A stretch of 64,000 nucleotides of DNA from contig JAJFGB010000006.1 in assembly GCA_021776335.1 (NCBI GenBank), positions 62,001-126,000 of the forward strand, read 5' to 3'. This DNA comes from Hyphococcus sp. (GTDB lineage: Bacteria; Pseudomonadota; Alphaproteobacteria; Caulobacterales; Parvularculaceae). Position numbers and translations under genes: made by a program. Below, one piece after another: positions 1 to 64,000 of this stretch; position 1 is the first letter of the stretch; every line of letters starts with the position of its first letter. Under the pieces are notes generated by a model. The model made no database searches, was not told where the DNA came from, and was given only the letters and a program-made list of their open reading frames with translations.

Positions 1-498
1 GGCGTCGATATCCCATACAAAAGCTTTTTCAAATGAAATTACGTCAGCAAGCGCCGCCGCTTGAACGCGGCCCTGATCGCCACAACCGCAAATCGACAAT
101 ATCCGCGCATTATCGCGCGCGAGATGTTTTGCTGCGAGCGCGCTTGCCGCCGCTGTGCGCATAAGCGTTACTTCGATCGAGTCGAGAATAGCAAGCAGTG
201 ACCCATTGCCAGCATCGCAAAGAAAGATCGCACCTTGTATCGTTGGCAAACCAAAGCGTGTCATGTTTTGCGGAAAATTGCCGTTAAACTTCAAGGCGAC
301 ATAGGCTCTCTCATCGGTAAAGGCGGCGCCTTTTGCGTGAAAGGCGCCGCCTTCTCCATCGATATGCATAGGCATGGGTGAGGCAGCGCGGCCTTCTTTG
401 TCGGCGCGAAACGCAGCCTCAACTGCAGACAGATAGTCGGCGGGCCTCATCAAAGACACGACGTCTTTTCGGGTGAGCAGGAGAACGGAGCTGATCAT
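1..498 (-). CDS. Ornithine cyclodeaminase / mu-crystallin family protein, 3' part cut off by window edge
   Basis: This gene is missing from the ORF track because it runs off the window. Reading leftward from ATG at 498 gives 166 codons without a stop. A strong ribosome site (AAGGAGGG) sits just before the ATG. The N-terminal part shows the family pattern: VALKFNGNFP, a DAGNGSLLAILDS stretch, then LMRTAAASALAAKHLAR and the start of the Rossmann fold with a GCGDQGRVQAAAL nucleotide loop. Known members are NAD(P)-dependent ornithine cyclodeaminases, alanine dehydrogenases or ketimine reductases. The substrate cannot be told from this half. A perfect 14-bp hairpin lies inside the coding sequence (320-353). 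Confidence 0.85.
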   Translation of the reverse strand, partial: MISSVLLLTRKDVVSLMRPADYLSAVEAAFRADKEGRAASPMPMHIDGEGGAFHAKGAAFTDERAYVALKFNGNFPQNMTRFGLPTIQGAIFLCDAGNGSLLAILDSIEVTLMRTAAASALAAKHLARDNARILSICGCGDQGRVQAAALADVISFEKAFVWDIDA

Positions 499-905
499 GG
501 CGCCCTCCTTCCCAACAGACGACGGTCTTCGCGCGCCGCGACAGTCCAGTCATCGCAGATAAAATTCGCCTGCGCGGACAAAAACCGACTGATGCTGCGC
601 TGACGTAACGCCGACATAAGCGGCCGGTTGCGGCCGGACAAAATGCGTAGAAAATGATAAAAGCTGTGTTCCATCCTTACGCGCTCCTTTCCAATAGGAT
701 CGGAGCGGATCTTGGACGGGACTACCGTCTAGGCGGGCGTCCGCTGATTGCCGCGCGCAAACATCATCGCGGGCGCCATGACCTTGTGTCAAGTGCAGAA
801 AAACTAAAGAACGCCGGGCGGCAAAAGCCGCACCGGCGCTTTATTAACGTACCTGTAAGGAGCAGCGCGCCGCGATCAGCGCTCCGCTCCTCTTCGAATG
901 CGCCG
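499..905. other. Intergenic stretch, about 400 nt, with the rpsP-side terminator
   Basis: No convincing gene is seen between the cyclodeaminase start and the rpsP stop. The track ORF at 550-792 starts with TTG, has no recognisable domain and no ribosome site. The only clear element is the hairpin near 811-841, annotated separately. The part nearest the cyclodeaminase should hold its promoter, but I could not point to a good -35/-10 pair. Confidence 0.6.
806..845 (-). terminator. Rho-independent terminator downstream of rpsP
   Basis: On the minus strand a GC-rich stem (GCGCCGG-T-GCGGC / GCCGCCCGGCGT, one bulged T, loop TTTT) is followed by TTCTTTAGTTTTTC. It lies about 65 nt after the rpsP stop codon and would end the cupin-ffh-cupin-rpsP transcript. 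The opposite strand also has a short T tract (TTTATT), so it may act both ways. Confidence 0.75.
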
Positions 906-1319
906 TTATTCAGCGGCAGCTTCTTCCGCGGCCGGCTCTTCAGCGGGCGCCGCTGCAGCTTCGGCAACAGCCGCTTTCGCTGCTTCTTCCTTGTCTTTCT
1001 TTTCCTGCTCGCGCTCTTGCGCTTTTTGGCCAGGCTTTGCCTTGTTTGGATTGTTGCTGGCTTTCCAGTCATATAATCCATTCACCGACAGGAATCGCGC
1101 CACGCGGTCGGTCGGCTTGGCGCCGACACCCAACCAATGCTTGATACGCTCTTCATTATATTGAACGCGCTTTTCATCGGTTTTCGCGAGCAACGGATTA
1201 TAGCTGCCGATTTTTTCTATGAAGCGGCCATCGCGCGGCATGCGGGAATCCGCAACAACAATCGAATAATAAGGACGTTTCTTGGCGCCGCCCCGGGCAA
1301 GTCTGATCTTCAGTGACAT
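906..1319 (-). CDS. rpsP: 30S ribosomal protein S16
   Basis: Small-subunit ribosomal protein of 137 residues. The first about 85 residues match S16 ([51 protein letters not shown]). The rest is a charged then Ala/Glu-rich tail, which is usual in Alphaproteobacteria, where S16 is longer than the about 82 residues of enterobacteria. The ATG at 1319 was chosen over the longer track start because it is preceded by AGGAAG and begins exactly at the conserved N-terminus. It is the last gene of the ffh operon here. The usual partners rimM, trmD and rplS do not follow. Confidence 0.95.
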
Positions 1320-1335
1320 GAGTTTCTTCCTTTTT

Positions 1336-1713
1336 CTAATCAGATGTTTTCGTTGTGTATTTGTCGGCGCCCAGAAAATGGAGCGAGACATAAGGCTCAT
1401 CGCCGATCACCCAGCTGTCATGGGGGTGAGCGGGAACGTAAAAAATATCGCCGGCGTGCATTTCGCGGATTTCGCCGTCCTTCATGGCGGCGGTCGCGCA
1501 TCCCGACACGACCAGGCCCACATGCTCAACGTCGCAAAACGCTTTACCCATCGCCTTGCCAACGTCTTCGGACCATTTCCAGCCCGGCAGATAAGTCGCC
1601 CGCCCGATGGTCGTGCCGCCGATTTCAACAAGCTCGAACTTGCCTTTCGGAAATTCGCGAAGCTCGTCAGGCGTTTCAAAACGTTTGAGGATCGTTTGCG
1701 TAGAAGAAATCAT
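1336..1713 (-). CDS. Cupin-domain protein between ffh and rpsP
   Basis: A 125-residue single-domain beta-barrel protein. The cupin signature is visible as [45 protein letters not shown], with several His/Glu positions able to bind a metal. The start ATG overlaps the ffh stop (ATGA), so translation is probably coupled to ffh. It shares the pattern E-H-x-G-x-(V/I)-V-x-G ... HAGD ... P with the cupin gene on the other side of ffh, so the two are likely related. Function is unknown; small cupins of this type are enzymes or ligand-binding proteins. Confidence 0.85.
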
Positions 1714-3239
1714 TTCTTCCTCCCCAGCCCCGGCAAGCCCATGCCGGGTGGAAGCGGCGCCTGGCCGGAAAGCGCTTTTTCAATCGCTTCGAAATCAACG
1801 TCTTCGGCGCCTTGGGCTTTACCGCCCTTGGCTTCGTTTAGTAGCGCCGCCGGATCGCCGCCTGGCATTCCACCACCCATACCGCCCGGCATGCCGCCCA
1901 TGCCGGCAAGTTGCTTCGCCATACCCTTCATGCCGCCCTTGCCCATTTTTTTCATCATGTCGGCCATCTGGCGATGCGCCTTGATCAGTTTGTTGATCTC
2001 CTGAACCGAAGTGCCCGACCCTTTGGCAATGCGTTTTTTGCGGCTGGCGTTCAGGATTTTTGGCGCCCTGCGTTCTTTTTTCGTCATGGAGCTGATGATC
2101 GCCTCTTGATGGACAATCTCTTTGTCATCGAGGCCGCCGGCCTGATCGACCGCCTTTTTCATTTTGCCCATCCCGGGCATCATGCCGAGGATAGCGCCCA
2201 TACCGCCCATCTTGCGCATCTGGCGAAACTGATCAGCGAGATCATCCATGTCGAACTCGCCCTTGGCCATTTTTTTGGCGGCTTTTTTAGCCTTCGCGAC
2301 ATCCATTTCTTCGCTGGCTTTTTCAACCAGAGAAACAATGTCGCCCATGCCAAGAATACGGCCGGCCATACGTTCGGGTTCAAACGTATCGAGGGCGTCA
2401 ATCTTTTCACCGATACCAACGAATTTAATCGGTGCGCCGGTGACCGCACGCATTGAAAGCGCAGCGCCGCCGCGCGCATCACCATCGATTCGGGTCATCA
2501 CAACGCCGGTAACCGGTACACGCGCTTTAAATTTCTCAGCGGTCTGAACCGCGTCCTGACCGGTCAGCGCATCAACGACGAGTAGCGTCTCAATCGGTGT
2601 GACGGCGCTCGCAATATCGGCAACTTCAGTCATCAATTGCTCATCGATGGAAAGCCGCCCTGCCGTATCAAGCATGACAACATCAAAGCCGCCGAGACGG
2701 CCCGCTTCCATGGCGCGATTGGCAATGTCGCGCGGCGACTGCCCGGCAATAATCGGAAGGGTTTTGACCTCAGTCTGCTCGCCAAGAATTTTCAATTGTT
2801 CCTGTGCGGCCGGCCGGCGCGTATCAAGCGACGCCATCAAGACGCGTTTTTTATCGCGCTTTTGCAGTCGAAGCGCGATTTTCGCGGTCGAGGTCGTTTT
2901 ACCGGAACCCTGAAGGCCGATCATCATGATCGCAGCAGGCGGGGTTGTTGCAAAACTCAACGATGCGTCAGTGTCTCCGCCCAGCATGTCGATAAGCGCA
3001 TCATGAACGATTTTTACGACTTGCTGACCCGGCGTCACCGAGCGCAGGACCTCCGCGCCGACAGCGCGTTCCCTGACCTTCGCAATAAAGTCCTTGGCAA
3101 CCGGCAAGGCAACGTCAGCTTCGAGCAGTGCTATACGCACTTCGCGCAGCGCTTCATTGACGTCTTTTTCTTCCAGCGCCCCTTTACCGCGGAGCTTTTC
3201 GAAAACGGAACCTAATCTGTCGCTTAAGGAGTCAAACAT
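1710..3239 (-). CDS. ffh: Signal recognition particle protein Ffh (SRP54)
   Basis: GTPase of the signal recognition particle, which delivers nascent membrane proteins to FtsY at the inner membrane. 509 residues in the normal order: N domain (1-90), G domain with P-loop GLQGSGKTT (108-116), DTRRPAAQEQL, DTAGR and TRIDGDARGGAALS, then a Met/Gly-rich M domain (FRQMRKMGGMGAILGMMPGM and a Gly-Met tail) that binds signal peptides and 4.5S RNA. It starts 3 nt after the upstream cupin gene and overlaps the downstream one, so the four genes look like one operon. Confidence 0.98.
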   Translation of the reverse strand: MFDSLSDRLGSVFEKLRGKGALEEKDVNEALREVRIALLEADVALPVAKDFIAKVRERAVGAEVLRSVTPGQQVVKIVHDALIDMLGGDTDASLSFATTPPAAIMMIGLQGSGKTTSTAKIALRLQKRDKKRVLMASLDTRRPAAQEQLKILGEQTEVKTLPIIAGQSPRDIANRAMEAGRLGGFDVVMLDTAGRLSIDEQLMTEVADIASAVTPIETLLVVDALTGQDAVQTAEKFKARVPVTGVVMTRIDGDARGGAALSMRAVTGAPIKFVGIGEKIDALDTFEPERMAGRILGMGDIVSLVEKASEEMDVAKAKKAAKKMAKGEFDMDDLADQFRQMRKMGGMGAILGMMPGMGKMKKAVDQAGGLDDKEIVHQEAIISSMTKKERRAPKILNASRKKRIAKGSGTSVQEINKLIKAHRQMADMMKKMGKGGMKGMAKQLAGMGGMPGGMGGGMPGGDPAALLNEAKGGKAQGAEDVDFEAIEKALSGQAPLPPGMGLPGLGRKK

Positions 3240-3242
3240 GGG

Positions 3243-3560
3243 TTACGCCTCGCCTTCGATCAGGAACATGAGCACGCGGTCCGACAATGCGCGCGGGCGG
3301 TGACGATCACCAACGCCATGGGGGATCGAAATTGCGTCGCCTGCGTGAAAGGCAATCGTCTTTTTGTCGAAGGCAATTTCAAGATCACCTTCGACGATCA
3401 TGCCGAGATGCCCGATCTCACACCAATGAGGATGTTCCGTTTTCGGCGTCAGCTCGACCAACCGAAAAACCTTGCCACCATTCATAATGCGCTTAAGGCG
3501 CGCCGTCCCATCAAGGGTCGGTTCCCAGTCAACATCATCAAAGGCAAGCCGATAATCCAA
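3243..3560 (-). CDS. Cupin-domain protein upstream of ffh
   Basis: About 105 residues, a single cupin barrel (HPHWCEIGHLGMIVEGDLEIAFDKKTIAFHAGDAISIPHGVGDRHR). The track starts at a TTG at 3566, but that codon abuts the ribosome site. GAGGA followed by six bases points to the TTG at 3560, giving MDYRLAFDDVDWEP. It ends 3 nt before ffh and is probably co-transcribed. It looks like a relative of the cupin gene after ffh. No ligand can be inferred. The TTG start is inference from spacing. Confidence 0.75.
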   Translation of the reverse strand: MDYRLAFDDVDWEPTLDGTARLKRIMNGGKVFRLVELTPKTEHPHWCEIGHLGMIVEGDLEIAFDKKTIAFHAGDAISIPHGVGDRHRPRALSDRVLMFLIEGEA

Positions 3561-3566
3561 AACCAA

Positions 3567-3823
3567 TCCTCAAATTCCCCGCGGGCGAAGGCCCGCAACC
3601 AAAAATCCTCGCAGCGCTCGCTTCAGCCCAGATGCGCCATAGCAGCAAGCGCTCCATACAATTCTGCCGCCGCGAGGGCGTTACCCCGGCGGCGGTGCAT
3701 TCCCGGCCCCATCCCTTTTTCACATATAGGGGGTCGTGCCGGTAAACGCGGAAAGAAACTGAACTTTCCGTTGATCGGGCGCGGATATACGTGGGTGAGG
3801 CGGCTATTGCAAGCTGGCGGCGC
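3567..3823. other. Intergenic region between esterase and ffh operon
   Basis: About 255 nt without a believable gene; the track ORF 3538-3846 is Arg-rich shadow reading. It must carry the promoter of the cupin-ffh-rpsP operon. Two hairpins are visible: GCGGGC-GAAG-GCCCGC at 3581-3596, in the likely leader of the operon, and CGGAAAG...CTTTCCG at 3749-3770 just past the esterase stop. Neither has a T tract, so I do not call them terminators. Confidence 0.5.
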
Positions 3824-4687
3824 CTACTCCGCCGGCGCCGGCGCAAAAATCAGCCGCAAAGCCCTTAAAGACGCCGGATTATAGATCGTGTGGTGTTGCT
3901 CGCCCTCCATAGGCTCATACCACCAGGTGAGGTCTTCGGGCGTCTCTACGTTGAGCGCGGCGACCAGCTTGTCGACGCCTTCACGGTGCGCGCCTCCCTC
4001 ATCCGCGACCGTTAAATAGAAGGATTTGGCTTGCCCATAATCATGGCCGGCCAGCAGGCCGGGCGCAGATTTCGCGAGCGCCATGTCATCCCACCACATG
4101 GAAGGGCTGAAGCAGATATAATGGTCAAAGCTCTCAGGGGCCGTCAGAAAGGTCTCCGCGATAAAGAGCCCTGCAACGGATTCGCCAATAATCGCGGTCT
4201 CGCCATTGGTGCGAAAAGCTGCATCAACGGCTGGCCGAACGTCATCAATCATAAAACGGCGAAAATCGGCAGACCCGCCATTGGGATCCGCTACTTCGAG
4301 GTCATAGGCGCGCGCGGAAGGCGATGTCAGCGCATAGCGCCGGTTGATCGTTTCAACGCCGACGACAATGAACTCGCGCATCATACCGGTGAGGCTCGCA
4401 AGAGACGCCAGACCTGTCACAGGGTGGAAATCCTGCGCCGTCCCGCCATCGACCAAATAGAGCACCGGATATTTTTGATCGGTCGCATCATAACTTGCAG
4501 GCAGATAGACCGTGATATGACGGTCTTCATCCAGCACCTCGGAGCGCAACGTGTATTGCGCACCAATTGAAACAGGTGACTTATCGCGCAGTGTAGCTTG
4601 AGAAACTGAATCCTCAATTGCGAGGGCATCCGTTCCGGCCACAATAAAACTCGAAATGGCCGCAGCCATAAAAGCGGAAAACTTCAT
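3824..4687 (-). CDS. Secreted alpha/beta hydrolase, putative esterase (esterase D / IroE-like family)
   Basis: 287 residues with a cleavable signal peptide (MKFSAFMAAAISSFIVAGTDALA), so it acts in the periplasm or outside. The fold pattern fits the putative-esterase family that includes esterase D and siderophore esterases: ITVYLPASY, YPVLYLVDGG, nucleophile elbow GESVAG (Ser about 170) and a late His in EGEQHHT. The substrate is not evident and no siderophore genes are nearby. The ATG has GGAG five bases upstream. The 75-nt gap to the transporter gene leaves room for its own promoter. Confidence 0.8.
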   Translation of the reverse strand: MKFSAFMAAAISSFIVAGTDALAIEDSVSQATLRDKSPVSIGAQYTLRSEVLDEDRHITVYLPASYDATDQKYPVLYLVDGGTAQDFHPVTGLASLASLTGMMREFIVVGVETINRRYALTSPSARAYDLEVADPNGGSADFRRFMIDDVRPAVDAAFRTNGETAIIGESVAGLFIAETFLTAPESFDHYICFSPSMWWDDMALAKSAPGLLAGHDYGQAKSFYLTVADEGGAHREGVDKLVAALNVETPEDLTWWYEPMEGEQHHTIYNPASLRALRLIFAPAPAE

Positions 4688-4762
4688 TTCAACTCCAACT
4701 GAGCAATGCCAAGCACTCGCCCAATTCGGGTTGGCGCAGGTTCTTTCGAAATCTCTGAGGGT

Positions 4763-6130
4763 TTAAGCCACCGGCTTGGCTTTAAACACTTCTTCGTCGA
4801 GAGCGCCTTCCCATTTTGCAACCGTAACCGCAACGGCGGCGTCACCGGTGACATTGGTCACGGTACGCATCATATCGAGCAACCGGTCAAAAGGGAAAAT
4901 GAGCGCTACAATCAGCACCGACTGTTCGGTTGTAACGCCAAAGACGGAAAGCACCGTCGCCGCAAGCAGCAGCCCGGCCGATGGTATGCCTGCGGCGCCG
5001 ATCGAGGCGAGCGTCGCCGTTATCGCAACCATCGCGTAATCCGCAGGTGTTAAGGCGATGCCGAGCGCCTGACTGGCAAACAGCGCAACAATGCCGAGAT
5101 AAATTGAGGTGCCATCCATATTGATGGTGGCGCCAAGGGGCAGCACGGACGCGGCGACGGATTTTTTTACGCCAAGATTTTCGCTGACGTTAGAAATGGT
5201 TACCGGCAATGTTGCGTTGGATGAGTCGGTAGAAAACGCGACCGCCTGCGCATCAACAATGCCGCCGAAAAAGCGAATGACCGGCAAGCGCACAATAAAT
5301 TTTATGATCGAACCATAAGTAATAAACATATGGAGAAGGCATGCGAGATAAAGAGCAATCGCCAGCTTGCCGAGATTGATGAGTATATCGAGGCCCTGCG
5401 TTGAGATCACCCAGGCCATCAGCGCATAAACACCGTAAGGCGCAACCTCCATAACGAAATGCGTGACTTTCAACACTGCCTCGGAACCGGACTCGATGAC
5501 AGCGGCAACAGGTTTTCCTTTATCGCCCGCGGCGAGAATGCCGACACCGAAAATGACCGCCCAAAAAATGATGGCTAGGACATCAGTTGAAGCAAGCGCA
5601 TCGATCGGATTTTCAGGAATGATCGCAATAAAGCGATCGATGAGGCCGCCAGCAGCATCCGCTTCAGCCATTCTTCCTTGAACGGCATCCACGGCGTCTG
5701 TTGAAACGTTTGTCAAATCTATGCCGTCGCCGGGACGAAATATCGTCCCGAATATCAACCCAATGCTCGCCGCAAGGATCGTCGTGCCAAAATAAAGCAG
5801 GATCGTGCGACCACCCAGGCTTCCAAGCTTTTTCGGATCACCCATGGCGATGACGCCCGCAGACAGGGTCAGAAAAATCAACGGCACGATCAGCATTCGG
5901 ATAAGGCGCACGAAAGCTTCGCCGATAAATTGCGTTGATGCCGGTATGCAGACCGCAGCCTCGGCGCAACCCTCAGCGCCGCCGCCAAAAACAAAACCCA
6001 TGCCGCCGCCGAGCCCGAAGCCGATCATGACGCGCGCCCATAATTTCATTTTCATATTGCGGGCGAGTACAAAGAGAGCGCCGAAAAGCACAATCGTAAT
6101 CAGCCAATAGGCGATCAAGGCAAGGGACAT
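4763..6130 (-). CDS. Dicarboxylate/amino acid:cation symporter (DAACS / SLC1 family)
   Basis: Inner-membrane sodium- or proton-coupled uptake system for acidic amino acids or C4-dicarboxylates. 455 residues with eight or so hydrophobic segments. The SLC1 family signature is present: a serine-rich hairpin (AFSTDSSNATLPVT) and the GATINMDGTSIY motif of the substrate and sodium site. A hydrophilic insert near residues 125-165 is somewhat long for the family. ATG chosen with AGGA eight bases upstream. No neighbour tells the substrate. Confidence 0.92.
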   Translation of the reverse strand: MSLALIAYWLITIVLFGALFVLARNMKMKLWARVMIGFGLGGGMGFVFGGGAEGCAEAAVCIPASTQFIGEAFVRLIRMLIVPLIFLTLSAGVIAMGDPKKLGSLGGRTILLYFGTTILAASIGLIFGTIFRPGDGIDLTNVSTDAVDAVQGRMAEADAAGGLIDRFIAIIPENPIDALASTDVLAIIFWAVIFGVGILAAGDKGKPVAAVIESGSEAVLKVTHFVMEVAPYGVYALMAWVISTQGLDILINLGKLAIALYLACLLHMFITYGSIIKFIVRLPVIRFFGGIVDAQAVAFSTDSSNATLPVTISNVSENLGVKKSVAASVLPLGATINMDGTSIYLGIVALFASQALGIALTPADYAMVAITATLASIGAAGIPSAGLLLAATVLSVFGVTTEQSVLIVALIFPFDRLLDMMRTVTNVTGDAAVAVTVAKWEGALDEEVFKAKPVA

Positions 6131-6201
6131 ACGCTGGTTCCTGTATCTTTCGTTATGGTCACATCTGTGGCGCGGTTATTTTTTGAGGATACGCACCTAG
6201 C

Positions 6202-8301
6202 TCACTCCGCTTCGCCCATCAATTGCCGGACAAAGTAAATATATTCAAGCGCTGTGCGGTGCGCGAGTTGTTCTTGGTTAGCCGTTCCGCCATGACCGCC
6301 CTCTATATTCTCGTAATAATAATAGTCATGGCCAAGATCAGCGAGCTTTGCCGCAGCCTTACGCGCGTGACCGGGATGCACACGATCATCTTTCGTGGAA
6401 GTATAAAAGAGAACTTTTGGATATCCCGCGTCAGCCTCTAATTTCTGATAGGGAGAGTATTCCGAAATGTATGCCCACTCCTCAGGAATGTCGGGATTGC
6501 CATATTCACCCATCCATGAGGCGCCCGCAAGAAGCTTGTTATAGCGCTTCATGTCAAAAAGCGGCACACCTATATCGATTGCCGCATAGAGGTCAGGTCG
6601 TTGCGTTAGCATCGCGCCCATCAGCAATCCGCCATTTGACCGGCCGATAATGCCGAGTTTTTCCGGTGACGTGACACCGGTCTCAATGAGGTCTTCGGAT
6701 ATTGCAATGAAGTCGTCAAAGCTGCACTGGCGACTTTCCTTTAGCGCCGCCTCATGCCAGCGGGGGCCATATTCCGAACCCCCACGAATATTTGACAGAA
6801 CCATCACACCGCCTCGTTTTACCCATAGCAGCCCGGCAAGAGCGCCATTTTGCGGGCGCGCCGGGTCGTCATAGTAAACAGGTAAGATTGGCACGAGAAA
6901 TCCGCCATACCCATACTGAATGGTCGGCGCATTGCCCTGCTTCAGCACAGAATCGCGCCCCATGATGAAATAGGGAACTTTTGTTCCATCCGCTGAGGTC
7001 GCAAATCGCTGCTGGACGACAATGCCCGTCGCGTCAAAGAACGGTGATGTTTCAGAAATCTTTGAAACCTTATTTTTTTCCGTAACATAATAAAGCGAGT
7101 CCGGCGCAGTCATACTCTCGAAGGAAAGCAAAGCGCCATCCGTACCGCCGCCCGCAGAAACAAGCTCTACAACGCCATTTTCGGGAAGGCGGATTTCTTT
7201 CAGCTTCCACTTGCCGGACCGGCTGCGTGAAAAGCGCGCCGCTTTGCCGGAAACATCTTCAAGATACTGAACAACAATGTTGCTCTTGCCGACGCCGACG
7301 CCCTCAATCGATTGCGCACTGTTTGCCTGAAAAATCAGCTCAACGTTTTCGGCCGCAAGGTCATAAGCCACAAGGGCGCCTTGCGCATATTCCTCGCCGC
7401 CGAAGCTCCATACCTCACGCAACAAGAAAACAGCGCGACCGCCAAGAATACCCTGATAGTCCGCATTATGCGGCAGCGGCATTTTTACAGCTTTCTCATC
7501 GCCAGCGCCTACATAATATTCTTTTTCAAAGAACGTAGTGGAACGCTGCGCGACGATAATTGCTCCATCATCAGTCTGCTCAACCTGCGCAAAAACACCG
7601 ACATCCGTTTTATCGCCTGCATAATAAAAATTCGCCGAGCTGAGCGCTTCCCCGCGCCGCCATATCCGTAACTCACGCGCATAACCGGAATCTGTCAGCG
7701 CATCATCGCCCCAGTCAGTGCCGACCAAAAGCGTATTTTCATCGATCCAGGCCACCGATGACTTTGCCTCAGGGACAAAAAACCCATCCTCGACAAAAGT
7801 CTTCGTCCTTGTATTGAATTCTCGCCACACGCCAGCATCTTTTCCGCCATAGGAAAGTTCAACCATGCAATGTTCATAAGCTGGCGACAGACATGTGGTG
7901 GAACCACGTATCCAGTTTTCGCCCTCGCTTGTTGCAAGCGCATCAATATCGAGGACGGTTTCCCATTCCGGCGCACCTGACCGATAGCTCTCGGTGCTGG
8001 AGCGCCGCCACACACCTCGAACTTGGGTTTCATCCTGCCAAAAATTGTACACATGGCCATGATGAATTGCGCCCAGCGGCAAGCGCGCATTTGACGTGAG
8101 GACCGAGAGGGCCTCTTGGTGTAACGCGTCGAAACGCGGGTCAGATTCCAATGCATTCAGGGATCTGTCATTTTGCGCACGGACCCAATCAAGCGCCTGT
8201 TCACCCTCGACTTCCTCCAACCAAATATAAGGATCATTTTGGGCGATAGCGGCGTCCATCATCACGGTCGCGATTGCGACCCCGGCAATTGCTTTAAACA
8301 T
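6202..8301 (-). CDS. Secreted prolyl oligopeptidase family serine peptidase (S9A)
   Basis: About 699 residues. The N-terminal beta-propeller starts after DPYIWLEEVEGEQALDWVRAQN, a hallmark of prolyl oligopeptidases. The C-terminal hydrolase domain carries GRSNGGLLMG (nucleophile Ser), KDDRVHPGH (Asp) and EGGHGG (His). It cuts short peptides after proline or related residues. The ATG at 8301 gives a classical signal peptide (MFKAIAGVAIATVMMDAAIAQ), so I prefer it. An upstream ATG at 8352 has a stronger ribosome site (GAGGGA) but would add a non-signal-like extension, so this start is uncertain. Confidence 0.9.
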   Translation of the reverse strand: MFKAIAGVAIATVMMDAAIAQNDPYIWLEEVEGEQALDWVRAQNDRSLNALESDPRFDALHQEALSVLTSNARLPLGAIHHGHVYNFWQDETQVRGVWRRSSTESYRSGAPEWETVLDIDALATSEGENWIRGSTTCLSPAYEHCMVELSYGGKDAGVWREFNTRTKTFVEDGFFVPEAKSSVAWIDENTLLVGTDWGDDALTDSGYARELRIWRRGEALSSANFYYAGDKTDVGVFAQVEQTDDGAIIVAQRSTTFFEKEYYVGAGDEKAVKMPLPHNADYQGILGGRAVFLLREVWSFGGEEYAQGALVAYDLAAENVELIFQANSAQSIEGVGVGKSNIVVQYLEDVSGKAARFSRSRSGKWKLKEIRLPENGVVELVSAGGGTDGALLSFESMTAPDSLYYVTEKNKVSKISETSPFFDATGIVVQQRFATSADGTKVPYFIMGRDSVLKQGNAPTIQYGYGGFLVPILPVYYDDPARPQNGALAGLLWVKRGGVMVLSNIRGGSEYGPRWHEAALKESRQCSFDDFIAISEDLIETGVTSPEKLGIIGRSNGGLLMGAMLTQRPDLYAAIDIGVPLFDMKRYNKLLAGASWMGEYGNPDIPEEWAYISEYSPYQKLEADAGYPKVLFYTSTKDDRVHPGHARKAAAKLADLGHDYYYYENIEGGHGGTANQEQLAHRTALEYIYFVRQLMGEAE

Positions 8302-8504
8302 TTTATGAAAACTCCATAGCGTGATTACGAACAGCGCGCCCTTGTTAACCATACAATTCCCTCGGTCAGTCTGCAAACACCGGCAGAAAACGCCTGTCAA
8401 AGCGGCAAAAAGCTAAAAATGTAACTTGAAATTTAGAGAAGTATTTGACCTGCGGCCGCTAGCTTGCATGTGCGCGGGAGAAATGCCGGCTGGGGTTTTG
8501 ACAC

Positions 8505-9086
8505 ATGAAAAGCAATGACGCACGACGATATAAGCGGGTCATCCTTAACCTGCCGGCGCGCATTGTCATTAATGTTGTCGATGAGTATCAGGGCGGGCTG
8601 ATCAATATATCGCCCGGAGATATGGCGCTCATTTCGGATGCGAAAGCAGTGGTGGGTGACGCAGCGGTCATCCATATCAAAGGTCTGGATGTAATCGAGG
8701 GTACGGTCGCCAGAATTTTTCCCGACGGCATCGGCATTTCCTACATTCTTTCAAAACGTCGGCGCACGATGTTGATTGAAAAACTGATGTTGCAGGCCAA
8801 TCCCGACTATGCTGAGGGCCTCGCGGATCGCCGCGATGCACCGCGGCATCGCGACTCAAACTCCAGAATGGTGTGCCGGCTCCCGGACGGCTCCGCCCTG
8901 TTCGTCAAAATTATCGACACATCCGTAGACGGCGTATCCGTAGATTCGCCACGCCGCCCGCCGGTTGGCGCCTCTATCTTTGTCGGCAGCCAACGCGGCG
9001 TTATCGTGCGTCACACACCGCGCGGATTTGTCGTTGTCTATGACGCTATGCGCGATGAGCCCAAAACCGTTCTGCGCGTCGTCTAG
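8505..9086 (+). CDS. Tandem PilZ-domain protein (cyclic di-GMP receptor candidate)
   Basis: 193 residues holding two PilZ-like units. The first starts ARRYKRVILNLPARI with NISPGDMAL. The second has RRDAPRHR (RxxxR) and DTSVDGVSV (DxSxxG), the two canonical cyclic di-GMP contacts. The first unit keeps the Arg pair but its second motif is off register, so only the second unit clearly looks competent. PilZ proteins act as soluble c-di-GMP effectors on motility, cell cycle or polysaccharide. The exopolysaccharide operon starts 2 kb away on the other strand; a link is inference only. Confidence 0.85.
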   Translation: MKSNDARRYKRVILNLPARIVINVVDEYQGGLINISPGDMALISDAKAVVGDAAVIHIKGLDVIEGTVARIFPDGIGISYILSKRRRTMLIEKLMLQANPDYAEGLADRRDAPRHRDSNSRMVCRLPDGSALFVKIIDTSVDGVSVDSPRRPPVGASIFVGSQRGVIVRHTPRGFVVVYDAMRDEPKTVLRVV

Positions 9087-9093
9087 GACGCCG

Positions 9094-9648
9094 CTAGTAA
9101 TTAGTGCTCGCCGGTTGTTCACCAAGGACCAGCGGCCCAAGATTTTTCATCACCTCACGCGCATCAAATGCCTGCGGATTATCATCCGATTTGGGGCCTT
9201 CGTGCATCGTCACAAAAGCCACTGCGGAATATCGGGTGATCTCACGGGTATAGCTGTCATAAGGATATCCCCATCCAAATCCATAAGCGTAATATGGAAA
9301 CGAATAGGCCGAACGATGAAACGGATGACCATATCCGTAACGCCCATAAAATGCGGGCGTTGACGATCCACTATAAGACGTGCGCGCTTCAGTGTCGTTT
9401 TCAACAACAATAAAATGATCAAATCCCTGCTGCACAGTTAACTCGGCCGCGCGGTACAAAAGAGCATTTTCAACTGTTTCCCGGCTGGTAACTGAATTGC
9501 CGCGAAAGGTGATGCGAAAACGGTTTTGTTCGATTTTTTGTTCAGAAAAACCGTAACCACCACCCTGAGAGGCTGGCCCATAAGGCGTCGCCGTTGCGCA
9601 CGCAGCCAATAGAACCGCGGCAGCACCGATAATCACTTGTCTAAACAT
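9094..9648 (-). CDS. CC0125/CC1285-family outer lipoprotein
   Basis: About 184 residues. A lipoprotein signal with lipobox LLAAC precedes ATATPYGPA. The pattern GFSEQKIEQNRFRITFRGNSVTSRETVENALLYRAAELTVQQGFDHF is typical of a family named after Caulobacter proteins CC0125 and CC1285. A Tyr/Phe/Gly-rich middle stretch (FYGRYGYGHPFHRSAYSFPYYAYGFGWGYPY) follows, common in its members. Function unknown; it is expected to be anchored in the outer membrane. The ATG at 9648 was chosen over the track TTG because GGAGGAAAACAA sits just before it. Confidence 0.8.
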   Translation of the reverse strand: MFRQVIIGAAAVLLAACATATPYGPASQGGGYGFSEQKIEQNRFRITFRGNSVTSRETVENALLYRAAELTVQQGFDHFIVVENDTEARTSYSGSSTPAFYGRYGYGHPFHRSAYSFPYYAYGFGWGYPYDSYTREITRYSAVAFVTMHEGPKSDDNPQAFDAREVMKNLGPLVLGEQPASTNY

Positions 9649-9736
9649 TTGTTTTCCTCCCAACAGCCAACATCATCGCCCCGTTGTTTATTATAGGCCT
9701 CATAGGGCCGTCTGGAAAGGCGGCCATTATTGACCT

Positions 9737-11203
9737 CTATTCACGAGTCGTTGACATGCCTGCATTGTCAGGAGCCTCCACAGCAAAGCGCACCCCTTCG
9801 GGAGCCGTTTTGATGTGAATATCGCGCTGCGGGAACGGCACTTCGATATTGTGCTCTGCAAGCAGCTCCCAGATCGTTAACATTACTTCGCTTCGAATGT
9901 TTGATGTTCCATTGGCCGGGTCGCTGATCCAGAAACGCAAGTCGAAATTGATCGAGTTGTCTCCAAATTCAATAAGATTGCATCGCGGGGCCGGCGTTTT
10001 GATGACCCGGTCAACGGTCAGCGCAGCTTGCTCGCACATCTTTGCCAGCTCACGAAGATTTTTGGTGCTGTAAGAAACGCCAAACTCTGCATGCATTCGA
10101 ACAACCCGATCGGCGTGAGACCAGTTGACGACACCTTCTTCGATAAACCGGTCATTAGGCACAAGATGGTCCGTGCCATCTCGCGTTCTTATGGAAACAT
10201 ACCGCGCATTCATCTGGGTCACCCAGCCATAGGTATTACCGATCTCGATCACATCTCCGGGTTTGATTGATTTATCGGCAATGAGGGTAAAGCCGGCAAA
10301 AAAGTTCGACACGGTACGCTGCATGCCAAGTCCGATACCAAGCCCGACAGCACCGCCGAAAATAGCCAGTGTACCGAATGGGAATCCAACAATCTGCAAG
10401 GCCGCCACGAGCGCAACAATCGGCAGAAGAATATCAAGAATTTTCGACAACAGCGCCTTAAACGAAACAGTCAACTCATCAATCGCGTTAATGCGGCCTT
10501 TGACAGTATGACTGATAAAGCTGGCGCCCCAAAAAAGAACCCCGAACACGATCAGTGTTCTGATCAGGTCAAGTGCTGAAAATGTTTGACTGGCGCCTTC
10601 GTCATCTTTGCCAATGGGAATGGCAAATGCTTCCAGTTGGCGAACCACGTCGTCAAGGATGCCGAACGCATCGAGGGCCGCCAGCGGCCAGGCCACATAA
10701 AACGCAAATCGCGACCAGAAAGGAGACCTGATCACCAGGGTGACCAGCCGAATGGCAATCCACGCCGTCAGCAAGCTGACGCCAGCCGACACAAGCCCAG
10801 TAGAATTACCGAGCGCCTGTAAAATAATAACGCCGGTTTGCAATACGATATAAAGAGCAATTGGCGTCGCGAGATGCGCAAATGCGTTCGCGGCGCGCCG
10901 AATTATGCCGTAAGGCGCACGCGGTGCAATTTGTCCTTGTATAAACTTTCTCAATTGCGGGCCGAACAGCGCCGCCGGCGCCAGCGCAATCACCAATAGA
11001 GCCGCCTCTATGGCCGCACCAACCGTTAGCACCTGACCTTGCAGCATGCCGGCAAGCTCCGCGAGTTTCTCACGCACAGTGTCGGCGCCAACAAGCGTTT
11101 CCAACGTCGACCCATCGGGGTCGCCATTGTTTGGGGCGGGAGGCTGATTTTGTTCCTGGAGCATTTTATCTGTTTCAAAGTCGATTGTGGTTTTGTCTAA
11201 CAC
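9737..11203 (-). CDS. Mechanosensitive ion channel of the MscS family
   Basis: 488 residues with an N-terminal set of hydrophobic helices and the MscS core near residues 255-430. The pore helix is rich in small residues (FGGAVGLGIGLGMQRTVSNFFAGFTLI), then the beta domain GDVIEIGNTYGWVTQMNARYVSIRTRDG and the C-terminal cage. It opens under membrane tension to release solutes during osmotic downshift. The track start is GTG at 11203; an in-frame ATG at 11164 is equally plausible, as neither has a good ribosome site. It lies 80 nt after the last exopolysaccharide gene on the same strand. Confidence 0.92.
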   Translation of the reverse strand: MLDKTTIDFETDKMLQEQNQPPAPNNGDPDGSTLETLVGADTVREKLAELAGMLQGQVLTVGAAIEAALLVIALAPAALFGPQLRKFIQGQIAPRAPYGIIRRAANAFAHLATPIALYIVLQTGVIILQALGNSTGLVSAGVSLLTAWIAIRLVTLVIRSPFWSRFAFYVAWPLAALDAFGILDDVVRQLEAFAIPIGKDDEGASQTFSALDLIRTLIVFGVLFWGASFISHTVKGRINAIDELTVSFKALLSKILDILLPIVALVAALQIVGFPFGTLAIFGGAVGLGIGLGMQRTVSNFFAGFTLIADKSIKPGDVIEIGNTYGWVTQMNARYVSIRTRDGTDHLVPNDRFIEEGVVNWSHADRVVRMHAEFGVSYSTKNLRELAKMCEQAALTVDRVIKTPAPRCNLIEFGDNSINFDLRFWISDPANGTSNIRSEVMLTIWELLAEHNIEVPFPQRDIHIKTAPEGVRFAVEAPDNAGMSTTRE

Positions 11204-11283
11204 GCATCGCTATTTGGGCAAATCGAGACGCCCGTGTATTCCTCGATTTGTATCCTGATGATTGTTTTTTGCATTTTGACAAT

Positions 11284-12294
11284 TCAGGCTGTGCGTCTGG
11301 GCGCCCCGGGAAGACTCCCCGACATAACGGCGCCAGCTTGACGCCAATGGCCGCGCAAAAGCCGCCTTATCATCTGCACGACACCGCCGAGCATGAGTAA
11401 CGGCAGCACCACCGGACGCCATTTAAGCGCATAGAGCATGCGCGAGCGCGCCATATGATAGTCGGACATTGGTGACCGCTCGCCGGGCTGAACACGACTG
11501 CCCGCGGCAGCGCCATGGCGATGGTAAATGATCGCTGACGGGGCCCACACCGGCCGGCGAGTGGGGGCGCCACGACGCGTCCAGTCAGCTTCCTCATAAT
11601 AGAGAAAGAACCGCTCATCGAGACGGCCCGCGATATCCAGATAGTCTTTGCGAAACGCCATGGCAGCGCCAAGAGGGTAGCTTAATACCGCTTCCACGAC
11701 TTCGCGCGGTGGTGCCTCATTCATCGAACCTCCCGCGCCTATATTTTCACCCAGGAGCGTGAAGGCGTTGAGGCGAGCGCCCCCGAGAGCCTGAGCGCAA
11801 TTCGGGTTTTCATGACGAAACACGCTTGCGCCGCATAATCCCGCACTTTCATCAGCCAATCTCTCCACAAAAGCCGCCAGCGCGCCGGCGCCGATCAGCG
11901 CATCAGGATTGAGCAGTAAGTAAAAATCCGGATCCATCGTTTTTTGTAAAAAATCGATGCCAATATTACACCCCGCGGCGAAACCTTGGTTTTTCTCTCC
12001 GGCGATGACCGATATCTGAGCATCCCCAACCGACATGTGATGTGCGCCGATAAATCCAAATGTTACAGTCGAGGTTTCAGCAAATCTCGGCGCCGGATCT
12101 GCGCCCTGAGGCTGCAAACATTCGTGCCGGATCTCACCGCATGACACGCCTTTCAGGTAGTCAAGGGATTTGTCGGTAGATGCATTATCCACGATGACGA
12201 CGCGCGCCGTCGGGCTATCACCCACAGCGCTCAGGGCGGCGCTCAACGACAAAGGCGCGCAATTATAATTGACAATGACAATACCAAAATTCAT
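11284..12294 (-). CDS. Family 2 glycosyltransferase, last gene of the exopolysaccharide operon
   Basis: 336 residues, GT-A fold: VIVNYNCAPL, VVIVDNASTDKS, NQGFAAGCNIGI and YLLLNPDALI (the nucleotide-sugar and metal site), then LDERFFLYYEEADWTRR. This resembles the rhamnosyltransferase-like branch of GT2. A hydrophobic stretch near residue 290 may tether it to the membrane. Its ATG overlaps the epsI-like stop (ATGA), showing translational coupling. It would add a sugar to the exported polysaccharide repeat unit; donor and acceptor are not known. Confidence 0.88.
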   Translation of the reverse strand: MNFGIVIVNYNCAPLSLSAALSAVGDSPTARVVIVDNASTDKSLDYLKGVSCGEIRHECLQPQGADPAPRFAETSTVTFGFIGAHHMSVGDAQISVIAGEKNQGFAAGCNIGIDFLQKTMDPDFYLLLNPDALIGAGALAAFVERLADESAGLCGASVFRHENPNCAQALGGARLNAFTLLGENIGAGGSMNEAPPREVVEAVLSYPLGAAMAFRKDYLDIAGRLDERFFLYYEEADWTRRGAPTRRPVWAPSAIIYHRHGAAAGSRVQPGERSPMSDYHMARSRMLYALKWRPVVLPLLMLGGVVQMIRRLLRGHWRQAGAVMSGSLPGAPRRTA

Positions 12295-12941
12295 GAGCCC
12301 TCTGCCAGGAACACGGCCCGCGCCGTTGGAGACAATGCACCCGTAAAGGCTTCCAGGAATGCGCTATGGACATCAAACACTGCATCGCTGGCGCCGGTTG
12401 ATGAAACGCGGATCAACGCGCCGTCGCTGACGCTGCGTAAACCGCGTTTGATATTCAAAATCTCATGGCCCGATACGTGACCAACATACGCATCGCCATC
12501 TCGCAGCAAATAGGACACTGCTTCGCGTCGTGTTGTGTTTTCAGTTTTCAGGCGGACAACTGGCGCCAAACCTTCTCCGACGTTGATCTGACCAATCTGC
12601 CGATTACTTATTGAAAATCCCTGCGCCACATAACAACTTTCCGGTCTGTGCAGACGGACTGAATCACCAAGCGGCGGGCCATAGGCGACAACCAGTGTGA
12701 TGACGCGTCCCGCCTGATCGCGATAGGCGCGATATGCAACCGCCTCGCCCGGCCCCAAATCGATCTCAGACGGCAATATGGCGGCGCCGAGCACAATCCG
12801 CGTCCAGTCGCCGAATTGATCAGGCAACATCGCTTCGATATCCGGCGCCGGCCTTGCAACAGGAGGGGGCGGCTGAACGACAGCCGCGGCGATCGCAACA
12901 ACGAAAATGATCGCGCTGACGAATGCCATTCTCGCCATCAT
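12291..12941 (-). CDS. EpsI-family exosortase-associated protein
   Basis: About 216 residues. One N-terminal membrane segment (AFVSAIIFVVAIAAAVV) leads to a periplasmic EpsI domain with the diagnostic motif HRPESCYVAQGF. Members are found fused to, or just after, exosortases and assist polysaccharide export or protein sorting in an undefined way. The ATG at 12941 overlaps the exosortase stop (ATGA) and has GGGAG upstream, so I prefer it to the track TTG at 12956. Position directly after the exosortase gene confirms the call. Confidence 0.88.
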   Translation of the reverse strand: MMARMAFVSAIIFVVAIAAAVVQPPPPVARPAPDIEAMLPDQFGDWTRIVLGAAILPSEIDLGPGEAVAYRAYRDQAGRVITLVVAYGPPLGDSVRLHRPESCYVAQGFSISNRQIGQINVGEGLAPVVRLKTENTTRREAVSYLLRDGDAYVGHVSGHEILNIKRGLRSVSDGALIRVSSTGASDAVFDVHSAFLEAFTGALSPTARAVFLAEGS

Positions 12942-13816
12942 ACGCGGCGCTCCCAAAAAAATGCCGCCATAGCGTCCACGCCAAAAACACCAAGCAACGC
13001 CACAGCGAACATCATCAATCCAGCTGCTTCATGCAAATAGCTTTGGCCGGCGTCATATCCAAAATAATAGGTTATGAGCACCAACAAGCTGATGCGCACG
13101 ATATTCGCAACGATAGCGAGCGGTATCAGCGCCGCGACGACGGCCGCATTGGTCTTCCATGAGCGCCGCTTGGCGATATAGAGATAAACAGCGCCCACTG
13201 CCGTCAGAGCGATGAGTGAATTAAGCCCGGCGCATGCATCGGCGACCAACAGCTCATAGGAACCTGCGGAAATTACAGCGCCTGCATGGGCTATAGGCAA
13301 TCCCATTGCGAAGAGACCATCGCTAACGGATTCGGAAATCATCCGCTTGAGAGGCGCGGTCGCAGCATCAATAGCCCAGCCCGGCCATATGACGAGATAC
13401 AGCGTTAACAAAAGCGGAAACCATAATCTTTTTACGCCCGCAATACCGAACGCACAAAGAACAACCGCCAACGCTAAGATCGATTGCGAACCTGAAGACA
13501 GGATGTCGATCTGCCCGGTCCGACCCACAAAATACGCGGCTAACCCGGCGCCAAGAATACATAACCCCAACAAAAACTCATATCGGGCGGCAACCACGAA
13601 CGGCCGACTGTCAACAAGTCTGGCCCATGCGGCTCCGACACAGATCGCCATGATGAATGGCGCATGGCCGTTTTCCTCCCGCGCCCAGGCAGTCTGAGAA
13701 AATTCAACATAGATTGGCGCATATAACGACAACCATGCCGCGATAAGCATCAATGCAGGGGCGTAGATAGCCACCAATTTGGGTGTTGAAATCGGATCTG
13801 CGTTCGTGGTGTTCAT
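12938..13816 (-). CDS. Exosortase (probable XrtV-type)
   Basis: About 292 residues and eight or so membrane helices. The exosortase catalytic triad is present: Cys195 in ADACAGLNSL, Arg241 in NIVRISLL and His262 in YLHEAAG. Exosortases are transpeptidase-like membrane enzymes that cut C-terminal PEP-CTERM-type sorting signals and pass the protein on for surface attachment. The track start adds 55 residues of shadow reading; the ATG at 13816 is natural and lies 8 nt after the preceding gene. The XrtV assignment is inference, from the separate EpsI gene and the XrtV-accessory-like protein at 25.8 kb. Confidence 0.9.
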   Translation of the reverse strand: MNTTNADPISTPKLVAIYAPALMLIAAWLSLYAPIYVEFSQTAWAREENGHAPFIMAICVGAAWARLVDSRPFVVAARYEFLLGLCILGAGLAAYFVGRTGQIDILSSGSQSILALAVVLCAFGIAGVKRLWFPLLLTLYLVIWPGWAIDAATAPLKRMISESVSDGLFAMGLPIAHAGAVISAGSYELLVADACAGLNSLIALTAVGAVYLYIAKRRSWKTNAAVVAALIPLAIVANIVRISLLVLITYYFGYDAGQSYLHEAAGLMMFAVALLGVFGVDAMAAFFWERRV

Positions 13817-13823
13817 AACAGCC

Positions 13824-14729
13824 TCACGCAGCCATTGCAGCGCCAATGATCTCGGCGCCGACGCCGCGCAGCACCGATCGCATCCGTTTAATGGTGTCCG
13901 CGCGGGTGTGGTCCTTGCGCGCCACGGTAATGACATGTTGCGTGGCCGCCCAGACAAACTCGACATCAGCTGCGCAGCCAAATGGCGTCGCCATCACAAT
14001 AACGATTTCATAGCTGTTGCGCGCCGTCTCCAACAGATCTTTAAATTCCTTCGCACCCAATATCGACTGCGGGTCACGCGTCGACGCGCCGGCGGGGAGA
14101 AGGTCCAATCCCTTTACCAGAGTAGCGCGGACGGCATCTGCGTAGCGCGCGTTACCAGCCACCACATCGGTGACGCCGGGCGCGCCCGGTTCACCGAACA
14201 TCTTCGCTAGTTTTGAATGGCGCAGATCAGCGTCAATGAGAACAACATGACGGCCAAGCTGAGCGAACGACGCCGCAAGATTGGCTGCGACATAGGCCGC
14301 CTCCACCTTTGCATCGACGGCAGTGATGGAAAGCAAACTGAGCTTGTCTCGCGCCGGGCCCGTGATCAGTCGTGTGCGCATCTGATTGAATTCTTCGGCT
14401 TCTTTGGAATAGGGATTTCGCAATACAACCAACGGCGCCGGGATGGAAACGGGCTCATTAGTTTCATGCAAAAAACCCAGTTGAACACCAAGTGCAAACT
14501 GCAAATCCCTCGGCGCAAGCATTCCAAGCCTGACGGCTGACCTTCCGAAGGGTTTGCCGGTTTTTGCCTGAAAAGCGCGTACCCGATCAACCTGGGCGGG
14601 ATCAAGACGCCCAAGGCGGATCAGGGTTTCACCAAGTTCATTCGATTGGTCGTCAGCAAACCGCGGCTGCAATTTCTTGGCAATTACTTTTTGCGCATGC
14701 TGCGGCGTCATAGGCGCTGTCAAACTCAT
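13824..14729 (-). CDS. CpsD/tyrosine-autokinase-like protein with lost nucleotide-binding motifs
   Basis: 301 residues. The N-terminal part (LGETLIRLGRLDPAQVDRVRAF..GKPFGRSAVRLGMLAPRDLQFALGVQLGFL) is the small helical domain found before tyrosine autokinases of exosortase loci. The rest aligns with the CpsD/Wzc kinase fold: AANLAASFAQLGRHVVLIDADLR and a late ALIxxG-like strand. However, the Walker A position reads TAVDAKVEAAYVAANLA instead of GxGKS/T, and the Walker B Asp is replaced (EIVIVMATP). There is no C-terminal tyrosine cluster. I infer a non-catalytic partner of the Wzz-like protein, whose stop it overlaps (ATGA). Confidence 0.8.
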   Translation of the reverse strand: MSLTAPMTPQHAQKVIAKKLQPRFADDQSNELGETLIRLGRLDPAQVDRVRAFQAKTGKPFGRSAVRLGMLAPRDLQFALGVQLGFLHETNEPVSIPAPLVVLRNPYSKEAEEFNQMRTRLITGPARDKLSLLSITAVDAKVEAAYVAANLAASFAQLGRHVVLIDADLRHSKLAKMFGEPGAPGVTDVVAGNARYADAVRATLVKGLDLLPAGASTRDPQSILGAKEFKDLLETARNSYEIVIVMATPFGCAADVEFVWAATQHVITVARKDHTRADTIKRMRSVLRGVGAEIIGAAMAA

Positions 14730-16105
14730 TGAGCGCCTCCTGACGTTGCCGGCACTGTCAGTTTCGCGAGCACGGGTGCGCGCAGCAATTGCGCAAGCGC
14801 ATCTTCACCACGGATCCGACCCTCAACAAGTTCAACCGTCACAGCGGCAGCGCCGCCGAGGCCCAGGCCGGCAAAAATCCCTATCAAGATAATTATTGGC
14901 AGCGGCGGCGTCGTGGGGTGTTCCGCAGGAACAGCGCGCGCCAGTAGAAATAATTCAACGGAATCCACGCGCGACTGCAGCGCCTCCTGAAGCGACCGGG
15001 TCGCAACAAGGTCATATGTATCGCGACTCGCATCAACTTTTTTCTCTAACACGTCAAATTGCTGTTTGGTTTCCTGCAGATTGACGACAGTCCTTTTTTG
15101 ATCATCGACAGATGCGTTGAGTGACGCAACTCGACGCGCGGCGTATTCTGCGCGGTTCACCACTGCACGCATAATAGTCGCTTCCAAGGCGCGTTTTTCG
15201 TTTACCGCTTCAATATAGTCTGGATATTGTTCGCCATAGCGCTCACTGATGCGCTGAAGCTGAACCAGAACGACGCCAAGGCGCGACTGAGATTGGCGGC
15301 CGGCATGGGCATCTTGCGGCAACGGCAATGTCAGCAACTCAATATCCGATGCGGCGCGAGCCTGACGCAATAGTGATTGTGCTTCTGACAGGTCCGCACG
15401 CGCTTCGGCCAAACGCATCGTCACAGAAGCAAGCCCAACCTCTTCGCCTTCAAGACGTTGCGCACCAAGCGCCACAATCCCCGAGGTTTCTCGAAAAACC
15501 GTCAGCTCGCGCTGCGCGGCCTCCATATCCAACTCCAATGCATCCGTTTCTTCAGAAAAATTCACTGCATTGCGTGCAGCGCGACGCTGACGTTGGTTGA
15601 GCACGGTGCGCATATATGCGCTCGCAAATGCGTTCGTAATACGCGAGGCTTCCGATGCACTTTCGCTTCTGAATGATATCGTAATTGTGCCTGCATTTTC
15701 ATTTGGTTCGACGACGAGCTTCCGCAACATCTGGTCGGCCGCCCAGAGCCGGGCGTCGTTTCCAGAAACGACCTCTCCTCCCGTCTGCAAGCGCCATTCT
15801 GTTTCAAGGTCAGAAACGATGAAAACCCCTTCCGCCACGAGGGTGTCATACACTTGGAGAGCAACGTTTCGACTACCCGCCACCGCTGCCTGCTGACCAA
15901 GAAATTCAATCACGCGCAGACGTGGCTCAAACAGGCCGGTCAATGGGTTTTTCTGACGAGAATCAACCTGTATTCTTGCGGTTGATTTATATTCCGTTGG
16001 CGCGATGACCCCGGCGACCAAGGCGATCAACGCCGAGATCACGACTGCGGACACCACAAGAAACTTGCGCGCATTCAGAACAGCAATGAGCGCCAGAAGA
16101 CCCAT
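14726..16105 (-). CDS. Wzz/GumC-type polysaccharide chain-length determinant protein
   Basis: 459 residues. An N-terminal membrane helix (FLVVSAVVISALIALVAGVIAP) is followed by a long periplasmic region with coiled-coil character (residues about 165-375) and a second membrane helix near 400-425 (PIIILIGIFAGLGLGGAAAVTVELV), then a short cytoplasmic tail. This layout is that of polysaccharide co-polymerases of the exosortase-linked EpsF/GumC group, which set chain length and connect to the outer-membrane exporter. It touches the EpsD-like gene upstream with no gap, and its stop overlaps the CpsD-like gene start. Confidence 0.88.
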   Translation of the reverse strand: MGLLALIAVLNARKFLVVSAVVISALIALVAGVIAPTEYKSTARIQVDSRQKNPLTGLFEPRLRVIEFLGQQAAVAGSRNVALQVYDTLVAEGVFIVSDLETEWRLQTGGEVVSGNDARLWAADQMLRKLVVEPNENAGTITISFRSESASEASRITNAFASAYMRTVLNQRQRRAARNAVNFSEETDALELDMEAAQRELTVFRETSGIVALGAQRLEGEEVGLASVTMRLAEARADLSEAQSLLRQARAASDIELLTLPLPQDAHAGRQSQSRLGVVLVQLQRISERYGEQYPDYIEAVNEKRALEATIMRAVVNRAEYAARRVASLNASVDDQKRTVVNLQETKQQFDVLEKKVDASRDTYDLVATRSLQEALQSRVDSVELFLLARAVPAEHPTTPPLPIIILIGIFAGLGLGGAAAVTVELVEGRIRGEDALAQLLRAPVLAKLTVPATSGGAQ

Positions 16106-16981
16106 TTATCTTCCTTCACCTTCCGCGCCATTTGCGACGGGCGCCGCGGTCGCGCGAAAATAGGTAAGTGTTGATTTCTTTTTCAGGCTGGCGAGAATGT
16201 TTTCGGCGCGGGTTTGTGCAGATTGCCGCATCACAACACGCCGCGCCAATGCGAGCGCCTCTCTCATCGGAATCGGCGATGGCGTGATCGCATCAATTTT
16301 CATTATCTGCGTATCAATTTCGCCCGTGATGACAATGTTGTCATTGACGCCATATTGCGCAAGCTGACTACGCACCGCCTCTGGAAAAACATTAGAGGGT
16401 TGCGCCAACGGCGCTTCAGAAAAACGAATGTTGGATTTCTTCAATTGCTTCGATAAAGCTGCGAAGCTATTTGCTTCGTCGAATAGCGGCGTAAGCCTTT
16501 CCTGATCGAATGCATCACTCGGCATCGTCAACACAGAAAATGTATATATCCGTCGCTCTCTAAAAAGAGAGGGGTTTTGCGCTACAAAATCCTCGACCTC
16601 CTCCAGTGTCGGCTCCGGCGGCTGGGATACCGTCGTAATGTAAATATCTGCAAGGGCCTGCTCTCTCGCCATTGCCATCCGGCGCAACGCCTCGGGCCGA
16701 CGATGAATCTTTGCGGCGCGCGCCGCTGTAGTCAACAAAGCGCGATTTACGATGCTATCGAGGGCGATGCGTTCCGCGTTTACATCATTCGGCGACAGAC
16801 CAAGACGTGCTTGTTCGCTACGAAGGTCACTGATCGTGATTTCGCGCCCATCCAGCCTGGCGACGATTTGTGTTTTCCCACTCGCCGCGGTTTTCGATTC
16901 TGCGGCGAGTGTGGACGAATGAAATGAAGCGCACGCTATGATGCCAACCGTGCTGAGCACTACGAAACGCAAGCTGCGCAT
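16106..16981 (-). CDS. EpsD-family peptidyl-prolyl cis-trans isomerase (SurA-like)
   Basis: About 291 residues. A signal peptide (MRSLRFVVLSTVGIIACASFHSSTLAAES) precedes a SurA-like helical N domain (IVARLDGREITISDLRSEQARLGL ... LDSIVNRALLTTAARAAKIHRRPEALRRM) and a parvulin-like region. In exosortase/exopolysaccharide loci this EpsD family is thought to help fold exported components in the periplasm. The ATG at 16981 was chosen over a GTG 18 nt upstream because GGAGAGG lies just before it. No lipobox is seen. Confidence 0.82.
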   Translation of the reverse strand: MRSLRFVVLSTVGIIACASFHSSTLAAESKTAASGKTQIVARLDGREITISDLRSEQARLGLSPNDVNAERIALDSIVNRALLTTAARAAKIHRRPEALRRMAMAREQALADIYITTVSQPPEPTLEEVEDFVAQNPSLFRERRIYTFSVLTMPSDAFDQERLTPLFDEANSFAALSKQLKKSNIRFSEAPLAQPSNVFPEAVRSQLAQYGVNDNIVITGEIDTQIMKIDAITPSPIPMREALALARRVVMRQSAQTRAENILASLKKKSTLTYFRATAAPVANGAEGEGR

Positions 16982-17024
16982 ATTACCTCTCCGATCCACC
17001 TTTGATCGGAGAACGCCGCTCCAG

Positions 17025-17903
17025 CTACAACATCGCCAACATTCGTCGCGCCCGCCAAAAGCGGATCCGCGTCAACACGCCCGCAGCAGCTGCTTTGTCC
17101 CGCACCCCTCTGATGCGTTTGCTGGACAAAATCCACGCTATATGCGGCACGGCTGATAACGCCGTTGCAACCGCAAGACCCACCCATCCCAGGCGGCGGG
17201 TCAAGCTACGCCCTCCGTAGCCATTCCAGCGCTCCAAAATAAGACGATCCCACTTATTCGTCAGATCTTCCCAGCTCCGGCGCGCCGGATGGCTTATGAT
17301 TGATGTATCGTTAAATGCTAAACGAAACCCTAGCGCGCGCGCGCGATGGCACCAGTCAGCGTCTTCTGCAACGCCGTTTTTAAACGGCCCGATAGCCATC
17401 GCGGCAGCACGCGTCGCAATCAAATTTGCAGTTACTGAAAAATGTTTACGGTTTATATAGATATGTTGACGAAATGCGAATACGCGCTCAAACGACTCAA
17501 CGGCGCTGGGCGCAGTTTCATTGGCCACCGTTACAACTACCTCACCGCCCGACAAATCACACTCAGTCAGCATATACACGCCATTTTCAAGCCAGCGTCG
17601 ATCAGCGACACAGTCTGCATCGATAAAAGCGAATACGTCCCCACGCGCAACCGCCATGCCTGCGTTACGCGCATGCGCCGCGCCGCGCGCTTCGACGGCA
17701 ACAAACCTGACGGATGGGTAGTCGCATTGCAGCTTGGTCAGATCACAAGGTGATCCATTGTCAGCAACGATGATTTCCATGCGCCCTTTCTCAATGGATT
17801 GAGACAGGACGCTTGAAAGGCACATCCTCAGCGCATCAGGCTGGTTAAAATGCGGAATGATGACGCTGAGTTCAGGCGCTTTCAATGAGTGATCTGAAGA
17901 CAT
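17025..17903 (-). CDS. Family 2 glycosyltransferase in the exopolysaccharide operon
   Basis: 292 residues: SVIIPHFNQPDALRMCLSSVLSQ, EIIVADNGS, ARNAGMAVARGDVFAFIDADCVAD (DxD-type metal site) and EDADWCHRARALGFRLAF near the acceptor side. The C-terminal end has a weak membrane stretch (WVGLAVATALSAVPHIAWIL). It overlaps the GT4 gene by 32 nt, so the two are translated together. It would transfer a hexose or similar sugar during repeat-unit assembly at the inner membrane. Donor unknown. Confidence 0.88.
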   Translation of the reverse strand: MSSDHSLKAPELSVIIPHFNQPDALRMCLSSVLSQSIEKGRMEIIVADNGSPCDLTKLQCDYPSVRFVAVEARGAAHARNAGMAVARGDVFAFIDADCVADRRWLENGVYMLTECDLSGGEVVVTVANETAPSAVESFERVFAFRQHIYINRKHFSVTANLIATRAAAMAIGPFKNGVAEDADWCHRARALGFRLAFNDTSIISHPARRSWEDLTNKWDRLILERWNGYGGRSLTRRLGWVGLAVATALSAVPHIAWILSSKRIRGVRDKAAAAGVLTRIRFWRARRMLAML

Positions 17904-19176
17904 CGAGATAACGCTCTTTCTGACATTCCCATGAATAACGTGAAGCCAGCCGCTCGCGAGCCTTTGCCCCCATGGCGGCGCGTGTCGCCGGCGACTCGAT
18001 CAGGTTGGAAAGACACGCAGCAAGAGAGGCGGGATCGTTATTGACTGCATAAAAAGCCGAATCCCCGGCGATCTTCCTGCATTCTGCAAGGTCGAACATG
18101 ACAGATGGCAGACTGTAAGCCATGTATTCCATGATCTTGTTCATTGCGAGGCGGTCATTAAAGGAATTTTTGGGATCTGATCCAACCCCAATATCAGCCG
18201 TGGCAAAAGCGTTAGCCAGATCATCGCCATTTAGGAAACCGGCAAATGTAACGTGATCGCTGACGCCCAATTCGCTGGCGCGCGCCTCCATGAGCGATCG
18301 CTCCGGCCCCTCTCCTGCAACTAACAAGTGAAACCGGTCGCCGCCTGGTAAACCGCGCAGATTCAAAACCGCATCCAATAGCAAATCCAGTCCGTCTTGC
18401 GATCCGATAACGCCAACCCAAAAAACAAGAATCTCTTTTCCGGCTTTCAATCCTGGTGTTTTTTTACCTGGATTTAACCGTCCTAAATCAGGCGCCGAAT
18501 ATACGGTCAACGTATCTTCGGTTTTCTTCCCACCCGCATTAATTGCGTGAGCGCGGAAAGCCGCATTCGTTGCAATCGTCCGATCCGCAACTCTAAAGGT
18601 CATTTTTTCCGCCCAGCGCGCTATCCTCAGGAGGATGCCCGAGGCGGATCCCGTTTTTTGAACAAGCAATTCCGGCGTCAAGTCATGATGATCAAAGACG
18701 ATTTTGGCGCCGCCGAATTTCTTGGCAATCAAAGCGGGGGCGAAAAGAAAATCTGGCGGATTGCAAATCTGTACGACGTCGATATCGCGAACACCAAGCT
18801 GCAATAGGCGACAGCTTTCACAAAACAGGGCATTGGCGTATTCCAGCGCATATCCACCCATGTTACGCGCCTCGAACACCAGGGGATGACGGTAAACATC
18901 AATGCCCTCCAGAACCTCAAAAGCCGTACGATAAGAACCAACCTGTGGCGAGATGATGGAAACCCGCCAACCTTCTTCTTTCAAAGCGCGCGCCTGTTGC
19001 CACACTCTGCGGTCCGGCGGGACGGTCATGTTTTCGATGATGATTACGGCATGCGGCGACCGGTCGGACCGGCGACGCGCGCTCGGGCGCGATGAGGCTT
19101 CCGTCAACAGCGCGCTTTGTGCGGTTGCCACTTCTGGCGCAGCCAAACGCGGCGCATTAATATTGGTTTTTACCAA
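17872..19176 (-). CDS. Family 4 glycosyltransferase, first gene of the exopolysaccharide operon
   Basis: About 434 residues. The N domain shows VIIIENMTVPPDRRVWQQARALKEEGWRVSIISP, and the C domain shows VFWVGVIGSQDGLDLLLDA, FHLLVAGEGPE, HVTFAGFL and MNKIMEYMAYSLP, typical of GT4 retaining transferases. The start is unsettled: the frame opens after a TAA and offers no ATG before the conserved core. The track TTG at 19176 has no clear ribosome site, and a GTG at codon 17 is another option. The first 40 residues look disordered. It probably adds an early sugar of the repeat unit. Confidence 0.85.
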   Translation of the reverse strand: MVKTNINAPRLAAPEVATAQSALLTEASSRPSARRRSDRSPHAVIIIENMTVPPDRRVWQQARALKEEGWRVSIISPQVGSYRTAFEVLEGIDVYRHPLVFEARNMGGYALEYANALFCESCRLLQLGVRDIDVVQICNPPDFLFAPALIAKKFGGAKIVFDHHDLTPELLVQKTGSASGILLRIARWAEKMTFRVADRTIATNAAFRAHAINAGGKKTEDTLTVYSAPDLGRLNPGKKTPGLKAGKEILVFWVGVIGSQDGLDLLLDAVLNLRGLPGGDRFHLLVAGEGPERSLMEARASELGVSDHVTFAGFLNGDDLANAFATADIGVGSDPKNSFNDRLAMNKIMEYMAYSLPSVMFDLAECRKIAGDSAFYAVNNDPASLAACLSNLIESPATRAAMGAKARERLASRYSWECQKERYLDVFRSLIESA

Positions 19177-19592
19177 CTGCTTTAAGCCTGGGTTAATTCT
19201 ACCCGTCGAAGAACGCCCATTGCAGCATTAGAAACTTTCAAAGTGCTGAACCAAACAAAAAAAACTTTGGAGAAAGTGTAACGCCGGCCGATGCCGCTTT
19301 TGCGAGGGGCGTTGATTCCGATTGTTCTTGGTGCGTTGGTTGACGCGACGCCTTACGGCGCTGCGTCGGCATCTATGCTTGCGCTAAAACTTGGCGCAAC
19401 ACGCACAACAATTTAAGTTTGTAGTTTTCATGCTCAGAATATTAAACGGCGTCTACAAAAGCGCGCAGTAAAACCGGCGCCTGACATCGGCGCGCGGTTT
19501 TCCAATATTCTCCACCCTTACGCCAAAAAATTGTACAAACGATTTTTGTAATCGCGTCTCGAAATACAAAACCGCCGCGCTTTTTCAGCGCG
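19177..19592. other. Intergenic region between exopolysaccharide operon and rph
   Basis: About 415 nt. The rph-proximal side holds two hairpins, annotated separately. The side near the GT4 gene should carry the promoter of the leftward eight-gene operon; it is A/T rich around 19240-19270, but I cannot define -35/-10 boxes with confidence. A 41-codon plus-strand reading frame (19291-19416) is discussed as a finding. No other gene is seen. Confidence 0.5.
19469..19503 (-). terminator. Strong bidirectional hairpin, likely rph terminator
   Basis: AAAACCGGCGCC and GGCGCGCGGTTTT form a long GC stem with one bulge and loop TGACAT(C). T runs end the stem on both strands. It lies about 90 nt after the rph stop and is the best candidate for the end of that transcript. 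Confidence 0.7.
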
Positions 19593-19593
19593 C
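19575..19593 (-). terminator. Short hairpin at the rph stop codon
   Basis: On the minus strand AGCGCG / CGCGCT-type stem of 6 bp with loop GAAAA, followed by GCGGTTTTG. It begins at the rph stop codon. Weak; it may be a first, leaky stop before the stronger hairpin downstream. Confidence 0.4.
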
Positions 19594-20297
19594 TAAATTT
19601 CGGCCTGCATTTTTTCCAGGGTCGAACAACCCTCTTTGGCAAGACCCAACAGCGCCGCAAACTGTTCATCAGAAAAAGGATCGCCCTCGGCCGTCGCCTG
19701 AATTTCAACCAGCCCGCCTGTGCCAGTGATGACAAAATTGGCATCCGCCTGGGCTGTTGAATCTTCATCATAATCAAGGTCGAGGGCAGGCGCGCCAGCG
19801 ACGAGGCCACAAGAAATTGCTGCAACCCTGTCATTGACAGGGTTGGATTTGATGATGCCCTGCTTAACCGCCCACTCACAGCATTGATTCATCGCAACCC
19901 AGGCGCCCGTAACCGACGCCGTGCGCGTACCCCCGTCAGCCTGAATAACGTCGCAATCGATCAAAATTTGCCGCTCTCCAAGCGCCTTAAGGTCGACGAC
20001 CGCCCGCAATGACCGGCCAATCAGACGCTGAATTTCCTGTGTCCGACCGGATTGGCCGCGTTTTGCTTCGCGTTTCATGCGTCCGCCCGTGGACCGGGGC
20101 AACATGCCATATTCCGCCGTTACCCAACCGCGGCCGCCGCCGCGCAACCATGGCGGCGTTGTTTCGTCCCAGCTCGCGGTACACAGCACGTGGGTTTCGC
20201 CAAACTTGATGAGGCACGACCCCTCTGCGTGCTTGGCGTAGCCCGACTCAAAGGATACGGCGCGAAGTTCATTAAAGGCGCGGCCAGATGGTCTCAT
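19593..20297 (-). CDS. rph: Ribonuclease PH
   Basis: Phosphate-dependent 3'-5' exoribonuclease that trims tRNA 3' ends. 234 residues, the usual size: [105 protein letters not shown] and [29 protein letters not shown] precedes the ATG. It is divergent from hrcA, the standard arrangement in Alphaproteobacteria. Confidence 0.97.
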
Positions 20298-20429
20298 GAA
20301 TATCTCCTAGTTTGTGCGAGCGTTCCTACCGCCTGGCCGGCAAGCTTGTCGAGCTATCTTACCTTTTGGTTTGCGGCAGAATTGTATTATTTTCTGAAAT
20401 CTGACTGAAATTGCCTTATCTAAAAGCCC

Positions 20430-21458
20430 ATGACAGTTCTAAACGATATCGATCAACGCTCCCGCGAGATTTTTCGCCGCCTGGTTGAATCATATTTATC
20501 GTCCGGCGAACCTATCGGGTCACGCACGCTCAGCAATGATATCGGGATATCTGTCTCGGCGGCGACAATTCGCAATGTCATGGCCGATCTCACAGATATC
20601 GGCCTTCTCCACGCACCGCATATTTCTGCGGGACGATTGCCAACAGAGCTTGGCTTAAGACTTTTTGTCGATGGCCTGATGCAGGTCGGCGATTTAACGC
20701 CTGAGGAACGCCGCGCCATCGAATCAGAAAAGTCCGCCGGCAATGTCGAAAGCCTCCTGGAGGAGGCGGCCTTGCGGCTGTCGGGCCTAACGCAGACCGC
20801 CAGTCTGATCGTGACACAGAAGACGGATGCGCCATTGCGCCATATCGAATTCGTCAGCACCGGCCCCGGCAAAGCGCTTGTTATTATTGTTTTCGAAGAC
20901 GGCCGTGTTGAGAACCGTGTCATTGAAACCCCCGGCGACCTGCCCGCATCGACGCTGATAGCCGCCGGTAATTATCTAAATACCAGGCTTAATGGGCGCA
21001 GCCTCAATGAGACCCGCGCCAGCATCCTTGAGGAAGTTGAAACCAATCGCGCCGAACTGGACCTTTTGACAAGCAAACTTGTGCGGCAAGGCGTTGCCAA
21101 GATCGCAGGCGGCGATGATTTCACCCTCATCGTACGCGGTCGTGGGCATCTTCTCGACGACCCCGCGGAGCAGGACCTCGAACGCGTCCGCATGCTGTTG
21201 GATGACCTGGAGCAAAAACGTGACGTGATCGACGCGCTGACCGCCGCCAAGGATGGCGAGGGCGTAAAGGTCTTTATAGGCTCCGAGAACCGGCTTTTTT
21301 CCCTGTCAGGCTCGTCGGTGATCGTGGCGCCTTATCGCGATGAATCCCGGAAGATAGTCGGTGTTTTGGGCGTGGTCGGCCCAACCCGGCTCAATTATGC
21401 CAAAGTGGTCCCAATCGTCGATTACACGGCTGAAGTTGTCTCCCGGATGTTGAAATAA
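20430..21458 (+). CDS. hrcA: Heat-inducible transcription repressor HrcA
   Basis: 342 residues: N-terminal winged helix (REIFRRLVESYLSSGEPIGSRTLSNDIGISVSAATIRNVMADL), then the GAF-like central domain and a C-terminal end PTRLNYAKVVPIVDYTAEVVSRML. It represses groESL/dnaK-type genes by binding CIRCE operators, with GroEL as its helper. grpE follows 56 nt later, probably in the same transcript. I looked for a CIRCE repeat (TTAGCACTC-N9-GAGTGCTAA) in the 130-nt divergent gap and found none, so autoregulation through CIRCE is not supported here. Confidence 0.97.
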   Translation: MTVLNDIDQRSREIFRRLVESYLSSGEPIGSRTLSNDIGISVSAATIRNVMADLTDIGLLHAPHISAGRLPTELGLRLFVDGLMQVGDLTPEERRAIESEKSAGNVESLLEEAALRLSGLTQTASLIVTQKTDAPLRHIEFVSTGPGKALVIIVFEDGRVENRVIETPGDLPASTLIAAGNYLNTRLNGRSLNETRASILEEVETNRAELDLLTSKLVRQGVAKIAGGDDFTLIVRGRGHLLDDPAEQDLERVRMLLDDLEQKRDVIDALTAAKDGEGVKVFIGSENRLFSLSGSSVIVAPYRDESRKIVGVLGVVGPTRLNYAKVVPIVDYTAEVVSRMLK

Positions 21459-21514
21459 TCCTCCGCCACGCGTACATGCGCACGCGAGCAAGCCACCGAA
21501 AACAAAGTAGAGCC

Positions 21515-22129
21515 ATGAGTGAACATGATTATCCGTCGAACGCCGACCAGCCAAATGAGGGCGAGTCTGAGTTCGATGGCGACGCGCCAGACGAGGAACA
21601 ACCCGAAGGCGCAGCCAACGCCGCCGAGGAAGAGGTTGCGCAACTAAACGATCGCATTTTGCGCCTGGCTGCCGAACTCGAAAACACGCGGCGACGAGCG
21701 GCGCGAGAAAAAGCTGACGCCGGCCGCTACGCAATCGCCAGTTTTACACGCGACCTTCTGGGCGTTGCGGATAATTTTGAGCGCGCCTTGCGCGCCGCCG
21801 GCGATGAAAATCAACCGGCGACCAGCGAAGGCGCCTCCAGCTTGATTGCAGGTCTGCGAATGACTGAAAAAGAACTGCTCAATGTTTTTGAACGCAATGG
21901 CGTGCAGCGCGTCTTCCCGGGCGGCGAAAAATTCGACCCCCATCTACATCAGGCAGTAGCGCAGGTGCCAAGCGATACAGTGCCCACGGGTCATGTCGTT
22001 GATGTTGCACAGGCTGGTTTTATGATTGGGGACCGCGTGCTTCGAGCCGCCATGGTCACCGTTTCGAACGGCGCCGCGCAGTCATCAAGCGGCGATGGGC
22101 CCGGCGCCCATGTGGACACTGAGGCTTGA
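21515..22129 (+). CDS. grpE: Nucleotide exchange factor GrpE
   Basis: Co-chaperone that releases ADP from DnaK. 204 residues: an acidic disordered N-terminus, a long dimerising helix (EEEVAQLNDRILRLAAELENTRRRAAREK), and the beta domain with GVQRVFPGGEKFDPHLHQAVAQVPSDTVPTGHVVDVAQAGFMIGDRVLRAAMVTVS. The track start 39 nt upstream adds residues without family support; MSEHDYP at 21515 is the natural N-terminus. Follows hrcA as in many Alphaproteobacteria. dnaK/dnaJ are not in the window. Confidence 0.96.
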   Translation: MSEHDYPSNADQPNEGESEFDGDAPDEEQPEGAANAAEEEVAQLNDRILRLAAELENTRRRAAREKADAGRYAIASFTRDLLGVADNFERALRAAGDENQPATSEGASSLIAGLRMTEKELLNVFERNGVQRVFPGGEKFDPHLHQAVAQVPSDTVPTGHVVDVAQAGFMIGDRVLRAAMVTVSNGAAQSSSGDGPGAHVDTEA

Positions 22130-22162
22130 GGTCCAATCTATCCCGCCTCGGCGTAAAAAGTA

Positions 22163-23755
22163 CTAGACCGTCGGCCCTGCCGCTTTGACAGCGTCACTGA
22201 CATAAGCTTCGTAAATTTTAAAATTCTCCACGAACATGGCGGCAAGTTTTTGGGCTTGTGCGTCATAACCGGTTGGATCACTCCAGGTGCCGCGCGGCGT
22301 CAGAATTCTCTCATCAACGCCTTCGACCTTGGTCGGTACGCTAAAACCAAAAATCGGGTCCTTGGTCATTGGCGCAGCGTTCAGCGATCCATTGAGCGCT
22401 GCGGCGAGTAGCGCTCGGGTTTCCTTGATCGGCATACGTTTGCCCTCGCCATGGGGCCCGCCAGTCCAACCAGTGCTCACCAGCCAGCAATCAACGCTGT
22501 GTTGATCAATCAGCGCACCAAGTAACTTTCCGTATTCGGACGGGTGGCGCGGCATAAAGGGGGCGCCGAAACAGGTCGAAAATGTCGCCTGCGGTTCATT
22601 GCCAAGGCCTTTTTCTGTGCCGGCAACCTTTGCCGTGTAGCCGGAAAGAAACATGTACATCGCTTGCGCCGGCGTCAATTTCGCAATTGGCGGCATGACG
22701 CCAAACGCATCGCAGGTCAGCATGATGATATTTTTAGGGTGTCCCGTGCGGCCGTCGGCGCTCGCATTCGGAATGTAATGGATCGGATAGGCGCCGCGCG
22801 AATTTTCCGCCAATGTTGCATCATCAAGGTCAAGCTCGCGCGTATCCGGATCCATCACGACATTTTCAAGCACAGTGCCAAAACGCTTGGTCGTTGCAAA
22901 AATCTCCGGTTCCGCAGACGGCGACAGACGGATCATCTTTGCGTAACAGCCGCCTTCAAAATTAAACAACCCGTTGGGGCCCCAGCCGTGCTCATCATCA
23001 CCAATCAATGTGCGCTTGGGGTCTGCGGATAATGTTGTTTTGCCGGTGCCAGAAAGGCCAAAAAAGATGGCTGGATCGCTCTCCGTCCCGAAATTGACCG
23101 AGCAATGCATCGGCATCACATTTTTTTCAGGCAGCAGGAAATTGAGGATCGTGAAAACTGATTTCTTCATCTCGCCAGCATAGGATGTGCCGCCGATGAG
23201 AACGATCCGGCGCACAAAATCAACGGCAATGACCGTCTTCGACTGACAGCCGTGAACAGAAGGGTCAGCCTCAAATCCCGGCAAATCAACAATCGTGAAA
23301 TCCGGATCTCCGTCGCGCTCGGAAAGCGGCGGCCGCACCAGAAGATGCTGAATAAAAAGTCCGTGCCATGCATATTCTGTGAAGACGCGAACATTAATGG
23401 CGTAATCTTGGTCGGCGCCGCCGCGCAAATCCTGTTTGATCAGGTCGCGCTCGCTGGCATAGGCGAGCATGTCACGATGAAGCAGGTCAAATTGCTGCGG
23501 GGTGATATCCTTACTGGCGTCCCACCAGATTTTCTCTTCGATTTCCGGATGACGAACAATAAATTTGTCCTGCGCCGAGCGGCCGGTGTGCTCGCCGGTC
23601 TTAACCACCAGGGGTCCATCTTTCGCGACATCACCCTCGCCCCGCGCAACAGATAATTGGTAAAGTGCGGCGGCTGAAAGATTGGCCAGGCCATCAGGCG
23701 CACAATCGTCAAAACAGCTCGCGGCGCCATGCGCCGTCGAAACAGAAACGCTCAT
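22163..23755 (-). CDS. pckA: Phosphoenolpyruvate carboxykinase (ATP)
   Basis: Makes phosphoenolpyruvate from oxaloacetate and ATP, the entry step of gluconeogenesis from C4 acids. 530 residues, normal for the ATP form. Seen: [17 protein letters not shown], the PEPCK phosphate loop [38 protein letters not shown] (metal site) and FTSGYTAK-like [13 protein letters not shown]. The ATG at 23755 has GGAGG eight bases upstream; the track start adds 13 spurious residues. It is convergent with grpE and stands alone. In some relatives chvI/chvG lie nearby; not here. Confidence 0.97.
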
Positions 23756-23952
23756 TAATTTTCCTCCCAAACCCCAAATACGAGGCGTCGCCACATTCCG
23801 GGAAAATCGCCCCGATTTTGGCTACTGCGGGGCTCTTAATCCAAAAAACGGGCCATGAACAGGCGCAAGATGGCGATTCCGGACTGTATTCGGCTTGCGC
23901 CACCAGAGACTGCATGCGACATGCCCGTTAACTAGTTTTGGGAGGCTATTCG

Positions 23953-25668
23953 ATGACTAAATTCGCGCGTTTAGGGTTCGCCGCTTCGGCGATTATTTTC
24001 CTCTGGTCCTGCAGCAATGAAGCCGAAAAAGCACACGACGCGGGATCTGAGTCTGCTACAGATGTATCCCCGGCAACGGATTCTGATACCGGCCCGGGCG
24101 CCATTACAGGAGAAGGTCTAGCGCGCCACATTAAGGCCCTCGCCTCTGACGACTTTGAGGGCCGCGCGCCGACAACGCCAGGCGGCGAAAAAGCACGCCG
24201 CTATATCGCCAATGAATATCAACGTCTCGGCCTCGAACCCGTCAATGGAAGCTATTTCCAGAGCGTGCCTATGGTCGAAGCAACGCTTGATCCGGCGCAA
24301 TCCAATTTTCACGTCAATATCAACGGCGCCATTCGCGCGCTCGGCTATAAAACTGACAGTGTTTACTGGACGAAGCGCGTCGAAGAAAATGTGTCTTTTG
24401 AAAACAGCGACATGGTCTTTGTCGGCTATGGCGTCGTGGCGCCGGAATATGGCTGGAATGATTATGAGGGCGTCGACGTCGCTGGCAAAACGGTCGTCAT
24501 ACTCGTCAACGATCCGGGTTTTGCAACGCAAGATCCCAATCTCTTCAATGGCAACGCGATGACTTATTACGGTCGCTGGACATACAAATATGAAGAAGCG
24601 GCACGCCAAGGCGCAGTGGCGGCCCTTGTCATTCACGACACAGCGCCTGCTGCCTATGGTTGGGGCGTCGTTGAAGGCTCCTGGTCAGGTCCGCAACTCG
24701 ATCTTCAGCGCCCGGACAATGGCGCCGGCCGCGCCATTGCTGAAGGCTGGATCACCAATGAAACTGCACGTGAATTACTTAATGCCGCCGGCCTTGATCT
24801 TGATACGCTTCAGGATGCTGCCATTTCCAGCGATTTCGACCCGGCGCCAATGACAGGGCTGACAGCGTCAGCAAATCTCGTCCAAACCATCCGCCGCAGC
24901 GAAGATGCCAATGTTATCGGCGTACTGCCCGGCGCCGAGCACCCAGATGAGTATGTCCTTTATATGGGGCATTGGGATCATTTGGGCATTAATCCTACTC
25001 AGGATGGCGAAGACAAAATATTTAACGGCGCGGTTGATAACGCCACTGGCATTGCGGCTATGCTTGAGATCGCGGAGCGCTTTGCGAACAACGAGGAACG
25101 CCCGGCACGTTCGATTTTATTCGCAGCTGTGACAGCCGAGGAATCTGGCCTCTTGGGTTCAGCCTATATGGCGGAAGACCCGCCAGTGCCGCTCGCGCAA
25201 ATTGTCGGCGGTATCAATATTGATGCGATACTCCCTTCACCACCGGCAAAAGATATTATTGTCGTTGGGTATGGCGCATCGCAGCTCGAAGACATCCTTA
25301 AAGCCGCTGCGGAAAATCATGACCGTTATCTAAGGCCCGACGCAGAACCGGAAAAAGGGTACTTTTATCGCTCCGATCACATCTCCTTCGCGAAAAAAGG
25401 CGTGCCAATGCTCTATGCGGATAGCGGTATTGATTTGCGCGAAGGCGGAGAGGATGCCGGCCGAAGTTTTGGCGCGGGCTACACAAATAATCGCTACCAC
25501 GCACCATCTGATGAATATAACGATAGTTGGAATATGAGCGGCATGACCGACACCGTAGAAGTTCTATATGAAACAGGCGCCGCCATCGCCTATTCCGGCG
25601 ATTGGCCGAATTGGTATGAGGGCAATGAATTTCGCGCCCTACGAGACGCGCAGCGTAGCGGCGAATAG
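23953..25668 (+). CDS. M28-family zinc peptidase, predicted lipoprotein with PA domain
   Basis: 571 residues. Signal sequence MTKFARLGFAASAIIFLWSC has a lipoprotein-like cysteine; the Trp at -2 is unusual, so lipidation is likely but not certain. A PA-type insert (about residues 140-230) is followed by the M28 di-zinc domain: GHWDHLG, DNATGIAAMLEI, TAEESGLLGSAYM and RSDHISFAKKGVP. It probably acts as an aminopeptidase facing the periplasm or surface. The ATG at 23953 has GGAGG at ideal spacing. A strong terminator follows. Confidence 0.9.
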   Translation: MTKFARLGFAASAIIFLWSCSNEAEKAHDAGSESATDVSPATDSDTGPGAITGEGLARHIKALASDDFEGRAPTTPGGEKARRYIANEYQRLGLEPVNGSYFQSVPMVEATLDPAQSNFHVNINGAIRALGYKTDSVYWTKRVEENVSFENSDMVFVGYGVVAPEYGWNDYEGVDVAGKTVVILVNDPGFATQDPNLFNGNAMTYYGRWTYKYEEAARQGAVAALVIHDTAPAAYGWGVVEGSWSGPQLDLQRPDNGAGRAIAEGWITNETARELLNAAGLDLDTLQDAAISSDFDPAPMTGLTASANLVQTIRRSEDANVIGVLPGAEHPDEYVLYMGHWDHLGINPTQDGEDKIFNGAVDNATGIAAMLEIAERFANNEERPARSILFAAVTAEESGLLGSAYMAEDPPVPLAQIVGGINIDAILPSPPAKDIIVVGYGASQLEDILKAAAENHDRYLRPDAEPEKGYFYRSDHISFAKKGVPMLYADSGIDLREGGEDAGRSFGAGYTNNRYHAPSDEYNDSWNMSGMTDTVEVLYETGAAIAYSGDWPNWYEGNEFRALRDAQRSGE

Positions 25669-25691
25669 CAACTTGTCAGCGCCGAAAATTA

Positions 25692-25722
25692 AGCAGCGCC
25701 CTGCTTGGGCGCTGCTTTTTTT
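25692..25722 (+). terminator. Rho-independent terminator after the M28 peptidase
   Basis: AGCAGCGCCC / GGGCGCTGCT, ten perfect pairs with loop TGCTT, followed by seven T. A textbook intrinsic terminator 25 nt after the stop codon. Confidence 0.93.
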
Positions 25723-25820
25723 AGAAATGATTAACCAAGCACGCTAAGCCGTTGTTAAGCGTGATCGCCCAAAGTTTCATTCAGAAAAGGCTGGAATCCT
25801 TTTCTAAGTAGGAATGAACT

Positions 25821-26072
25821 TTGGAAACAATTTTTGACTTTTTGTCAGTCGTGCTTTTCATCGTAACCGCCGGGCTTTTTTTTCTGCGGTTTCGCCATGA
25901 AGACCCGCCGCTTGCGCCATATCTTGTGATTTCGCTGGTATGCGCTGTTGGCAATTGGCTCGGCAATAATGGCGGCGGTGTCGCAGCGATTGCGTTCCTC
26001 ATTGCAGGGTCATTTCTAACGCTGCACCTTGCAAGCGAACCCTATCGAGAGAGAGCGGACGGACAATCCTGA
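25821..26072 (+). CDS. Small membrane protein, probable XrtV sorting-system accessory protein
   Basis: 83 residues, mostly three hydrophobic segments (FDFLSVVLFIVTAGLFFL, LAPYLVISLVCAVGNWLGN, VAAIAFLIAGSFLTLHL). The pattern METxFDxxxVxLF ... P...YL...CAVxNxLGNxG matches my recollection of the short protein called XrtV sorting system accessory protein. That cannot be checked here. The start is TTG, set by AGGA seven bases upstream. It stands alone, about 12 kb from the exosortase gene. If correct, it works in the inner membrane beside the exosortase. Confidence 0.65.
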   Translation: METIFDFLSVVLFIVTAGLFFLRFRHEDPPLAPYLVISLVCAVGNWLGNNGGGVAAIAFLIAGSFLTLHLASEPYRERADGQS

Positions 26073-26156
26073 TCCGGCATTAGGTCATGTTTTTAAATTC
26101 GCGTTTTTCCACGTGATCTACCCGTAAAATGGGCGGCTACTTTTCCTGATCACACT

Positions 26157-27443
26157 CTAGACCCAAAACCAAAAAGGCCGCGCACGACACCAAAGTGTCA
26201 GCAGCCATTTTTCACCTGATACAACCGGCGCACCCGCATGAAGGGTATTGGGAAAAGGCTCTTCCCGTTCATCCGTATTATGAAATAAAAATGCATCACC
26301 TGGGGCGCCGCGAAGCGAGACATCGAGCTTTGGGAACAATGTTTCGCCGCCTTCATAATCATCATTCAGGGCGATCAACAGTGTTCGGATACGCTGACCC
26401 GAGCGCTTCACTTCAGAATAGTCCGCTGCGTCCTCCGGCAAAAAATCATGGTGCGGTTTATATTCCTGGCCCGGCGTGTAGCGCAAAATCCCCATTAGTT
26501 CACAGTTTTCTATCGGCACGCCGGCATATTGTGAAAGCCGCGTGTAAATCGCGATTAACGTTAGGTCGAGATCCAAAAGACCAAACATTGCACCATCAGA
26601 AGTGCGGTACTGAGCGTGATCGGCTTTACTCGTTTCCGAATTCACAACCCTCGACGGCGTCAGCAAAGGCGCCGACGCACATATTACGTAGTCACACTCC
26701 TCCGGCGTTAGCGCTTTTTCAAAATGCAGAATATCCGGACCGGTATTCAGGGCTCTGGCCGCCTGATCAGCGCCCGCCGTTTGCGCCGCCGCCGCGGCAG
26801 CAGCGATCTCTTCAATCGTGACCGGCTGCGTAGCGCCGCGCTCGCCATCGGGATCGCTTAATCGGTGTGCCAACGGTGCGCCCGCATCACGCAGCTTTGC
26901 CGCCAGGGCTTTGCCTTCATCAGCACCCAAGACATCGCCTCGCCGCAGCGCGAGATAGATCGCAACCCAATCTCCACTCCTGGCAGCATCGCGCAACATC
27001 GCCGCGCCGGTTGCGCGATCGCCTGCCCCAATCGCTGCGAGGACGGCGAGCTCGCGCATCGCCAAAGGGTGGCCCGACCGCGCAGCATCGGCGAGCAATG
27101 CTACAGCACCAGCCCAACTGCGTTCCACACCAAGACCAATTGCCGTCAGTACTGCGAGCTGGCGCAAAGCCGCCGCGCCGCCGGCCTCAGCGGCAGTCTT
27201 CAGCATTTTCACTGCGTCACCGACGCGCATTTCTTCCGGCGGGACAGAGAGCAATTGTGTCGCCCGCGTATAAAGCGCACCGGGATGCCCGGCCGCCGCT
27301 GCCTTTTCAGCCCAGCGACGCGCTTCTTCTTCATTGCCAGAGCGGTCAAAATGCGCCGCCAGACGATATTGCGCGGCTGCGTCCCCGGCTGCGGCCAATT
27401 CGGTGAGGCTTTTGAGGTTTTCCATTTCAAGTTTTGATAGCAT
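26157..27443 (-). CDS. Sel1-repeat protein fused to a prolyl 4-hydroxylase-type 2OG-Fe(II) oxygenase
   Basis: About 428 residues. The first 190 are Ala-rich Sel1-like helical repeats (AAAQYRLAAHFDRSGNEEEARRWAEKAAAAGHPGALY, LLADAARSGHPLAMRELAVLAAIG). The C-terminal 180 form a P4Hc domain: LMGILRYTPGQEYKPHHDFLP (HxD iron ligands), GGETLFPKL, GDAFLFHN and PNTLHAGAPVVSGEKWLLTLW (distal His and 2-oxoglutarate Lys). It likely hydroxylates proline or another residue in a protein target bound by the repeats; the target is unknown. The track start includes 60 spurious residues; ATG at 27443 or 27425 fits better. Confidence 0.85.
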   Translation of the reverse strand: MLSKLEMENLKSLTELAAAGDAAAQYRLAAHFDRSGNEEEARRWAEKAAAAGHPGALYTRATQLLSVPPEEMRVGDAVKMLKTAAEAGGAAALRQLAVLTAIGLGVERSWAGAVALLADAARSGHPLAMRELAVLAAIGAGDRATGAAMLRDAARSGDWVAIYLALRRGDVLGADEGKALAAKLRDAGAPLAHRLSDPDGERGATQPVTIEEIAAAAAAAQTAGADQAARALNTGPDILHFEKALTPEECDYVICASAPLLTPSRVVNSETSKADHAQYRTSDGAMFGLLDLDLTLIAIYTRLSQYAGVPIENCELMGILRYTPGQEYKPHHDFLPEDAADYSEVKRSGQRIRTLLIALNDDYEGGETLFPKLDVSLRGAPGDAFLFHNTDEREEPFPNTLHAGAPVVSGEKWLLTLWCRARPFWFWV

Positions 27444-27506
27444 GAGAAAATGCGCGTAAAAACAGGCAATTGACGCCTGGATTGGCGCAACGGAGCCGCA
27501 CCGCCC

Positions 27507-28400
27507 ATGGATGCACCGCAAACGCCCGCGACAACGCAAATCTTGCGGTCCGCCGCCGCACTCGAAAAACACATTGTCGACGTGCTCATCGAGGAACGGG
27601 CGCAAAAACTGATTCACGCGCAATTGTGGCCTCTATATCGCGCAATATTATACCCACTGCTATTGCACGGCCCCGCCGTCAAGATGGCTGACGCCGTCGC
27701 CGACCTGTCAGCGCGAAGCGTATTCGATTTCATCAGCGATCTTCTCCACCTCAATATCGAGGTCGAGGGCCTGGAACATTTGCCGGAAAAAGGCCGCGTC
27801 TTGATTGCATCGACTCATCCCACAGGCATTCCTGATGGGGTTGCAATGTTCGACGCTATTAAAGCGCGACGCCGCGATATGACTTTCTTTGCCAATCGAG
27901 ACGCGCTGCGCGCTGCGCCTGGCATTTCCGATATGATTATTCCCGTGGAGTGGGTACCCGAAAAACGGACAATGCTGCGCTCGCGCGAAACGCTGAAGAG
28001 CGCGATCAAGGCGTTTACCGACGAAAGATGCGTCGTGTTGTTCCCATCGGGGCGACTTGCTTTTATGGACCAGCATAAAAAACTGACCGAACAGGAATGG
28101 CTGCCATCGGTCGCAATCTTTGCCCGCAAATATGACTGTCCGATTGTTCCGGCGCATATCGAAGCGCGCAATTCATCGCTTTATTACTGGTTCTGGAAAC
28201 TGAATTCAGAACTTCGCGATATCACGTTGTTTCACGAGTTGCTCAACAAGAAAGGCAAAACTTACAAGATCACCATCGGCGCCCCAATCAGCCCTGACAC
28301 GCTTAAAGGCGAGGCTCCTGCGGTTGCCGCCGCACTGCGCGAACACGCCGTGAAGCATGGCGGCGAACCAGGTCCGTGGCGCCCAATTTCGGCAGGTTGA
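27507..28400 (+). CDS. PlsC-type glycerolipid acyltransferase family protein
   Basis: 297 residues. Acyltransferase motif I is the variant STHPTGIPDG (His and Asp one residue further apart than the classical HX4D). Motif III reads VVLFPSGRLAF in place of FPEGTR, and PIVPAHIEARNS is motif IV. Such variants occur in lysophospholipid or ornithine-lipid acyltransferase relatives. The substrate cannot be named. Divergent from the Sel1-hydroxylase gene by about 60 nt. ATG chosen; GGAG lies 12 nt upstream. Confidence 0.82.
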   Translation: MDAPQTPATTQILRSAAALEKHIVDVLIEERAQKLIHAQLWPLYRAILYPLLLHGPAVKMADAVADLSARSVFDFISDLLHLNIEVEGLEHLPEKGRVLIASTHPTGIPDGVAMFDAIKARRRDMTFFANRDALRAAPGISDMIIPVEWVPEKRTMLRSRETLKSAIKAFTDERCVVLFPSGRLAFMDQHKKLTEQEWLPSVAIFARKYDCPIVPAHIEARNSSLYYWFWKLNSELRDITLFHELLNKKGKTYKITIGAPISPDTLKGEAPAVAAALREHAVKHGGEPGPWRPISAG

Positions 28401-28418
28401 TGTTCGAAAAAACGATCG

Positions 28419-29372
28419 TCAGCTCGCCGCGCGATAGGTGAGCTCAAGAAACACATCTTCGAGATCCGATTCGACTGTTGAAAGATCTCTGACGCCAACG
28501 CCCGCCGCTGACAGCCGCTCAAGAATTTCGGCGACCTGCGCTTTGCTCGGCTGATAAGGAATTGCGAGCCGCCCGTCCGGTTTCAGTTCAGCACTAAAGG
28601 GCGACAAATCCGGTGACGCAGTGATCTCTTCCAACGGCGTCACCATCAGCGTTTTGCGGTCAAGCGATGCGACAAGCTTTTCCGTGGGCTCGCACGCAAC
28701 AACATCGCCATTGTGAACGATGGCGATTTCTTCGCAAAGCTCCTGCGCCTCCTCAAGATAATGCGTCGTCAACACGATTGTGACGCCGCTTTCGTTCAGC
28801 TCCAAAACATAGTCCCAAAGTTGTTTGCGCAACTCGATATCAACCCCGGCTGTCGGCTCATCGAGAATTAGAATCGGCGGCGAATGAACCATCGCCTTCG
28901 CAACGAGAAGCCGGCGTTTCATGCCGCCTGAAAGTTGGCGCACATAAGAATTTGCTTTATCCGACAAACCCATGGCGTCGAGGATTTCCATTGTGCGGCG
29001 CTTTTCCTTCGGCACACCGTAAAGCCCGGCCTGGATTTCCAATCCCTCTTTGGGCGTAAAGAAGACATCCATGTTGATTTCCTGCGGCACGACGCCCAGA
29101 GCCGCGCGCGCCTGCCGAGGGTTTTTGTCGATATCAAATCCCCAAACCGTAACCTCGCCGGATGATTTGCGGACAAGCCCTGCGAGAATATTGATAAATG
29201 TCGACTTGCCGGCGCCATTCGGCCCCAGCAAGCCAAATATCGAGCCGCGCCTGACCAGAATATCGATGCCCTTGAGCGCCTCTTTGGCTGGGGATTTCTT
29301 GGTTCCCGCATAGGTCTTGCGCACACCGCGAGCGGCAATCGCATATTGCGTCGATGGATTTGGATCAGCCAC
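28419..29372 (-). CDS. ABC transporter ATP-binding protein (YadG/CcmA-like)
   Basis: 317 residues: Walker A GPNGAGKST, signature LSGGMKRRLLVAKAM, Walker B LILDEPTAGVD and the His of TTHYLEEAQ. A C-terminal extension of about 90 residues is typical of drug or polysaccharide exporter ATPases paired with an ABC-2 permease. No permease adjoins it on this strand; the nearest lies in the separate set at 29.7-32.2 kb, which has its own ATPase. The start is GTG with GAGGGA upstream. Transported substrate unknown. Confidence 0.9.
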   Translation of the reverse strand: MADPNPSTQYAIAARGVRKTYAGTKKSPAKEALKGIDILVRRGSIFGLLGPNGAGKSTFINILAGLVRKSSGEVTVWGFDIDKNPRQARAALGVVPQEINMDVFFTPKEGLEIQAGLYGVPKEKRRTMEILDAMGLSDKANSYVRQLSGGMKRRLLVAKAMVHSPPILILDEPTAGVDIELRKQLWDYVLELNESGVTIVLTTHYLEEAQELCEEIAIVHNGDVVACEPTEKLVASLDRKTLMVTPLEEITASPDLSPFSAELKPDGRLAIPYQPSKAQVAEILERLSAAGVGVRDLSTVESDLEDVFLELTYRAAS

Positions 29373-29515
29373 GGCAATCCCTCACTTTCACCGGCGCGCC
29401 ATACCACGCCGACGCGGCAGTTGGCCAATCATCGAAGGCCGGTCAACGACAGCACTCTTGACGAACCCGACCGGCCCCGGCAATGCAAAGCAACCTTCGC
29501 ATATAGGTCAAAATC

Positions 29516-29710
29516 ATGAGTGAGCAAAAACCACCCGTCACGCCAGACCCTGAAACTATCTATGTCGACGCTTTGCGCATTTCCTGCGATGGCGGCGGCG
29601 GCGCCCTTGGCCATCCAGTCGTCTGGTATTCAGTCGAAGACGGAGAGGCAGAATGCGGCTATTGTGATCGCAAATTCGTCTACCGTGCTACGGACGCCGG
29701 AGATCACTGA
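29516..29710 (+). CDS. Zinc-finger protein of the zf-CHCC / NDUFS6 type
   Basis: 64 residues. The family pattern is complete: RISCDGGGGALGHPVVWYSVEDGEAECGYCDRKFVYR, giving Cys, His and two Cys ligands for one zinc. Homologous to the C-terminal part of complex I subunit NDUFS6; in Alphaproteobacteria it is a short stand-alone protein. Its bacterial role is not well defined. It lies between two oppositely oriented ABC sets and ends 6 nt before the permease stop. Confidence 0.9.
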   Translation: MSEQKPPVTPDPETIYVDALRISCDGGGGALGHPVVWYSVEDGEAECGYCDRKFVYRATDAGDH

Positions 29711-29715
29711 CGAGC

Positions 29716-31242
29716 CTAGCCGGCTTCGCTGCGCGCAAGCCGCCACACGTCACCCATTTTTACCGGTGAAGCCTGCAGGATCGCCTGGCGAAATATTCGG
29801 CCCATAATCCGCGCCATAAAAATCGCAAATGCCAGCATTAACGCCGTTGCGCCAATGATCTCCCATATTGGCGGGTCAGCCGCCGCCCGCATCATGACGG
29901 CGTAAGGCGTATATATCGGTATCCAGGTGAGGATTGATGCGCCGATCCCATTCGGATTTTGAATGACCATTGGCATAAACGGCAGGGGCGCCACGACCAA
30001 AAGCATCACCGGGCCCATATAGGATTGCGCATCCTGTAATGAGTTGGAAACAGCGCCGATAGCCAAGAAGATCATCGCGAAAATCGCATAGGCGCATGCG
30101 AAGTAAAAAAAGTAGATCAGCAATAGCGGTGATGAGAACAGTGAAGCAAACACCGCATCCACCACGCTGTTCCCACTCATCACCGTTGCGGAGACAACCA
30201 ATCCGCCAAACAGAAAAATTGACGGCATGGTGAGACCCACCGCAGCAATACCTAACAGCTTGCCCATCATCAATTGGTCGGCCGTGACCGAAGACAACAG
30301 GATTTCAACAATCTTATTGGAGCGTTCTTCAATCGTGTTCGTCAAAAGCAAATTGCCGACGCCGAAGATAATAACCAACAACATGTAAGTAAGCACTGCC
30401 GGAAGCACAGCTTCAATGCGGTCCTGCAAGCCAAGTTGCGCATCTTCGAGCGCCCTGTCAGGACGATAGGAATTGATCGGCGCCTCTATTGCGGCAACAA
30501 CGTCAAGCGCCGCCTGAGGCAACCCTAATTCAGTGAGCGCGTCACGTCGAAGCGCGACATCCAGTGCAGACGTCACCAAAGCCTCAAGCGACTTGTCTGT
30601 GAGATTGCGACTCCAATACTGGGCGGACACGGAATCTTTGTCAGCGCCAAACCCCTCAGGTATCAGCACCGCCGCAAATAGTTGAGAGGCGTTCCGTCCC
30701 CGTTCGCTGATCATGCGCTCACCCAAAAGATAGGGCCGAAGACGTTGTTCAGCCTCCGCCAAACTTGTTGAGGCCGCGATATTTTCCGGCGCGATCAGAC
30801 GACGAAACGACGCTCGCGGCACGGTGAATTTTTCAGCATCCGGTTTCAAGAAAGGCTCAACTGCAGCCTGCGCAGCCTCAAAGCCGCCAGCATCGATAAA
30901 TTCCTTGACGCGGCGGTCGTGCACATATGCCGGGCTGAAAGGGGCTGGAATTTGCCGCTCCGCAACCACATCCCCAGCCACGCTCGCCACCACATAGCCG
31001 TCCCACGCAATAATCGAAGCAATCAAATGCCGATGCTCGATTTCCCGATCAATATCATCGATATACATTCCGGATTCATCGTAGACGACGAAGGTTCGAA
31101 TTGGCTTGTTGCCCTCAAGAAAACTAAGGGCGGCGCCAGAGCCGATTAACGCAAGAGGAAATATTACCAGAAAAATCAGGAACCCTCGAGACAGCACGTA
31201 TTGTTTATATTCCCGCAAGGCGATTAAAAAGATCTGCCTCAT
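29716..31242 (-). CDS. ABC-2 type permease (NatB-like)
   Basis: 508 residues. One N-terminal membrane helix (FLIFLVIFPLALIGSGAALSFL), a large extracytoplasmic domain of about 220 residues, then five or more helices (VLTYMLLVIIFGVGNLLL, AVGLTMPSIFLFGGLVVSATV, LLLIYFFYFACAYAIFAMIFLAIG). This is the NatB/YhaP exporter layout. Its ATG overlaps the stop of the ATPase gene (ATGA), so the pair is one transporter. Known members export sodium or peptides or drugs; specificity is not visible. Confidence 0.9.
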   Translation of the reverse strand: MRQIFLIALREYKQYVLSRGFLIFLVIFPLALIGSGAALSFLEGNKPIRTFVVYDESGMYIDDIDREIEHRHLIASIIAWDGYVVASVAGDVVAERQIPAPFSPAYVHDRRVKEFIDAGGFEAAQAAVEPFLKPDAEKFTVPRASFRRLIAPENIAASTSLAEAEQRLRPYLLGERMISERGRNASQLFAAVLIPEGFGADKDSVSAQYWSRNLTDKSLEALVTSALDVALRRDALTELGLPQAALDVVAAIEAPINSYRPDRALEDAQLGLQDRIEAVLPAVLTYMLLVIIFGVGNLLLTNTIEERSNKIVEILLSSVTADQLMMGKLLGIAAVGLTMPSIFLFGGLVVSATVMSGNSVVDAVFASLFSSPLLLIYFFYFACAYAIFAMIFLAIGAVSNSLQDAQSYMGPVMLLVVAPLPFMPMVIQNPNGIGASILTWIPIYTPYAVMMRAAADPPIWEIIGATALMLAFAIFMARIMGRIFRQAILQASPVKMGDVWRLARSEAG

Positions 31243-32204
31243 TCTGCCGCCTCCCGCACCAGCGCTGATTTGTCATTGAGATCAGGCGCGTCACCAGCAA
31301 GCGCGACAAAAATATCGTGCAACGTCGCGCCCGCCTGCTCATAACGCGAAAAGTCAATTCCGGTATTCACAGCGGCCCTTAAAAATTCCTGTGGATCAGC
31401 CTCTTTTGTAAGTTCCAATTCATAGGCGGTCTCGGCGCCGCGCGCCATTTCATCAGCGCGCGCAGCCAGAACGCCGGGCAAGTTCTTCAGCGCAGATATG
31501 GGCGCCCCGGTTCGAACATGAATGCGGCGCGTGAATTTTTCACGCGCTTGCGTCAACGTTCCTTCAAACCGTTTCTTTCCATCTGCGATTATTAAAAACC
31601 GATCGCATAATCGCTCTGCATGCTGCATAACATGCGTCGAAAATATGATTGTACGTCCGCTGCGGCGCTGTTCCCGAATGAGATCTTCAAGGGTTTGCTG
31701 GTTTATCGGGTCAAGCCCTGAAAATGGCTCATCGAGTATTAGCAATTCTGGCTCATGCGCGATCGTCGACAACAGCTGAACCTTCTGGGCCATGCCTTTT
31801 GACATTGCTTCGTTCTTTGATTTTGCAAATTTTTCCAGACCAAACTGCTCAAGCAATTCATAAGCGCGGCTTTTCGCTCTCGCGCGTGATAGACCGCGCA
31901 ACTGCGCAAAATACGCAATGGAATCTGCCGCTTTCATTTTTCGGTAAAGGCCGCGTTCCTCTGGCAAGTAACCAATCCGCCGCCTGACAGCGATCGCCGA
32001 ATCTGACCCGAGGATTGATACGGCGCCCGAGGTCGGCTGAATGATATCAAGCATCATTCTCAGCGTCGTCGTTTTGCCCGCACCGTTAGGACCGAGAAAT
32101 CCATAGATTTCTCCTTTCGCCACATCGAATGAGAGATCGTCAACAGCCGTAAACTGCCCATACCGCTTGGTGACATGTTTTATAGATACGGAATTTTCCG
32201 GCAT
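31239..32204 (-). CDS. ABC transporter ATP-binding protein (NatA-like)
   Basis: 321 residues: GPNGAGKTTTLRMMLDII, GYLPEERGLYRKM, signature region MSKGMAQKVQLLSTIAHEPELLILDEPFSGLDP and STHVMQHAE. The LSKGMAQK form of the signature is characteristic of NatA/YhaQ ATPases, and the C-terminal about 90 residues match that subgroup. Coupled to the permease gene by a 4-nt overlap. Start ATG at 32204. Confidence 0.92.
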   Translation of the reverse strand: MPENSVSIKHVTKRYGQFTAVDDLSFDVAKGEIYGFLGPNGAGKTTTLRMMLDIIQPTSGAVSILGSDSAIAVRRRIGYLPEERGLYRKMKAADSIAYFAQLRGLSRARAKSRAYELLEQFGLEKFAKSKNEAMSKGMAQKVQLLSTIAHEPELLILDEPFSGLDPINQQTLEDLIREQRRSGRTIIFSTHVMQHAERLCDRFLIIADGKKRFEGTLTQAREKFTRRIHVRTGAPISALKNLPGVLAARADEMARGAETAYELELTKEADPQEFLRAAVNTGIDFSRYEQAGATLHDIFVALAGDAPDLNDKSALVREAAE

Positions 32205-32276
32205 TTATCAGCCTTGCAACGGAACAGTCCGTTTATCGTCCACACCACCTTAACGAAGCGATAACCGTATACTGGC

Positions 32277-32717
32277 TCACCATGAACCGGTATTCGCCAT
32301 TACCGTCCATGGCTCGGCTGGCGGCAGAGGTTCGCCCTTTTGAAGAAGCTCAATCGAAATCCCGTCAGGCGAGCGCACGAAAGCCATGCGGCCGTCACGG
32401 GGCGGGCGATTAATGACGACGCCTGCATCCATCAATCGCTGGCACAAAACGTATATGTCGTCGACGCGGTAGGCGAGGTGGCCAAAATTGCGCCCGCCAG
32501 AATACTCTTCGGGGTCCCAATTATAGGTGAGCTCTACTAGCGGGGCCTGGTCTAATTTCGCCCGCTCCACATCATCGGGAGCGGCGAGAAAAACAAGCGT
32601 GAAGCGGCCTCCTTTGTTTTCATATCTATTGACCTCCGCAAGGCCGAGCTTGATGCAGTAAAAATCCAATGCCGTTTCAAGATCACGAACGCGCACCATG
32701 GTGTGAAGAAACTGCAA
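32277..32717 (-). CDS. gloA: Lactoylglutathione lyase (glyoxalase I), VOC family
   Basis: Converts the hemithioacetal of methylglyoxal and glutathione to lactoylglutathione. About 146 residues, very close in pattern to E. coli GloA: FLHTMVRVRDLETALDFY, LVELTYNWDPEEYSGGRNFGHLAYRVDD and DPDGISIELLQKG-like PDGISIELL. The four metal ligands (His, Glu, His, Glu) are all present. The track start overlaps the next gene; AAGGAG six bases before a TTG at 32717 fixes the true start as MQFLHTMV. That leaves a 10-nt gap from the upstream gene. Confidence 0.88.
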   Translation of the reverse strand: MQFLHTMVRVRDLETALDFYCIKLGLAEVNRYENKGGRFTLVFLAAPDDVERAKLDQAPLVELTYNWDPEEYSGGRNFGHLAYRVDDIYVLCQRLMDAGVVINRPPRDGRMAFVRSPDGISIELLQKGEPLPPAEPWTVMANTGSW

Positions 32718-32727
32718 AACCAACTCC

Positions 32728-33276
32728 TTATGTGGACTCGCGTGACCGAATGATCTCTTCGCGCATATAGCCGGGGCGACTTGAATGATATCGACGCATG
32801 TAAAATGCGACAATGAGAAGCCAAACGATCAAGACACCGAAGAAATAGTAAAAGCCGCCAATGTCTTCAATGTAGTAGAGCGCCGCTTCGGGCGGCGCAT
32901 GCTTGAAGAATCGCACCTCGCCATTATCGAGCAATAATCGGTCTGCGACGTCCACTGGCTCGGGAATAATGCCTGACTTTTCAGCCACCCACAAAAGAGC
33001 GGTTAAAGCGCCCAGCGTTACCGGAAGCGAGGCGAAAAAAGTTGTGATCGTTGCAAGCGCATACCCAGGAAAACGCGGCGTATGCACACGGGCATAGACT
33101 TCGCGAAACTCCGCCTCGCTGATGCCGTCAAGAAATTCCGGCTCATTTTTTTGATACAGCGCCCACTCGATCGCTGATCCCTCGACGATTTCAGCCTTTA
33201 TATTCTCCCGCCAGCGCCAATAAAACACGCCCATCGCGACCAAAGCCGTTGTAATAGTTAGGAAAAACACGCCCAT
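32728..33276 (-). CDS. Hypothetical membrane protein upstream of gloA
   Basis: I do not recognise the family. About 182 residues with three membrane segments: MGVFFLTITTALVAMGVFYW at the N-terminus, LATITTFFASLPVTLGALTALLWVA in the middle and YYFFGVLIVWLLIVAFYMRRYH near the end. The loop between the first two is about 45 residues and acidic. It is probably co-transcribed with gloA (10-nt gap). The track start is TTG at 33300; the ATG at 33276 places the first helix at the N-terminus and I prefer it. Confidence 0.7.
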   Translation of the reverse strand: MGVFFLTITTALVAMGVFYWRWRENIKAEIVEGSAIEWALYQKNEPEFLDGISEAEFREVYARVHTPRFPGYALATITTFFASLPVTLGALTALLWVAEKSGIIPEPVDVADRLLLDNGEVRFFKHAPPEAALYYIEDIGGFYYFFGVLIVWLLIVAFYMRRYHSSRPGYMREEIIRSREST

Positions 33277-33345
33277 ACAATAAACCCGGTTATGCGCCAA
33301 TCGCCTTCGTGGCCTTCTCTTTTACGCAAACACGGACTTTGTCGA

Positions 33346-33357
33346 TAGTTCGAACTA
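33346..33357. promoter_or_regulatory. 12-bp perfect palindrome in a divergent promoter region
   Basis: TAGTTCGAACTA lies between two divergently transcribed membrane-protein genes, about 70 nt from each start. It could be an operator for a dimeric regulator. No regulator gene is adjacent. Chance occurrence is possible for a single 12-mer. Confidence 0.3.
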
Positions 33358-33434
33358 GGCGGGATTGGTAATAAAATTTCAATTTTCGCTGATCAAAACC
33401 AGAGGGCAGGACCGACAAACGACTGTGTGATGAA

Positions 33435-34247
33435 ATGAAAAAGGCGCTGAAGCGCACGCTGTCAATTATAAGCTACCGCACATTTGTTCTCATGGCGGTC
33501 GCCATGCTGTCTACTTTTGCCTGCCTCAAGCTCAACATTAAGGCGGATTTTCCCTTAACGCTGGTTGCAACAGCGGTCATCTTTCCAATCGTTTTTTCCA
33601 TCGGCGGCGCCTATAAACGCCGGGAAGTTGCGCTCGATCACTACGCAGCGTTGAAGACATACGGAAAATCGATCTTCTACGCAGCGCGCGATTGGCCGGA
33701 AGAATGCTCGCCAAAGTCGCTTGAACTCATTCGCCACGAAATCACCAACATGCTCAATGCATGCCGCACTCTTTTCACCAGTAAGAAATCTGAAATTGCC
33801 GAGCATGAGCTGGCGGTCTACGATTCTTTTTCAAAACTCTCCCGCCTCATCCGTACAGAATTGCGTGAGAAAGGCCTCGCATCCGGCGAGGTGTCGCGTT
33901 GTAATCAATATCTTTCAAAAATGCTGGAATCCTTTGAAAAGATAAAGCACGTTTTTCAATACCGAACGCCCCGTACATTGCGGGCATTTTCCGATATTTT
34001 CATCACCTTGCTGCCCGTACTTTACGGCCCCTATTTCGCAGCAATAGCAGGCGATTATACAGTGCCAGCGCTCGCCTATGTGGTGCCTGCGCTATTTGCG
34101 TTCATTCTCACCAGCCTGGACAATATTCAAATCCACCTGGAAAATCCGTTTGATCAGGTCGGTGAAGATGACGTCTTCATCAATGTGGAAAAATTTGGCG
34201 AACGCTTGCAGCAACACAGCGTCACACACCCCACGTCAGCTGCATAG
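33435..34247 (+). CDS. Bestrophin-like membrane protein (hypothetical)
   Basis: 270 residues with two membrane hairpins: TFVLMAVAMLSTFACLKLN plus FPLTLVATAVIFPIVFSIGGAY, and FSDIFITLLPVLYGPYFAAIAG plus ALAYVVPALFAFILTSL. The stretch between is helical and charged. The block YRTPRTLRAF ... LLPVLYGPYF ... LENPFDQVGEDDV recalls bestrophin anion channels, which carry a similar NPFGxDxDD motif. The match is by eye and partial. No neighbour informs function. A weak ribosome site precedes the ATG. Confidence 0.6.
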   Translation: MKKALKRTLSIISYRTFVLMAVAMLSTFACLKLNIKADFPLTLVATAVIFPIVFSIGGAYKRREVALDHYAALKTYGKSIFYAARDWPEECSPKSLELIRHEITNMLNACRTLFTSKKSEIAEHELAVYDSFSKLSRLIRTELREKGLASGEVSRCNQYLSKMLESFEKIKHVFQYRTPRTLRAFSDIFITLLPVLYGPYFAAIAGDYTVPALAYVVPALFAFILTSLDNIQIHLENPFDQVGEDDVFINVEKFGERLQQHSVTHPTSAA

Positions 34248-34312
34248 ATACGCCTTTACCTCAAAGCCGAGCACGCTAAAGTCCGCGCCAACTATTCAGG
34301 TTGGAGACGATA

Positions 34313-35104
34313 ATGCCGCGCAAATTAAAAAAAGACGAAGCCGCGCGTCTGTATCAAAAACTTGCGGCTGTGGAAGCGACGCCAACCACCGAGCTCTATT
34401 TTAAAGACCCCTATACCCTTGTCGTCGCCGTCGCCCTTTCTGCACAAGCAACAGATGTTGGCGTCAACAAGGCGACTGCAAAACTCTTTCCCGTCGCCGA
34501 CACACCTCAGAAAATGGTCGTGCTGGGAGAAAAGAAACTGAGCGAATTCATCAAAACGATCGGGCTTTGGCGCAACAAGGCGAAAAACGTCATTGCTCTT
34601 TCGCAAATGTTGATCGACGATTTTGACGGCAAGGTGCCGGAAACCCGCGAGAGCCTCGAAAAGCTTCCGGGCGTTGGCCGTAAAACAGCCAATGTGGTTT
34701 GCAATGTCGCCTTCGGCCAGCCGACGATTGCGGTCGATACACATATTTTTCGCGTATCGAACCGCACCGGCCTGGCGCCGGGCAAAACGACACTCGCCGT
34801 TGAGCTGGGGCTTGAAAAAATAACACCGCCTGAATTCCTGCAACATGCACATCACTGGCTAATTCTCCATGGGCGTTATGTCTGCAAGGCGCGAACACCG
34901 GAATGCTGGCGTTGTGAGGTCGCTGATATCTGTCAGCTTAAAGATAAATCACCGCCGCCCGGCGAAAAGAAATCTGCGAAGAAAGCAGCAACAAAGAAAA
35001 AGACCAAGACTGCTGGCAAAAAACCCGCTAAGCGCATGCTATCAAAACCAAAGCTTCGCACAACAAAACGACCCACAAAGAAGAGCGCCAAAGGAAAACC
35101 GTGA
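34313..35104 (+). CDS. nth: Endonuclease III with a lysine-rich C-terminal tail
   Basis: Base-excision repair glycosylase/AP lyase for oxidised pyrimidines. Helix-hairpin-helix LPGVGRKTANVV with the catalytic Lys, VDTHIFRVSNR with the catalytic Asp, and the [4Fe-4S] pattern C-X6-C-X2-C-X5-C in CKARTPECWRCEVADIC. The enzyme ends near residue 214; a further about 50 residues rich in Lys follow, probably a DNA-binding disordered tail. The ATG at 34313 is preceded by GGAGACGATA. The stop overlaps pyrF (GTGA). Confidence 0.96.
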   Translation: MPRKLKKDEAARLYQKLAAVEATPTTELYFKDPYTLVVAVALSAQATDVGVNKATAKLFPVADTPQKMVVLGEKKLSEFIKTIGLWRNKAKNVIALSQMLIDDFDGKVPETRESLEKLPGVGRKTANVVCNVAFGQPTIAVDTHIFRVSNRTGLAPGKTTLAVELGLEKITPPEFLQHAHHWLILHGRYVCKARTPECWRCEVADICQLKDKSPPPGEKKSAKKAATKKKTKTAGKKPAKRMLSKPKLRTTKRPTKKSAKGKP

Positions 35105-35796
35105 CTGCTGCTGACAAACTGATCATCGCCCTCGACTTGCCCACCATTGAGGAGGCAAGTGCTATTGTAGCAGCGCTTGGTGGTGACGGCGTGTTCTACA
35201 AGATCGGCTATCAACTCTTGTCCGTCGGCGGCATCGACCTCGCCGCACGGCTGAGCGCCGCCGGAAAGAAAGTATTTCTCGATTTTAAGTTTCACGATAT
35301 CGGCGCCACCGTAGAGCGCGGCGTAAAAAGCGCTTGCCGTCTTGGCGGAGATTTTTTGACAGTTCATGCCGAACCCGATGTCCTGAAAGGCGCGGTCGCC
35401 GGACGCGGCGATGATCCGCGATTGAAGATTTTGGGCGTGACTGTACTGACCAGCCTGGATCAAGCCGCGCTCGCGCGGTCTGGCGTTATGACGCCAATCG
35501 GTGATTTGGTTCTAAGGCGCGCAGAATTTGCCGCGGAAGCGGGCGCCGACGGCGTTATCGCCTCAGCCCAGGAAGCGGCCGCAATCAAAGCCCGGTTTGG
35601 CGACGCGCTGGCGATTGTGACCCCTGGCGTACGTCCCGCTGGCGCCAGCGCGGACGACCAAAAAAGGATCGTTACACCCGCCGAGGCGATCCAAGCAGGA
35701 GCGGACTTCCTGGTGGTGGGACGGCCCATCCTCAAAGCCTCCGACCCCGCCGCCGCAGCTAGGATGATTGCAGCGGAAATTAACAGCGCCCGGTAA
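35101..35796 (+). CDS. pyrF: Orotidine 5'-phosphate decarboxylase
   Basis: Last step of UMP synthesis. 231 residues, a TIM barrel with LIIALDLP at strand 1, the catalytic DFKFHDIGATV motif, and TPGVRPAGAS ... GADFLVVGRPI at the phosphate site. The GTG start overlaps the nth stop, so the two are coupled. Typical size for the group I enzyme. Confidence 0.97.
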   Translation: MTAADKLIIALDLPTIEEASAIVAALGGDGVFYKIGYQLLSVGGIDLAARLSAAGKKVFLDFKFHDIGATVERGVKSACRLGGDFLTVHAEPDVLKGAVAGRGDDPRLKILGVTVLTSLDQAALARSGVMTPIGDLVLRRAEFAAEAGADGVIASAQEAAAIKARFGDALAIVTPGVRPAGASADDQKRIVTPAEAIQAGADFLVVGRPILKASDPAAAARMIAAEINSAR

Positions 35797-35884
35797 TCCG
35801 CCGTTTTAAAGCGCCCCGCGCGCCTTGTTAAAACCTGACCCTTCATCCTAAAATAACCGGGGGTGCAGGGACAAAGGGCAGGTC

Positions 35885-37609
35885 ATGGGCGATCCGATTA
35901 AACGCATTGAACGCCGGTCCAGGCGCGCTATTTTCCAGGCTTATCTGGAAAGCGCTCGAAAAAACGGCGCCAAAACCGTTGCGGTGACTGACGGTGACGG
36001 CAAGGATTTTACATTTCAGGATATCACGCGCGCATCATTCGCGCTTGGGGGCGCCATTGCCCGACTGACCGATAAAAATGAACGCGTCGGTATTTTGCTA
36101 CCTACCGGGGCCGGGGCCGTCATCTCCCTTTTTGCGCTTTTGTCTCGCGGGCGCGTACCGGCAATGTTGAATTTCACGTCAGGATCAAAAAATCTTCTGG
36201 CGGCATGCAAAGCCGCACAGATCGGACGCATCGTTACCGCCAGAAAGTTTGTCGACCTGGCCAATCTCGACAAGCTAATCGGCGAATTGTCCGACGCAGT
36301 TGATATTGTTTATCTTGAAGACATCAAGGATCAGGTAAAGCCGCGAGACAAGGCGCTCGCAATTGTTGGCCCATTCCTGCCAGGCCTGCTTTCCGCAAGG
36401 TCTGATCCGGATGCGGCGGGCGTTATTCTTTTTACGTCCGGCACGGAAGGCGCCCCAAAGGGGGTGGTTCTGTCACATCGTAATATCGTTGCGAATATCG
36501 AGCAAATTTCCGCGCATGTTGAGCTGGAGCCTTCCGATAAATTTTTCAATCCACTGCCAACCTTTCACTGTTATGGCCTCACGGCAGGCGCCTTATGGCC
36601 AATTCTCAACGGTCATCCCGTGGTTTTTCATCCCTCGCCTCTGCAAACGAAAATCATCCCGAAGCGAATTTTCGAAACAGGCTCAACCGTACTTTTCGCG
36701 ACGGATACTTTCCTTTCACAATACATGCGGGCCAGTGATGATGGCGGCATGTCATCCTTACGCATCGCTGTTTGCGGCGCTGAGCGGGTGCGTGATGAGA
36801 CACGTCAGGCTGCGGAAAAACGTTTTGGATTTGAGGTCCTGGAAGGCTATGGCGTGACCGAAGGTTCACCGGTGCTTGCCGCCAATCAGCCGGGCGATAT
36901 TCGTTCCGGCACTGTCGGCAAATTACTTCCTGGTATTGAAGCCCGCCTGGAACCGGTTGAAGGGCTGGAAAATGCCGGGCGGCTTCATGTCCGCGGTCAT
37001 AATATCATGAAGGGCTACCTCTCGCCGGATAATCCGGGCGTTCTCATACCGCTGACCGATGGCTGGCACGACACCGGCGATATCGTCCATATCGATGACG
37101 AAGGCTATGTGTCGATCCGTGGCCGGTTGAAGCGGTTTGCAAAAATTGGCGGCGAGATGGTTTCACTGGCGATCGTTGAAAACTGCGCGTCGGCGGTCTG
37201 GCCGGACAATCTCCACGCGGCGGCTATTATGCCCGACCCCAAAAAAGGCGAACAAATCATTCTTGTGACGGATCGCAAAGATGCGCCCCGAAGCCTACTG
37301 CTTTCCTGGGCGCAATCTCATGGCGTTCCCGAAATCGCGGTGCCTAAAAAGATCATCGAAGTTGAAGAGGTGCCGGTTCTCGGTACTGGCAAGATTGATT
37401 TTCTGACTGTGAAAACCATTGCAGAAAATGCGTTGATGGCGACAACCGCGCGGGTTGAAGAGCCGATCACGGAACCGACCACAAAAGTTGAAAAAGAACA
37501 CACCACAGACGAGAAAGAAAAGCCCGCGGCAGCGATCAAAGATAGCGATGACGCCGCACCCGCCCCGGCCAATGACGACATGGAAGACGTCAAGGACGCC
37601 GCCGAGTAA
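35885..37609 (+). CDS. AMP-dependent acyl-ACP/acyl-CoA ligase-like protein (Aas C-domain type)
   Basis: 574 residues. The adenylation core is complete: FTSGTEGAPKGVVLSHRN, CGAERVRDE, GYGVTEGSPV, WHDTGDIVHID and GRLKRFAKIGGEMVS, with PVLGTGKIDF near the C-terminal Lys. The sequence is closest in style to the ligase half of Aas, which charges fatty acids onto ACP for lysophospholipid reacylation; the acyltransferase half is missing here. About 65 residues of acidic, Pro/Glu/Asp-rich tail follow the enzyme. Function as a fatty acyl ligase is inferred. Convergent with hemY with a 2-nt gap. Confidence 0.8.
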   Translation: MGDPIKRIERRSRRAIFQAYLESARKNGAKTVAVTDGDGKDFTFQDITRASFALGGAIARLTDKNERVGILLPTGAGAVISLFALLSRGRVPAMLNFTSGSKNLLAACKAAQIGRIVTARKFVDLANLDKLIGELSDAVDIVYLEDIKDQVKPRDKALAIVGPFLPGLLSARSDPDAAGVILFTSGTEGAPKGVVLSHRNIVANIEQISAHVELEPSDKFFNPLPTFHCYGLTAGALWPILNGHPVVFHPSPLQTKIIPKRIFETGSTVLFATDTFLSQYMRASDDGGMSSLRIAVCGAERVRDETRQAAEKRFGFEVLEGYGVTEGSPVLAANQPGDIRSGTVGKLLPGIEARLEPVEGLENAGRLHVRGHNIMKGYLSPDNPGVLIPLTDGWHDTGDIVHIDDEGYVSIRGRLKRFAKIGGEMVSLAIVENCASAVWPDNLHAAAIMPDPKKGEQIILVTDRKDAPRSLLLSWAQSHGVPEIAVPKKIIEVEEVPVLGTGKIDFLTVKTIAENALMATTARVEEPITEPTTKVEKEHTTDEKEKPAAAIKDSDDAAPAPANDDMEDVKDAAE

Positions 37610-37611
37610 TC

Positions 37612-39138
37612 TTATGACACATTGCGCGCCGCCGCGGCGGCGCGTTCTGCTTCTTCGTCATTATGGATATGATCGTCGCTGCCAGCCTCTTCTGCAGCGA
37701 TGACGGCGCCATCAGCAGACGCTTCTGCATTTTCGATATCGGGGGTTGGCGTTTCTGGTATCTCAGGCGGTGTTTCTTCCGACGGAGCCTCCTCGACCGG
37801 CGGCGCCGTCAACAGTCTTATTTCATCGACAGACATGCCAAGAGAGATTTCCTCGAGCGGCAGTGGCGCCAGGCGCTCATGTTCCATATATTCGCGCACA
37901 AGCTTTGACCAGCCGTCGCGTGTGAAATGGAATTCACCGTCAGCGCCCGGTCGTGGATCACGCGGCGCATGTGCCGCGCGTTCCAACCATGGGCGGCCAG
38001 CTTCGGCGCCTTGCTGACCCGCCATAGCGGCCGCCATCAGCGAAAATTCGGCCGCGGTCGGCATCTGCGCGAGCAACGGCTCCAACACCGCTATTGTAGC
38101 CGTCCATTCGCCCACGAGATTATTTGCGCGCGCGTTAAGTAGTGTCGCCTCGCGGGAGGCACTGTTCTTTTCCGCCAGCCGGCGCAGCATTTCGCTGCGC
38201 TTTGCTGTCTCTTCGTCACCAAAAAGTAAGTCATAGGCCTTTATCAAAGCGGGATGCGGCGCGATGGCGAAAGCCGCCTCAATGACCCTGGCGGCTTTTC
38301 CAGGTTTTTTATTTTCAGCAATGATCCGCGATGCCAGCAGGGCGGCTGGCGTAAAGCCTGGCGCAAGTTTTAGCGCCGCTCGCGCTTCTTCCGTCGCGCT
38401 TTTTACATCCCCGCTCAAAGATGCAGCGTAAGCGTCAGCAGTCAGCAAAACAGCGGCGGCGCGATCGGCTTTGTCCCCAGCGATGAGATTATTTCGACGC
38501 GCCTGCGCTACAGCTTCGCGCGTTTCCCGCCATGCGCCGCGCTCCAGGCCTAGTTCAAAAACTGAATCGAACGCCCAGCGTGCATTTGGGCGCAGCCGAA
38601 ACGCGCGTTCGGCGTAACCCCGCGCTGCTATCCGATCGCCTGCCGTGATTGCTTGAAGGTAGAGCCCTTTTAGTCCGAGAAACTCGGTTTCCGGCGCCTC
38701 CAGCATGGTGGAAAAACTTGCCCGCGCCGCTGTTTCGTCGCCACTGACCTGGGCTGCCTGCGCAGTTAAAAGCCTGGTCAAGGCGACGTCTTCAAGATTA
38801 ATTCGGGCGGTCCTGGCATGTTGCGCCGCGCCGGACGCGTCACCCGCCGCCAACGCCTCAAACCCACGCGTCAATGCAGCAACGCCGCGCGTGCGGCGCG
38901 CCTCGCGGTCCCTGGCCTTCAGTTTTGCCGGCATAGCTCGAACATTTTTGAGGAGATGCGTCAGATAAATGGCGATAACCAGCAGTAAGAAAATACCTGC
39001 GACGATCCACCCAGAGTGTACGTCAAATTTTTGCCCGAAGGCTTCTCCGGATATGGGGCCGCCAAACCGGGCAAGAAACTCGATTGCGCCCAAAACAAAA
39101 AACGCGCTTAACAAAAAGATTAATATACGGATCATCAT
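37612..39138 (-). CDS. hemY: HemY-like TPR membrane protein of the heme operon
   Basis: 508 residues. Two N-terminal membrane helices (IRILIFLLSAFFVLGAIEFLA, GWIVAGIFLLLVIAIYLTHLL) and TPR-like Ala-rich repeats to about residue 400, then an acidic tail (EEAPSEETPPEIPETPTPDIENAEAS). This is the HemY_N protein of proteobacterial heme operons, not the Gram-positive protoporphyrinogen oxidase of the same name. Its role in heme synthesis is not defined. It follows the Mic60-type gene with a 6-nt gap. Confidence 0.88.
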   Translation of the reverse strand: MMIRILIFLLSAFFVLGAIEFLARFGGPISGEAFGQKFDVHSGWIVAGIFLLLVIAIYLTHLLKNVRAMPAKLKARDREARRTRGVAALTRGFEALAAGDASGAAQHARTARINLEDVALTRLLTAQAAQVSGDETAARASFSTMLEAPETEFLGLKGLYLQAITAGDRIAARGYAERAFRLRPNARWAFDSVFELGLERGAWRETREAVAQARRNNLIAGDKADRAAAVLLTADAYAASLSGDVKSATEEARAALKLAPGFTPAALLASRIIAENKKPGKAARVIEAAFAIAPHPALIKAYDLLFGDEETAKRSEMLRRLAEKNSASREATLLNARANNLVGEWTATIAVLEPLLAQMPTAAEFSLMAAAMAGQQGAEAGRPWLERAAHAPRDPRPGADGEFHFTRDGWSKLVREYMEHERLAPLPLEEISLGMSVDEIRLLTAPPVEEAPSEETPPEIPETPTPDIENAEASADGAVIAAEEAGSDDHIHNDEEAERAAAAARNVS

Positions 39139-39144
39139 GCCCTG

Positions 39145-40797
39145 CTATTTCGGCGCCGCGCCAAGAATCAAAGTACTCAGCCCATCAATGGCAGCCATCG
39201 CCTCGATGCGCGCTTGAGTGTCAGCAATCCAGGACGACATGGCGTTGCGCCCTGCCGGCGACAATGCCGCCAATTCAGTGAGCGCCGCGGCAAGATCGTT
39301 GTTTTCAACCGCATGTTCAGCGCGTGAAATGACAGCCGCCGCGCCGCTTCCCGCCTGCGGGTCGGCGGGCCTGACCGTAATGATGCTTTGCACCTGAGCA
39401 CCGATTGCGCCCCAAAAGCCCTTTGCTTTTTCTTTGCCGACTGCCTTGAGCGCTTCACGCGCTGCCACGCCGAAGCGTTCCTGTAATACAGGCGCCGGCA
39501 CAAGCCCCAGCGCAGCATATTGGCGCAAGATCGGTATCTGCGGCGCTCCAGGCGCGGCCTCTTCAAACCGGTTCAATTCACTTGCGTAGGGCGCGCCGCG
39601 CTCAATCGCACGCTCGAGGGATTTGAGGCTGGCAGCGCTGGCAACGCGGCGCTTAATAGGCGCGATTTCGTTGTTTCGAATCTTCTCAAGGCGTTCGCGC
39701 AATTCGTTGATCTCTGAATTGTCCTCTTCGCCGCGCGCATCGAGCGCCGCCTGAAAATCACTGCGCATAGCCTCGATTTCTTCGCGCTGGCTTACATTGG
39801 TTTCGCGTTCAGTCTCCAACGCCTTGGTGAGCTGTTCCTTTTCGGCAGCAAAGCTTTCTTTAAGCGCTGAAATCTCACTCAGGATTTTGGCGTTTTCCGC
39901 GGCGACCTCAGTCAGCCGGGAAACATCATTCGTCGCCGCTAACCCGTTGTCGGGCCCGCTCGGCGTGGATGTGTCCTCGCTGGGTGCTTCTCGCGCCTGT
40001 GTGATATTTGACTGGTTATCTTGCGCCAAGTCCGCACCGTCCCCGTCAATATCAAATCCCGAGATTTCCGCTGTCGGCGGGGGTGACGGCTCGACGCTAT
40101 TTTCCACCTCCGGCGCATCGATCGTCGATTCAACCAATTGAGCTGCATCTTTGGTCGCCTGCTGAAAGGCCTCCTTATCTTGCGGCTCTATTTTTTCCTG
40201 GCCCAGAGGCGGCAAATATATATCACCACCCGGCGTTTGATCTGCACCCGGAGTAATATCGCCTTTCAGACTCTGCAGAGATGATTGCCCGCTATTTTGA
40301 ATTTTGTCAGAATCGGTGTCGACAACCGCTTCGCTGGCCGGTTCTGCGCCAGCCTCCACATCATTGCTCGCCTCCGTTCCGTCAACGACAGGAGCCGATG
40401 CTTCATTGCCCGCTTGATCGTCAGCAGCCGCGCTTTCGACAGAGACGGCCGCATCCTTATTCCCGTCGCCTTCTTGGGGCAGCGTGGATGACTCTGCGGG
40501 TCGCGGCGGTTCTTTGCTTTGCGCATTGTCCGGCCCCTGCAGCCGCCAAAAAGCAAAGACAGCCAACGAAAAGGCCGCAAAACCCAGAAAAAGGATGACA
40601 CCAGGTGTAAATGGCATTCTTGGCGCTGGTTTAAGATCAACGCCGGCTTCCGCCGCGTTCGAAGTTGTTTCGCTATCCGTAAATGCGCCTTCTTCGGGCC
40701 GCGATGGGCTGTCTTCAACGACTTCCGCCTCCACCTCCGGAATCTCGGTGTCAGCGCCTGAGGCTGGATCGTCTGATTTACCGCTTTCATTTGCCAC
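39145..40797 (-). CDS. Mitofilin-family inner-membrane protein (alphaproteobacterial Mic60)
   Basis: 550 residues. An acidic disordered N-terminus, one membrane helix at about 66-84 (GVILFLGFAAFSLAVFAFW), a long Asp/Glu/Ser-rich linker, a coiled coil at about 290-380 and a helical C-terminal domain (YASELNRFEEAAPGAPQIPILRQYAALGLVPAPVLQERFG). This layout and its place between hemD and hemY mark it as the COG4223 protein, the bacterial relative of mitochondrial Mic60. Mic60 shapes crista junctions; bacterial members are linked to intracytoplasmic membranes and envelope contacts. GTG start with GAGGAG upstream. Confidence 0.85.
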   Translation of the reverse strand: MANESGKSDDPASGADTEIPEVEAEVVEDSPSRPEEGAFTDSETTSNAAEAGVDLKPAPRMPFTPGVILFLGFAAFSLAVFAFWRLQGPDNAQSKEPPRPAESSTLPQEGDGNKDAAVSVESAAADDQAGNEASAPVVDGTEASNDVEAGAEPASEAVVDTDSDKIQNSGQSSLQSLKGDITPGADQTPGGDIYLPPLGQEKIEPQDKEAFQQATKDAAQLVESTIDAPEVENSVEPSPPPTAEISGFDIDGDGADLAQDNQSNITQAREAPSEDTSTPSGPDNGLAATNDVSRLTEVAAENAKILSEISALKESFAAEKEQLTKALETERETNVSQREEIEAMRSDFQAALDARGEEDNSEINELRERLEKIRNNEIAPIKRRVASAASLKSLERAIERGAPYASELNRFEEAAPGAPQIPILRQYAALGLVPAPVLQERFGVAAREALKAVGKEKAKGFWGAIGAQVQSIITVRPADPQAGSGAAAVISRAEHAVENNDLAAALTELAALSPAGRNAMSSWIADTQARIEAMAAIDGLSTLILGAAPK

Positions 40798-40874
40798 GGG
40801 CGATGCTCCTCAACGAAAACGCCATATTCAATATAAATAGATAGGGGCCAATGGGCGCGTGCTCAAGCGTGGTT

Positions 40875-41588
40875 TTACTGTGCATGCCGAGTAATCACTG
40901 AAATGATTCCTGAAGCATCACGGCGCGGGGCTATCTCAACTGAATTCCAAATCGACTGCGCAAGCACATCTGCAATCGCTTCGCTCAGGCACACTGCGTG
41001 CGTGGAACGCAAGCAATCTTCAATTCCCGCTTTCCTGATAAGCGCCAGGAACAATTTAGCAGTTCTGGGGGAAAAAAAAGAGACCCACTCCACTGGTGGC
41101 GTTGACACAAGCGCCAATCTTGCTTTTTCCGGCAAGGCGTCAACAGCGCGCGCTTCGTAAAGCACTTCGCGGCGCACCTCTATGCCCTTTAGTTTTAGAC
41201 CGTTGACGAGATCGCCGGCTCTATGCGCGCCGGCGACATGTAAAATTGCGCCGGTAAGCCGGTGTCGTTCTTGTTCAATAAGCGATGCCAGCGATTCGAT
41301 GTCACCTGCCGCGACCGAGACGTCATTAAATCCAGCAGCATTAGCGCTTTCGGCAGTAGCATCGCCAATTGCAAAAACCGGCAAATCGCTCAGATTACCA
41401 GCTGTGGAAAAGGCGCGCGCGCCATTCGCTGACGTAAACGCAAGCGCGCCAATGCCGGCTGTATTTATGGGGGTTTTATTAAACGCTATGCTCATCAGCG
41501 GCGAAATGATCGGCGTTAATCCAGCACTTCTACATCGCTCCGCAAACGGCGTGGCGTCTGGTTCCGGTCTGGTGACAAGCACCCTCAT
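40875..41588 (-). CDS. hemD: Uroporphyrinogen-III synthase
   Basis: Closes and inverts ring D of hydroxymethylbilane to give uroporphyrinogen III. About 237 residues: MRVLVTRPEPDATPFAERCRSAGLTPIISPLMSI, ALAFTSANGARAF, LHVAGAHRAGDL and VSFFSPRTAKLF. The sequence is always divergent in this family, but these blocks and the position after hemC are decisive. The ATG at 41588 overlaps the hemC stop (ATGA); the track start adds 24 false residues. Confidence 0.93.
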   Translation of the reverse strand: MRVLVTRPEPDATPFAERCRSAGLTPIISPLMSIAFNKTPINTAGIGALAFTSANGARAFSTAGNLSDLPVFAIGDATAESANAAGFNDVSVAAGDIESLASLIEQERHRLTGAILHVAGAHRAGDLVNGLKLKGIEVRREVLYEARAVDALPEKARLALVSTPPVEWVSFFSPRTAKLFLALIRKAGIEDCLRSTHAVCLSEAIADVLAQSIWNSVEIAPRRDASGIISVITRHAQ

Positions 41589-42547
41589 ATACGCGAATAT
41601 CTTTTCATAAAGTCTGCGCCGGCTTGAGTGCGTAACGCACCAGCGGCTTTCCTTCCGCATTCTTCGGCGGCGCTAATATCGTCAGTGTCGAAATTAATGC
41701 GGCGCTCCACTGTGAAGCAGTCAGCGCCGTCCAGCGACAATAGCTCGCCGCGAAACCAGACCTCGTCACCCTCACGGACCGCCAACCCGGCAATGGGCGT
41801 GCGGCATGATCCATCCAGAGCCGCGAGAAAGGCCCGTTCAACAGCAACGCATATTGTTGACGTCGAGCAGGAAATTTTCGCGGCGAGCGCCAAGGCATCT
41901 TCGTCATCAGCGCGCGCCTGAATGCAGAGCGCCCCTTGGCCGACAGCAGGGAGCATTTCCCCCGGCGGCATGATTTTGACGGCTTCAGCAGCGAGACCCA
42001 ATCGCTTCAACCCAGCAAGCGCGAGGAAGGTTGCATCCGCCTCGCCATTTTTGAGTTTTTCGAGCCGCGTGCCGACATTGCCTCTAAGTGTTTGCGGCTG
42101 CAAATCCGGTCGCCGGTTGAGGATTTGGGCTATGCGTCGAACAGATGCGGCCCCGATAATTGCGTTTTCAGGCAGATCCCATGGCTCGGGCGCGACAAAA
42201 CTAAGAAAACAGTCCCGCGGGTCCTCACGCGCTGGAATTGCAGCCGTGACCAGACCGGCGGGCGACTGGGCCGGCATGTCCTTCATTGAATGCACGGCGA
42301 ACCGAGCCGCACCGGAAAGAAGCGCTTCCTCGATTTCCTTGGTGAACAGCCCTTTTCCACCGATTTCAGCAAGCGACCCAGCCAGGTTTTTGTCGCCCGC
42401 AGTGACGAACGTCTCGACCGGAAGCACCAGATCGAGCTCATCTTCACCGGCGCCCAGCGCCTTACCCAACAAAGCCTGGATCTGTCGTGTTTGCGCTTGC
42501 GCCAACGGAGAGCGACGGCTGGCGATGGCGAAAACCTTTGAAGTCAT
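41585..42547 (-). CDS. hemC: Hydroxymethylbilane synthase (porphobilinogen deaminase)
   Basis: Joins four porphobilinogen units into hydroxymethylbilane. About 320 residues: IASRRSPLAQAQTRQI, GGKGLFTKEIEEALL, FAVHSMKDMPA, GAASVRRIAQIL, LRGNVGTRLEKL, PAVGQGALCIQAR and the dipyrromethane-cofactor Cys in LDGSCRTPIAG. Start is either ATG 42547 (natural MTSKVFAIASR, AAGG upstream) or ATG 42574. Divergent from tsaD, a common alphaproteobacterial arrangement. Confidence 0.96.
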   Translation of the reverse strand: MTSKVFAIASRRSPLAQAQTRQIQALLGKALGAGEDELDLVLPVETFVTAGDKNLAGSLAEIGGKGLFTKEIEEALLSGAARFAVHSMKDMPAQSPAGLVTAAIPAREDPRDCFLSFVAPEPWDLPENAIIGAASVRRIAQILNRRPDLQPQTLRGNVGTRLEKLKNGEADATFLALAGLKRLGLAAEAVKIMPPGEMLPAVGQGALCIQARADDEDALALAAKISCSTSTICVAVERAFLAALDGSCRTPIAGLAVREGDEVWFRGELLSLDGADCFTVERRINFDTDDISAAEECGRKAAGALRTQAGADFMKRYSRI

Positions 42548-42628
42548 ATGCTGTTTTGCCTTCGGAACGATCATTGAAACGAAATATTGAGCGTGAGACC
42601 CTTGCTTTGGATAGGGCTTTTACTGTCC

Positions 42629-43771
42629 ATGCGCCTAGCCAGTCTCAGAGGAATGCGCAAGTTGCCCGCCAATGCCAAAACCCCGCTTCTCGTCCTGGGA
42701 CTTGAAACGAGCTGCGATGACACTGCTGCAGCTGTTGTCCGCCGATCACCGGATGGCGATTGTGCAATTTTGTCCAACGAAGTTTGGACGGAGCATGAAG
42801 ACCATGCAGCCTATGGCGGCATCGTTCCTGAAATCGCCGCGCGCAGTCATGTCGAACGGATTGATGCAACCGTCATCAAGGCGGTTACAAAAGCAGGTGT
42901 TAAATTCGCCGATCTTGATGCTGTTGCGGCCACTGCCGGACCTGGCCTCGTCGGCGGCGTGATGGTCGGTCTGACTACGGCGAAAGCATTGTGCCTTGCG
43001 CATCGATTGCAGCTTCTTCCGGTCAATCATTTGGAAGGTCACGCCCTGTCGGCCGGTATGACCGAGGACGCGGCGTTTCCGTATTTACTGCTGTTGATTT
43101 CTGGCGGCCATACCCAACTTTTGTGGGTCCGGGACGTGGGTGAGTATCAACGCCTCGGTACGACCATCGATGATGCCGTGGGCGAGTCCTTCGATAAAAC
43201 CGCCAAGCTTTTGGGACTGGGTCAACCAGGCGGACCCAGGGTGCAAGTCGCAGCATTGAGCGGCCACAGCGATCGGTTTAACTTCCCCAAACCGTTGGCA
43301 AAAAGAGCAGGCTGCGATTTTTCGTTCTCGGGGTTGAAGACCGCCGTACGGGAGGCTGCGGAGGATCTCACTGGCCCTACCGGTCAGGACATCGCAGATC
43401 TTGCCGCTTCATTTCAGTATGCTGCAGCGCGCCATCTGGTCCAAAGAACCGGCAATGCCATAGACATGACGGGGCCCCGAGAAAAATCGCCGCGACTGGT
43501 CGTCGCCGGCGGTGTCGCCGCCAATACCGTAATTAGAAGCATGCTGCAGGATTTGTGTGATGAGAAATCCTGGCGCTTGATCGTCCCGCCGCCGCAATAT
43601 TGCACTGATAACGGCGCCATGATCGCCTGGGCTGGCGCTCAGCGGCTCGCCATGGGCCTGGCGCCGACACCTGACGAGGCTCTCGCAATCGCACCGCGCG
43701 CCAGATGGCCTCTGGCACCGCCGCCAGATGGCGGCCAGATCGGCGGCGGTCGCAAAGGCCCAAAGGCCTGA
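42629..43771 (+). CDS. tsaD: tRNA N6-adenosine threonylcarbamoyltransferase TsaD
   Basis: Makes the t6A modification at position 37 of ANN-decoding tRNAs together with TsaB, TsaE and TsaC. About 380 residues: LVLGLETSCDDTAAAVV, GGIVPEIAARSHVE, PVNHLEGHALS (iron-binding His pair), LLISGGHTQL, DDAVGESFDKTAKLLGLG and CTDNGAMIAWAG. The true start is uncertain: ATG 42629 and ATG 42653 are both possible, the latter with AGAGGA too close. The track TTG at 42587 is unlikely. A Pro/Gly-rich 20-residue tail ends the protein. Confidence 0.95.
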   Translation: MRLASLRGMRKLPANAKTPLLVLGLETSCDDTAAAVVRRSPDGDCAILSNEVWTEHEDHAAYGGIVPEIAARSHVERIDATVIKAVTKAGVKFADLDAVAATAGPGLVGGVMVGLTTAKALCLAHRLQLLPVNHLEGHALSAGMTEDAAFPYLLLLISGGHTQLLWVRDVGEYQRLGTTIDDAVGESFDKTAKLLGLGQPGGPRVQVAALSGHSDRFNFPKPLAKRAGCDFSFSGLKTAVREAAEDLTGPTGQDIADLAASFQYAAARHLVQRTGNAIDMTGPREKSPRLVVAGGVAANTVIRSMLQDLCDEKSWRLIVPPPQYCTDNGAMIAWAGAQRLAMGLAPTPDEALAIAPRARWPLAPPPDGGQIGGGRKGPKA

Positions 43772-43773
43772 AT

Positions 43774-44205
43774 TCAGGATTGCGCAGCTTTTATCTTCAA
43801 GCTTTTGACGACGTCTTTGAGTGAGACATCTGAAAGCCTTGCAAAAAAAGCAGTCTCGGCCTCGCAGGTAATGTCGCGGAACACCGGCGCGAGATTCGCC
43901 GCTACATAACAGTTATTTTCTATCATTGGTTTCGGTGGCGTAATGATAGCGCCCGCATCCACAGCCTTCAGTATATCGAGCAGGGATATCTTTTTCGGCC
44001 TCTTGGCCAGCTGGCTGCCGCCGCCTTTGCCGGACTGGGACTTGGTCAGCCCCGCCCTGTGAAGCTGGGCCAGCAACCGCCGCACAAAAGCGGGGTTTGT
44101 ATTGGCGCTCGCGGCGATCGTCTCAGACGTAACTGCTTTATCACGGCGTGACGCCAGAAGGGCGAGAATATGAACCCCGAGCGCAAACCGGGTCGATGCC
44201 GCCAT
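43774..44205 (-). CDS. Rrf2-family transcriptional regulator
   Basis: 143 residues. Winged-helix DNA-binding region STRFALGVHILALLA ... VTSETIAASANTNPAFVRRLLAQLHRAGLTKSQSGKGGGSQLAKRPKKISLLDI, the Rrf2 pattern. Two cysteines (ENNCYVAANLA, RDITCEAE) lie in the sensor part; this is fewer than the three of IscR/NsrR, so an Fe-S role is open. The layout resembles the YwnA-like subgroup. A 12-bp perfect inverted repeat surrounds its predicted -10 box and suggests self-regulation. Convergent with tsaD, 2 nt apart. Confidence 0.88.
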   Translation of the reverse strand: MAASTRFALGVHILALLASRRDKAVTSETIAASANTNPAFVRRLLAQLHRAGLTKSQSGKGGGSQLAKRPKKISLLDILKAVDAGAIITPPKPMIENNCYVAANLAPVFRDITCEAETAFFARLSDVSLKDVVKSLKIKAAQS

Positions 44206-44213
44206 TTCAGTCT

Positions 44214-44262
44214 CCGACGCTTAAAGGTAACTGTAATTTATACGGATACGTTTAAGCGTCGG
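44214..44262 (-). promoter_or_regulatory. Promoter of the Rrf2 gene within a 12-bp inverted repeat
   Basis: CCGACGCTTAAA (44214-44225) and TTTAAGCGTCGG (44251-44262) are perfect inverted copies 25 nt apart. Read leftward, TATAAA at 44242-44237 is a good -10 box, and TTAACC at 44266-44261 a weak -35 at 18-nt spacing. One arm falls in the leader just before the ATG; the other overlaps the -35. A regulator bound to both arms would cover the promoter. Confidence 0.6.
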
Positions 44263-44344
44263 TTAATCTGTCGAAAAATATGGGTCTGCGACCGCGGGCC
44301 TAATCCGTAATACCATCAGATACGAATTTAGCGGGCGTGCCCGG

Positions 44345-44455
44345 TAACAAAAAGCGCGGAAGCTGGGGGGCAGCTTCCGCGCTAGATAAATCGCTGCGGC
44401 TAAGGGAGGTGCGTCCTAACAGGGGGGGGGCGTGGGGACGGCGCCGCAGCGATCA
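44345..44455 (-). ncRNA. Candidate C-rich structured RNA (3' UTR or small RNA)
   Basis: Read on the minus strand after the short membrane-peptide gene. Hairpin A has a perfect 11-bp stem ATCGCTGCGGC / GCCGCAGCGAT (44390-44400 with 44442-44452) closing a 41-nt loop rich in C. The loop contains CCCCACGCCCCCCCC and GCACCTCCCTT. Hairpin B is the terminator, with loop GCCCCCC. The string CACCTCC equals the anti-Shine-Dalgarno core at the 16S rRNA 3' end. C-rich unpaired loops mark a known class of alphaproteobacterial small RNAs. No expression evidence is available; the call is structural. Confidence 0.5.
44349..44383 (-). terminator. Perfect Rho-independent terminator with C-rich loop
   Basis: AGCGCGGAAGCT / AGCTTCCGCGCT, twelve perfect pairs, loop GCCCCCC on the minus strand, followed by TTTTGTT. 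It ends the transcript of the short membrane-peptide gene and the candidate RNA. Confidence 0.93.
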
Positions 44456-44466
44456 GGGGTTCTATG

Positions 44467-44583
44467 TTAGGCAATGACGCCGCGGGTGGCGAAATCAGCA
44501 ACTGCATACAGAACGACGCCCAACAGGCCCGCTAGGGCAAAGGTAGCGCCGGCTTGGAAGGCAAAATTACGGAATGTGGTCAT
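44467..44583 (-). CDS. Very short single-pass membrane peptide (38 aa)
   Basis: MTTFRNFAFQAGATFALAGLLGVVLYAVADFATRGVIA: a short basic start and one membrane helix of about 22 residues. I do not recognise the family. The track ORF extends 47 residues upstream without support; an ATG six codons upstream (44601) is also possible. A sigma70-like promoter lies about 100 nt upstream and a perfect terminator about 85 nt downstream, so it is a complete transcription unit. The downstream C-rich structured RNA may be the main product, with this peptide as its companion. Confidence 0.6.
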   Translation of the reverse strand: MTTFRNFAFQAGATFALAGLLGVVLYAVADFATRGVIA

Positions 44584-44688
44584 GGCTATGTCTTTCTTCA
44601 TTCTGATCGGTAGATCGTTTCTTGTTCTTGATGCTTCTGGAGGCTTGTTCCACCCGGTGGCGGGACCATCTCCATCAGCGATGAAGGT

Positions 44689-44717
44689 GAGATAGGCGCT
44701 CACTGAAGAGTTGTCAA
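44689..44717 (-). promoter_or_regulatory. Sigma70-like promoter of the short membrane peptide / C-rich RNA unit
   Basis: Minus strand TTGACA (44717-44712), 17-nt spacer, TATCTC (44694-44689). The -35 is perfect and the -10 matches four of six. The predicted transcript would start near 44683 and run about 335 nt to the terminator at 44349. Confidence 0.65.
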
Positions 44718-44884
44718 TGAACATTGTGCTAAGTATTCATTTTTTTTCGTTATAATTTCTATCCAACCGGGCAGATCGGCTAACTTACTAGGTGTTTATC
44801 TGGGTCTTTGAGAGATATGTCTGCTCACCTCGCGTTTTTGTGACGTGAGACGATATAATATAGCGCCACAATATAGCGTGGGCG

Positions 44885-45529
44885 CTACGCGACAGAGCTT
44901 GTCGGACTGGGCTTGCCGGCTGAAACGCTATGTGCTGCGCGCCAGGCAAAACCATCCAAAACGAGGTCGATGATGCCATTGAGCTCCGCAGCAAGCTCAT
45001 CAAACTCGCCCTCATGGAAGACAGCCGGGCTTGTAAAACGATAACCGGCATCCTGCAGGATTTTCGCGATACCAGACACGTCCTCAATGACGAAGCTGCC
45101 GTCAGTGTTTCCAAGCATCAGAATTTCCGATAATACCCTGCCCTCGGCATTTTCCCACTCAAGTGCTACTTTTGGACGGGCCGTAAGGAGTTCGCTGGAC
45201 AGCTCGTAGGCCTTCGGTTTGTCGTGAAACCGCTCATAAGCGAGTTTAAATTTAAGTATGAAAAACAAACGCAGCTTTTCCGCCGGGCTGCTGACTCTGT
45301 CATCCAAAACTTCGCGGAGGTTTGCGACCTGCTCACGACGGAGTTCCCGCACAAAGCTTTCCGCAATGTCCAGCTTGGACGCAAAATACCGGTAGAGGTT
45401 GCCGGTGGACATATTGCAGTCCTTAGCAATCTCGGACATGGTTGTTTTGCCGTAACCGTAATGCAGAAAGCGCCGACTCGCGGCGTGAAGAATTTGCTTT
45501 GCAGTTTCGTCTAGATTTTCTGTCGGCAT
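44885..45529 (-). CDS. TetR-family transcriptional regulator
   Basis: 214 residues. N-terminal TetR helix-turn-helix: AKQILHAASRRFLHYGYGKTTMSEIAKDCNMSTGNLYRYFASKLDIAESFV. The C-terminal ligand domain resembles a TetR_C group in which YRFTSPAVFHEGEFDELAAELNGIIDLVLDG is conserved. Ligand unknown. It is divergent from gpsA with only 66 nt between, so it may control itself and possibly gpsA through the repeat in that gap. Confidence 0.92.
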   Translation of the reverse strand: MPTENLDETAKQILHAASRRFLHYGYGKTTMSEIAKDCNMSTGNLYRYFASKLDIAESFVRELRREQVANLREVLDDRVSSPAEKLRLFFILKFKLAYERFHDKPKAYELSSELLTARPKVALEWENAEGRVLSEILMLGNTDGSFVIEDVSGIAKILQDAGYRFTSPAVFHEGEFDELAAELNGIIDLVLDGFAWRAAHSVSAGKPSPTSSVA

Positions 45530-45542
45530 GTCAGCCTGGCGG

Positions 45543-45588
45543 TTTACTGGTAATTAATATACAAATCGTTCATTCGTCAACCGGTAAA
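45543..45588. promoter_or_regulatory. Inverted repeat between TetR gene and gpsA
   Basis: TTTACTGG (45543-45550) and CCGGTAAA (45581-45588) are inverted copies with one mismatch, flanking an A/T-rich stretch. The minus-strand TTGACG near 45580 with an AT-rich box 17 nt further (TTAATT) could be the TetR promoter. It is a plausible operator, not proven. Confidence 0.45.
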
Positions 45589-45595
45589 TTATTCC

Positions 45596-46606
45596 ATGCA
45601 TAGCGTCGAGCCTTTTTCATCCGTTGCAGTTATCGGCGGCGGCGCCTGGGGTACTGCGCTCGCCAATCTATGTGCAACCAACGGCATTGCAACGACGCTT
45701 TGGGCGCGAGAGGCGGCCGTTGCAGAGGCCATTAACAAAACCCATGAAAATAGTGAGTTTCTCACGGGCGTGCCTTTGGCGCCGGCGCTGAAGGCGACAA
45801 ATGATCTCGGTATGGCTGCATCCAGCGATGCCATACTCTTTGTCGTCCCGGCGCAATTTGCGAGACCGGTCTTTGGCCAGCTAAAAGGTCTCGCCCGCCC
45901 AAAGATTCCAGTTGCGCTTTGCTCAAAAGGCATTGAACGCGACACAGGCCTTTTGATGACCCAAGCCATTGAAGAGGTATGGCCGGAGGCAGCCCCTGCG
46001 GTGTTGTCAGGCCCAAGCTTTGCCCGGGACGTTGCGAAAGGTATGCCCACCGCGGTTACACTTGCTTGCGCCGATCAGACCCTTGGCGAGCGTTGGATTT
46101 CCACTATTGGCGCACCCCATTTCCGGCCCTACCTGAGCCATGACCTCATCGGCGCTGAACTCGGCGGCGCCGTCAAGAATGTATTGGCAATCGCTGCCGG
46201 TACGGTCGAGGGCAAAGGCCTCGGCGAGAGCGCGCGAGCCGCTTTGATCGCACGCGGGTTCGCTGAGTTTCAAAGACTCGGGGTAGCACTCGGCGCCCAG
46301 GCTCAAACCATGGTCGGACTATCGGGCCTTGGCGACCTCATCCTGACCGCGAGTTCACCACAGTCACGGAACATGTCTCTGGGGCTCGAGCTTGGAAAAG
46401 GCCGCGCGCTGGAGGAAATTCTGGCGGAGCGTAACAGTGTAAGCGAAGGTGTTGCGAGCGCCGCTGCGGTAACCAATCTCGCAGCCAAAGCCGGTGTTGA
46501 AATGCCTATCTGCGCGGCGGTTTCGGCACTGGTTGGTGGGGCTGAAACCATCGACAAAATTATCGCTGATCTACTCGCGCGCCCATTCAAATCGGAAGCA
46601 AAATAA
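45596..46606 (+). CDS. gpsA: NAD(P)-dependent glycerol-3-phosphate dehydrogenase
   Basis: Makes sn-glycerol 3-phosphate from dihydroxyacetone phosphate for phospholipids. 336 residues: VAVIGGGAWGTALANLCATNG (dinucleotide site), FVVPAQFARPV, LCSKGIERDTGLL, VLSGPSFARDVAKGMPTAVTLA, GGAVKNVLAIAAGTVEGKGLGESARAALIARGFAE (catalytic Lys) and GLSGLGDLILTASSPQSRN. It overlaps the YciI gene by one base (TAATG). In many relatives tsaD directly precedes gpsA; here 1.8 kb intervene. Confidence 0.97.
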   Translation: MHSVEPFSSVAVIGGGAWGTALANLCATNGIATTLWAREAAVAEAINKTHENSEFLTGVPLAPALKATNDLGMAASSDAILFVVPAQFARPVFGQLKGLARPKIPVALCSKGIERDTGLLMTQAIEEVWPEAAPAVLSGPSFARDVAKGMPTAVTLACADQTLGERWISTIGAPHFRPYLSHDLIGAELGGAVKNVLAIAAGTVEGKGLGESARAALIARGFAEFQRLGVALGAQAQTMVGLSGLGDLILTASSPQSRNMSLGLELGKGRALEEILAERNSVSEGVASAAAVTNLAAKAGVEMPICAAVSALVGGAETIDKIIADLLARPFKSEAK

Positions 46607-46899
46607 TGCCGGAATTTGTTCTTCTTTGCCGTGACAAAAAAGACAGCCTTGAGCTGCGCATGGCAACGCGTGAAACGCATCTCGATTATGTCGCCAAGGC
46701 GGAAAACCCGGTCCTTTTGGCGGGTCCGATTCTCGATAGCGATGACAAGCCGGAAGGCAGCCTGTTAATCATATCGGCCGCAGACAAGGACGACGCAAAG
46801 CGCTTTGCTGACAACGACCCTTATGCTTTGGCAGGTCTGTTTGCACATGTAGAAATCTTGCCATACCGCATCGTCAGAGGCAAAATAGCTAAAGAATAA
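46606..46899 (+). CDS. YciI-family protein
   Basis: 97 residues with the dimeric alpha+beta-barrel YciI pattern: MPEFVLLCRDKKDSLELRMATRETHLDYVAKA, LLAGPILDSDDKPEGSLLII, AKRFADNDPYALAGLF and VEILPYRIVRG. The His-Asp pair of the putative active site is visible in RETHLDY and DDP-like NDPY. YciI proteins often ride with gpsA in Alphaproteobacteria; the function is unknown. Translationally coupled to gpsA. Confidence 0.9.
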   Translation: MPEFVLLCRDKKDSLELRMATRETHLDYVAKAENPVLLAGPILDSDDKPEGSLLIISAADKDDAKRFADNDPYALAGLFAHVEILPYRIVRGKIAKE

Positions 46900-46906
46900 C
46901 AGCCGC

Positions 46907-47293
46907 TTAACGGCGTCGCTTATAGGCGCGGCAGCTCGCTTCATAGGGTTTTGCCGAAAGCCGCGCATTCCACCCGGCTGTCCAGGCATCACCGCCGCTA
47001 ACCCCGCCGCGTGCGCGGCATTGTTCAAAACCAGTTCGATATTCCGGAGAAAGAACCTGCGCCCTGCCGGCAAGCTGGAAGGCTTCATCATAGCATTGGC
47101 AGACCAAATCCTGGCCCGAAACCGCAGTAAGGGTGGGCGCGCCGCCGGACGAAACGGTTGTCGTCGTCGATCCTGTTGTTGAAGAACCGTCGCCATTGCC
47201 AAATCTAGTATTGGCGGCCGCGTAAACGGCTACCGACAAGACAACAAGCGCCAGAATGCCCCCGAACATTGCTTCAATATTAAAACTACGCAT
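46907..47293 (-). CDS. Hypothetical membrane-anchored protein with a small Cys-containing domain
   Basis: I do not recognise it. 128 residues: one N-terminal helix (IEAMFGGILALVVLSVAVYAAAN), a Ser/Thr/Gly linker (DGSSTTGSTTTTVSSGG), then a small outer domain with four cysteines (LVCQCYDEAF, FEQCRARGG, YEASCRAYKRRR) that could form two disulfides in the periplasm. ATG at 47293 with GAGGGG upstream; the track start is 42 nt too long. Convergent with the gpsA pair, 7 nt apart. Confidence 0.75.
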   Translation of the reverse strand: MRSFNIEAMFGGILALVVLSVAVYAAANTRFGNGDGSSTTGSTTTTVSSGGAPTLTAVSGQDLVCQCYDEAFQLAGRAQVLSPEYRTGFEQCRARGGVSGGDAWTAGWNARLSAKPYEASCRAYKRRR

Positions 47294-47457
47294 GACGACC
47301 CCTCGCAGCGTTCGCGCCGGAGATACGCCCGGCATAATACGGTAAGCATAGCCCGAAGCTGCGGGTTAAAAAAGGGTTAATATCGTGGAAACGGCGCTGT
47401 GTGCGGCACTTGACGGCACAGCGAAGGGCTGGCGATCTTCCCATCTGAAAGGTGAAA

Positions 47458-48198
47458 ATGGCCGTAGAAGCGATAAAAACCTGCCTGGTTGTCGGCGCCG
47501 GGGACGGCCTTGGCGGCGCCCTCGCGAGAGCATTTGCCGCCGAAGGGCTTAGCGTCTGCATCACGCGACGGCCGCGCCATATGGAACAATTGGAGGCGCT
47601 CGCGACCACTATCCGAAACGCCGGCCATCAAGCACAGGCCTTTGGGCTCGATGCGCGGAACGAAACGGAAATAATTGCCCTCGTGGACCGGATCGAACGG
47701 GAAATAGGCGCGCTCGAAATTGTGGTTTTCAACATCGGCGCGAATGTCTGGTTTCCCATTACGGAAACCACCGCTCGTGTTTATTCCAAGATTTGGGAGA
47801 TGGCAGCGCTCGCAGGGTTTCTTGCCGGCCGTGAAGCGGCAAGAGTGATGGCGCCGCGCGGGCGCGGGACAATTTTGTTCACCGGCGCCAGCGCGAGCCT
47901 GCGCGGGCGAGCACATTTTTCGGCCTTCGCCAGCGCCAAACATTCACTACGCGCACTCGCGCAATCCATGGCGCGGGAACTTGGCCCCAAAGGCGTTCAT
48001 GTCGCTCACGTGATTATCGATGGTGTGATCGAGGGCGCTTTCGCGCGCGAGAACATACACGATATCGATGCGCGTCTTGGCGGTGATGAAATTCTCAAGC
48101 CCGATGAAATCGCACGGAATTATGTCTGGCTTTGGAAACAGGGCCGGTCGGCATGGACTCACGAATTAGATTTAAGGCCGTGGACGGAAGAATGGTGA
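47458..48198 (+). CDS. Short-chain dehydrogenase/reductase with Phe in place of the catalytic Tyr
   Basis: About 246 residues. Rossmann start CLVVGAGDGLGGALARAFAAEG, FNIGANV at the NNAG position, and FSAFASAKHSLRALAQSMARELGPKGVHVAHVIIDG at the active site. The usual YxxxK reads FASAK, so the general acid Tyr is missing. As far as I recall this substitution recurs in the subgroup containing HVAHVIIDG, so it is likely family-specific rather than damage. The ATG at 47458 (AAAGGTG upstream) is preferred to the track GTG. The next gene starts 4 nt after the stop. Confidence 0.85.
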   Translation: MAVEAIKTCLVVGAGDGLGGALARAFAAEGLSVCITRRPRHMEQLEALATTIRNAGHQAQAFGLDARNETEIIALVDRIEREIGALEIVVFNIGANVWFPITETTARVYSKIWEMAALAGFLAGREAARVMAPRGRGTILFTGASASLRGRAHFSAFASAKHSLRALAQSMARELGPKGVHVAHVIIDGVIEGAFARENIHDIDARLGGDEILKPDEIARNYVWLWKQGRSAWTHELDLRPWTEEW

Positions 48199-48202
48199 AT
48201 TG

Positions 48203-48814
48203 ATGACCAAAACTGTGGACTTTATTTTCGACTTCGCCAGCCCAAATTGCTACCTCGCTTACAGGGCGCTCGGATCTTATCCCGAATTATCGAGAGCTGA
48301 AATCAAACTTATCCCATGTCTCCTCGGCGGTGTATTCAAAGCAACCGGAAACCAGCCGCCCATGGCGGCATTTGCCGGCGTCAAAGGCAAGCTTGAATAT
48401 GAAATGCTTGAGATACGGCGTTTCTGCACCACGCATAAGCTCGACAAGTTTGCCTTCAATCCGCATTTTCCGATCAACACACTCTTGCTGATGCGCGGGT
48501 TAATCGCCGCGGAAATCGAAAATTGCGAAGCGCCCTATATCGAAGCTGTCCTCGCAGGCATGTGGGAAACCGGCAAAAACATGAACAACCCGGAAGTCAT
48601 TTCTGGCGTTCTCGCTGATGCCGGGCTCGATACGCAAACCCTTCTCACCAAATCCCAGGATCCAGCGGTGAAACAAAAGCTTATCGACAACACGAATGCG
48701 GCGGTGACGCGCGGCGTATTCGGATTACCGGTCTTTTTGGTCGGCGATGAGATGTTTTTCGGCAAGGAACGCCTGACACAGGTAGAAGCCGCGATCGGCA
48801 TTGATCCTACTTAG
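48203..48814 (+). CDS. 2-hydroxychromene-2-carboxylate isomerase family protein (DsbA/kappa-GST fold)
   Basis: 203 residues: VDFIFDFASPNCYLAYRAL (glutathione-site Ser), LIPCLLGGVFKATGN, FCTTHKLDKFAFNPHFPINTLLLMRG and AAVTRGVFGLPVFLVGDEMFFGKERL. Named after the naphthalene-pathway isomerase, but most genomic members, including ones beside an SDR gene as here, have unknown glutathione-dependent roles. No aromatic-degradation genes are nearby. ATG at 48203. The 3' end overlaps ppa by 8 nt in convergent orientation. Confidence 0.88.
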   Translation: MTKTVDFIFDFASPNCYLAYRALGSYPELSRAEIKLIPCLLGGVFKATGNQPPMAAFAGVKGKLEYEMLEIRRFCTTHKLDKFAFNPHFPINTLLLMRGLIAAEIENCEAPYIEAVLAGMWETGKNMNNPEVISGVLADAGLDTQTLLTKSQDPAVKQKLIDNTNAAVTRGVFGLPVFLVGDEMFFGKERLTQVEAAIGIDPT

Positions 48815-49331
48815 CAGCCTCAACGCCTTTCAAGATCAGCGCCTCCGCGTCCTCGGGTCCGCGCCAACCAACGAGCTTTACCCACTTATCCGGCTCCAGA
48901 TCCTTGTAATGCGAAAAGAAATGACTGATCCGCTCAATCAATATCTCTGGAAGATCTGTGTAATGATTGATCTTCGAGTAATAGCGGGTGAGCCGCGGCG
49001 CTGGAACGGCTAGAATTTTTTCATCAAGCCCCGCCTCGTCCTCCATCAACAAAACACCGACGGGACGGGCGCCAACCACCGCCCCCGGAAAGAGCGGGCG
49101 ATTGCCGACAACCATAATGTCGACAGCATCACCATCGTCAGCGAGTGTGTGCGGAACAAATCCGTAATTACACGGATACCGCATATCAGTGTATAAAAAG
49201 CGATCAACAAACATCGCGCCAGAAGGTTTATCGATCTCATATTTTATGGCGTCGCCGCCAAGCGGCACTTCAATGACGACATTCACATCTTTGGGCGGGT
49301 TGACGCCAATTTTTATCTTCGAAAGGTCCAT
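48807..49331 (-). CDS. ppa: Inorganic pyrophosphatase (family I)
   Basis: Hydrolyses pyrophosphate and drives biosynthetic reactions forward. 174 residues, the standard hexameric size: VVIEVPLGGDAIKYEIDKPSGAMFVDRFLYTDMRYPCNYGFVPHTLADDGDAVDIMVV (the metal-site Asp cluster), ILAVPAPRLTRYYSKINHYTDLPE, ISHFFSHYKDLEPDKWVKLVGW. Four nt after the argG stop on the same strand, likely co-transcribed. Confidence 0.97.
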   Translation of the reverse strand: MDLSKIKIGVNPPKDVNVVIEVPLGGDAIKYEIDKPSGAMFVDRFLYTDMRYPCNYGFVPHTLADDGDAVDIMVVGNRPLFPGAVVGARPVGVLLMEDEAGLDEKILAVPAPRLTRYYSKINHYTDLPEILIERISHFFSHYKDLEPDKWVKLVGWRGPEDAEALILKGVEAAK

Positions 49332-49335
49332 CGCA

Positions 49336-50559
49336 TCAGCCTATCATCTTGTTACGTCGCGCGAGAAGTTTAAGACGCAGGGCATTTAGCCTGATGAAAC
49401 CCTCGGCGTCTTTTTGATCATAGACGGCGTCTTCTTCAAAGGTCACATGGGCTTCAGAATAGATCGTGTTCGGTGATGAGCGGCCAACGATATTCACGGA
49501 GCCCTTATAGAGTTTCACCTTGACCAGACCCGCTACATGCTCCTGGCTTTTGTCGATTGCGGCCTGCAGCATTTCCCGTTCCGGCGCATACCAGAAGCCA
49601 TTATAAATAAGCTCTGCATAGCGGGGCATCAATTCGTCTTTTAGATGCGCTGCACCGCGATCAAGCGTGATCTGTTCGATGCCACGATGCGCCGCAAGCA
49701 AAATCGCACCGCCTGGCGTTTCATAGACGCCGCGGGATTTCATCCCGACAAAACGGTTTTCAACCAGATCCAGTCGGCCAATGCCGTGCTTGCCGCCAAG
49801 CTCGTTCAGGCCGGTGAGCAATTCGGCGGGCGATAATTTTTCGCCGTTGATCGAAACAGCATCGCCGCGCTCAAATCCAATTTCGACAATCTCGGCTTCA
49901 TCCGGCGCCATTTCCGGGTCCACCGTACGCTGATAAACATAATCCGGCGCCATTTGCGCCGGGTCTTCCAACACCTTCCCTTCAGACGATGTATGGAGAA
50001 GATTGGCGTCAACAGAAAAAGGCGCCTCGCCGCGCTTGTCCTTCGGGATTTCAATCTGATTTTTTTCCGCCCAGTCGATCAATTTTTCGCGGGAATTCAG
50101 ATCCCACTCCCGCCAGGGGGCGATCACATGAATGTCCGGATTGAGCGCATAGGCGTTTAATTCAAACCGCACCTGGTCATTACCCTTGCCGGTCGCGCCG
50201 TGCGAGATCGCGTCAGCGCCCGTCTCCGCTGCGATTTCCACAAGCCGCTTGGCAATCAGCGGGCGGGCGATAGACGTGCCTAAAAGATAAAGCCCTTCAT
50301 AGACCGCATTGGCGCGGAACATCGGAAAAACAAAATCGCGCACGAATTCTTCGCGCAGATCCTCGATATAGATCTCTTTGATCCCTGCCCGCTCAGCCTT
50401 GCGCCGGGCAGGCTCCAGCTCCTCGCCCTGGCCCAAATCCGCGGTGAAGGTCACGACTTCGCAGTCATATTCCACCTGCAGCCATTTCAAGATGACCGAC
50501 GTATCGAGCCCGCCGGAATAGGCGAGGACGACTTTGTTGATGTCTTTTTTCTCGGGCAT
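49336..50559 (-). CDS. argG: Argininosuccinate synthase
   Basis: Joins citrulline and aspartate with ATP in arginine synthesis. 407 residues: [18 protein letters not shown] (PP-loop), [37 protein letters not shown] and [26 protein letters not shown]. The ATG at 50559 has GGAGCGCAAGC upstream; the track start adds 14 residues. It heads a two-gene run with ppa. Confidence 0.97.
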
Positions 50560-50612
50560 GCTTGCGCTCCATATGCTGCGTCGCAGCACATAGCGCGCCA
50601 ATCGCCCGCGCG

Positions 50613-51926
50613 CTAGTTCTGATTAAACAGCGTCGTTGCTGCAATAACCATCGCTTCAGTGCCCAGTTTGATCGCCGGTTCAGGCTCGACCTTGAAGAAG
50701 GGTGAATGATGCGATGGCGCATCGTCGACTTCGTTAGCGGGGGTGCCGCCGACGCTGAAGTAAACGCCTTTGACGCCACTTTCCGGCGTGACGAAATACG
50801 CAAAATCTTCCGCGCCCATCCCCTCCCGCGGCTTGTCGAGCAACACGCCCTCGCCGAGCTGCGCAGTAAAGGCCGCCCGGATCAGTTCAGCCGTCGCCGT
50901 GTCATTGATGGTCGGCGGCGTTGTTTCGGTCTTGGACCGGATCACCTCCGGCATCAGCTTTTTCGGAACGCCCATTGAGATCGCGACACCTTCGGCAACG
51001 CGATCAATAGCATCAAGAAGCTGTGTGCGAGTTTCCGGATTGTTGGAGCGCACGGTCAATTGCATCTCAACGCGATCGCTAATGATGTTGTGCTTAAATC
51101 CACCATGAATTGCGCCAACCGTGATGACCCCCGCCTCCTGAGGCGCGATTGTACGCGACACCACCGATTGCAGCGAAACAACAATCTGCGACGCGACCAG
51201 CACCGGATCAATTCCCTTATGTGGCGCTGCGCCATGGGCGCCCACGCCATGCACGACAATATCAACGCTGTCAGAACTCGAATAGCTGATGCCCGTTGAG
51301 GCTTGAATGCGGCCCGTTGGCGTATTCGCCGAGACATGAAAAGCAAGCGCGTAATCAGGTTTCGGAAAGCGCTTATAAAGCCCGTCCTCAAGCATCATCC
51401 GGGCGCCGGAAATTCGTTCCTCCGCAGGCTGCCCAATAAGAACAATCGTTCCGGACCACGTGTCCTTGCGCGCCGCCATTTGACGCGCCGTACCCACCAG
51501 AGACGTCATATGTGTGTCATGTCCGCAGGCATGCATCACGGGCTTAACAATGCCGTCGATATCTTCCTGGGTTGCGCTGGACATATAGGAAAGGCCGCTG
51601 TCTTCCTTGACCGGCAGCCCGTCCATATCAGCACGGATCATTACCGTCGGCCCCTCGCCATTCTGCATCACCGCAACGACGCCAGTGCCGCCAATGCCTT
51701 CGGTAACGTCATAGCCTAGCGCCTGGATTTCAGCGGCGAGACGCTTCGAGGTCTCAAACTCACGATGCGACAGCTCAGGGTTTTCATGAAAATGTGTGAA
51801 TAACGCTTCCAGATTTTGGTCGTAATCAGCTGCTATATCTGCGCGAAGATCAGATTGCGCATGTGACGGCGCAGCAAAAGCAAGCGCTCCAATTGCGATA
51901 AACGATGCAAAAACTTCGATTTTCAT
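50613..51926 (-). CDS. Secreted M20-family amidohydrolase
   Basis: 437 residues with signal peptide [24 protein letters not shown]. The M20D amidohydrolase pattern is complete: [56 protein letters not shown] (metal Cys/His), [32 protein letters not shown] and [22 protein letters not shown]. Relatives cleave N-acyl amino acids or aminobenzoyl/hippurate-type amides. Periplasmic location inferred. GAGGGATATTTC precedes the ATG. Divergent from the GSGD-repeat gene. Confidence 0.9.
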
Positions 51927-52117
51927 GAAATATCCCTCCAGACGGTTTGGCGCGACCGTAGTCGCGAATACCGGATGCGTAAACGATGCTTGTGCAGGGA
52001 ATTAGCGGCGACCCGTTTTCCCGACGGGCCGAACCGAGCCTGCGACGATTGTGGCGGGCCTGTCGCCGACCTACACTCGGCGATGAATTTTGAAGGTTGA
52101 AACGAAGGGACCGGGCC

Positions 52118-53167
52118 ATGACCGCATTTTCAAAAACTATCATCAGTTCAGTCGCATTAAGCGCACTGGCGACGGCGGCATTTGCCGATGAAACCGCCAA
52201 TTTTGCCAATGTGAAAGGCCTTGTGATCGAGGACTTTATTGGAACCGTCGAAATCAAAACCCTGCGCCGCGGCGAGACACGCGTCGTCATGACAGACGGC
52301 GCCGACGCCTCATACCCGGTCAGAATGAACGCCGCTAACGGCGTCCTCACTATCAAGAGCGACGAAGACCCTGAAGATGCGCGGTGGTGGGATGAGGTCA
52401 ACTGGAGAAAGCGCGATGGTAAAGCGTTCGAACGTTACCTTCAGGGTTTCCCAAAGCTGGTTATTTCAGTGCCGCAAGGAACAAATGTTTCTTTTGATAG
52501 CGCCGTTACGCTTTTAAATGCGGGCGACATTGGCGGCGATGTTCTCGTCGATGAGGGGCACGTGGAAGGCGAGATCGGCAACGTAAATTCGGCCGACATC
52601 AACATTCACGGATCAGCTGATTTGAAAATTGGCAACGTTGTAGAAGCGCTTGATATTGAAATCCACGGATCAGGCGATGTGGTTGCAGGCACAGCGAAAG
52701 CTCTTCTCGTTGACATTCACGGGTCAGGCGATGTGCGTGTCGGCAATATCGCCGGCGCCGCAGAAGTGAGCATAGCGGGCTCCGGTGACGTTAATCTCGG
52801 ACAGGTCGACGGGCCCAGCAGTATTAAGATCCACGGATCAGGCGATGTCGACGCCGGCGACATTAAGAGCAGTGCAAATATTTCAACTCATGGATCCGGG
52901 GACGTGTCTCTCGCCAGCGTCGCCGGCAAGACCACCGTCTCCATCCAAGGCAGCGGTGACAGCATCATTTACGGCGGCCGGTCTGAAGATTTAACGGTCA
53001 GGGTTCGCGGCTCCGGCGATTTCAGACATCATGGTGTTGCCACAAACCCTGATGTTTCCGTCAGAGGTAATGGCGACGTCTATATCAGTAAATATGAAGG
53101 ATCGATCCGCGCCAGCGGCGACGGCGACATCAGGATCGCCGGCGTGGATTATGGGGACGATAACTAG
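52118..53167 (+). CDS. Secreted GIN-domain (DUF2807) protein with about ten GSGD beta-helix repeats
   Basis: 349 residues. Signal peptide MTAFSKTIISSVALSALATAAFADE, a globular stretch of about 120 residues (including DEDPEDARWWDEVNWRKRDGKAFERYL), then repeats about 20 residues long built on IHGSGDV (IHGSADLKIG, IHGSGDVVAG, IHGSGDVRVG, IAGSGDVNLG, IHGSGDVDAG, THGSGDVSLA, IQGSGDSIIY, VRGSGDFRHH, VRGNGDVYIS, IRASGDGDIR). GIN-domain proteins fold as right-handed beta helices and are exported; roles in adhesion are suggested but unproven. ATG at 52118 with AAGGGA seven bases upstream. Confidence 0.85.
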   Translation: MTAFSKTIISSVALSALATAAFADETANFANVKGLVIEDFIGTVEIKTLRRGETRVVMTDGADASYPVRMNAANGVLTIKSDEDPEDARWWDEVNWRKRDGKAFERYLQGFPKLVISVPQGTNVSFDSAVTLLNAGDIGGDVLVDEGHVEGEIGNVNSADINIHGSADLKIGNVVEALDIEIHGSGDVVAGTAKALLVDIHGSGDVRVGNIAGAAEVSIAGSGDVNLGQVDGPSSIKIHGSGDVDAGDIKSSANISTHGSGDVSLASVAGKTTVSIQGSGDSIIYGGRSEDLTVRVRGSGDFRHHGVATNPDVSVRGNGDVYISKYEGSIRASGDGDIRIAGVDYGDDN

Positions 53168-53180
53168 CGCGTCGGCCCGC

Positions 53181-53224
53181 GCGCAAACGCGCGCCCACCA
53201 AAATCTCGACCGCCTTCGCGGTCG
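53181..53224. other. Two hairpins between convergent genes
   Basis: GCGCG-CAAA-CGCGC near 53181-53195 and CGACCGC-CTTC-GCGGTCG at 53207-53224 follow the GSGD-repeat gene. The second is a perfect 7-bp stem with a stable tetraloop. Neither is followed by a T tract, so termination is possible but not classical. Confidence 0.4.
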
Positions 53225-53248
53225 GGGTGAACTTGGCGACTACGCACT

Positions 53249-54136
53249 CTAGCCTAAATAGCGCTCAAACCAGGCAAGCGTTCGCGACCATGCGAGCGCG
53301 GCCGCTTCTTCGTCGTAACGCGGCGTCGTGTCATTGTGAAAGCCGTGATTGGCGCCTTCATAAATATGCGCCTCAAATGTTTTTTGGTTTTCTTTCAACG
53401 CGGCTTCATAGGCAGGCCAGCCGGCATTCACGCGTTGATCATTGCCCGCATAGTGTAAAAGCAGCGGCGCCTTGATCGCCGGCACATCTGTAACCGCGGC
53501 CTGGCGGCCATAAAACGGTACGGAACAAGCCATCTCCGAAAAAGCAACAGCAAGCGCATTACACACCCCACCGCCATAGCAAAACCCAACAGCGCCAACC
53601 TTTCCGGTGCTGTTTGCATGGCCCGTTAAATGCGCAAAACCCGCAAAGAAATCTTCCAAAAGCTTTGTGCGATCAAGCTGGCGCTGCATAGTGCGGCCAT
53701 CATCATCATTACCCGGATAACCACCGAGCGACGTCAATCCATCAGGACCCAATGCAAGATAGCCGGCTTTGGCGACACGGCGAACAACATCTTCAATATA
53801 CGGATTAAGACCACGATTTTCGTGCACCACCAATACGGCGCCAAACGGGCCGCTCCTGGCCGGACGCGCCATCAATCCCTTGATGGCGCCGTGCCCGTCG
53901 GGAGATGAATATTCGGCCCTCTCCGTGACGATGTCGGGGTCGTCCGGCGCCACCTGTTCGGCCAGCGCGTAATTGGGTTGCAACGACTTCAACAAGGCTG
54001 CAGCGCCGACACCACCAACAGCAAAGGCCGACGCTTTCGATAAAAATTCTCGTTTATTGAGGGCGCCGTGCACATAGCCGTCATAAAGCTCCAGCAAGCG
54101 CGGATCGAAATCCCTGGCGGTTTTACGTGTCATCAT
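53249..54136 (-). CDS. Dienelactone hydrolase family protein
   Basis: 295 residues. The N-terminal 60 include a helix after [25 protein letters not shown], possibly an export or membrane-binding signal, though no twin Arg is visible. The hydrolase domain shows [44 protein letters not shown] (nucleophile Cys), [19 protein letters not shown] (Asp) and [10 protein letters not shown] (His). The family includes carboxymethylenebutenolidase; the substrate here is unknown. It lies 35 nt after trpB on the same strand and may be co-transcribed with it. Confidence 0.88.
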
Positions 54137-54171
54137 GGCCTCTCTTCAGGACCAACGCCGGTCCACTTGGA

Positions 54172-55428
54172 TTACGCCCCCAAAAGCTCCATCACCGAAA
54201 AGACGTCCTTGTCGCCGCGCCCGCACATATTCAGGAGCAAAATCTCATCCCGGGACATTTCCTGAGCCTTGTCGATAGCGCGAGCGAGTGCGTGAGAAGG
54301 TTCAAGCGCCGGGATAATCCCTTCGAGCTTCGAGCAGAGTTGAAATGCCGCCAGCGCTTCGTCATCGGTAGCCGAAACATATGTCACGCGACCGCTTTCA
54401 TGAAGCCAGGCATGCTCGGGGCCAATGCCGGGATAGTCCAGCCCCGCCGAAATCGAATGCGCGTCCTGAATTTGCCCGTCTGCATCCTGCAAAAGATAGG
54501 TCCTGTTGCCGTGCAGGACACCAGGGCGCCCGCCTGTTAGCGACGCTGCGTGCTTATCAGTCGAGACACCCAAACCCGCTGCTTCGACACCGATAATTTC
54601 GGTATCGAGATCATCCAAAAACGGATGAAAAAGACCAATTGAGTTAGACCCGCCACCGATGCAGGCCATGATCGTATCAGGGAGCCTTCCTTCGGCTTCG
54701 ATCATCTGTTCTTTGGCTTCAACGCCGATCACCGACTGAAAATCACGGACAAGTTCAGGATAGGGATGCGGACCCGCTGCGGTGCCGATGATGTAGAAGG
54801 TGTCGTCGACGTTGGTGACCCAGTCTCTTAACGCTTCGTTCATTGCGTCTTTGAGTGTGGCCCTACCGGAAGTTACGGGAACCACCTCGGCGCCCAGAAG
54901 TTTCATCCGAAAGACATTTGGTTTTTGCCGCTCCACATCGGTAGCGCCCATATAGACGACACAGGGCAGACCGAAGCGCGCGCAGACGGTTGCCGTCGCC
55001 ACCCCATGCTGGCCGGCGCCGGTTTCGGCAATGATCCGGGTCTTGGCCATTCGCCGCGCAAGCAGAATCTGACCCATGCAATTATTGATCTTGTGTGAGC
55101 CCGTATGGTTGAGCTCATCGCGCTTTAAATAGATTTTAGCGCCTTTTTTGCCGGTAGGGCCCGATTGATCGGCCTTTTCGCGGCAATACGCTGTCAGCCG
55201 CTCAGCATAATAAAGCGGCGACGGTCGGCCTACATAATGCTTTAAGTAGTGCTTGAGTTCCGATTGAAATTGCTCGTCTTTTTTGGCCCTGCCATATTCT
55301 TTTTCGAGAGCGAGCACGAGCGGCATCAACGTCTCGGCAACGAAACGCCCGCCGAATTTGCCAAAGCGGCCTTCTTCGTCAGGACCGGTGCGATAGGAAT
55401 TCGGCCGATCAGTGTTTGATTGGGTCAC
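54172..55428 (-). CDS. trpB: Tryptophan synthase beta chain
   Basis: Condenses indole and serine to tryptophan with PLP. About 418 residues: [73 protein letters not shown] (PLP Lys), [20 protein letters not shown] and [16 protein letters not shown] (phosphate loop). No ATG precedes the core; GTG at 55428 or TTG at 55443 must be the start, neither with a strong ribosome site. The trpA gene that normally follows is replaced by a dienelactone hydrolase gene. Confidence 0.96.
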
Positions 55429-55504
55429 TAGAGTAAGGCTCAATTATTGTTTGCTGCAGGTGCGAAATTTCTTACCCCCGATGGTCTTACCGGGACAAGC
55501 CATC

Positions 55505-56146
55505 CTATTCCACCGTTACTGCACGCGATACAATCTCGACCCGCGGGACTATCCGAATGACACCGCCTTCAACGCCATTCCATTCCGATGGTCTGACCAC
55601 ATTGATCACTCCCTCCGGCAACTCATCCTCCTTCTTCAGGACGATCGCCCCATAAAGCGGCGCGATGTTCGAGTGGCTCGCAAGGATGATGTTCTGGCCG
55701 GGATTGGCGGTTAGCTCACTCTCAATCTGTTTTTTGAATGCAGCGATGGTCTCCGGGTCTGTGGTCTTCTGGGCGGGGTGCGGTATGACCGGCGCCTCGC
55801 CGGCGACCAGCCGCGCGGTATCCCATGCGCGGCACATATCGCTGGTATAGGCTTTCAGGATCGGGATGTTTTCTTCGCTCAGCAATTCTCCGAGGGCGCG
55901 GGCCTGCACCAACCCCTCAGCATTCAGTCCACGGCCAGGCTGGAGCGTACACCCCTCAGTCATACCAACCGACGCTTTCTGTCCACCTGGCGAATGAGCG
56001 TGACGCATGACCAGCACATTGCCGCCGCTGCGCAGGAGGTCAAAAACCGTCAAGGCCCGGTCCGTTGCTTCTTCAGCGCTGGCCGGTAGGGCCGCCGCCA
56101 AGGGCAAAAATGCTGCAGCAAATGCTGCGCACAATAATCGCTTCAT
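55505..56146 (-). CDS. Secreted histidine phosphatase family protein
   Basis: 213 residues. Signal peptide MKRLLCAAFAAAFLPLAAALPASAEE. The phosphohistidine motif reads VLVMRHAHSPGG (RHA rather than RHG), with Arg-bearing GLNAEGLVQARALGELL and AYTSDMCRAWDTARLV, and the second His in ILASHSNIAPLYG. Periplasmic phosphatases of this branch act on varied phosphoesters. It sits between trpF and trpB (9 nt after trpF), a place where no gene is usually found. No link to tryptophan synthesis is evident. Confidence 0.88.
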   Translation of the reverse strand: MKRLLCAAFAAAFLPLAAALPASAEEATDRALTVFDLLRSGGNVLVMRHAHSPGGQKASVGMTEGCTLQPGRGLNAEGLVQARALGELLSEENIPILKAYTSDMCRAWDTARLVAGEAPVIPHPAQKTTDPETIAAFKKQIESELTANPGQNIILASHSNIAPLYGAIVLKKEDELPEGVINVVRPSEWNGVEGGVIRIVPRVEIVSRAVTVE

Positions 56147-56154
56147 AAATTTCC

Positions 56155-56832
56155 CTATCCCAATGCTTTGGCGTTTGAAACAAAGCTTCCGACAAGGTCT
56201 AAATCTTTCTTGCCCGGCGCCGTCTCCACACCGCTCGACACGTCGACCCCCAAAAATGCTGCGGCGCCCTTTTGCGCTGCAATAGCATCAGCCACATTTT
56301 CAGGATTGAGCCCGCCAGCGACTAAAAAAGGCGTCTCACCCTTATACCCGTCAAGGACAGCCCAGTCGAAAGGCGCCCCGTGCCCCCCCGGCCGGCTCGC
56401 GCCGGGCGGAGGCTTGGCGTCAAAAAGAAGTATGTCCGCCGGCCCGTCATAAGCATCGGCCGCCGCCACATCACCGGCGCCCGTCACTGGTATGGCCTTG
56501 ATCACATCAACCGCGAAGGCTGCGCCGAGTTCTTCGCAACGTTCCGGGCTTTCATGGCCGTGAAACTGGAAATGAGTAAGCAGCGGCGCTGCTTCGGCAA
56601 GTTCCTTCTCGCCGGCGTCAACAAACAAGCCCACAAGCTTGGGCAGCTCAAAACCCTCATCAAAGCTCGCTTGTTTGAGCTCCATGATGATCTCTTCCGC
56701 CGCGTCGGCTGCAATAAAACGCGGACTTTTACGAAAGAAAACAAATCCCAGATAATCGGCGCCGGCGCGCGCTGCAATGAGCGCCGTTTCAATTTCGGTA
56801 ATGCCGCAGATTTTAACGGAATGTGAGCTCAT
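56155..56832 (-). CDS. trpF: Phosphoribosylanthranilate isomerase
   Basis: Third step of tryptophan synthesis. 225 residues, TIM barrel: SVKICGITEIETALIAARAGADYLGFVFFRKSPRFI (catalytic Cys), LVGLFVDAG, FQFHGHESPE, LLFDAKPPPGASRPGGHGAPFDWAVL (catalytic Asp) and PFLVAGGLNPENVADAI and GVDVSSGVE. The ATG at 56832 is the natural start; the track start adds 16 residues overlapping lapA. Ten nt after the lapA stop. Confidence 0.97.
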   Translation of the reverse strand: MSSHSVKICGITEIETALIAARAGADYLGFVFFRKSPRFIAADAAEEIIMELKQASFDEGFELPKLVGLFVDAGEKELAEAAPLLTHFQFHGHESPERCEELGAAFAVDVIKAIPVTGAGDVAAADAYDGPADILLFDAKPPPGASRPGGHGAPFDWAVLDGYKGETPFLVAGGLNPENVADAIAAQKGAAAFLGVDVSSGVETAPGKKDLDLVGSFVSNAKALG

Positions 56833-56842
56833 AACATCAGGG

Positions 56843-57208
56843 TCACGCGGGACTCGATTCCAAAAGCGGCAAATCATCATCCACTGATGTCGGCGGTGTT
56901 TCGGTGATTTTCTTCTCCAACGCCGCGAATTCCTTGCGTAGCGTTTTTAACTCGCGCCTCTCCATGCGGGCTTTCAGGCGGTGGGGCCTGCCCGACATCC
57001 ACATGCCGGATGCGCCAACCGCAAGGCCGATAAACAACATCACCATGAGCCACATCCACAACGGCACGGCAGGGGTCGTAACGGCCGGATTATCTGCCGA
57101 GAAAGGATCGAGGCTCACCGCGACGGACTGGCGATTGGCGACCATAAACAGCACAACAATCGCAAATAGCGGTATCCAGAAAAGCCATCTCAAAACGAAT
57201 TTCTTCAT
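56843..57208 (-). CDS. LapA-domain (DUF1049) inner-membrane protein
   Basis: 121 residues: VLRWLFWIPLFAIVVLFMVANRQSVAVSLDPF, a second helix LWMWLMVMLFIGLAVGASGMWMSGRPHRLKARMERRELKTLRKE and an acidic tail. This is the lipopolysaccharide assembly protein A domain. In many Alphaproteobacteria it lies between ihfB and trpF. Here it still precedes trpF, but ihfB is 2 kb away behind two inserted genes. Confidence 0.9.
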   Translation of the reverse strand: MKKFVLRWLFWIPLFAIVVLFMVANRQSVAVSLDPFSADNPAVTTPAVPLWMWLMVMLFIGLAVGASGMWMSGRPHRLKARMERRELKTLRKEFAALEKKITETPPTSVDDDLPLLESSPA

Positions 57209-57252
57209 TAAACGCTCTATGCCCTCTTACCGGTAGGCGCCGTATCTGCCCG

Positions 57253-57951
57253 ATGATAAACAACCCTGACAAGAAAGTGGAGGCTTTCATATTTACCGAG
57301 ATTGAAAATATTCTAACCCCGGCTGAGTTGCAAAGACTGCGCGTGATCGCCAAAGACGCTAGTTTCGTCGATGGGCGGATCAGCAACCCCCATAATACCA
57401 CCAAAAAGAACCTGCAGATCGACCACACCACCCAGCCCTATCAGGAATCGACCCAGATCCTCGGGCAGGCGCTGATGCGCAGCGAGGAATTCCGCAATTT
57501 CGCTTTTATCAAGCGCCTGGCGCCGCCACTCCTGTGCCGATACCAGCCGGGCATGGAATATGGCAAACACCCGGATACAGCATATCTGCCCATGACCCCC
57601 ACGCCGCTGCGATCCGACATTTCCTGCACAATTTTCCTCGCCGATCCCGCAACCTATGAAGGCGGCGAATTGACTATCCATCTCGGCAGCAAGCCGGTGA
57701 GCATAAAGGGTGTGGCGGGATCCGCCGTCGTTTATCCGTCAACAACGATCCATCAGGTACAGCCTGTGACAGCTGGCGAGCGCCTGGTTGCGATCACCTT
57801 TATTGAAAGTCAGATCATCGACGAAACGAAGCGCCATCTTCTTTACACCCTCAATGAAGTGGCTGCGCTCGAGGGATACAATATCGCCTGGGATAATCGC
57901 GTTCTTTTGGAGCATGTCCGCCACAGCCTGCATCGCATGTGGTCGAACTAA
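57253..57951 (+). CDS. PKHD-type Fe(II)/2-oxoglutarate dioxygenase
   Basis: 232 residues of the PiuC/YbiX group: ILTPAELQRLRVIAKDASFVDGRISNP, LLCRYQPGMEYGKHPDTAYLPMTP (HxD iron ligands), RSDISCTIFLADPATYEGGELTIHLG and VVYPSTTIHQVQPVTAGERLVAITFIESQI (distal His and 2-oxoglutarate Arg). Relatives are tied to iron uptake, but no TonB receptor is adjacent. It is opposite in strand to lapA and convergent with a sulfotransferase-like gene. Both are inserted between ihfB and lapA. Confidence 0.9.
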   Translation: MINNPDKKVEAFIFTEIENILTPAELQRLRVIAKDASFVDGRISNPHNTTKKNLQIDHTTQPYQESTQILGQALMRSEEFRNFAFIKRLAPPLLCRYQPGMEYGKHPDTAYLPMTPTPLRSDISCTIFLADPATYEGGELTIHLGSKPVSIKGVAGSAVVYPSTTIHQVQPVTAGERLVAITFIESQIIDETKRHLLYTLNEVAALEGYNIAWDNRVLLEHVRHSLHRMWSN

Positions 57952-57956
57952 CCTGA

Positions 57957-57986
57957 GCGCATTCACAAAAAGTGTGCGCGGTTTTT
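57957..57986 (+). terminator. Probable terminator after the PKHD dioxygenase
   Basis: GCGCATTCAC-AAAAA-GTGTGCGC forms an 8-bp stem with two unpaired T, followed by GGTTTTTGGG. It begins just after the stop codon. Moderate strength. Confidence 0.5.
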
Positions 57987-58061
57987 GGGTTCGAATGCGC
58001 GAAAAAAGATAACTAGGCCGTGGCCGCCGATTCAACGCCTCATGAACATGGTCTAAGTTCG

Positions 58062-59090
58062 TCAGCTTGAGAATAATTCAAGCGCACGCGCCATATCTTT
58101 GTTTTCAGCCCCAGCGGCGTCCAGATAAGCCATGCCGCGACGGATTTCAGCGTCGTGTTTTATTTCTGCGCCGGCGATGATTTCCAGGCGCGTTGCCGGT
58201 GAATAGGTATGTTCCGGCGCTTTTGAATAGGTTTTCATGATCGGGCCATTGAGGGTGCTCGCAATCTTTTCGTCACCGGGCGTCAAGCCAAAAAGGCTGC
58301 ACGCCTTTTCGAGCGCCGGCGCCGGCGCGCCAAGGAAACTCTCAAAATTCAACGTCGCAAGTCCTGCCGCATCATGAACAGCCGCAGCAGCGCTCGCCTC
58401 ACAAAGCCATAATTCAGCGGCAAGCTCGCCAACACTCAACGCGGCCAGGGGCGGCGCAGCATGTCGACAGCGCAGGCGGCGGTGGCGCATCTGCGCAAAG
58501 CCGCGCAAATCGTTGAGCGTGTTTGCCCCCGCAAGGAGCGCGGCAAGATGGGTCTTGGGCGTTTGATAAAGAAACATCGCGCGCGCGCCGCCAGCGTTGG
58601 TTTTACCCGCGAGATCGGTACAGATGCTGGTTGCCTTAACAATAACGGGCTCACTGCCACGCGCCCAGCAACGCTCAAAAAACGAAAAGCGCTCGGCGAA
58701 ACCCACTTCATCTAACAGGGCGCCTGGGCCTTCCGCCGCATCGAATGCCAGCGCCCGCAAAGGCAAAGGTTCACGCAGCGCGACAGCGCCGGTCACCGCA
58801 CTGATCAACCGTGACAGCAGCGTGGAACCACAATGGCCCATATGAAAAATATAATCTGGTCGTCCTTCGGGCAGCGCGGCCAGCACGGGCGCAATGCGCG
58901 CCCATGGAAACCACGCGCCTTCGGTGTTCGATGACAAAATCCGCTCATCAAGGAAACTTGCGTTGGCCATCGCCTCGATGTTGAGGCGGACCAGCAAGAT
59001 CTGGTCGCCCGCCACATCATATTGGTGGGGATAGATGCCGCGATCGAGCGGCAGATCATCAAGCAGCTTTTGCTGCGCGGGCGCGTTCAT
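58062..59090 (-). CDS. Sulfotransferase-like protein
   Basis: 342 residues. A phosphate-binding loop like the PAPS 5'-phosphate site is seen in YIFHMGHCGSTLLSRLISAV, then VALREPLPLRAL, a pattern common to P-loop sulfotransferases. The C-terminal region (FGLTPGDEKIASTLNGPIMKTYSKAPEHTYSPATRLEII) resembles the end domains of such enzymes. Acceptor unknown; a decoy or kinase role cannot be excluded. Convergent with the dioxygenase gene, an arrangement that may travel as a pair. Confidence 0.72.
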   Translation of the reverse strand: MNAPAQQKLLDDLPLDRGIYPHQYDVAGDQILLVRLNIEAMANASFLDERILSSNTEGAWFPWARIAPVLAALPEGRPDYIFHMGHCGSTLLSRLISAVTGAVALREPLPLRALAFDAAEGPGALLDEVGFAERFSFFERCWARGSEPVIVKATSICTDLAGKTNAGGARAMFLYQTPKTHLAALLAGANTLNDLRGFAQMRHRRLRCRHAAPPLAALSVGELAAELWLCEASAAAAVHDAAGLATLNFESFLGAPAPALEKACSLFGLTPGDEKIASTLNGPIMKTYSKAPEHTYSPATRLEIIAGAEIKHDAEIRRGMAYLDAAGAENKDMARALELFSS

Positions 59091-59159
59091 GGAGAAAACA
59101 GCTCCTATGCGCTGGCGCGGGCATTAAGCTTCAGCCCGCTGTCACCCGCATTGCATGAA

Positions 59160-59483
59160 TTATGGCGCAGTTCCTGCGCCGTCAGTTTGCGACGAGAATC
59201 TGCCATTGCCGTTTAGTCGATCACGCAGCTCTTTGCCGGCTTTAAAAAACGGCGACCATTTCTCATCGATCTGCACAGCCTCACCGCTGCGCGGATTGCG
59301 GCCGGTGCGCGCCGGACGGTGCTTAACGGAAAAAGCGCCAAAGCCTCTTAGCTCTACCCTGTCGCCGCGCGCCAGCGCGTCGGTAATCTCTTGAAACACG
59401 ATAGAGACGATGCGTTCAATATCGCGATGAAACAGATTAGGGTTTTCATCGGCAAGTTTTTGCACCAATTCTGATTTAATCAT
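59160..59483 (-). CDS. ihfB: Integration host factor subunit beta
   Basis: 107 residues, HU/IHF fold: [91 protein letters not shown]. The [17 protein letters not shown]-type arm with Pro inserts the minor-groove bend. A short polar tail ends it. Pairs with IHF-alpha to bend DNA. ATG at 59483 is right behind GGGGAAGAG. Confidence 0.96.
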
Positions 59484-59633
59484 CTCTTCCCCAAGGCCTC
59501 CCATTGGCGGCATCCGGGGCCGCGCAGTCGTTTTGCGGAAAATATCCCAGATTTCAAGTGCTTAACACTGTCAAAATGACCATGCGGCGTCAAGACGCTT
59601 CTCCCACGCCGCTCAACAAGATATGCATTTTTT

Positions 59634-60413
59634 ATGACGCAGCGCGGCGAAGATGAAACCTCCTTTGGTTTTCGCAAGGTGAAAGCCAGCGAAAAAGCCG
59701 GCCTTGTGCGTGATGTCTTCGACAGCGTCGCAGAGCGATACGACCTGATGAATGACCTTATGTCAGGCGGCGTCCACCGGATTTGGAAATCGGTAATGCT
59801 GGACCGGCTCTCTCCCCAGCCTGGCGAAATGCTCATTGATGTCGCCGGCGGCACCGGCGATGTCGCCATTGGATTCCTAGGGCGCGCCAATGGCCGTCCG
59901 TCCGCGGATAAAAAGCCAGCTGCACATGCGACCATATGTGATATCAATTATGAAATGTTGCGTGCTGGCGCCGGGCGCGCGCCTGCAAAAACCTTAGCTT
60001 CTCAACTAACACGAATTTGCGGTAACGCCGAGGCGCTGCCCTTCAACAGCGGTAAAGCCGACGCCTACACAATTGCTTTCGGCATCCGCAATGTTACTGA
60101 TATGGATGCAGCGCTGAAAGAAGCTCGGCGCGTCTTAAAACCAGGGGGGCGGTTTTTGTGCCTTGAGTTTTCTCATCCGATTACGGAGGGCCTCCAAAAA
60201 ATTTACGACGCCTATTCCTTTAATGTTATTCCCTGGCTCGGCGACAAAGTCGCCAATGACGCAGAGTCATACGCCTATCTCGTTGAATCGATTCGTAAGT
60301 TTCCAGGTCAGGAAGCTTTTGCCACCCGCATCCGGAAGGCTGGTTTTTCACGCGTAAAATATGAAAATCTCACCGGCGGTGTTGCGGCCTTGCACATCGG
60401 CTGGAGAGTTTAG
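59634..60413 (+). CDS. ubiE: Ubiquinone/menaquinone C-methyltransferase UbiE
   Basis: SAM-dependent C-methylation of the quinone ring. 259 residues: [58 protein letters not shown] (SAM site), [50 protein letters not shown] and [32 protein letters not shown]. Followed 9 nt later by ubiB, the standard alphaproteobacterial pair. mutM, often divergent here, is absent. Confidence 0.97.
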
Positions 60414-60422
60414 CCAACAAGC

Positions 60423-61961
60423 ATGTTCACCGCCCTCACAGATTATGTTCGCCTTGCCCGCGCCGGCTGGACCCTGACGCGCCATGACGCGCTCATTCCA
60501 CGCGAGTTTGCGCACCTGACGCCGACGGCGCTGCAAGTGTTTGGAACCTTGACGCGCATCGGCGCGCGCGGACGCGCCAGGCGCCCCGGCGAACGCCTCG
60601 CCTCGGCTTTTGAGCGGCTTGGACCAGCTTATGTAAAGCTCGGGCAGTTCATGGCGACGCGGCCCGATATTATCGGTTTTGAGATGGCCGCCGATCTTGG
60701 CCGGCTGCAGGACAAAATGCCGGCTTTTCCCGAGGCGCAGGCGCGCCGGGAAATAGAAACCGCCTTTGGTCAGAAAATAGAAGATCTGTTTACGGAGTTT
60801 TCGGCGCCGATCGCCGCCGCTTCCATCGCACAGGCGCACCGGGCAACACTGCCGGATGGCCGCAAAGTTGCCGTCAAAGTCCTTCGTCCGGCAATCGAAC
60901 GCATTGCAGCCCAGGAGTTCCGCGCCTTTGGCCGCGCGGCAAGAAACATAGAGACGCTCTCCAAAACCGCGCGCCGCATGGAGCCGGTGCAATTCATTGA
61001 AACTTTGAAGGCCTCGGCGGCAATAGAGCTGGACCTCAGAATGGAAGCCGGCGCCGCCTCGGAGCTGGCGGAAAATCTAAAAGATGAGCCGCGCCTGCGC
61101 ATCCCGGAAGTGATTTGGCCGCTTTCGTCGCGCCGGGTCCTGACGGTCGAATGGATCGACGGCACGCCCCTAGGTGATTTGGACGCTCTTGACGCGCGCG
61201 GTGTCGACCGCGAGGAACTTGCGCAACTGGTCCTCTCGGTCTTTCTGACCCAGGCGCTCCATACGGGCTTTTTCCACGCCGACATGCACCAGGGCAACCT
61301 GATCGTCGATGATGCGGGGCGTCTTGCCCTCATTGATTTTGGCATTATGGGCCGTCTTGATGATGTTGCGCGCCATACTTTTGCGGAAATCATCTACGGC
61401 TTTATCACACGCAATTATAAGCGCACCGCCGAAGTCCACTTTAACGCCGGCTACATCACGCCGGAGCATTCGATTGATGCATTTGCGCAAGCGTTGCGTG
61501 CGGTTGGCGAGCCGCTCCAGGGCCGCAATGCTGCGCAGGTCGACATGTCCCGAGTGCTGCAACAATTATTCGATGTGACCGCTATGTTTGACATGCATTT
61601 GCGTCCCGAACTGCTGCTGCTTCAGCGCACCATGGTGACCGTTGAAGGCGTTGCGCGGCTCCTAGATCCGGAAGTCGACATGTGGGAAGCAGCAACGCCC
61701 ACCGTACGGGCCTATATTAACAAGGCGATCGGGCCCCAGGCCCAGGCCGACAAACTCAGAATCGCTACCCGAAAAGCGCTCGAAATCGCACCGCAGCTGC
61801 CGCACTATGTGGAAGAGATTGGCAAGGCGGCGGAAAAAATCGCTGACGGGCGCGTCACTTTGGGACAGGCATCGTCTCATAACAACACAGGCGCCCGCGC
61901 AATCTTGTTGTTTGCTGGGGCTGCCATCGTCGCCCTCATCGCCATTATCGCTTTTCGCTAG
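60423..61961 (+). CDS. ubiB: UbiB, ABC1-family protein of ubiquinone synthesis
   Basis: Atypical kinase/ATPase needed for ubiquinone assembly, likely for extracting lipid intermediates. 512 residues: YVKLGQFMATRPD (KxGQ motif), AAASIAQAHRATLPDGRKVAVKVLRP, the Ala-rich loop, VEWIDGTPL, FFHADMHQGNLIVDDAGRLALIDFGIMG (metal and catalytic site) and a C-terminal membrane helix (AILLFAGAAIVALIAIIAFR). Co-transcribed with ubiE. Confidence 0.96.
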   Translation: MFTALTDYVRLARAGWTLTRHDALIPREFAHLTPTALQVFGTLTRIGARGRARRPGERLASAFERLGPAYVKLGQFMATRPDIIGFEMAADLGRLQDKMPAFPEAQARREIETAFGQKIEDLFTEFSAPIAAASIAQAHRATLPDGRKVAVKVLRPAIERIAAQEFRAFGRAARNIETLSKTARRMEPVQFIETLKASAAIELDLRMEAGAASELAENLKDEPRLRIPEVIWPLSSRRVLTVEWIDGTPLGDLDALDARGVDREELAQLVLSVFLTQALHTGFFHADMHQGNLIVDDAGRLALIDFGIMGRLDDVARHTFAEIIYGFITRNYKRTAEVHFNAGYITPEHSIDAFAQALRAVGEPLQGRNAAQVDMSRVLQQLFDVTAMFDMHLRPELLLLQRTMVTVEGVARLLDPEVDMWEAATPTVRAYINKAIGPQAQADKLRIATRKALEIAPQLPHYVEEIGKAAEKIADGRVTLGQASSHNNTGARAILLFAGAAIVALIAIIAFR

Positions 61962-62041
61962 AAAAAACGCCGCCGCGGTTACCAAATCTTTGCCTGATTA
62001 CGGCAGGCTTCGCGCCGGATTGCGAAAAACGAGGCATGCAG

Positions 62042-62635
62042 ATGTTTGGAATTGGCGCAAGAAAGCATGACGAGCCAGCTGGCGAATATTTGACCGCGCG
62101 GCTCAATGCGCGTGTGCAACCAATCGACCGTGGAGAATACTACGAAGACCCACTGGACGAAACAATCAGTGCGGCCGGCGTGGGTGCGGTTACGGGCGGC
62201 GGCACACAACTCGCTGACGAACCGGCGGGTATTGAGTTTTGCGACCTCGAAATCCGCGTCTCAAATACATCGAATGAGACCTTGAGCATGATCATTGAAC
62301 GCCTTGAGGTCCTTGGCGCGCCGATAGGCTCTAAACTTATTCTCGATGGCGACGGACGGGAAATACCCTTTGGCGTCAATGAGGGCATCGGCATCTTTCT
62401 GAACGGAACCGATCTTCCTGATTCAGTCTACGAGAAATGCGACGTTGACCATGTCACAACCGAGCTAGACCGGCTGATGGGTGAAAATGGCACTTATCGC
62501 GGCTATTGGCAGGGCTCAGAGGAAACAGCGCTTTACTGCTACGGGCCGTCATTCGAAACGATGAAAGCGGCCATTGAACCCCTCCTCGCCGCCTATCCTT
62601 TATGTGAAAAGGCCAGGATCGAGCAGATCGCCTGA
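62042..62635 (+). CDS. Hypothetical protein between ubiB and coaBC
   Basis: I do not recognise the family. About 197 residues, soluble, acidic, no signal peptide. It begins MFGIGARKHDEPAGEYLTARLNARVQPIDRGEYYEDPLDE; the middle part (CDLEIRVSNTSNETLSMIIERLEVLGAPIGSKLILDGDGREIPFGVNEGIGIFLNGTDLPDSVYEKCDVDHVTTELDRLM) looks like alpha/beta protein. Two ATGs are in frame; GAGG seven bases before the second (62042) decides that start over 62036. Gap of about 50 nt to coaBC. It could be an immunity-type or housekeeping protein; no evidence separates these. Confidence 0.7.
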   Translation: MFGIGARKHDEPAGEYLTARLNARVQPIDRGEYYEDPLDETISAAGVGAVTGGGTQLADEPAGIEFCDLEIRVSNTSNETLSMIIERLEVLGAPIGSKLILDGDGREIPFGVNEGIGIFLNGTDLPDSVYEKCDVDHVTTELDRLMGENGTYRGYWQGSEETALYCYGPSFETMKAAIEPLLAAYPLCEKARIEQIA

Positions 62636-62688
62636 TTGCGACCACCCGTGTGGTGACTTTGATGAATGTCCGGCTTATTTAAAGGCCC

Positions 62689-63924
62689 ATGACAGACGGC
62701 GAAAAGAAAATACTCCTCATCATTGGCGGCGGCATCGCCGCCTATAAAAGCCTTGAGCTGATCCGCGAGCTATCCCGGCGCGGCGTCAAAACGCGCGCGA
62801 TCCTGACCAAAGCCGGCGCCGAATTTATTACGCCACTTTCGGTCGCAAGCCTCTCCGGTGAAAAGTGCCATACAGAACTTTTTGACCTCACCGCTGAAAC
62901 CGAAATGGGACATATTGAATTATCACGTTCGGCGGACCTTGTAGTTGCAGCACCCGCTACCGCTGACCTGATGGCTAAAGCCGCAAATGGCGCGGCCAAT
63001 GACCTGGCTTCAACAGCGCTGATGGCAACCGATAAGCCGGTACTTTTCGCGCCCGCGATGAATGTCAGAATGTGGGAACACGCCGCAACCCAACGCAATT
63101 TGAAAACCTTGAAAAGCGACGGCGCCTTATTTGTCGGTCCGAATGAGGGCGACATGGCATGCGGTGAATATGGGCCCGGACGCATGGCCGAACCCGCGGA
63201 AATTGCGGACGCTGTGGAGGCTTATTTCGCCAAAAGCGCGCACGGCCCGCTTACAGGAAAACGCTTTCTGATCACCGCAGGACCAACCCATGAGCCCATT
63301 GATCCGGTGCGCTATATCGCCAATCGGTCATCCGGCAAGCAAGGTTATGCGATCGCTGCGGCGCTCAGAAATCTCGGCGCTGATGTAGTGCTTGTTACTG
63401 GACCGACCAGCGTATCTGTTCCCGCCGGCGTGGAAACCATCCGTGTCGAGACCGCCCGCCAGATGATGGAGGCGAGCGAGGCGGCGCTTCCCGTCGACTG
63501 CGCCATATGTTGCGCCGCCGTCGCCGATTACCGACCGTCGATTGAAACCGATCATAAGATCAAAAAGGAGCGCGGCGGCCTCACCACAATACCCGTGGCT
63601 GAAAATCCGGATATCTTAAAATCCATTTCACAGCTGACAGTCGGTCGCCCGCGCCTCGTGGTCGGCTTTGCCGCTGAAACCGATGACATTCTCGGGCACG
63701 CCGAATCGAAGCGCCGGCGCAAAGGTTGTGACTGGATTGTGGCCAATGACGTCTCACCGGGCGCCCACTGCGCCATGGGCGGGGCGCAAAACACCATTAT
63801 CCTGATCACCGACAAGGGCGACGAGACCTGGCCGGAACTACCCAAGGACGAAGTCGCAAGACGATTGGCGACGCGCATCGCCAAGGCGCTGGGCGGACCA
63901 ACGCTGGTAAAAGCGGCGGAATAG
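62689..63924 (+). CDS. coaBC: Bifunctional phosphopantothenoylcysteine decarboxylase / phosphopantothenate-cysteine ligase
   Basis: Two steps of CoA synthesis in one protein. 411 residues. CoaC part: KILLIIGGGIAAYKSLELIRELSRRG (FMN site), HIELSRSADLVVAAPATADLMAKAANGAANDLASTAL and the PAMNVRMWEHAATQRN motif with GPNEGDMACGEYGPGRM (catalytic Cys). CoaB part: RFLITAGPTHEPIDPVRYIANRSSGKQGYAIA and CAAVADYRP then KIKKE (catalytic Lys). Followed 3 nt later by a truncated gene. Confidence 0.97.
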   Translation: MTDGEKKILLIIGGGIAAYKSLELIRELSRRGVKTRAILTKAGAEFITPLSVASLSGEKCHTELFDLTAETEMGHIELSRSADLVVAAPATADLMAKAANGAANDLASTALMATDKPVLFAPAMNVRMWEHAATQRNLKTLKSDGALFVGPNEGDMACGEYGPGRMAEPAEIADAVEAYFAKSAHGPLTGKRFLITAGPTHEPIDPVRYIANRSSGKQGYAIAAALRNLGADVVLVTGPTSVSVPAGVETIRVETARQMMEASEAALPVDCAICCAAVADYRPSIETDHKIKKERGGLTTIPVAENPDILKSISQLTVGRPRLVVGFAAETDDILGHAESKRRRKGCDWIVANDVSPGAHCAMGGAQNTIILITDKGDETWPELPKDEVARRLATRIAKALGGPTLVKAAE

Positions 63925-63927
63925 CCA

Positions 63928-64000
63928 GTGAAGAAAACCATCGCGCTCGCTGCTTTAGGGCTCGCCGTCGGCGCTTTCATGCTGGACTGGCTGGAATATC
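63928..64000 (+). CDS. Start of a gene cut by the window edge; membrane-anchored N-terminus
   Basis: GTG at 63928, 3 nt after coaBC, opens a frame MKKTIALAALGLAVGAFMLDWLEY that runs to the edge. It begins with a basic pair and one membrane helix or signal peptide. The helix ending in DWLEY recalls small membrane-tethered LuxR-type regulators I have seen in Alphaproteobacteria, but 24 residues are too few for a call. Confidence 0.45.
   Translation, partial: MKKTIALAALGLAVGAFMLDWLEY

Follow-up and report, generated by a model that had tools for sequence, protein, structure and literature searches.

A TetR-linked gene for a small membrane peptide carries a conserved, covarying C-rich RNA at its 3′ end in Parvularculaceae

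Introduction

Can the mRNA of a very small membrane peptide carry a second product in its 3′ part? This question is raised by a locus of Hyphococcus sp. that lies in the window, the whole 64,000-nucleotide stretch of DNA analysed here, to which all positions refer. A sequence-only reading had described it as a structured RNA with C-rich single strands behind a 38-aa membrane peptide, and had likened the RNA to alphaproteobacterial small RNAs (sRNAs) that pair with ribosome-binding sites.

Several C-rich RNAs provide the background for such a proposal. AlphaR8/SisA, with an unpaired C-rich UUUCCUCCCU core, represses G-rich translation starts, and alphaR8 usually lies next to an FGase gene (PMC12559287). 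The C-rich loops of sX13 of Xanthomonas act on mRNAs with G-rich motifs near their starts (PMC3771888), and repression of G-rich starts by RNAs with CCUCCUCCC hairpins was proposed by the authors who described them (PMC3927594). The CcsR RNAs of Rhodobacter are co-transcribed with the DUF1127 protein CcaF1 (PMC10253847), and the CcsR/cuckoo RNAs consist of several hairpin modules with an RpoHI/HII promoter (PMC10253847, PMC3927594). The present analysis adds an RNA family and a family of conserved, probably TetR-controlled membrane peptides of 30–45 aa across a bacterial order, both apparently undescribed; our literature search, itself incomplete, returned no description of the unit.

Results

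Anatomy of the transcription unit

On the minus strand, positions 44345–44741 hold in order an operator, a promoter, a 5′UTR, a 38-codon open reading frame, a stem-loop and an intrinsic terminator. The gene of a TetR-family regulator adjoins the unit upstream on the same strand, as it does in nearly all Parvularculaceae loci. The features are as follows.

44885–45529, minus strand: TetR-family regulator, the likely repressor of the unit (Pfam TetR_N, 1.8e-13; TetR_C_27, 4.8e-9)
44716–44741, no strand assigned: operator palindrome AATGAATACTTAGCACAATGTTCATT, that is AATGAATACT-N6-AATGTTCATT, over the −35 box; conserved in the alignment
44689–44717, minus strand: promoter, read directly as TTGACA (44717–44712), a 17-nt spacer and TATCTC (44694–44689)
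44584–44682, minus strand: 5′UTR with a presumed start; AACAAGAAACGA and GATCAGAATGA are conserved ahead of the start codon in aligned homologues
44467–44583, minus strand: single-transmembrane peptide of 38 aa, MTTFRNFAFQAGATFALAGLLGVVLYAVADFATRGVIA, with homologous peptides in relatives
44389–44454, minus strand: outer stem of the C-rich RNA, pairing 44454–44443 with 44400–44389
44412–44440, minus strand: inner hairpin CGUCC…GGACG from folding, with a C-rich apical loop that is CCCCCCCCC in the window and CCCCUCCCC-like in most homologues
44401–44411, minus strand: single-stranded CACCUCCCUUA, the presumed pairing site, with the conserved core CCUCCC
44348–44383, minus strand: intrinsic terminator of 12 bp (44383–44353 plus U run) with the loop GCCCCCC

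We consider this anatomy, together with selection on the RNA, as close to certain. The −35 and −10 elements named by the sequence-only reading are present with their 17-nt spacing, and both TTGACA and CCTAT(c)T are kept across the aligned homologues. A scan with a sigma-70 consensus pattern did not report the promoter of the unit, because TATCTC has no T at position 6. The perfect 12-bp terminator hairpin with its GCCCCCC loop is likewise as first described, and a U run follows it.

A single-transmembrane peptide under coding selection

The 38-codon frame at 44583–44467, earlier called a membrane peptide on sight, has homologues of 38–39 aa that share a hydrophobic span in the middle and whose end is conserved (ADFATRGVIA, for example). 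In this frame the median pN/pS is 0.46, whereas the alternative frames give 1.02 and 1.44; since synonymous sites are near saturation, we take this value as a sign of selection and not as a rate. The peptide has no family match in Pfam (curated cut-off), NCBIfam or PADLOC. Its length and single transmembrane span resemble those of toxins from type I toxin–antitoxin loci, in which case the peptide would be a membrane toxin and the RNA its antidote. Here, however, the RNA lies downstream on the same strand rather than in antisense; the unit, which has a TetR operator in front of it, occurs as a single copy in its own genome and stays in the gpsA–tsaD interval, and PADLOC reports no such locus, so that we regard a toxin–antitoxin-like function as extremely improbable.

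A conserved operator links the unit to a probable TetR repressor

The operator, an element overlooked by the sequence-only reading, has a 22-bp core of the form TGAA-N14-TTCA. Of 86 close TetR loci, 83 have the sequence TGAA-N14-TTCATTG behind the TetR gene, as do 54 of the 65 distant ones, and its reversed pattern follows the gene in none; the counts are redundant in that some genomes were entered more than once. Its overlap with the −35 box implies that binding would repress the promoter, and control of the unit by TetR through this conserved operator is in our judgement highly probable. In one genome (G047, loci L217/L218) the unit lies ~13 kb from its TetR gene and still has operator, peptide and RNA. 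The sequence of the regulator is most similar to that of KstR2, and QacR and FadR-type regulators come lower in the match list; this hints at an acyl-CoA or a hydrophobic compound as inducer. A regulon of several TetR operators was rejected, since its own genome holds a single site at ≤1 mismatch.

Stress control had been suggested for the locus on account of its flanking regulators, Rrf2 and TetR. The conserved operator points to TetR as the likely regulator; Rrf2 was rejected as regulator or part of the unit, because several relatives retain the unit in an interval that lacks rrf2. At 44210–44265, directly ahead of the rrf2 start codon, CCGACGCTTAAA and TTTAAGCGTCGG form an inverted repeat without mismatch, which may serve Rrf2 as an operator or fold as a leader hairpin. 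An Rfam match to mir-249 was discarded as a chance similarity to this repeat.

Fold of the C-rich RNA

The 118-nt RNA at 44466–44349 folds with −53.3 kcal/mol, compared with −27.2 ± 2.9 kcal/mol for shuffled sequences (z = −9). The outer stem forms 12 pairs, 11 of them Watson–Crick, and encloses 42 nt. The sequence-only reading had seen a perfect 11-bp stem with a C-rich 41-nt loop; the stem stands, and the loop is not open. As its 42 nt hold the inner hairpin CGUCC/GGACG, CACCUCCCUU (44411–44402) comes to lie in the 3′ part of the internal loop; the apical loop contains the long C run. CCUCCC is predicted to be unpaired with a probability of 0.99 in the window RNA and of 0.67–1.0 in the other homologues scored. 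While CACCTCCCTT occurs once in the window, CACCTCC occurs four times (on two strands), so that this 7-mer by itself is weak evidence. We rejected the notion that C-rich terminator loops are a habit of the region: only one of six terminator-like hairpins in the 64 kb has a C-only loop. Nor were C-rich terminator loops seen in most of the inspected loci from families f2 and f4 of the same order.

Conservation and covariation of the C-rich RNA

We aligned the homologous RNAs in two ways. In a first alignment of 22 sequences by MAFFT, 14 of the 22 predicted pairs show compensatory change. This alignment gave the same helices as a later one of 33 sequences, A3, which was fitted to the RNA model and leans towards the model structure. 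In A3, 96.4% of cells pair, compared with 83.4% in shuffles, and the covariation score is 0.485, compared with 0.214 ± 0.012 in shuffles and 0.05–0.12 (at most 0.119) in slid versions. Covariation in aligned homologues had been named by the sequence-only reading as a check on its claim, and it is found in the outer stem, where both partners of each of the 10 modelled pairs vary without loss of pairing (93.9% of cells are paired). The terminator stem is paired in 98.5% of cells, and no row of A3 lacks CCC in the loop of its terminator.

The unpaired strands are conserved more tightly than the stems that carry them: the information content per column is 0.96 bits in the outer stem, 1.67–2.0 bits in CCUCCC and 2.0 bits in GGAC. 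GGAC is invariant (33/33), CCCC is found in the apical region of all 33 sequences, and CCTCCC follows GGAC at a distance of ≤18 nt in 32 of them. CACCTCC, the stretch common to the 3′ end of 16S rRNA, is present in only nine of the 33. The conserved element is therefore a 6-nt pyrimidine strand, whose complement GGGAGG is a subset of Shine–Dalgarno sequences; the anti-Shine–Dalgarno-like character first proposed for the RNA is retained, but the RNA does not copy the 3′ end of 16S rRNA exactly. Covariation and conservation across 33 genomes argue that the RNA is real and under selection, and fixed CCUCCC and GGAC on varying stems form the pattern of an sRNA seed on a scaffold. The description of a structured RNA with C-rich single strands behind a small membrane peptide thus holds for RNA and coding frame alike.

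Distribution within and beyond Parvularculaceae

At the DNA level, 25 of 100 relatives searched had a match, and once oriented these loci contain the unit in full. The RNA itself was traced with a model, R1, to 33 Parvularculaceae genomes, mostly of Marinicaulis, a weak match in G038 being left out of this number. Operator, promoter, transmembrane peptide, pyrimidine-rich RNA and terminator occur together in 33/33 Parvularculaceae loci. A search of genome contigs with the operator pattern recovered complete units at L092, L094 and L095, which belong to genomes outside the model set; as the operator search alone led to them, they provide independent support. Several RNA copies in the own genome were rejected, since there is one strong copy and three weak matches were not taken as copies. 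Among 385 genomes drawn across the class, R1 at E ≤ 1e-4 matched the own genome and one of the 384 others (G602, borderline), the latter being rejected as a terminator match on inspection by eye.

Orthologous TetR genes, mostly of 32–42% identity, are present in families f2 and f4. Those inspected lie mostly next to gpsA and/or tsaD and are followed by an operator of the same type and one or two single-transmembrane peptides of ~30–46 aa with unrelated sequences. Operator and transmembrane peptide are found in 47 of 52 loci of other families, and a loose motif test, which accepts any C-run within 190 nt, is positive in 16 of the 47. Since other families keep TetR, operator and membrane peptide mostly without a C-rich RNA, the RNA is a lineage-specific addition to an older TetR–peptide pair and, as these distant relatives keep the peptide, is not needed for its basic role. 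Loci that keep a peptide and lack the stems and C-rich loops, which the sequence-only reading had counted as an argument against its RNA, thus exist in other families and are absent from the 33 Parvularculaceae loci.

The persistence of TetR, operator and peptide in families without the RNA would also suit a reading in which this pair alone matters and the RNA amounts to no more than a terminator region whose C-rich loops are incidental. Yet a pyrimidine-rich RNA is present in all 33 Parvularculaceae loci as against a third or so of the loci elsewhere by the loose motif test, and covariation, the folding z score and near-invariant CCUCCC largely refute an incidental RNA, which we consider very unlikely.

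Two groups outside Parvularculaceae carry related arrangements. Aquidulcibacter/Phycosocius loci have the operator, a 37-aa peptide and, in most, a CACGUC-C7-GGACGUG hairpin together with a C-loop terminator. They score weakly with R1 (E 8e-5 to 6e-3), and their C-rich hairpins may reflect common descent or convergence. In genus g22 of family f4 (L156, L161, L155, L159, L167), peptides of ~30 aa of the type MTKF...FAPVAxAxLxQAAQIVA occur, often several per region; the codons at the end of the peptide gene double as the 5′ arm of a hairpin (GATCGTCGCC/GGCGACGATC), the loop of which is C-rich. A terminator follows, often with a C-rich loop too, and these weak R1 matches lie away from the TetR locus. 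Separately, f4 loci such as L180, L187, L191 and L194 encode a second, different transmembrane peptide (MSAQDLPATARALSVVVAIALVATALAPLLFAAARVVA-like), which follows the TetR-linked one at a distance of a few hundred bases and precedes tsaD.

Comparison with known C-rich RNAs

The RNA shares the display principle of alphaR8, CcsR/cuckoo, ar14 and sX13: as in the class of C-rich anti-Shine–Dalgarno sRNAs, a scaffold with covariation carries a C-rich strand that is both conserved and unpaired. It lacks the tested defining features of these families. AlphaR8/MmgR/SisA (RF00519, suhB) is also alphaproteobacterial and has an unpaired CCUCCC anti-Shine–Dalgarno-like strand between hairpin and terminator. 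Its 10-mer UUUCCUCCCU, however, occurs in 0/33 sequences here, and the present RNA forms the 3′ tail of an mRNA that encodes a peptide and starts behind a TetR operator. The window RNA gave no match above gathering with the RF00519 covariance model, which is sensitive in this setting: it finds the suhB RNA (MmgR) of the own genome with 59.7 bits (G000:C5:171334-171411, L103). In genus g14, the loci L119 and L201 have a TetR-linked 45-aa peptide followed by UUUCCUCCCG before the terminator, which resembles the alphaR8 10-mer (seen in L119).

The CcsR/cuckoo RNAs with CcaF1 and SmelA075/SmelA099 are similar in their C-rich-loop hairpins, in a small protein gene ahead (CcsR) and in a 3′ terminator, but their loop motif CCUCCUCCC is found in 0/33 sequences; unlike in CcsR, the peptide here is a transmembrane peptide with no DUF1127 match, behind a TetR-operator promoter. 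sX13 (RF02232) also shows C-rich loops on stable stems, but is a stand-alone, gammaproteobacterial RNA; a single homologue, L023, matches it, with 29.2 bits (E 0.049; gathering 50). With ar14 (RF02344), an alphaproteobacterial C-rich sRNA that the sequence-only reading had offered as an analogue, the best and sole matching homologue is L092 with 31.5 bits (E 0.017; gathering 58.8). In the Rfam search suggested along with that analogy, the window RNA itself matches neither ar14 nor any other family. As its homologues give sub-threshold matches only, membership in a known Rfam family was rejected; the two matches, both to C-rich sRNAs of this kind, nevertheless count in favour of a start-blocking function.

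Candidate targets

The sRNAs known to block G-rich starts typically combine stems of drifting sequence with C-rich strands that stay conserved and unpaired, from which we infer that the 3′ part of the transcript may act likewise. A pool of targets exists: GGGAGG-N3-9-ATG occurs at 131 sites in the genome, compared with 26 for the reversed pattern, although many of these need not be real starts. Because the flanks of CCUCCC vary among homologues, targets would have to tolerate a seed of 6–7 nt. The extended complement AGGGAGGT is found near ATG at one site in the genome, before a 21-aa ORF. A perfect 11-nt complement (GGGAGGTGCGT before ATG) was rejected as a target, since it lies inside a peptidase-like ORF and not at a start. 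Pairing with the starts of TetR, GpsA, TsaD, HemC, Rrf2 and the peptide itself is weak only, and no convincing strong or conserved target emerged from these searches.

With longer complementarity essentially absent, cis-acting roles are a serious rival. Stem-loops at the 3′ end often protect mRNAs, and in all 33 loci the RNA is attached to the peptide mRNA. Its hairpins might mainly stabilise or localise that mRNA, as an exonuclease block, a protein site or a means of membrane delivery, with the C-rich strands binding a protein or their own transcript; the lack of a convincing trans target also fits. Protection would need the stems only, yet few parts of the RNA are as well conserved as the unpaired CCUCCC, and the stem sequence drifts, and pairing of CACCUCCC with the start region of the peptide itself is very weak (−1.9 kcal/mol). 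We therefore consider a purely cis-acting 3′UTR as doubtful. A further alternative is that the C-rich strands dock a purine-rich sponge or regulator, with the peptide mRNA as the regulated partner. G/A-rich CrfA binds C-rich alphaR8 RNAs (SisA) in Caulobacter (PMC12559287), and the own genome carries an alphaR8/suhB RNA; two covarying hairpins with three C-rich strands are, however, more than docking would require, and this alternative seems unlikely.

Discussion

For the trans-acting reading, we propose the following sequence of events. Without inducer, TetR would occupy TGAA-N14-TTCA over the −35 box and hold the promoter off. An inducer, by analogy probably a hydrophobic compound or an acyl-CoA, would allow synthesis of a single transcript of ~335–340 nt, the 5′ part of which would yield a single-span inner-membrane peptide and the 3′ part a two-hairpin RNA, either freed by processing or acting as a 3′UTR. 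This RNA would present three C-rich strands, in the apical loop, in the internal loop (CCUCCC) and in the terminator loop, and these may pair with GGGAGG-type initiation regions of other mRNAs, so that their translation would be lowered while the peptide acts at the membrane; some benefit may be supposed to come from this arrangement. By analogy with the start-blocking sRNAs, we judge it marginally probable that de-repression makes a peptide together with a C-rich, 3′UTR-derived sRNA by which translation starts rich in G are blocked. Taken by itself, such pairing in trans appears evenly balanced.

A broader version of this reading is put forward tentatively. It sees a TetR-switched gene with dual output, in which one inducer would release both the peptide and an sRNA that lowers many GGGAGG-type mRNAs; the sRNA would have been added in few lineages to an ancient, order-wide TetR–peptide module, the peptides of which have diverged beyond recognition. 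If so, the hairpins of Aquidulcibacter/Phycosocius and of the genus with arrays of 30-aa peptides would mean that tiny membrane peptides became coupled to C-rich RNAs either repeatedly or long ago. If the trans-acting reading is true, the locus would offer a clean natural system, in which one repressor–ligand event leads to a single mRNA that supplies both a small protein and an sRNA, and relatives without the RNA are a ready comparison for how a 3′UTR gains regulatory function.

A further C-rich element was observed apart from the unit. In a Marinicaulis-type genome, a second R1 match (L160, G015:C104:20157-20244; E 2.4e-6) consists of UUCCUCCC and a C-loop terminator, with no operator–peptide unit within the stretch viewed, and is perhaps an independent C-rich sRNA.
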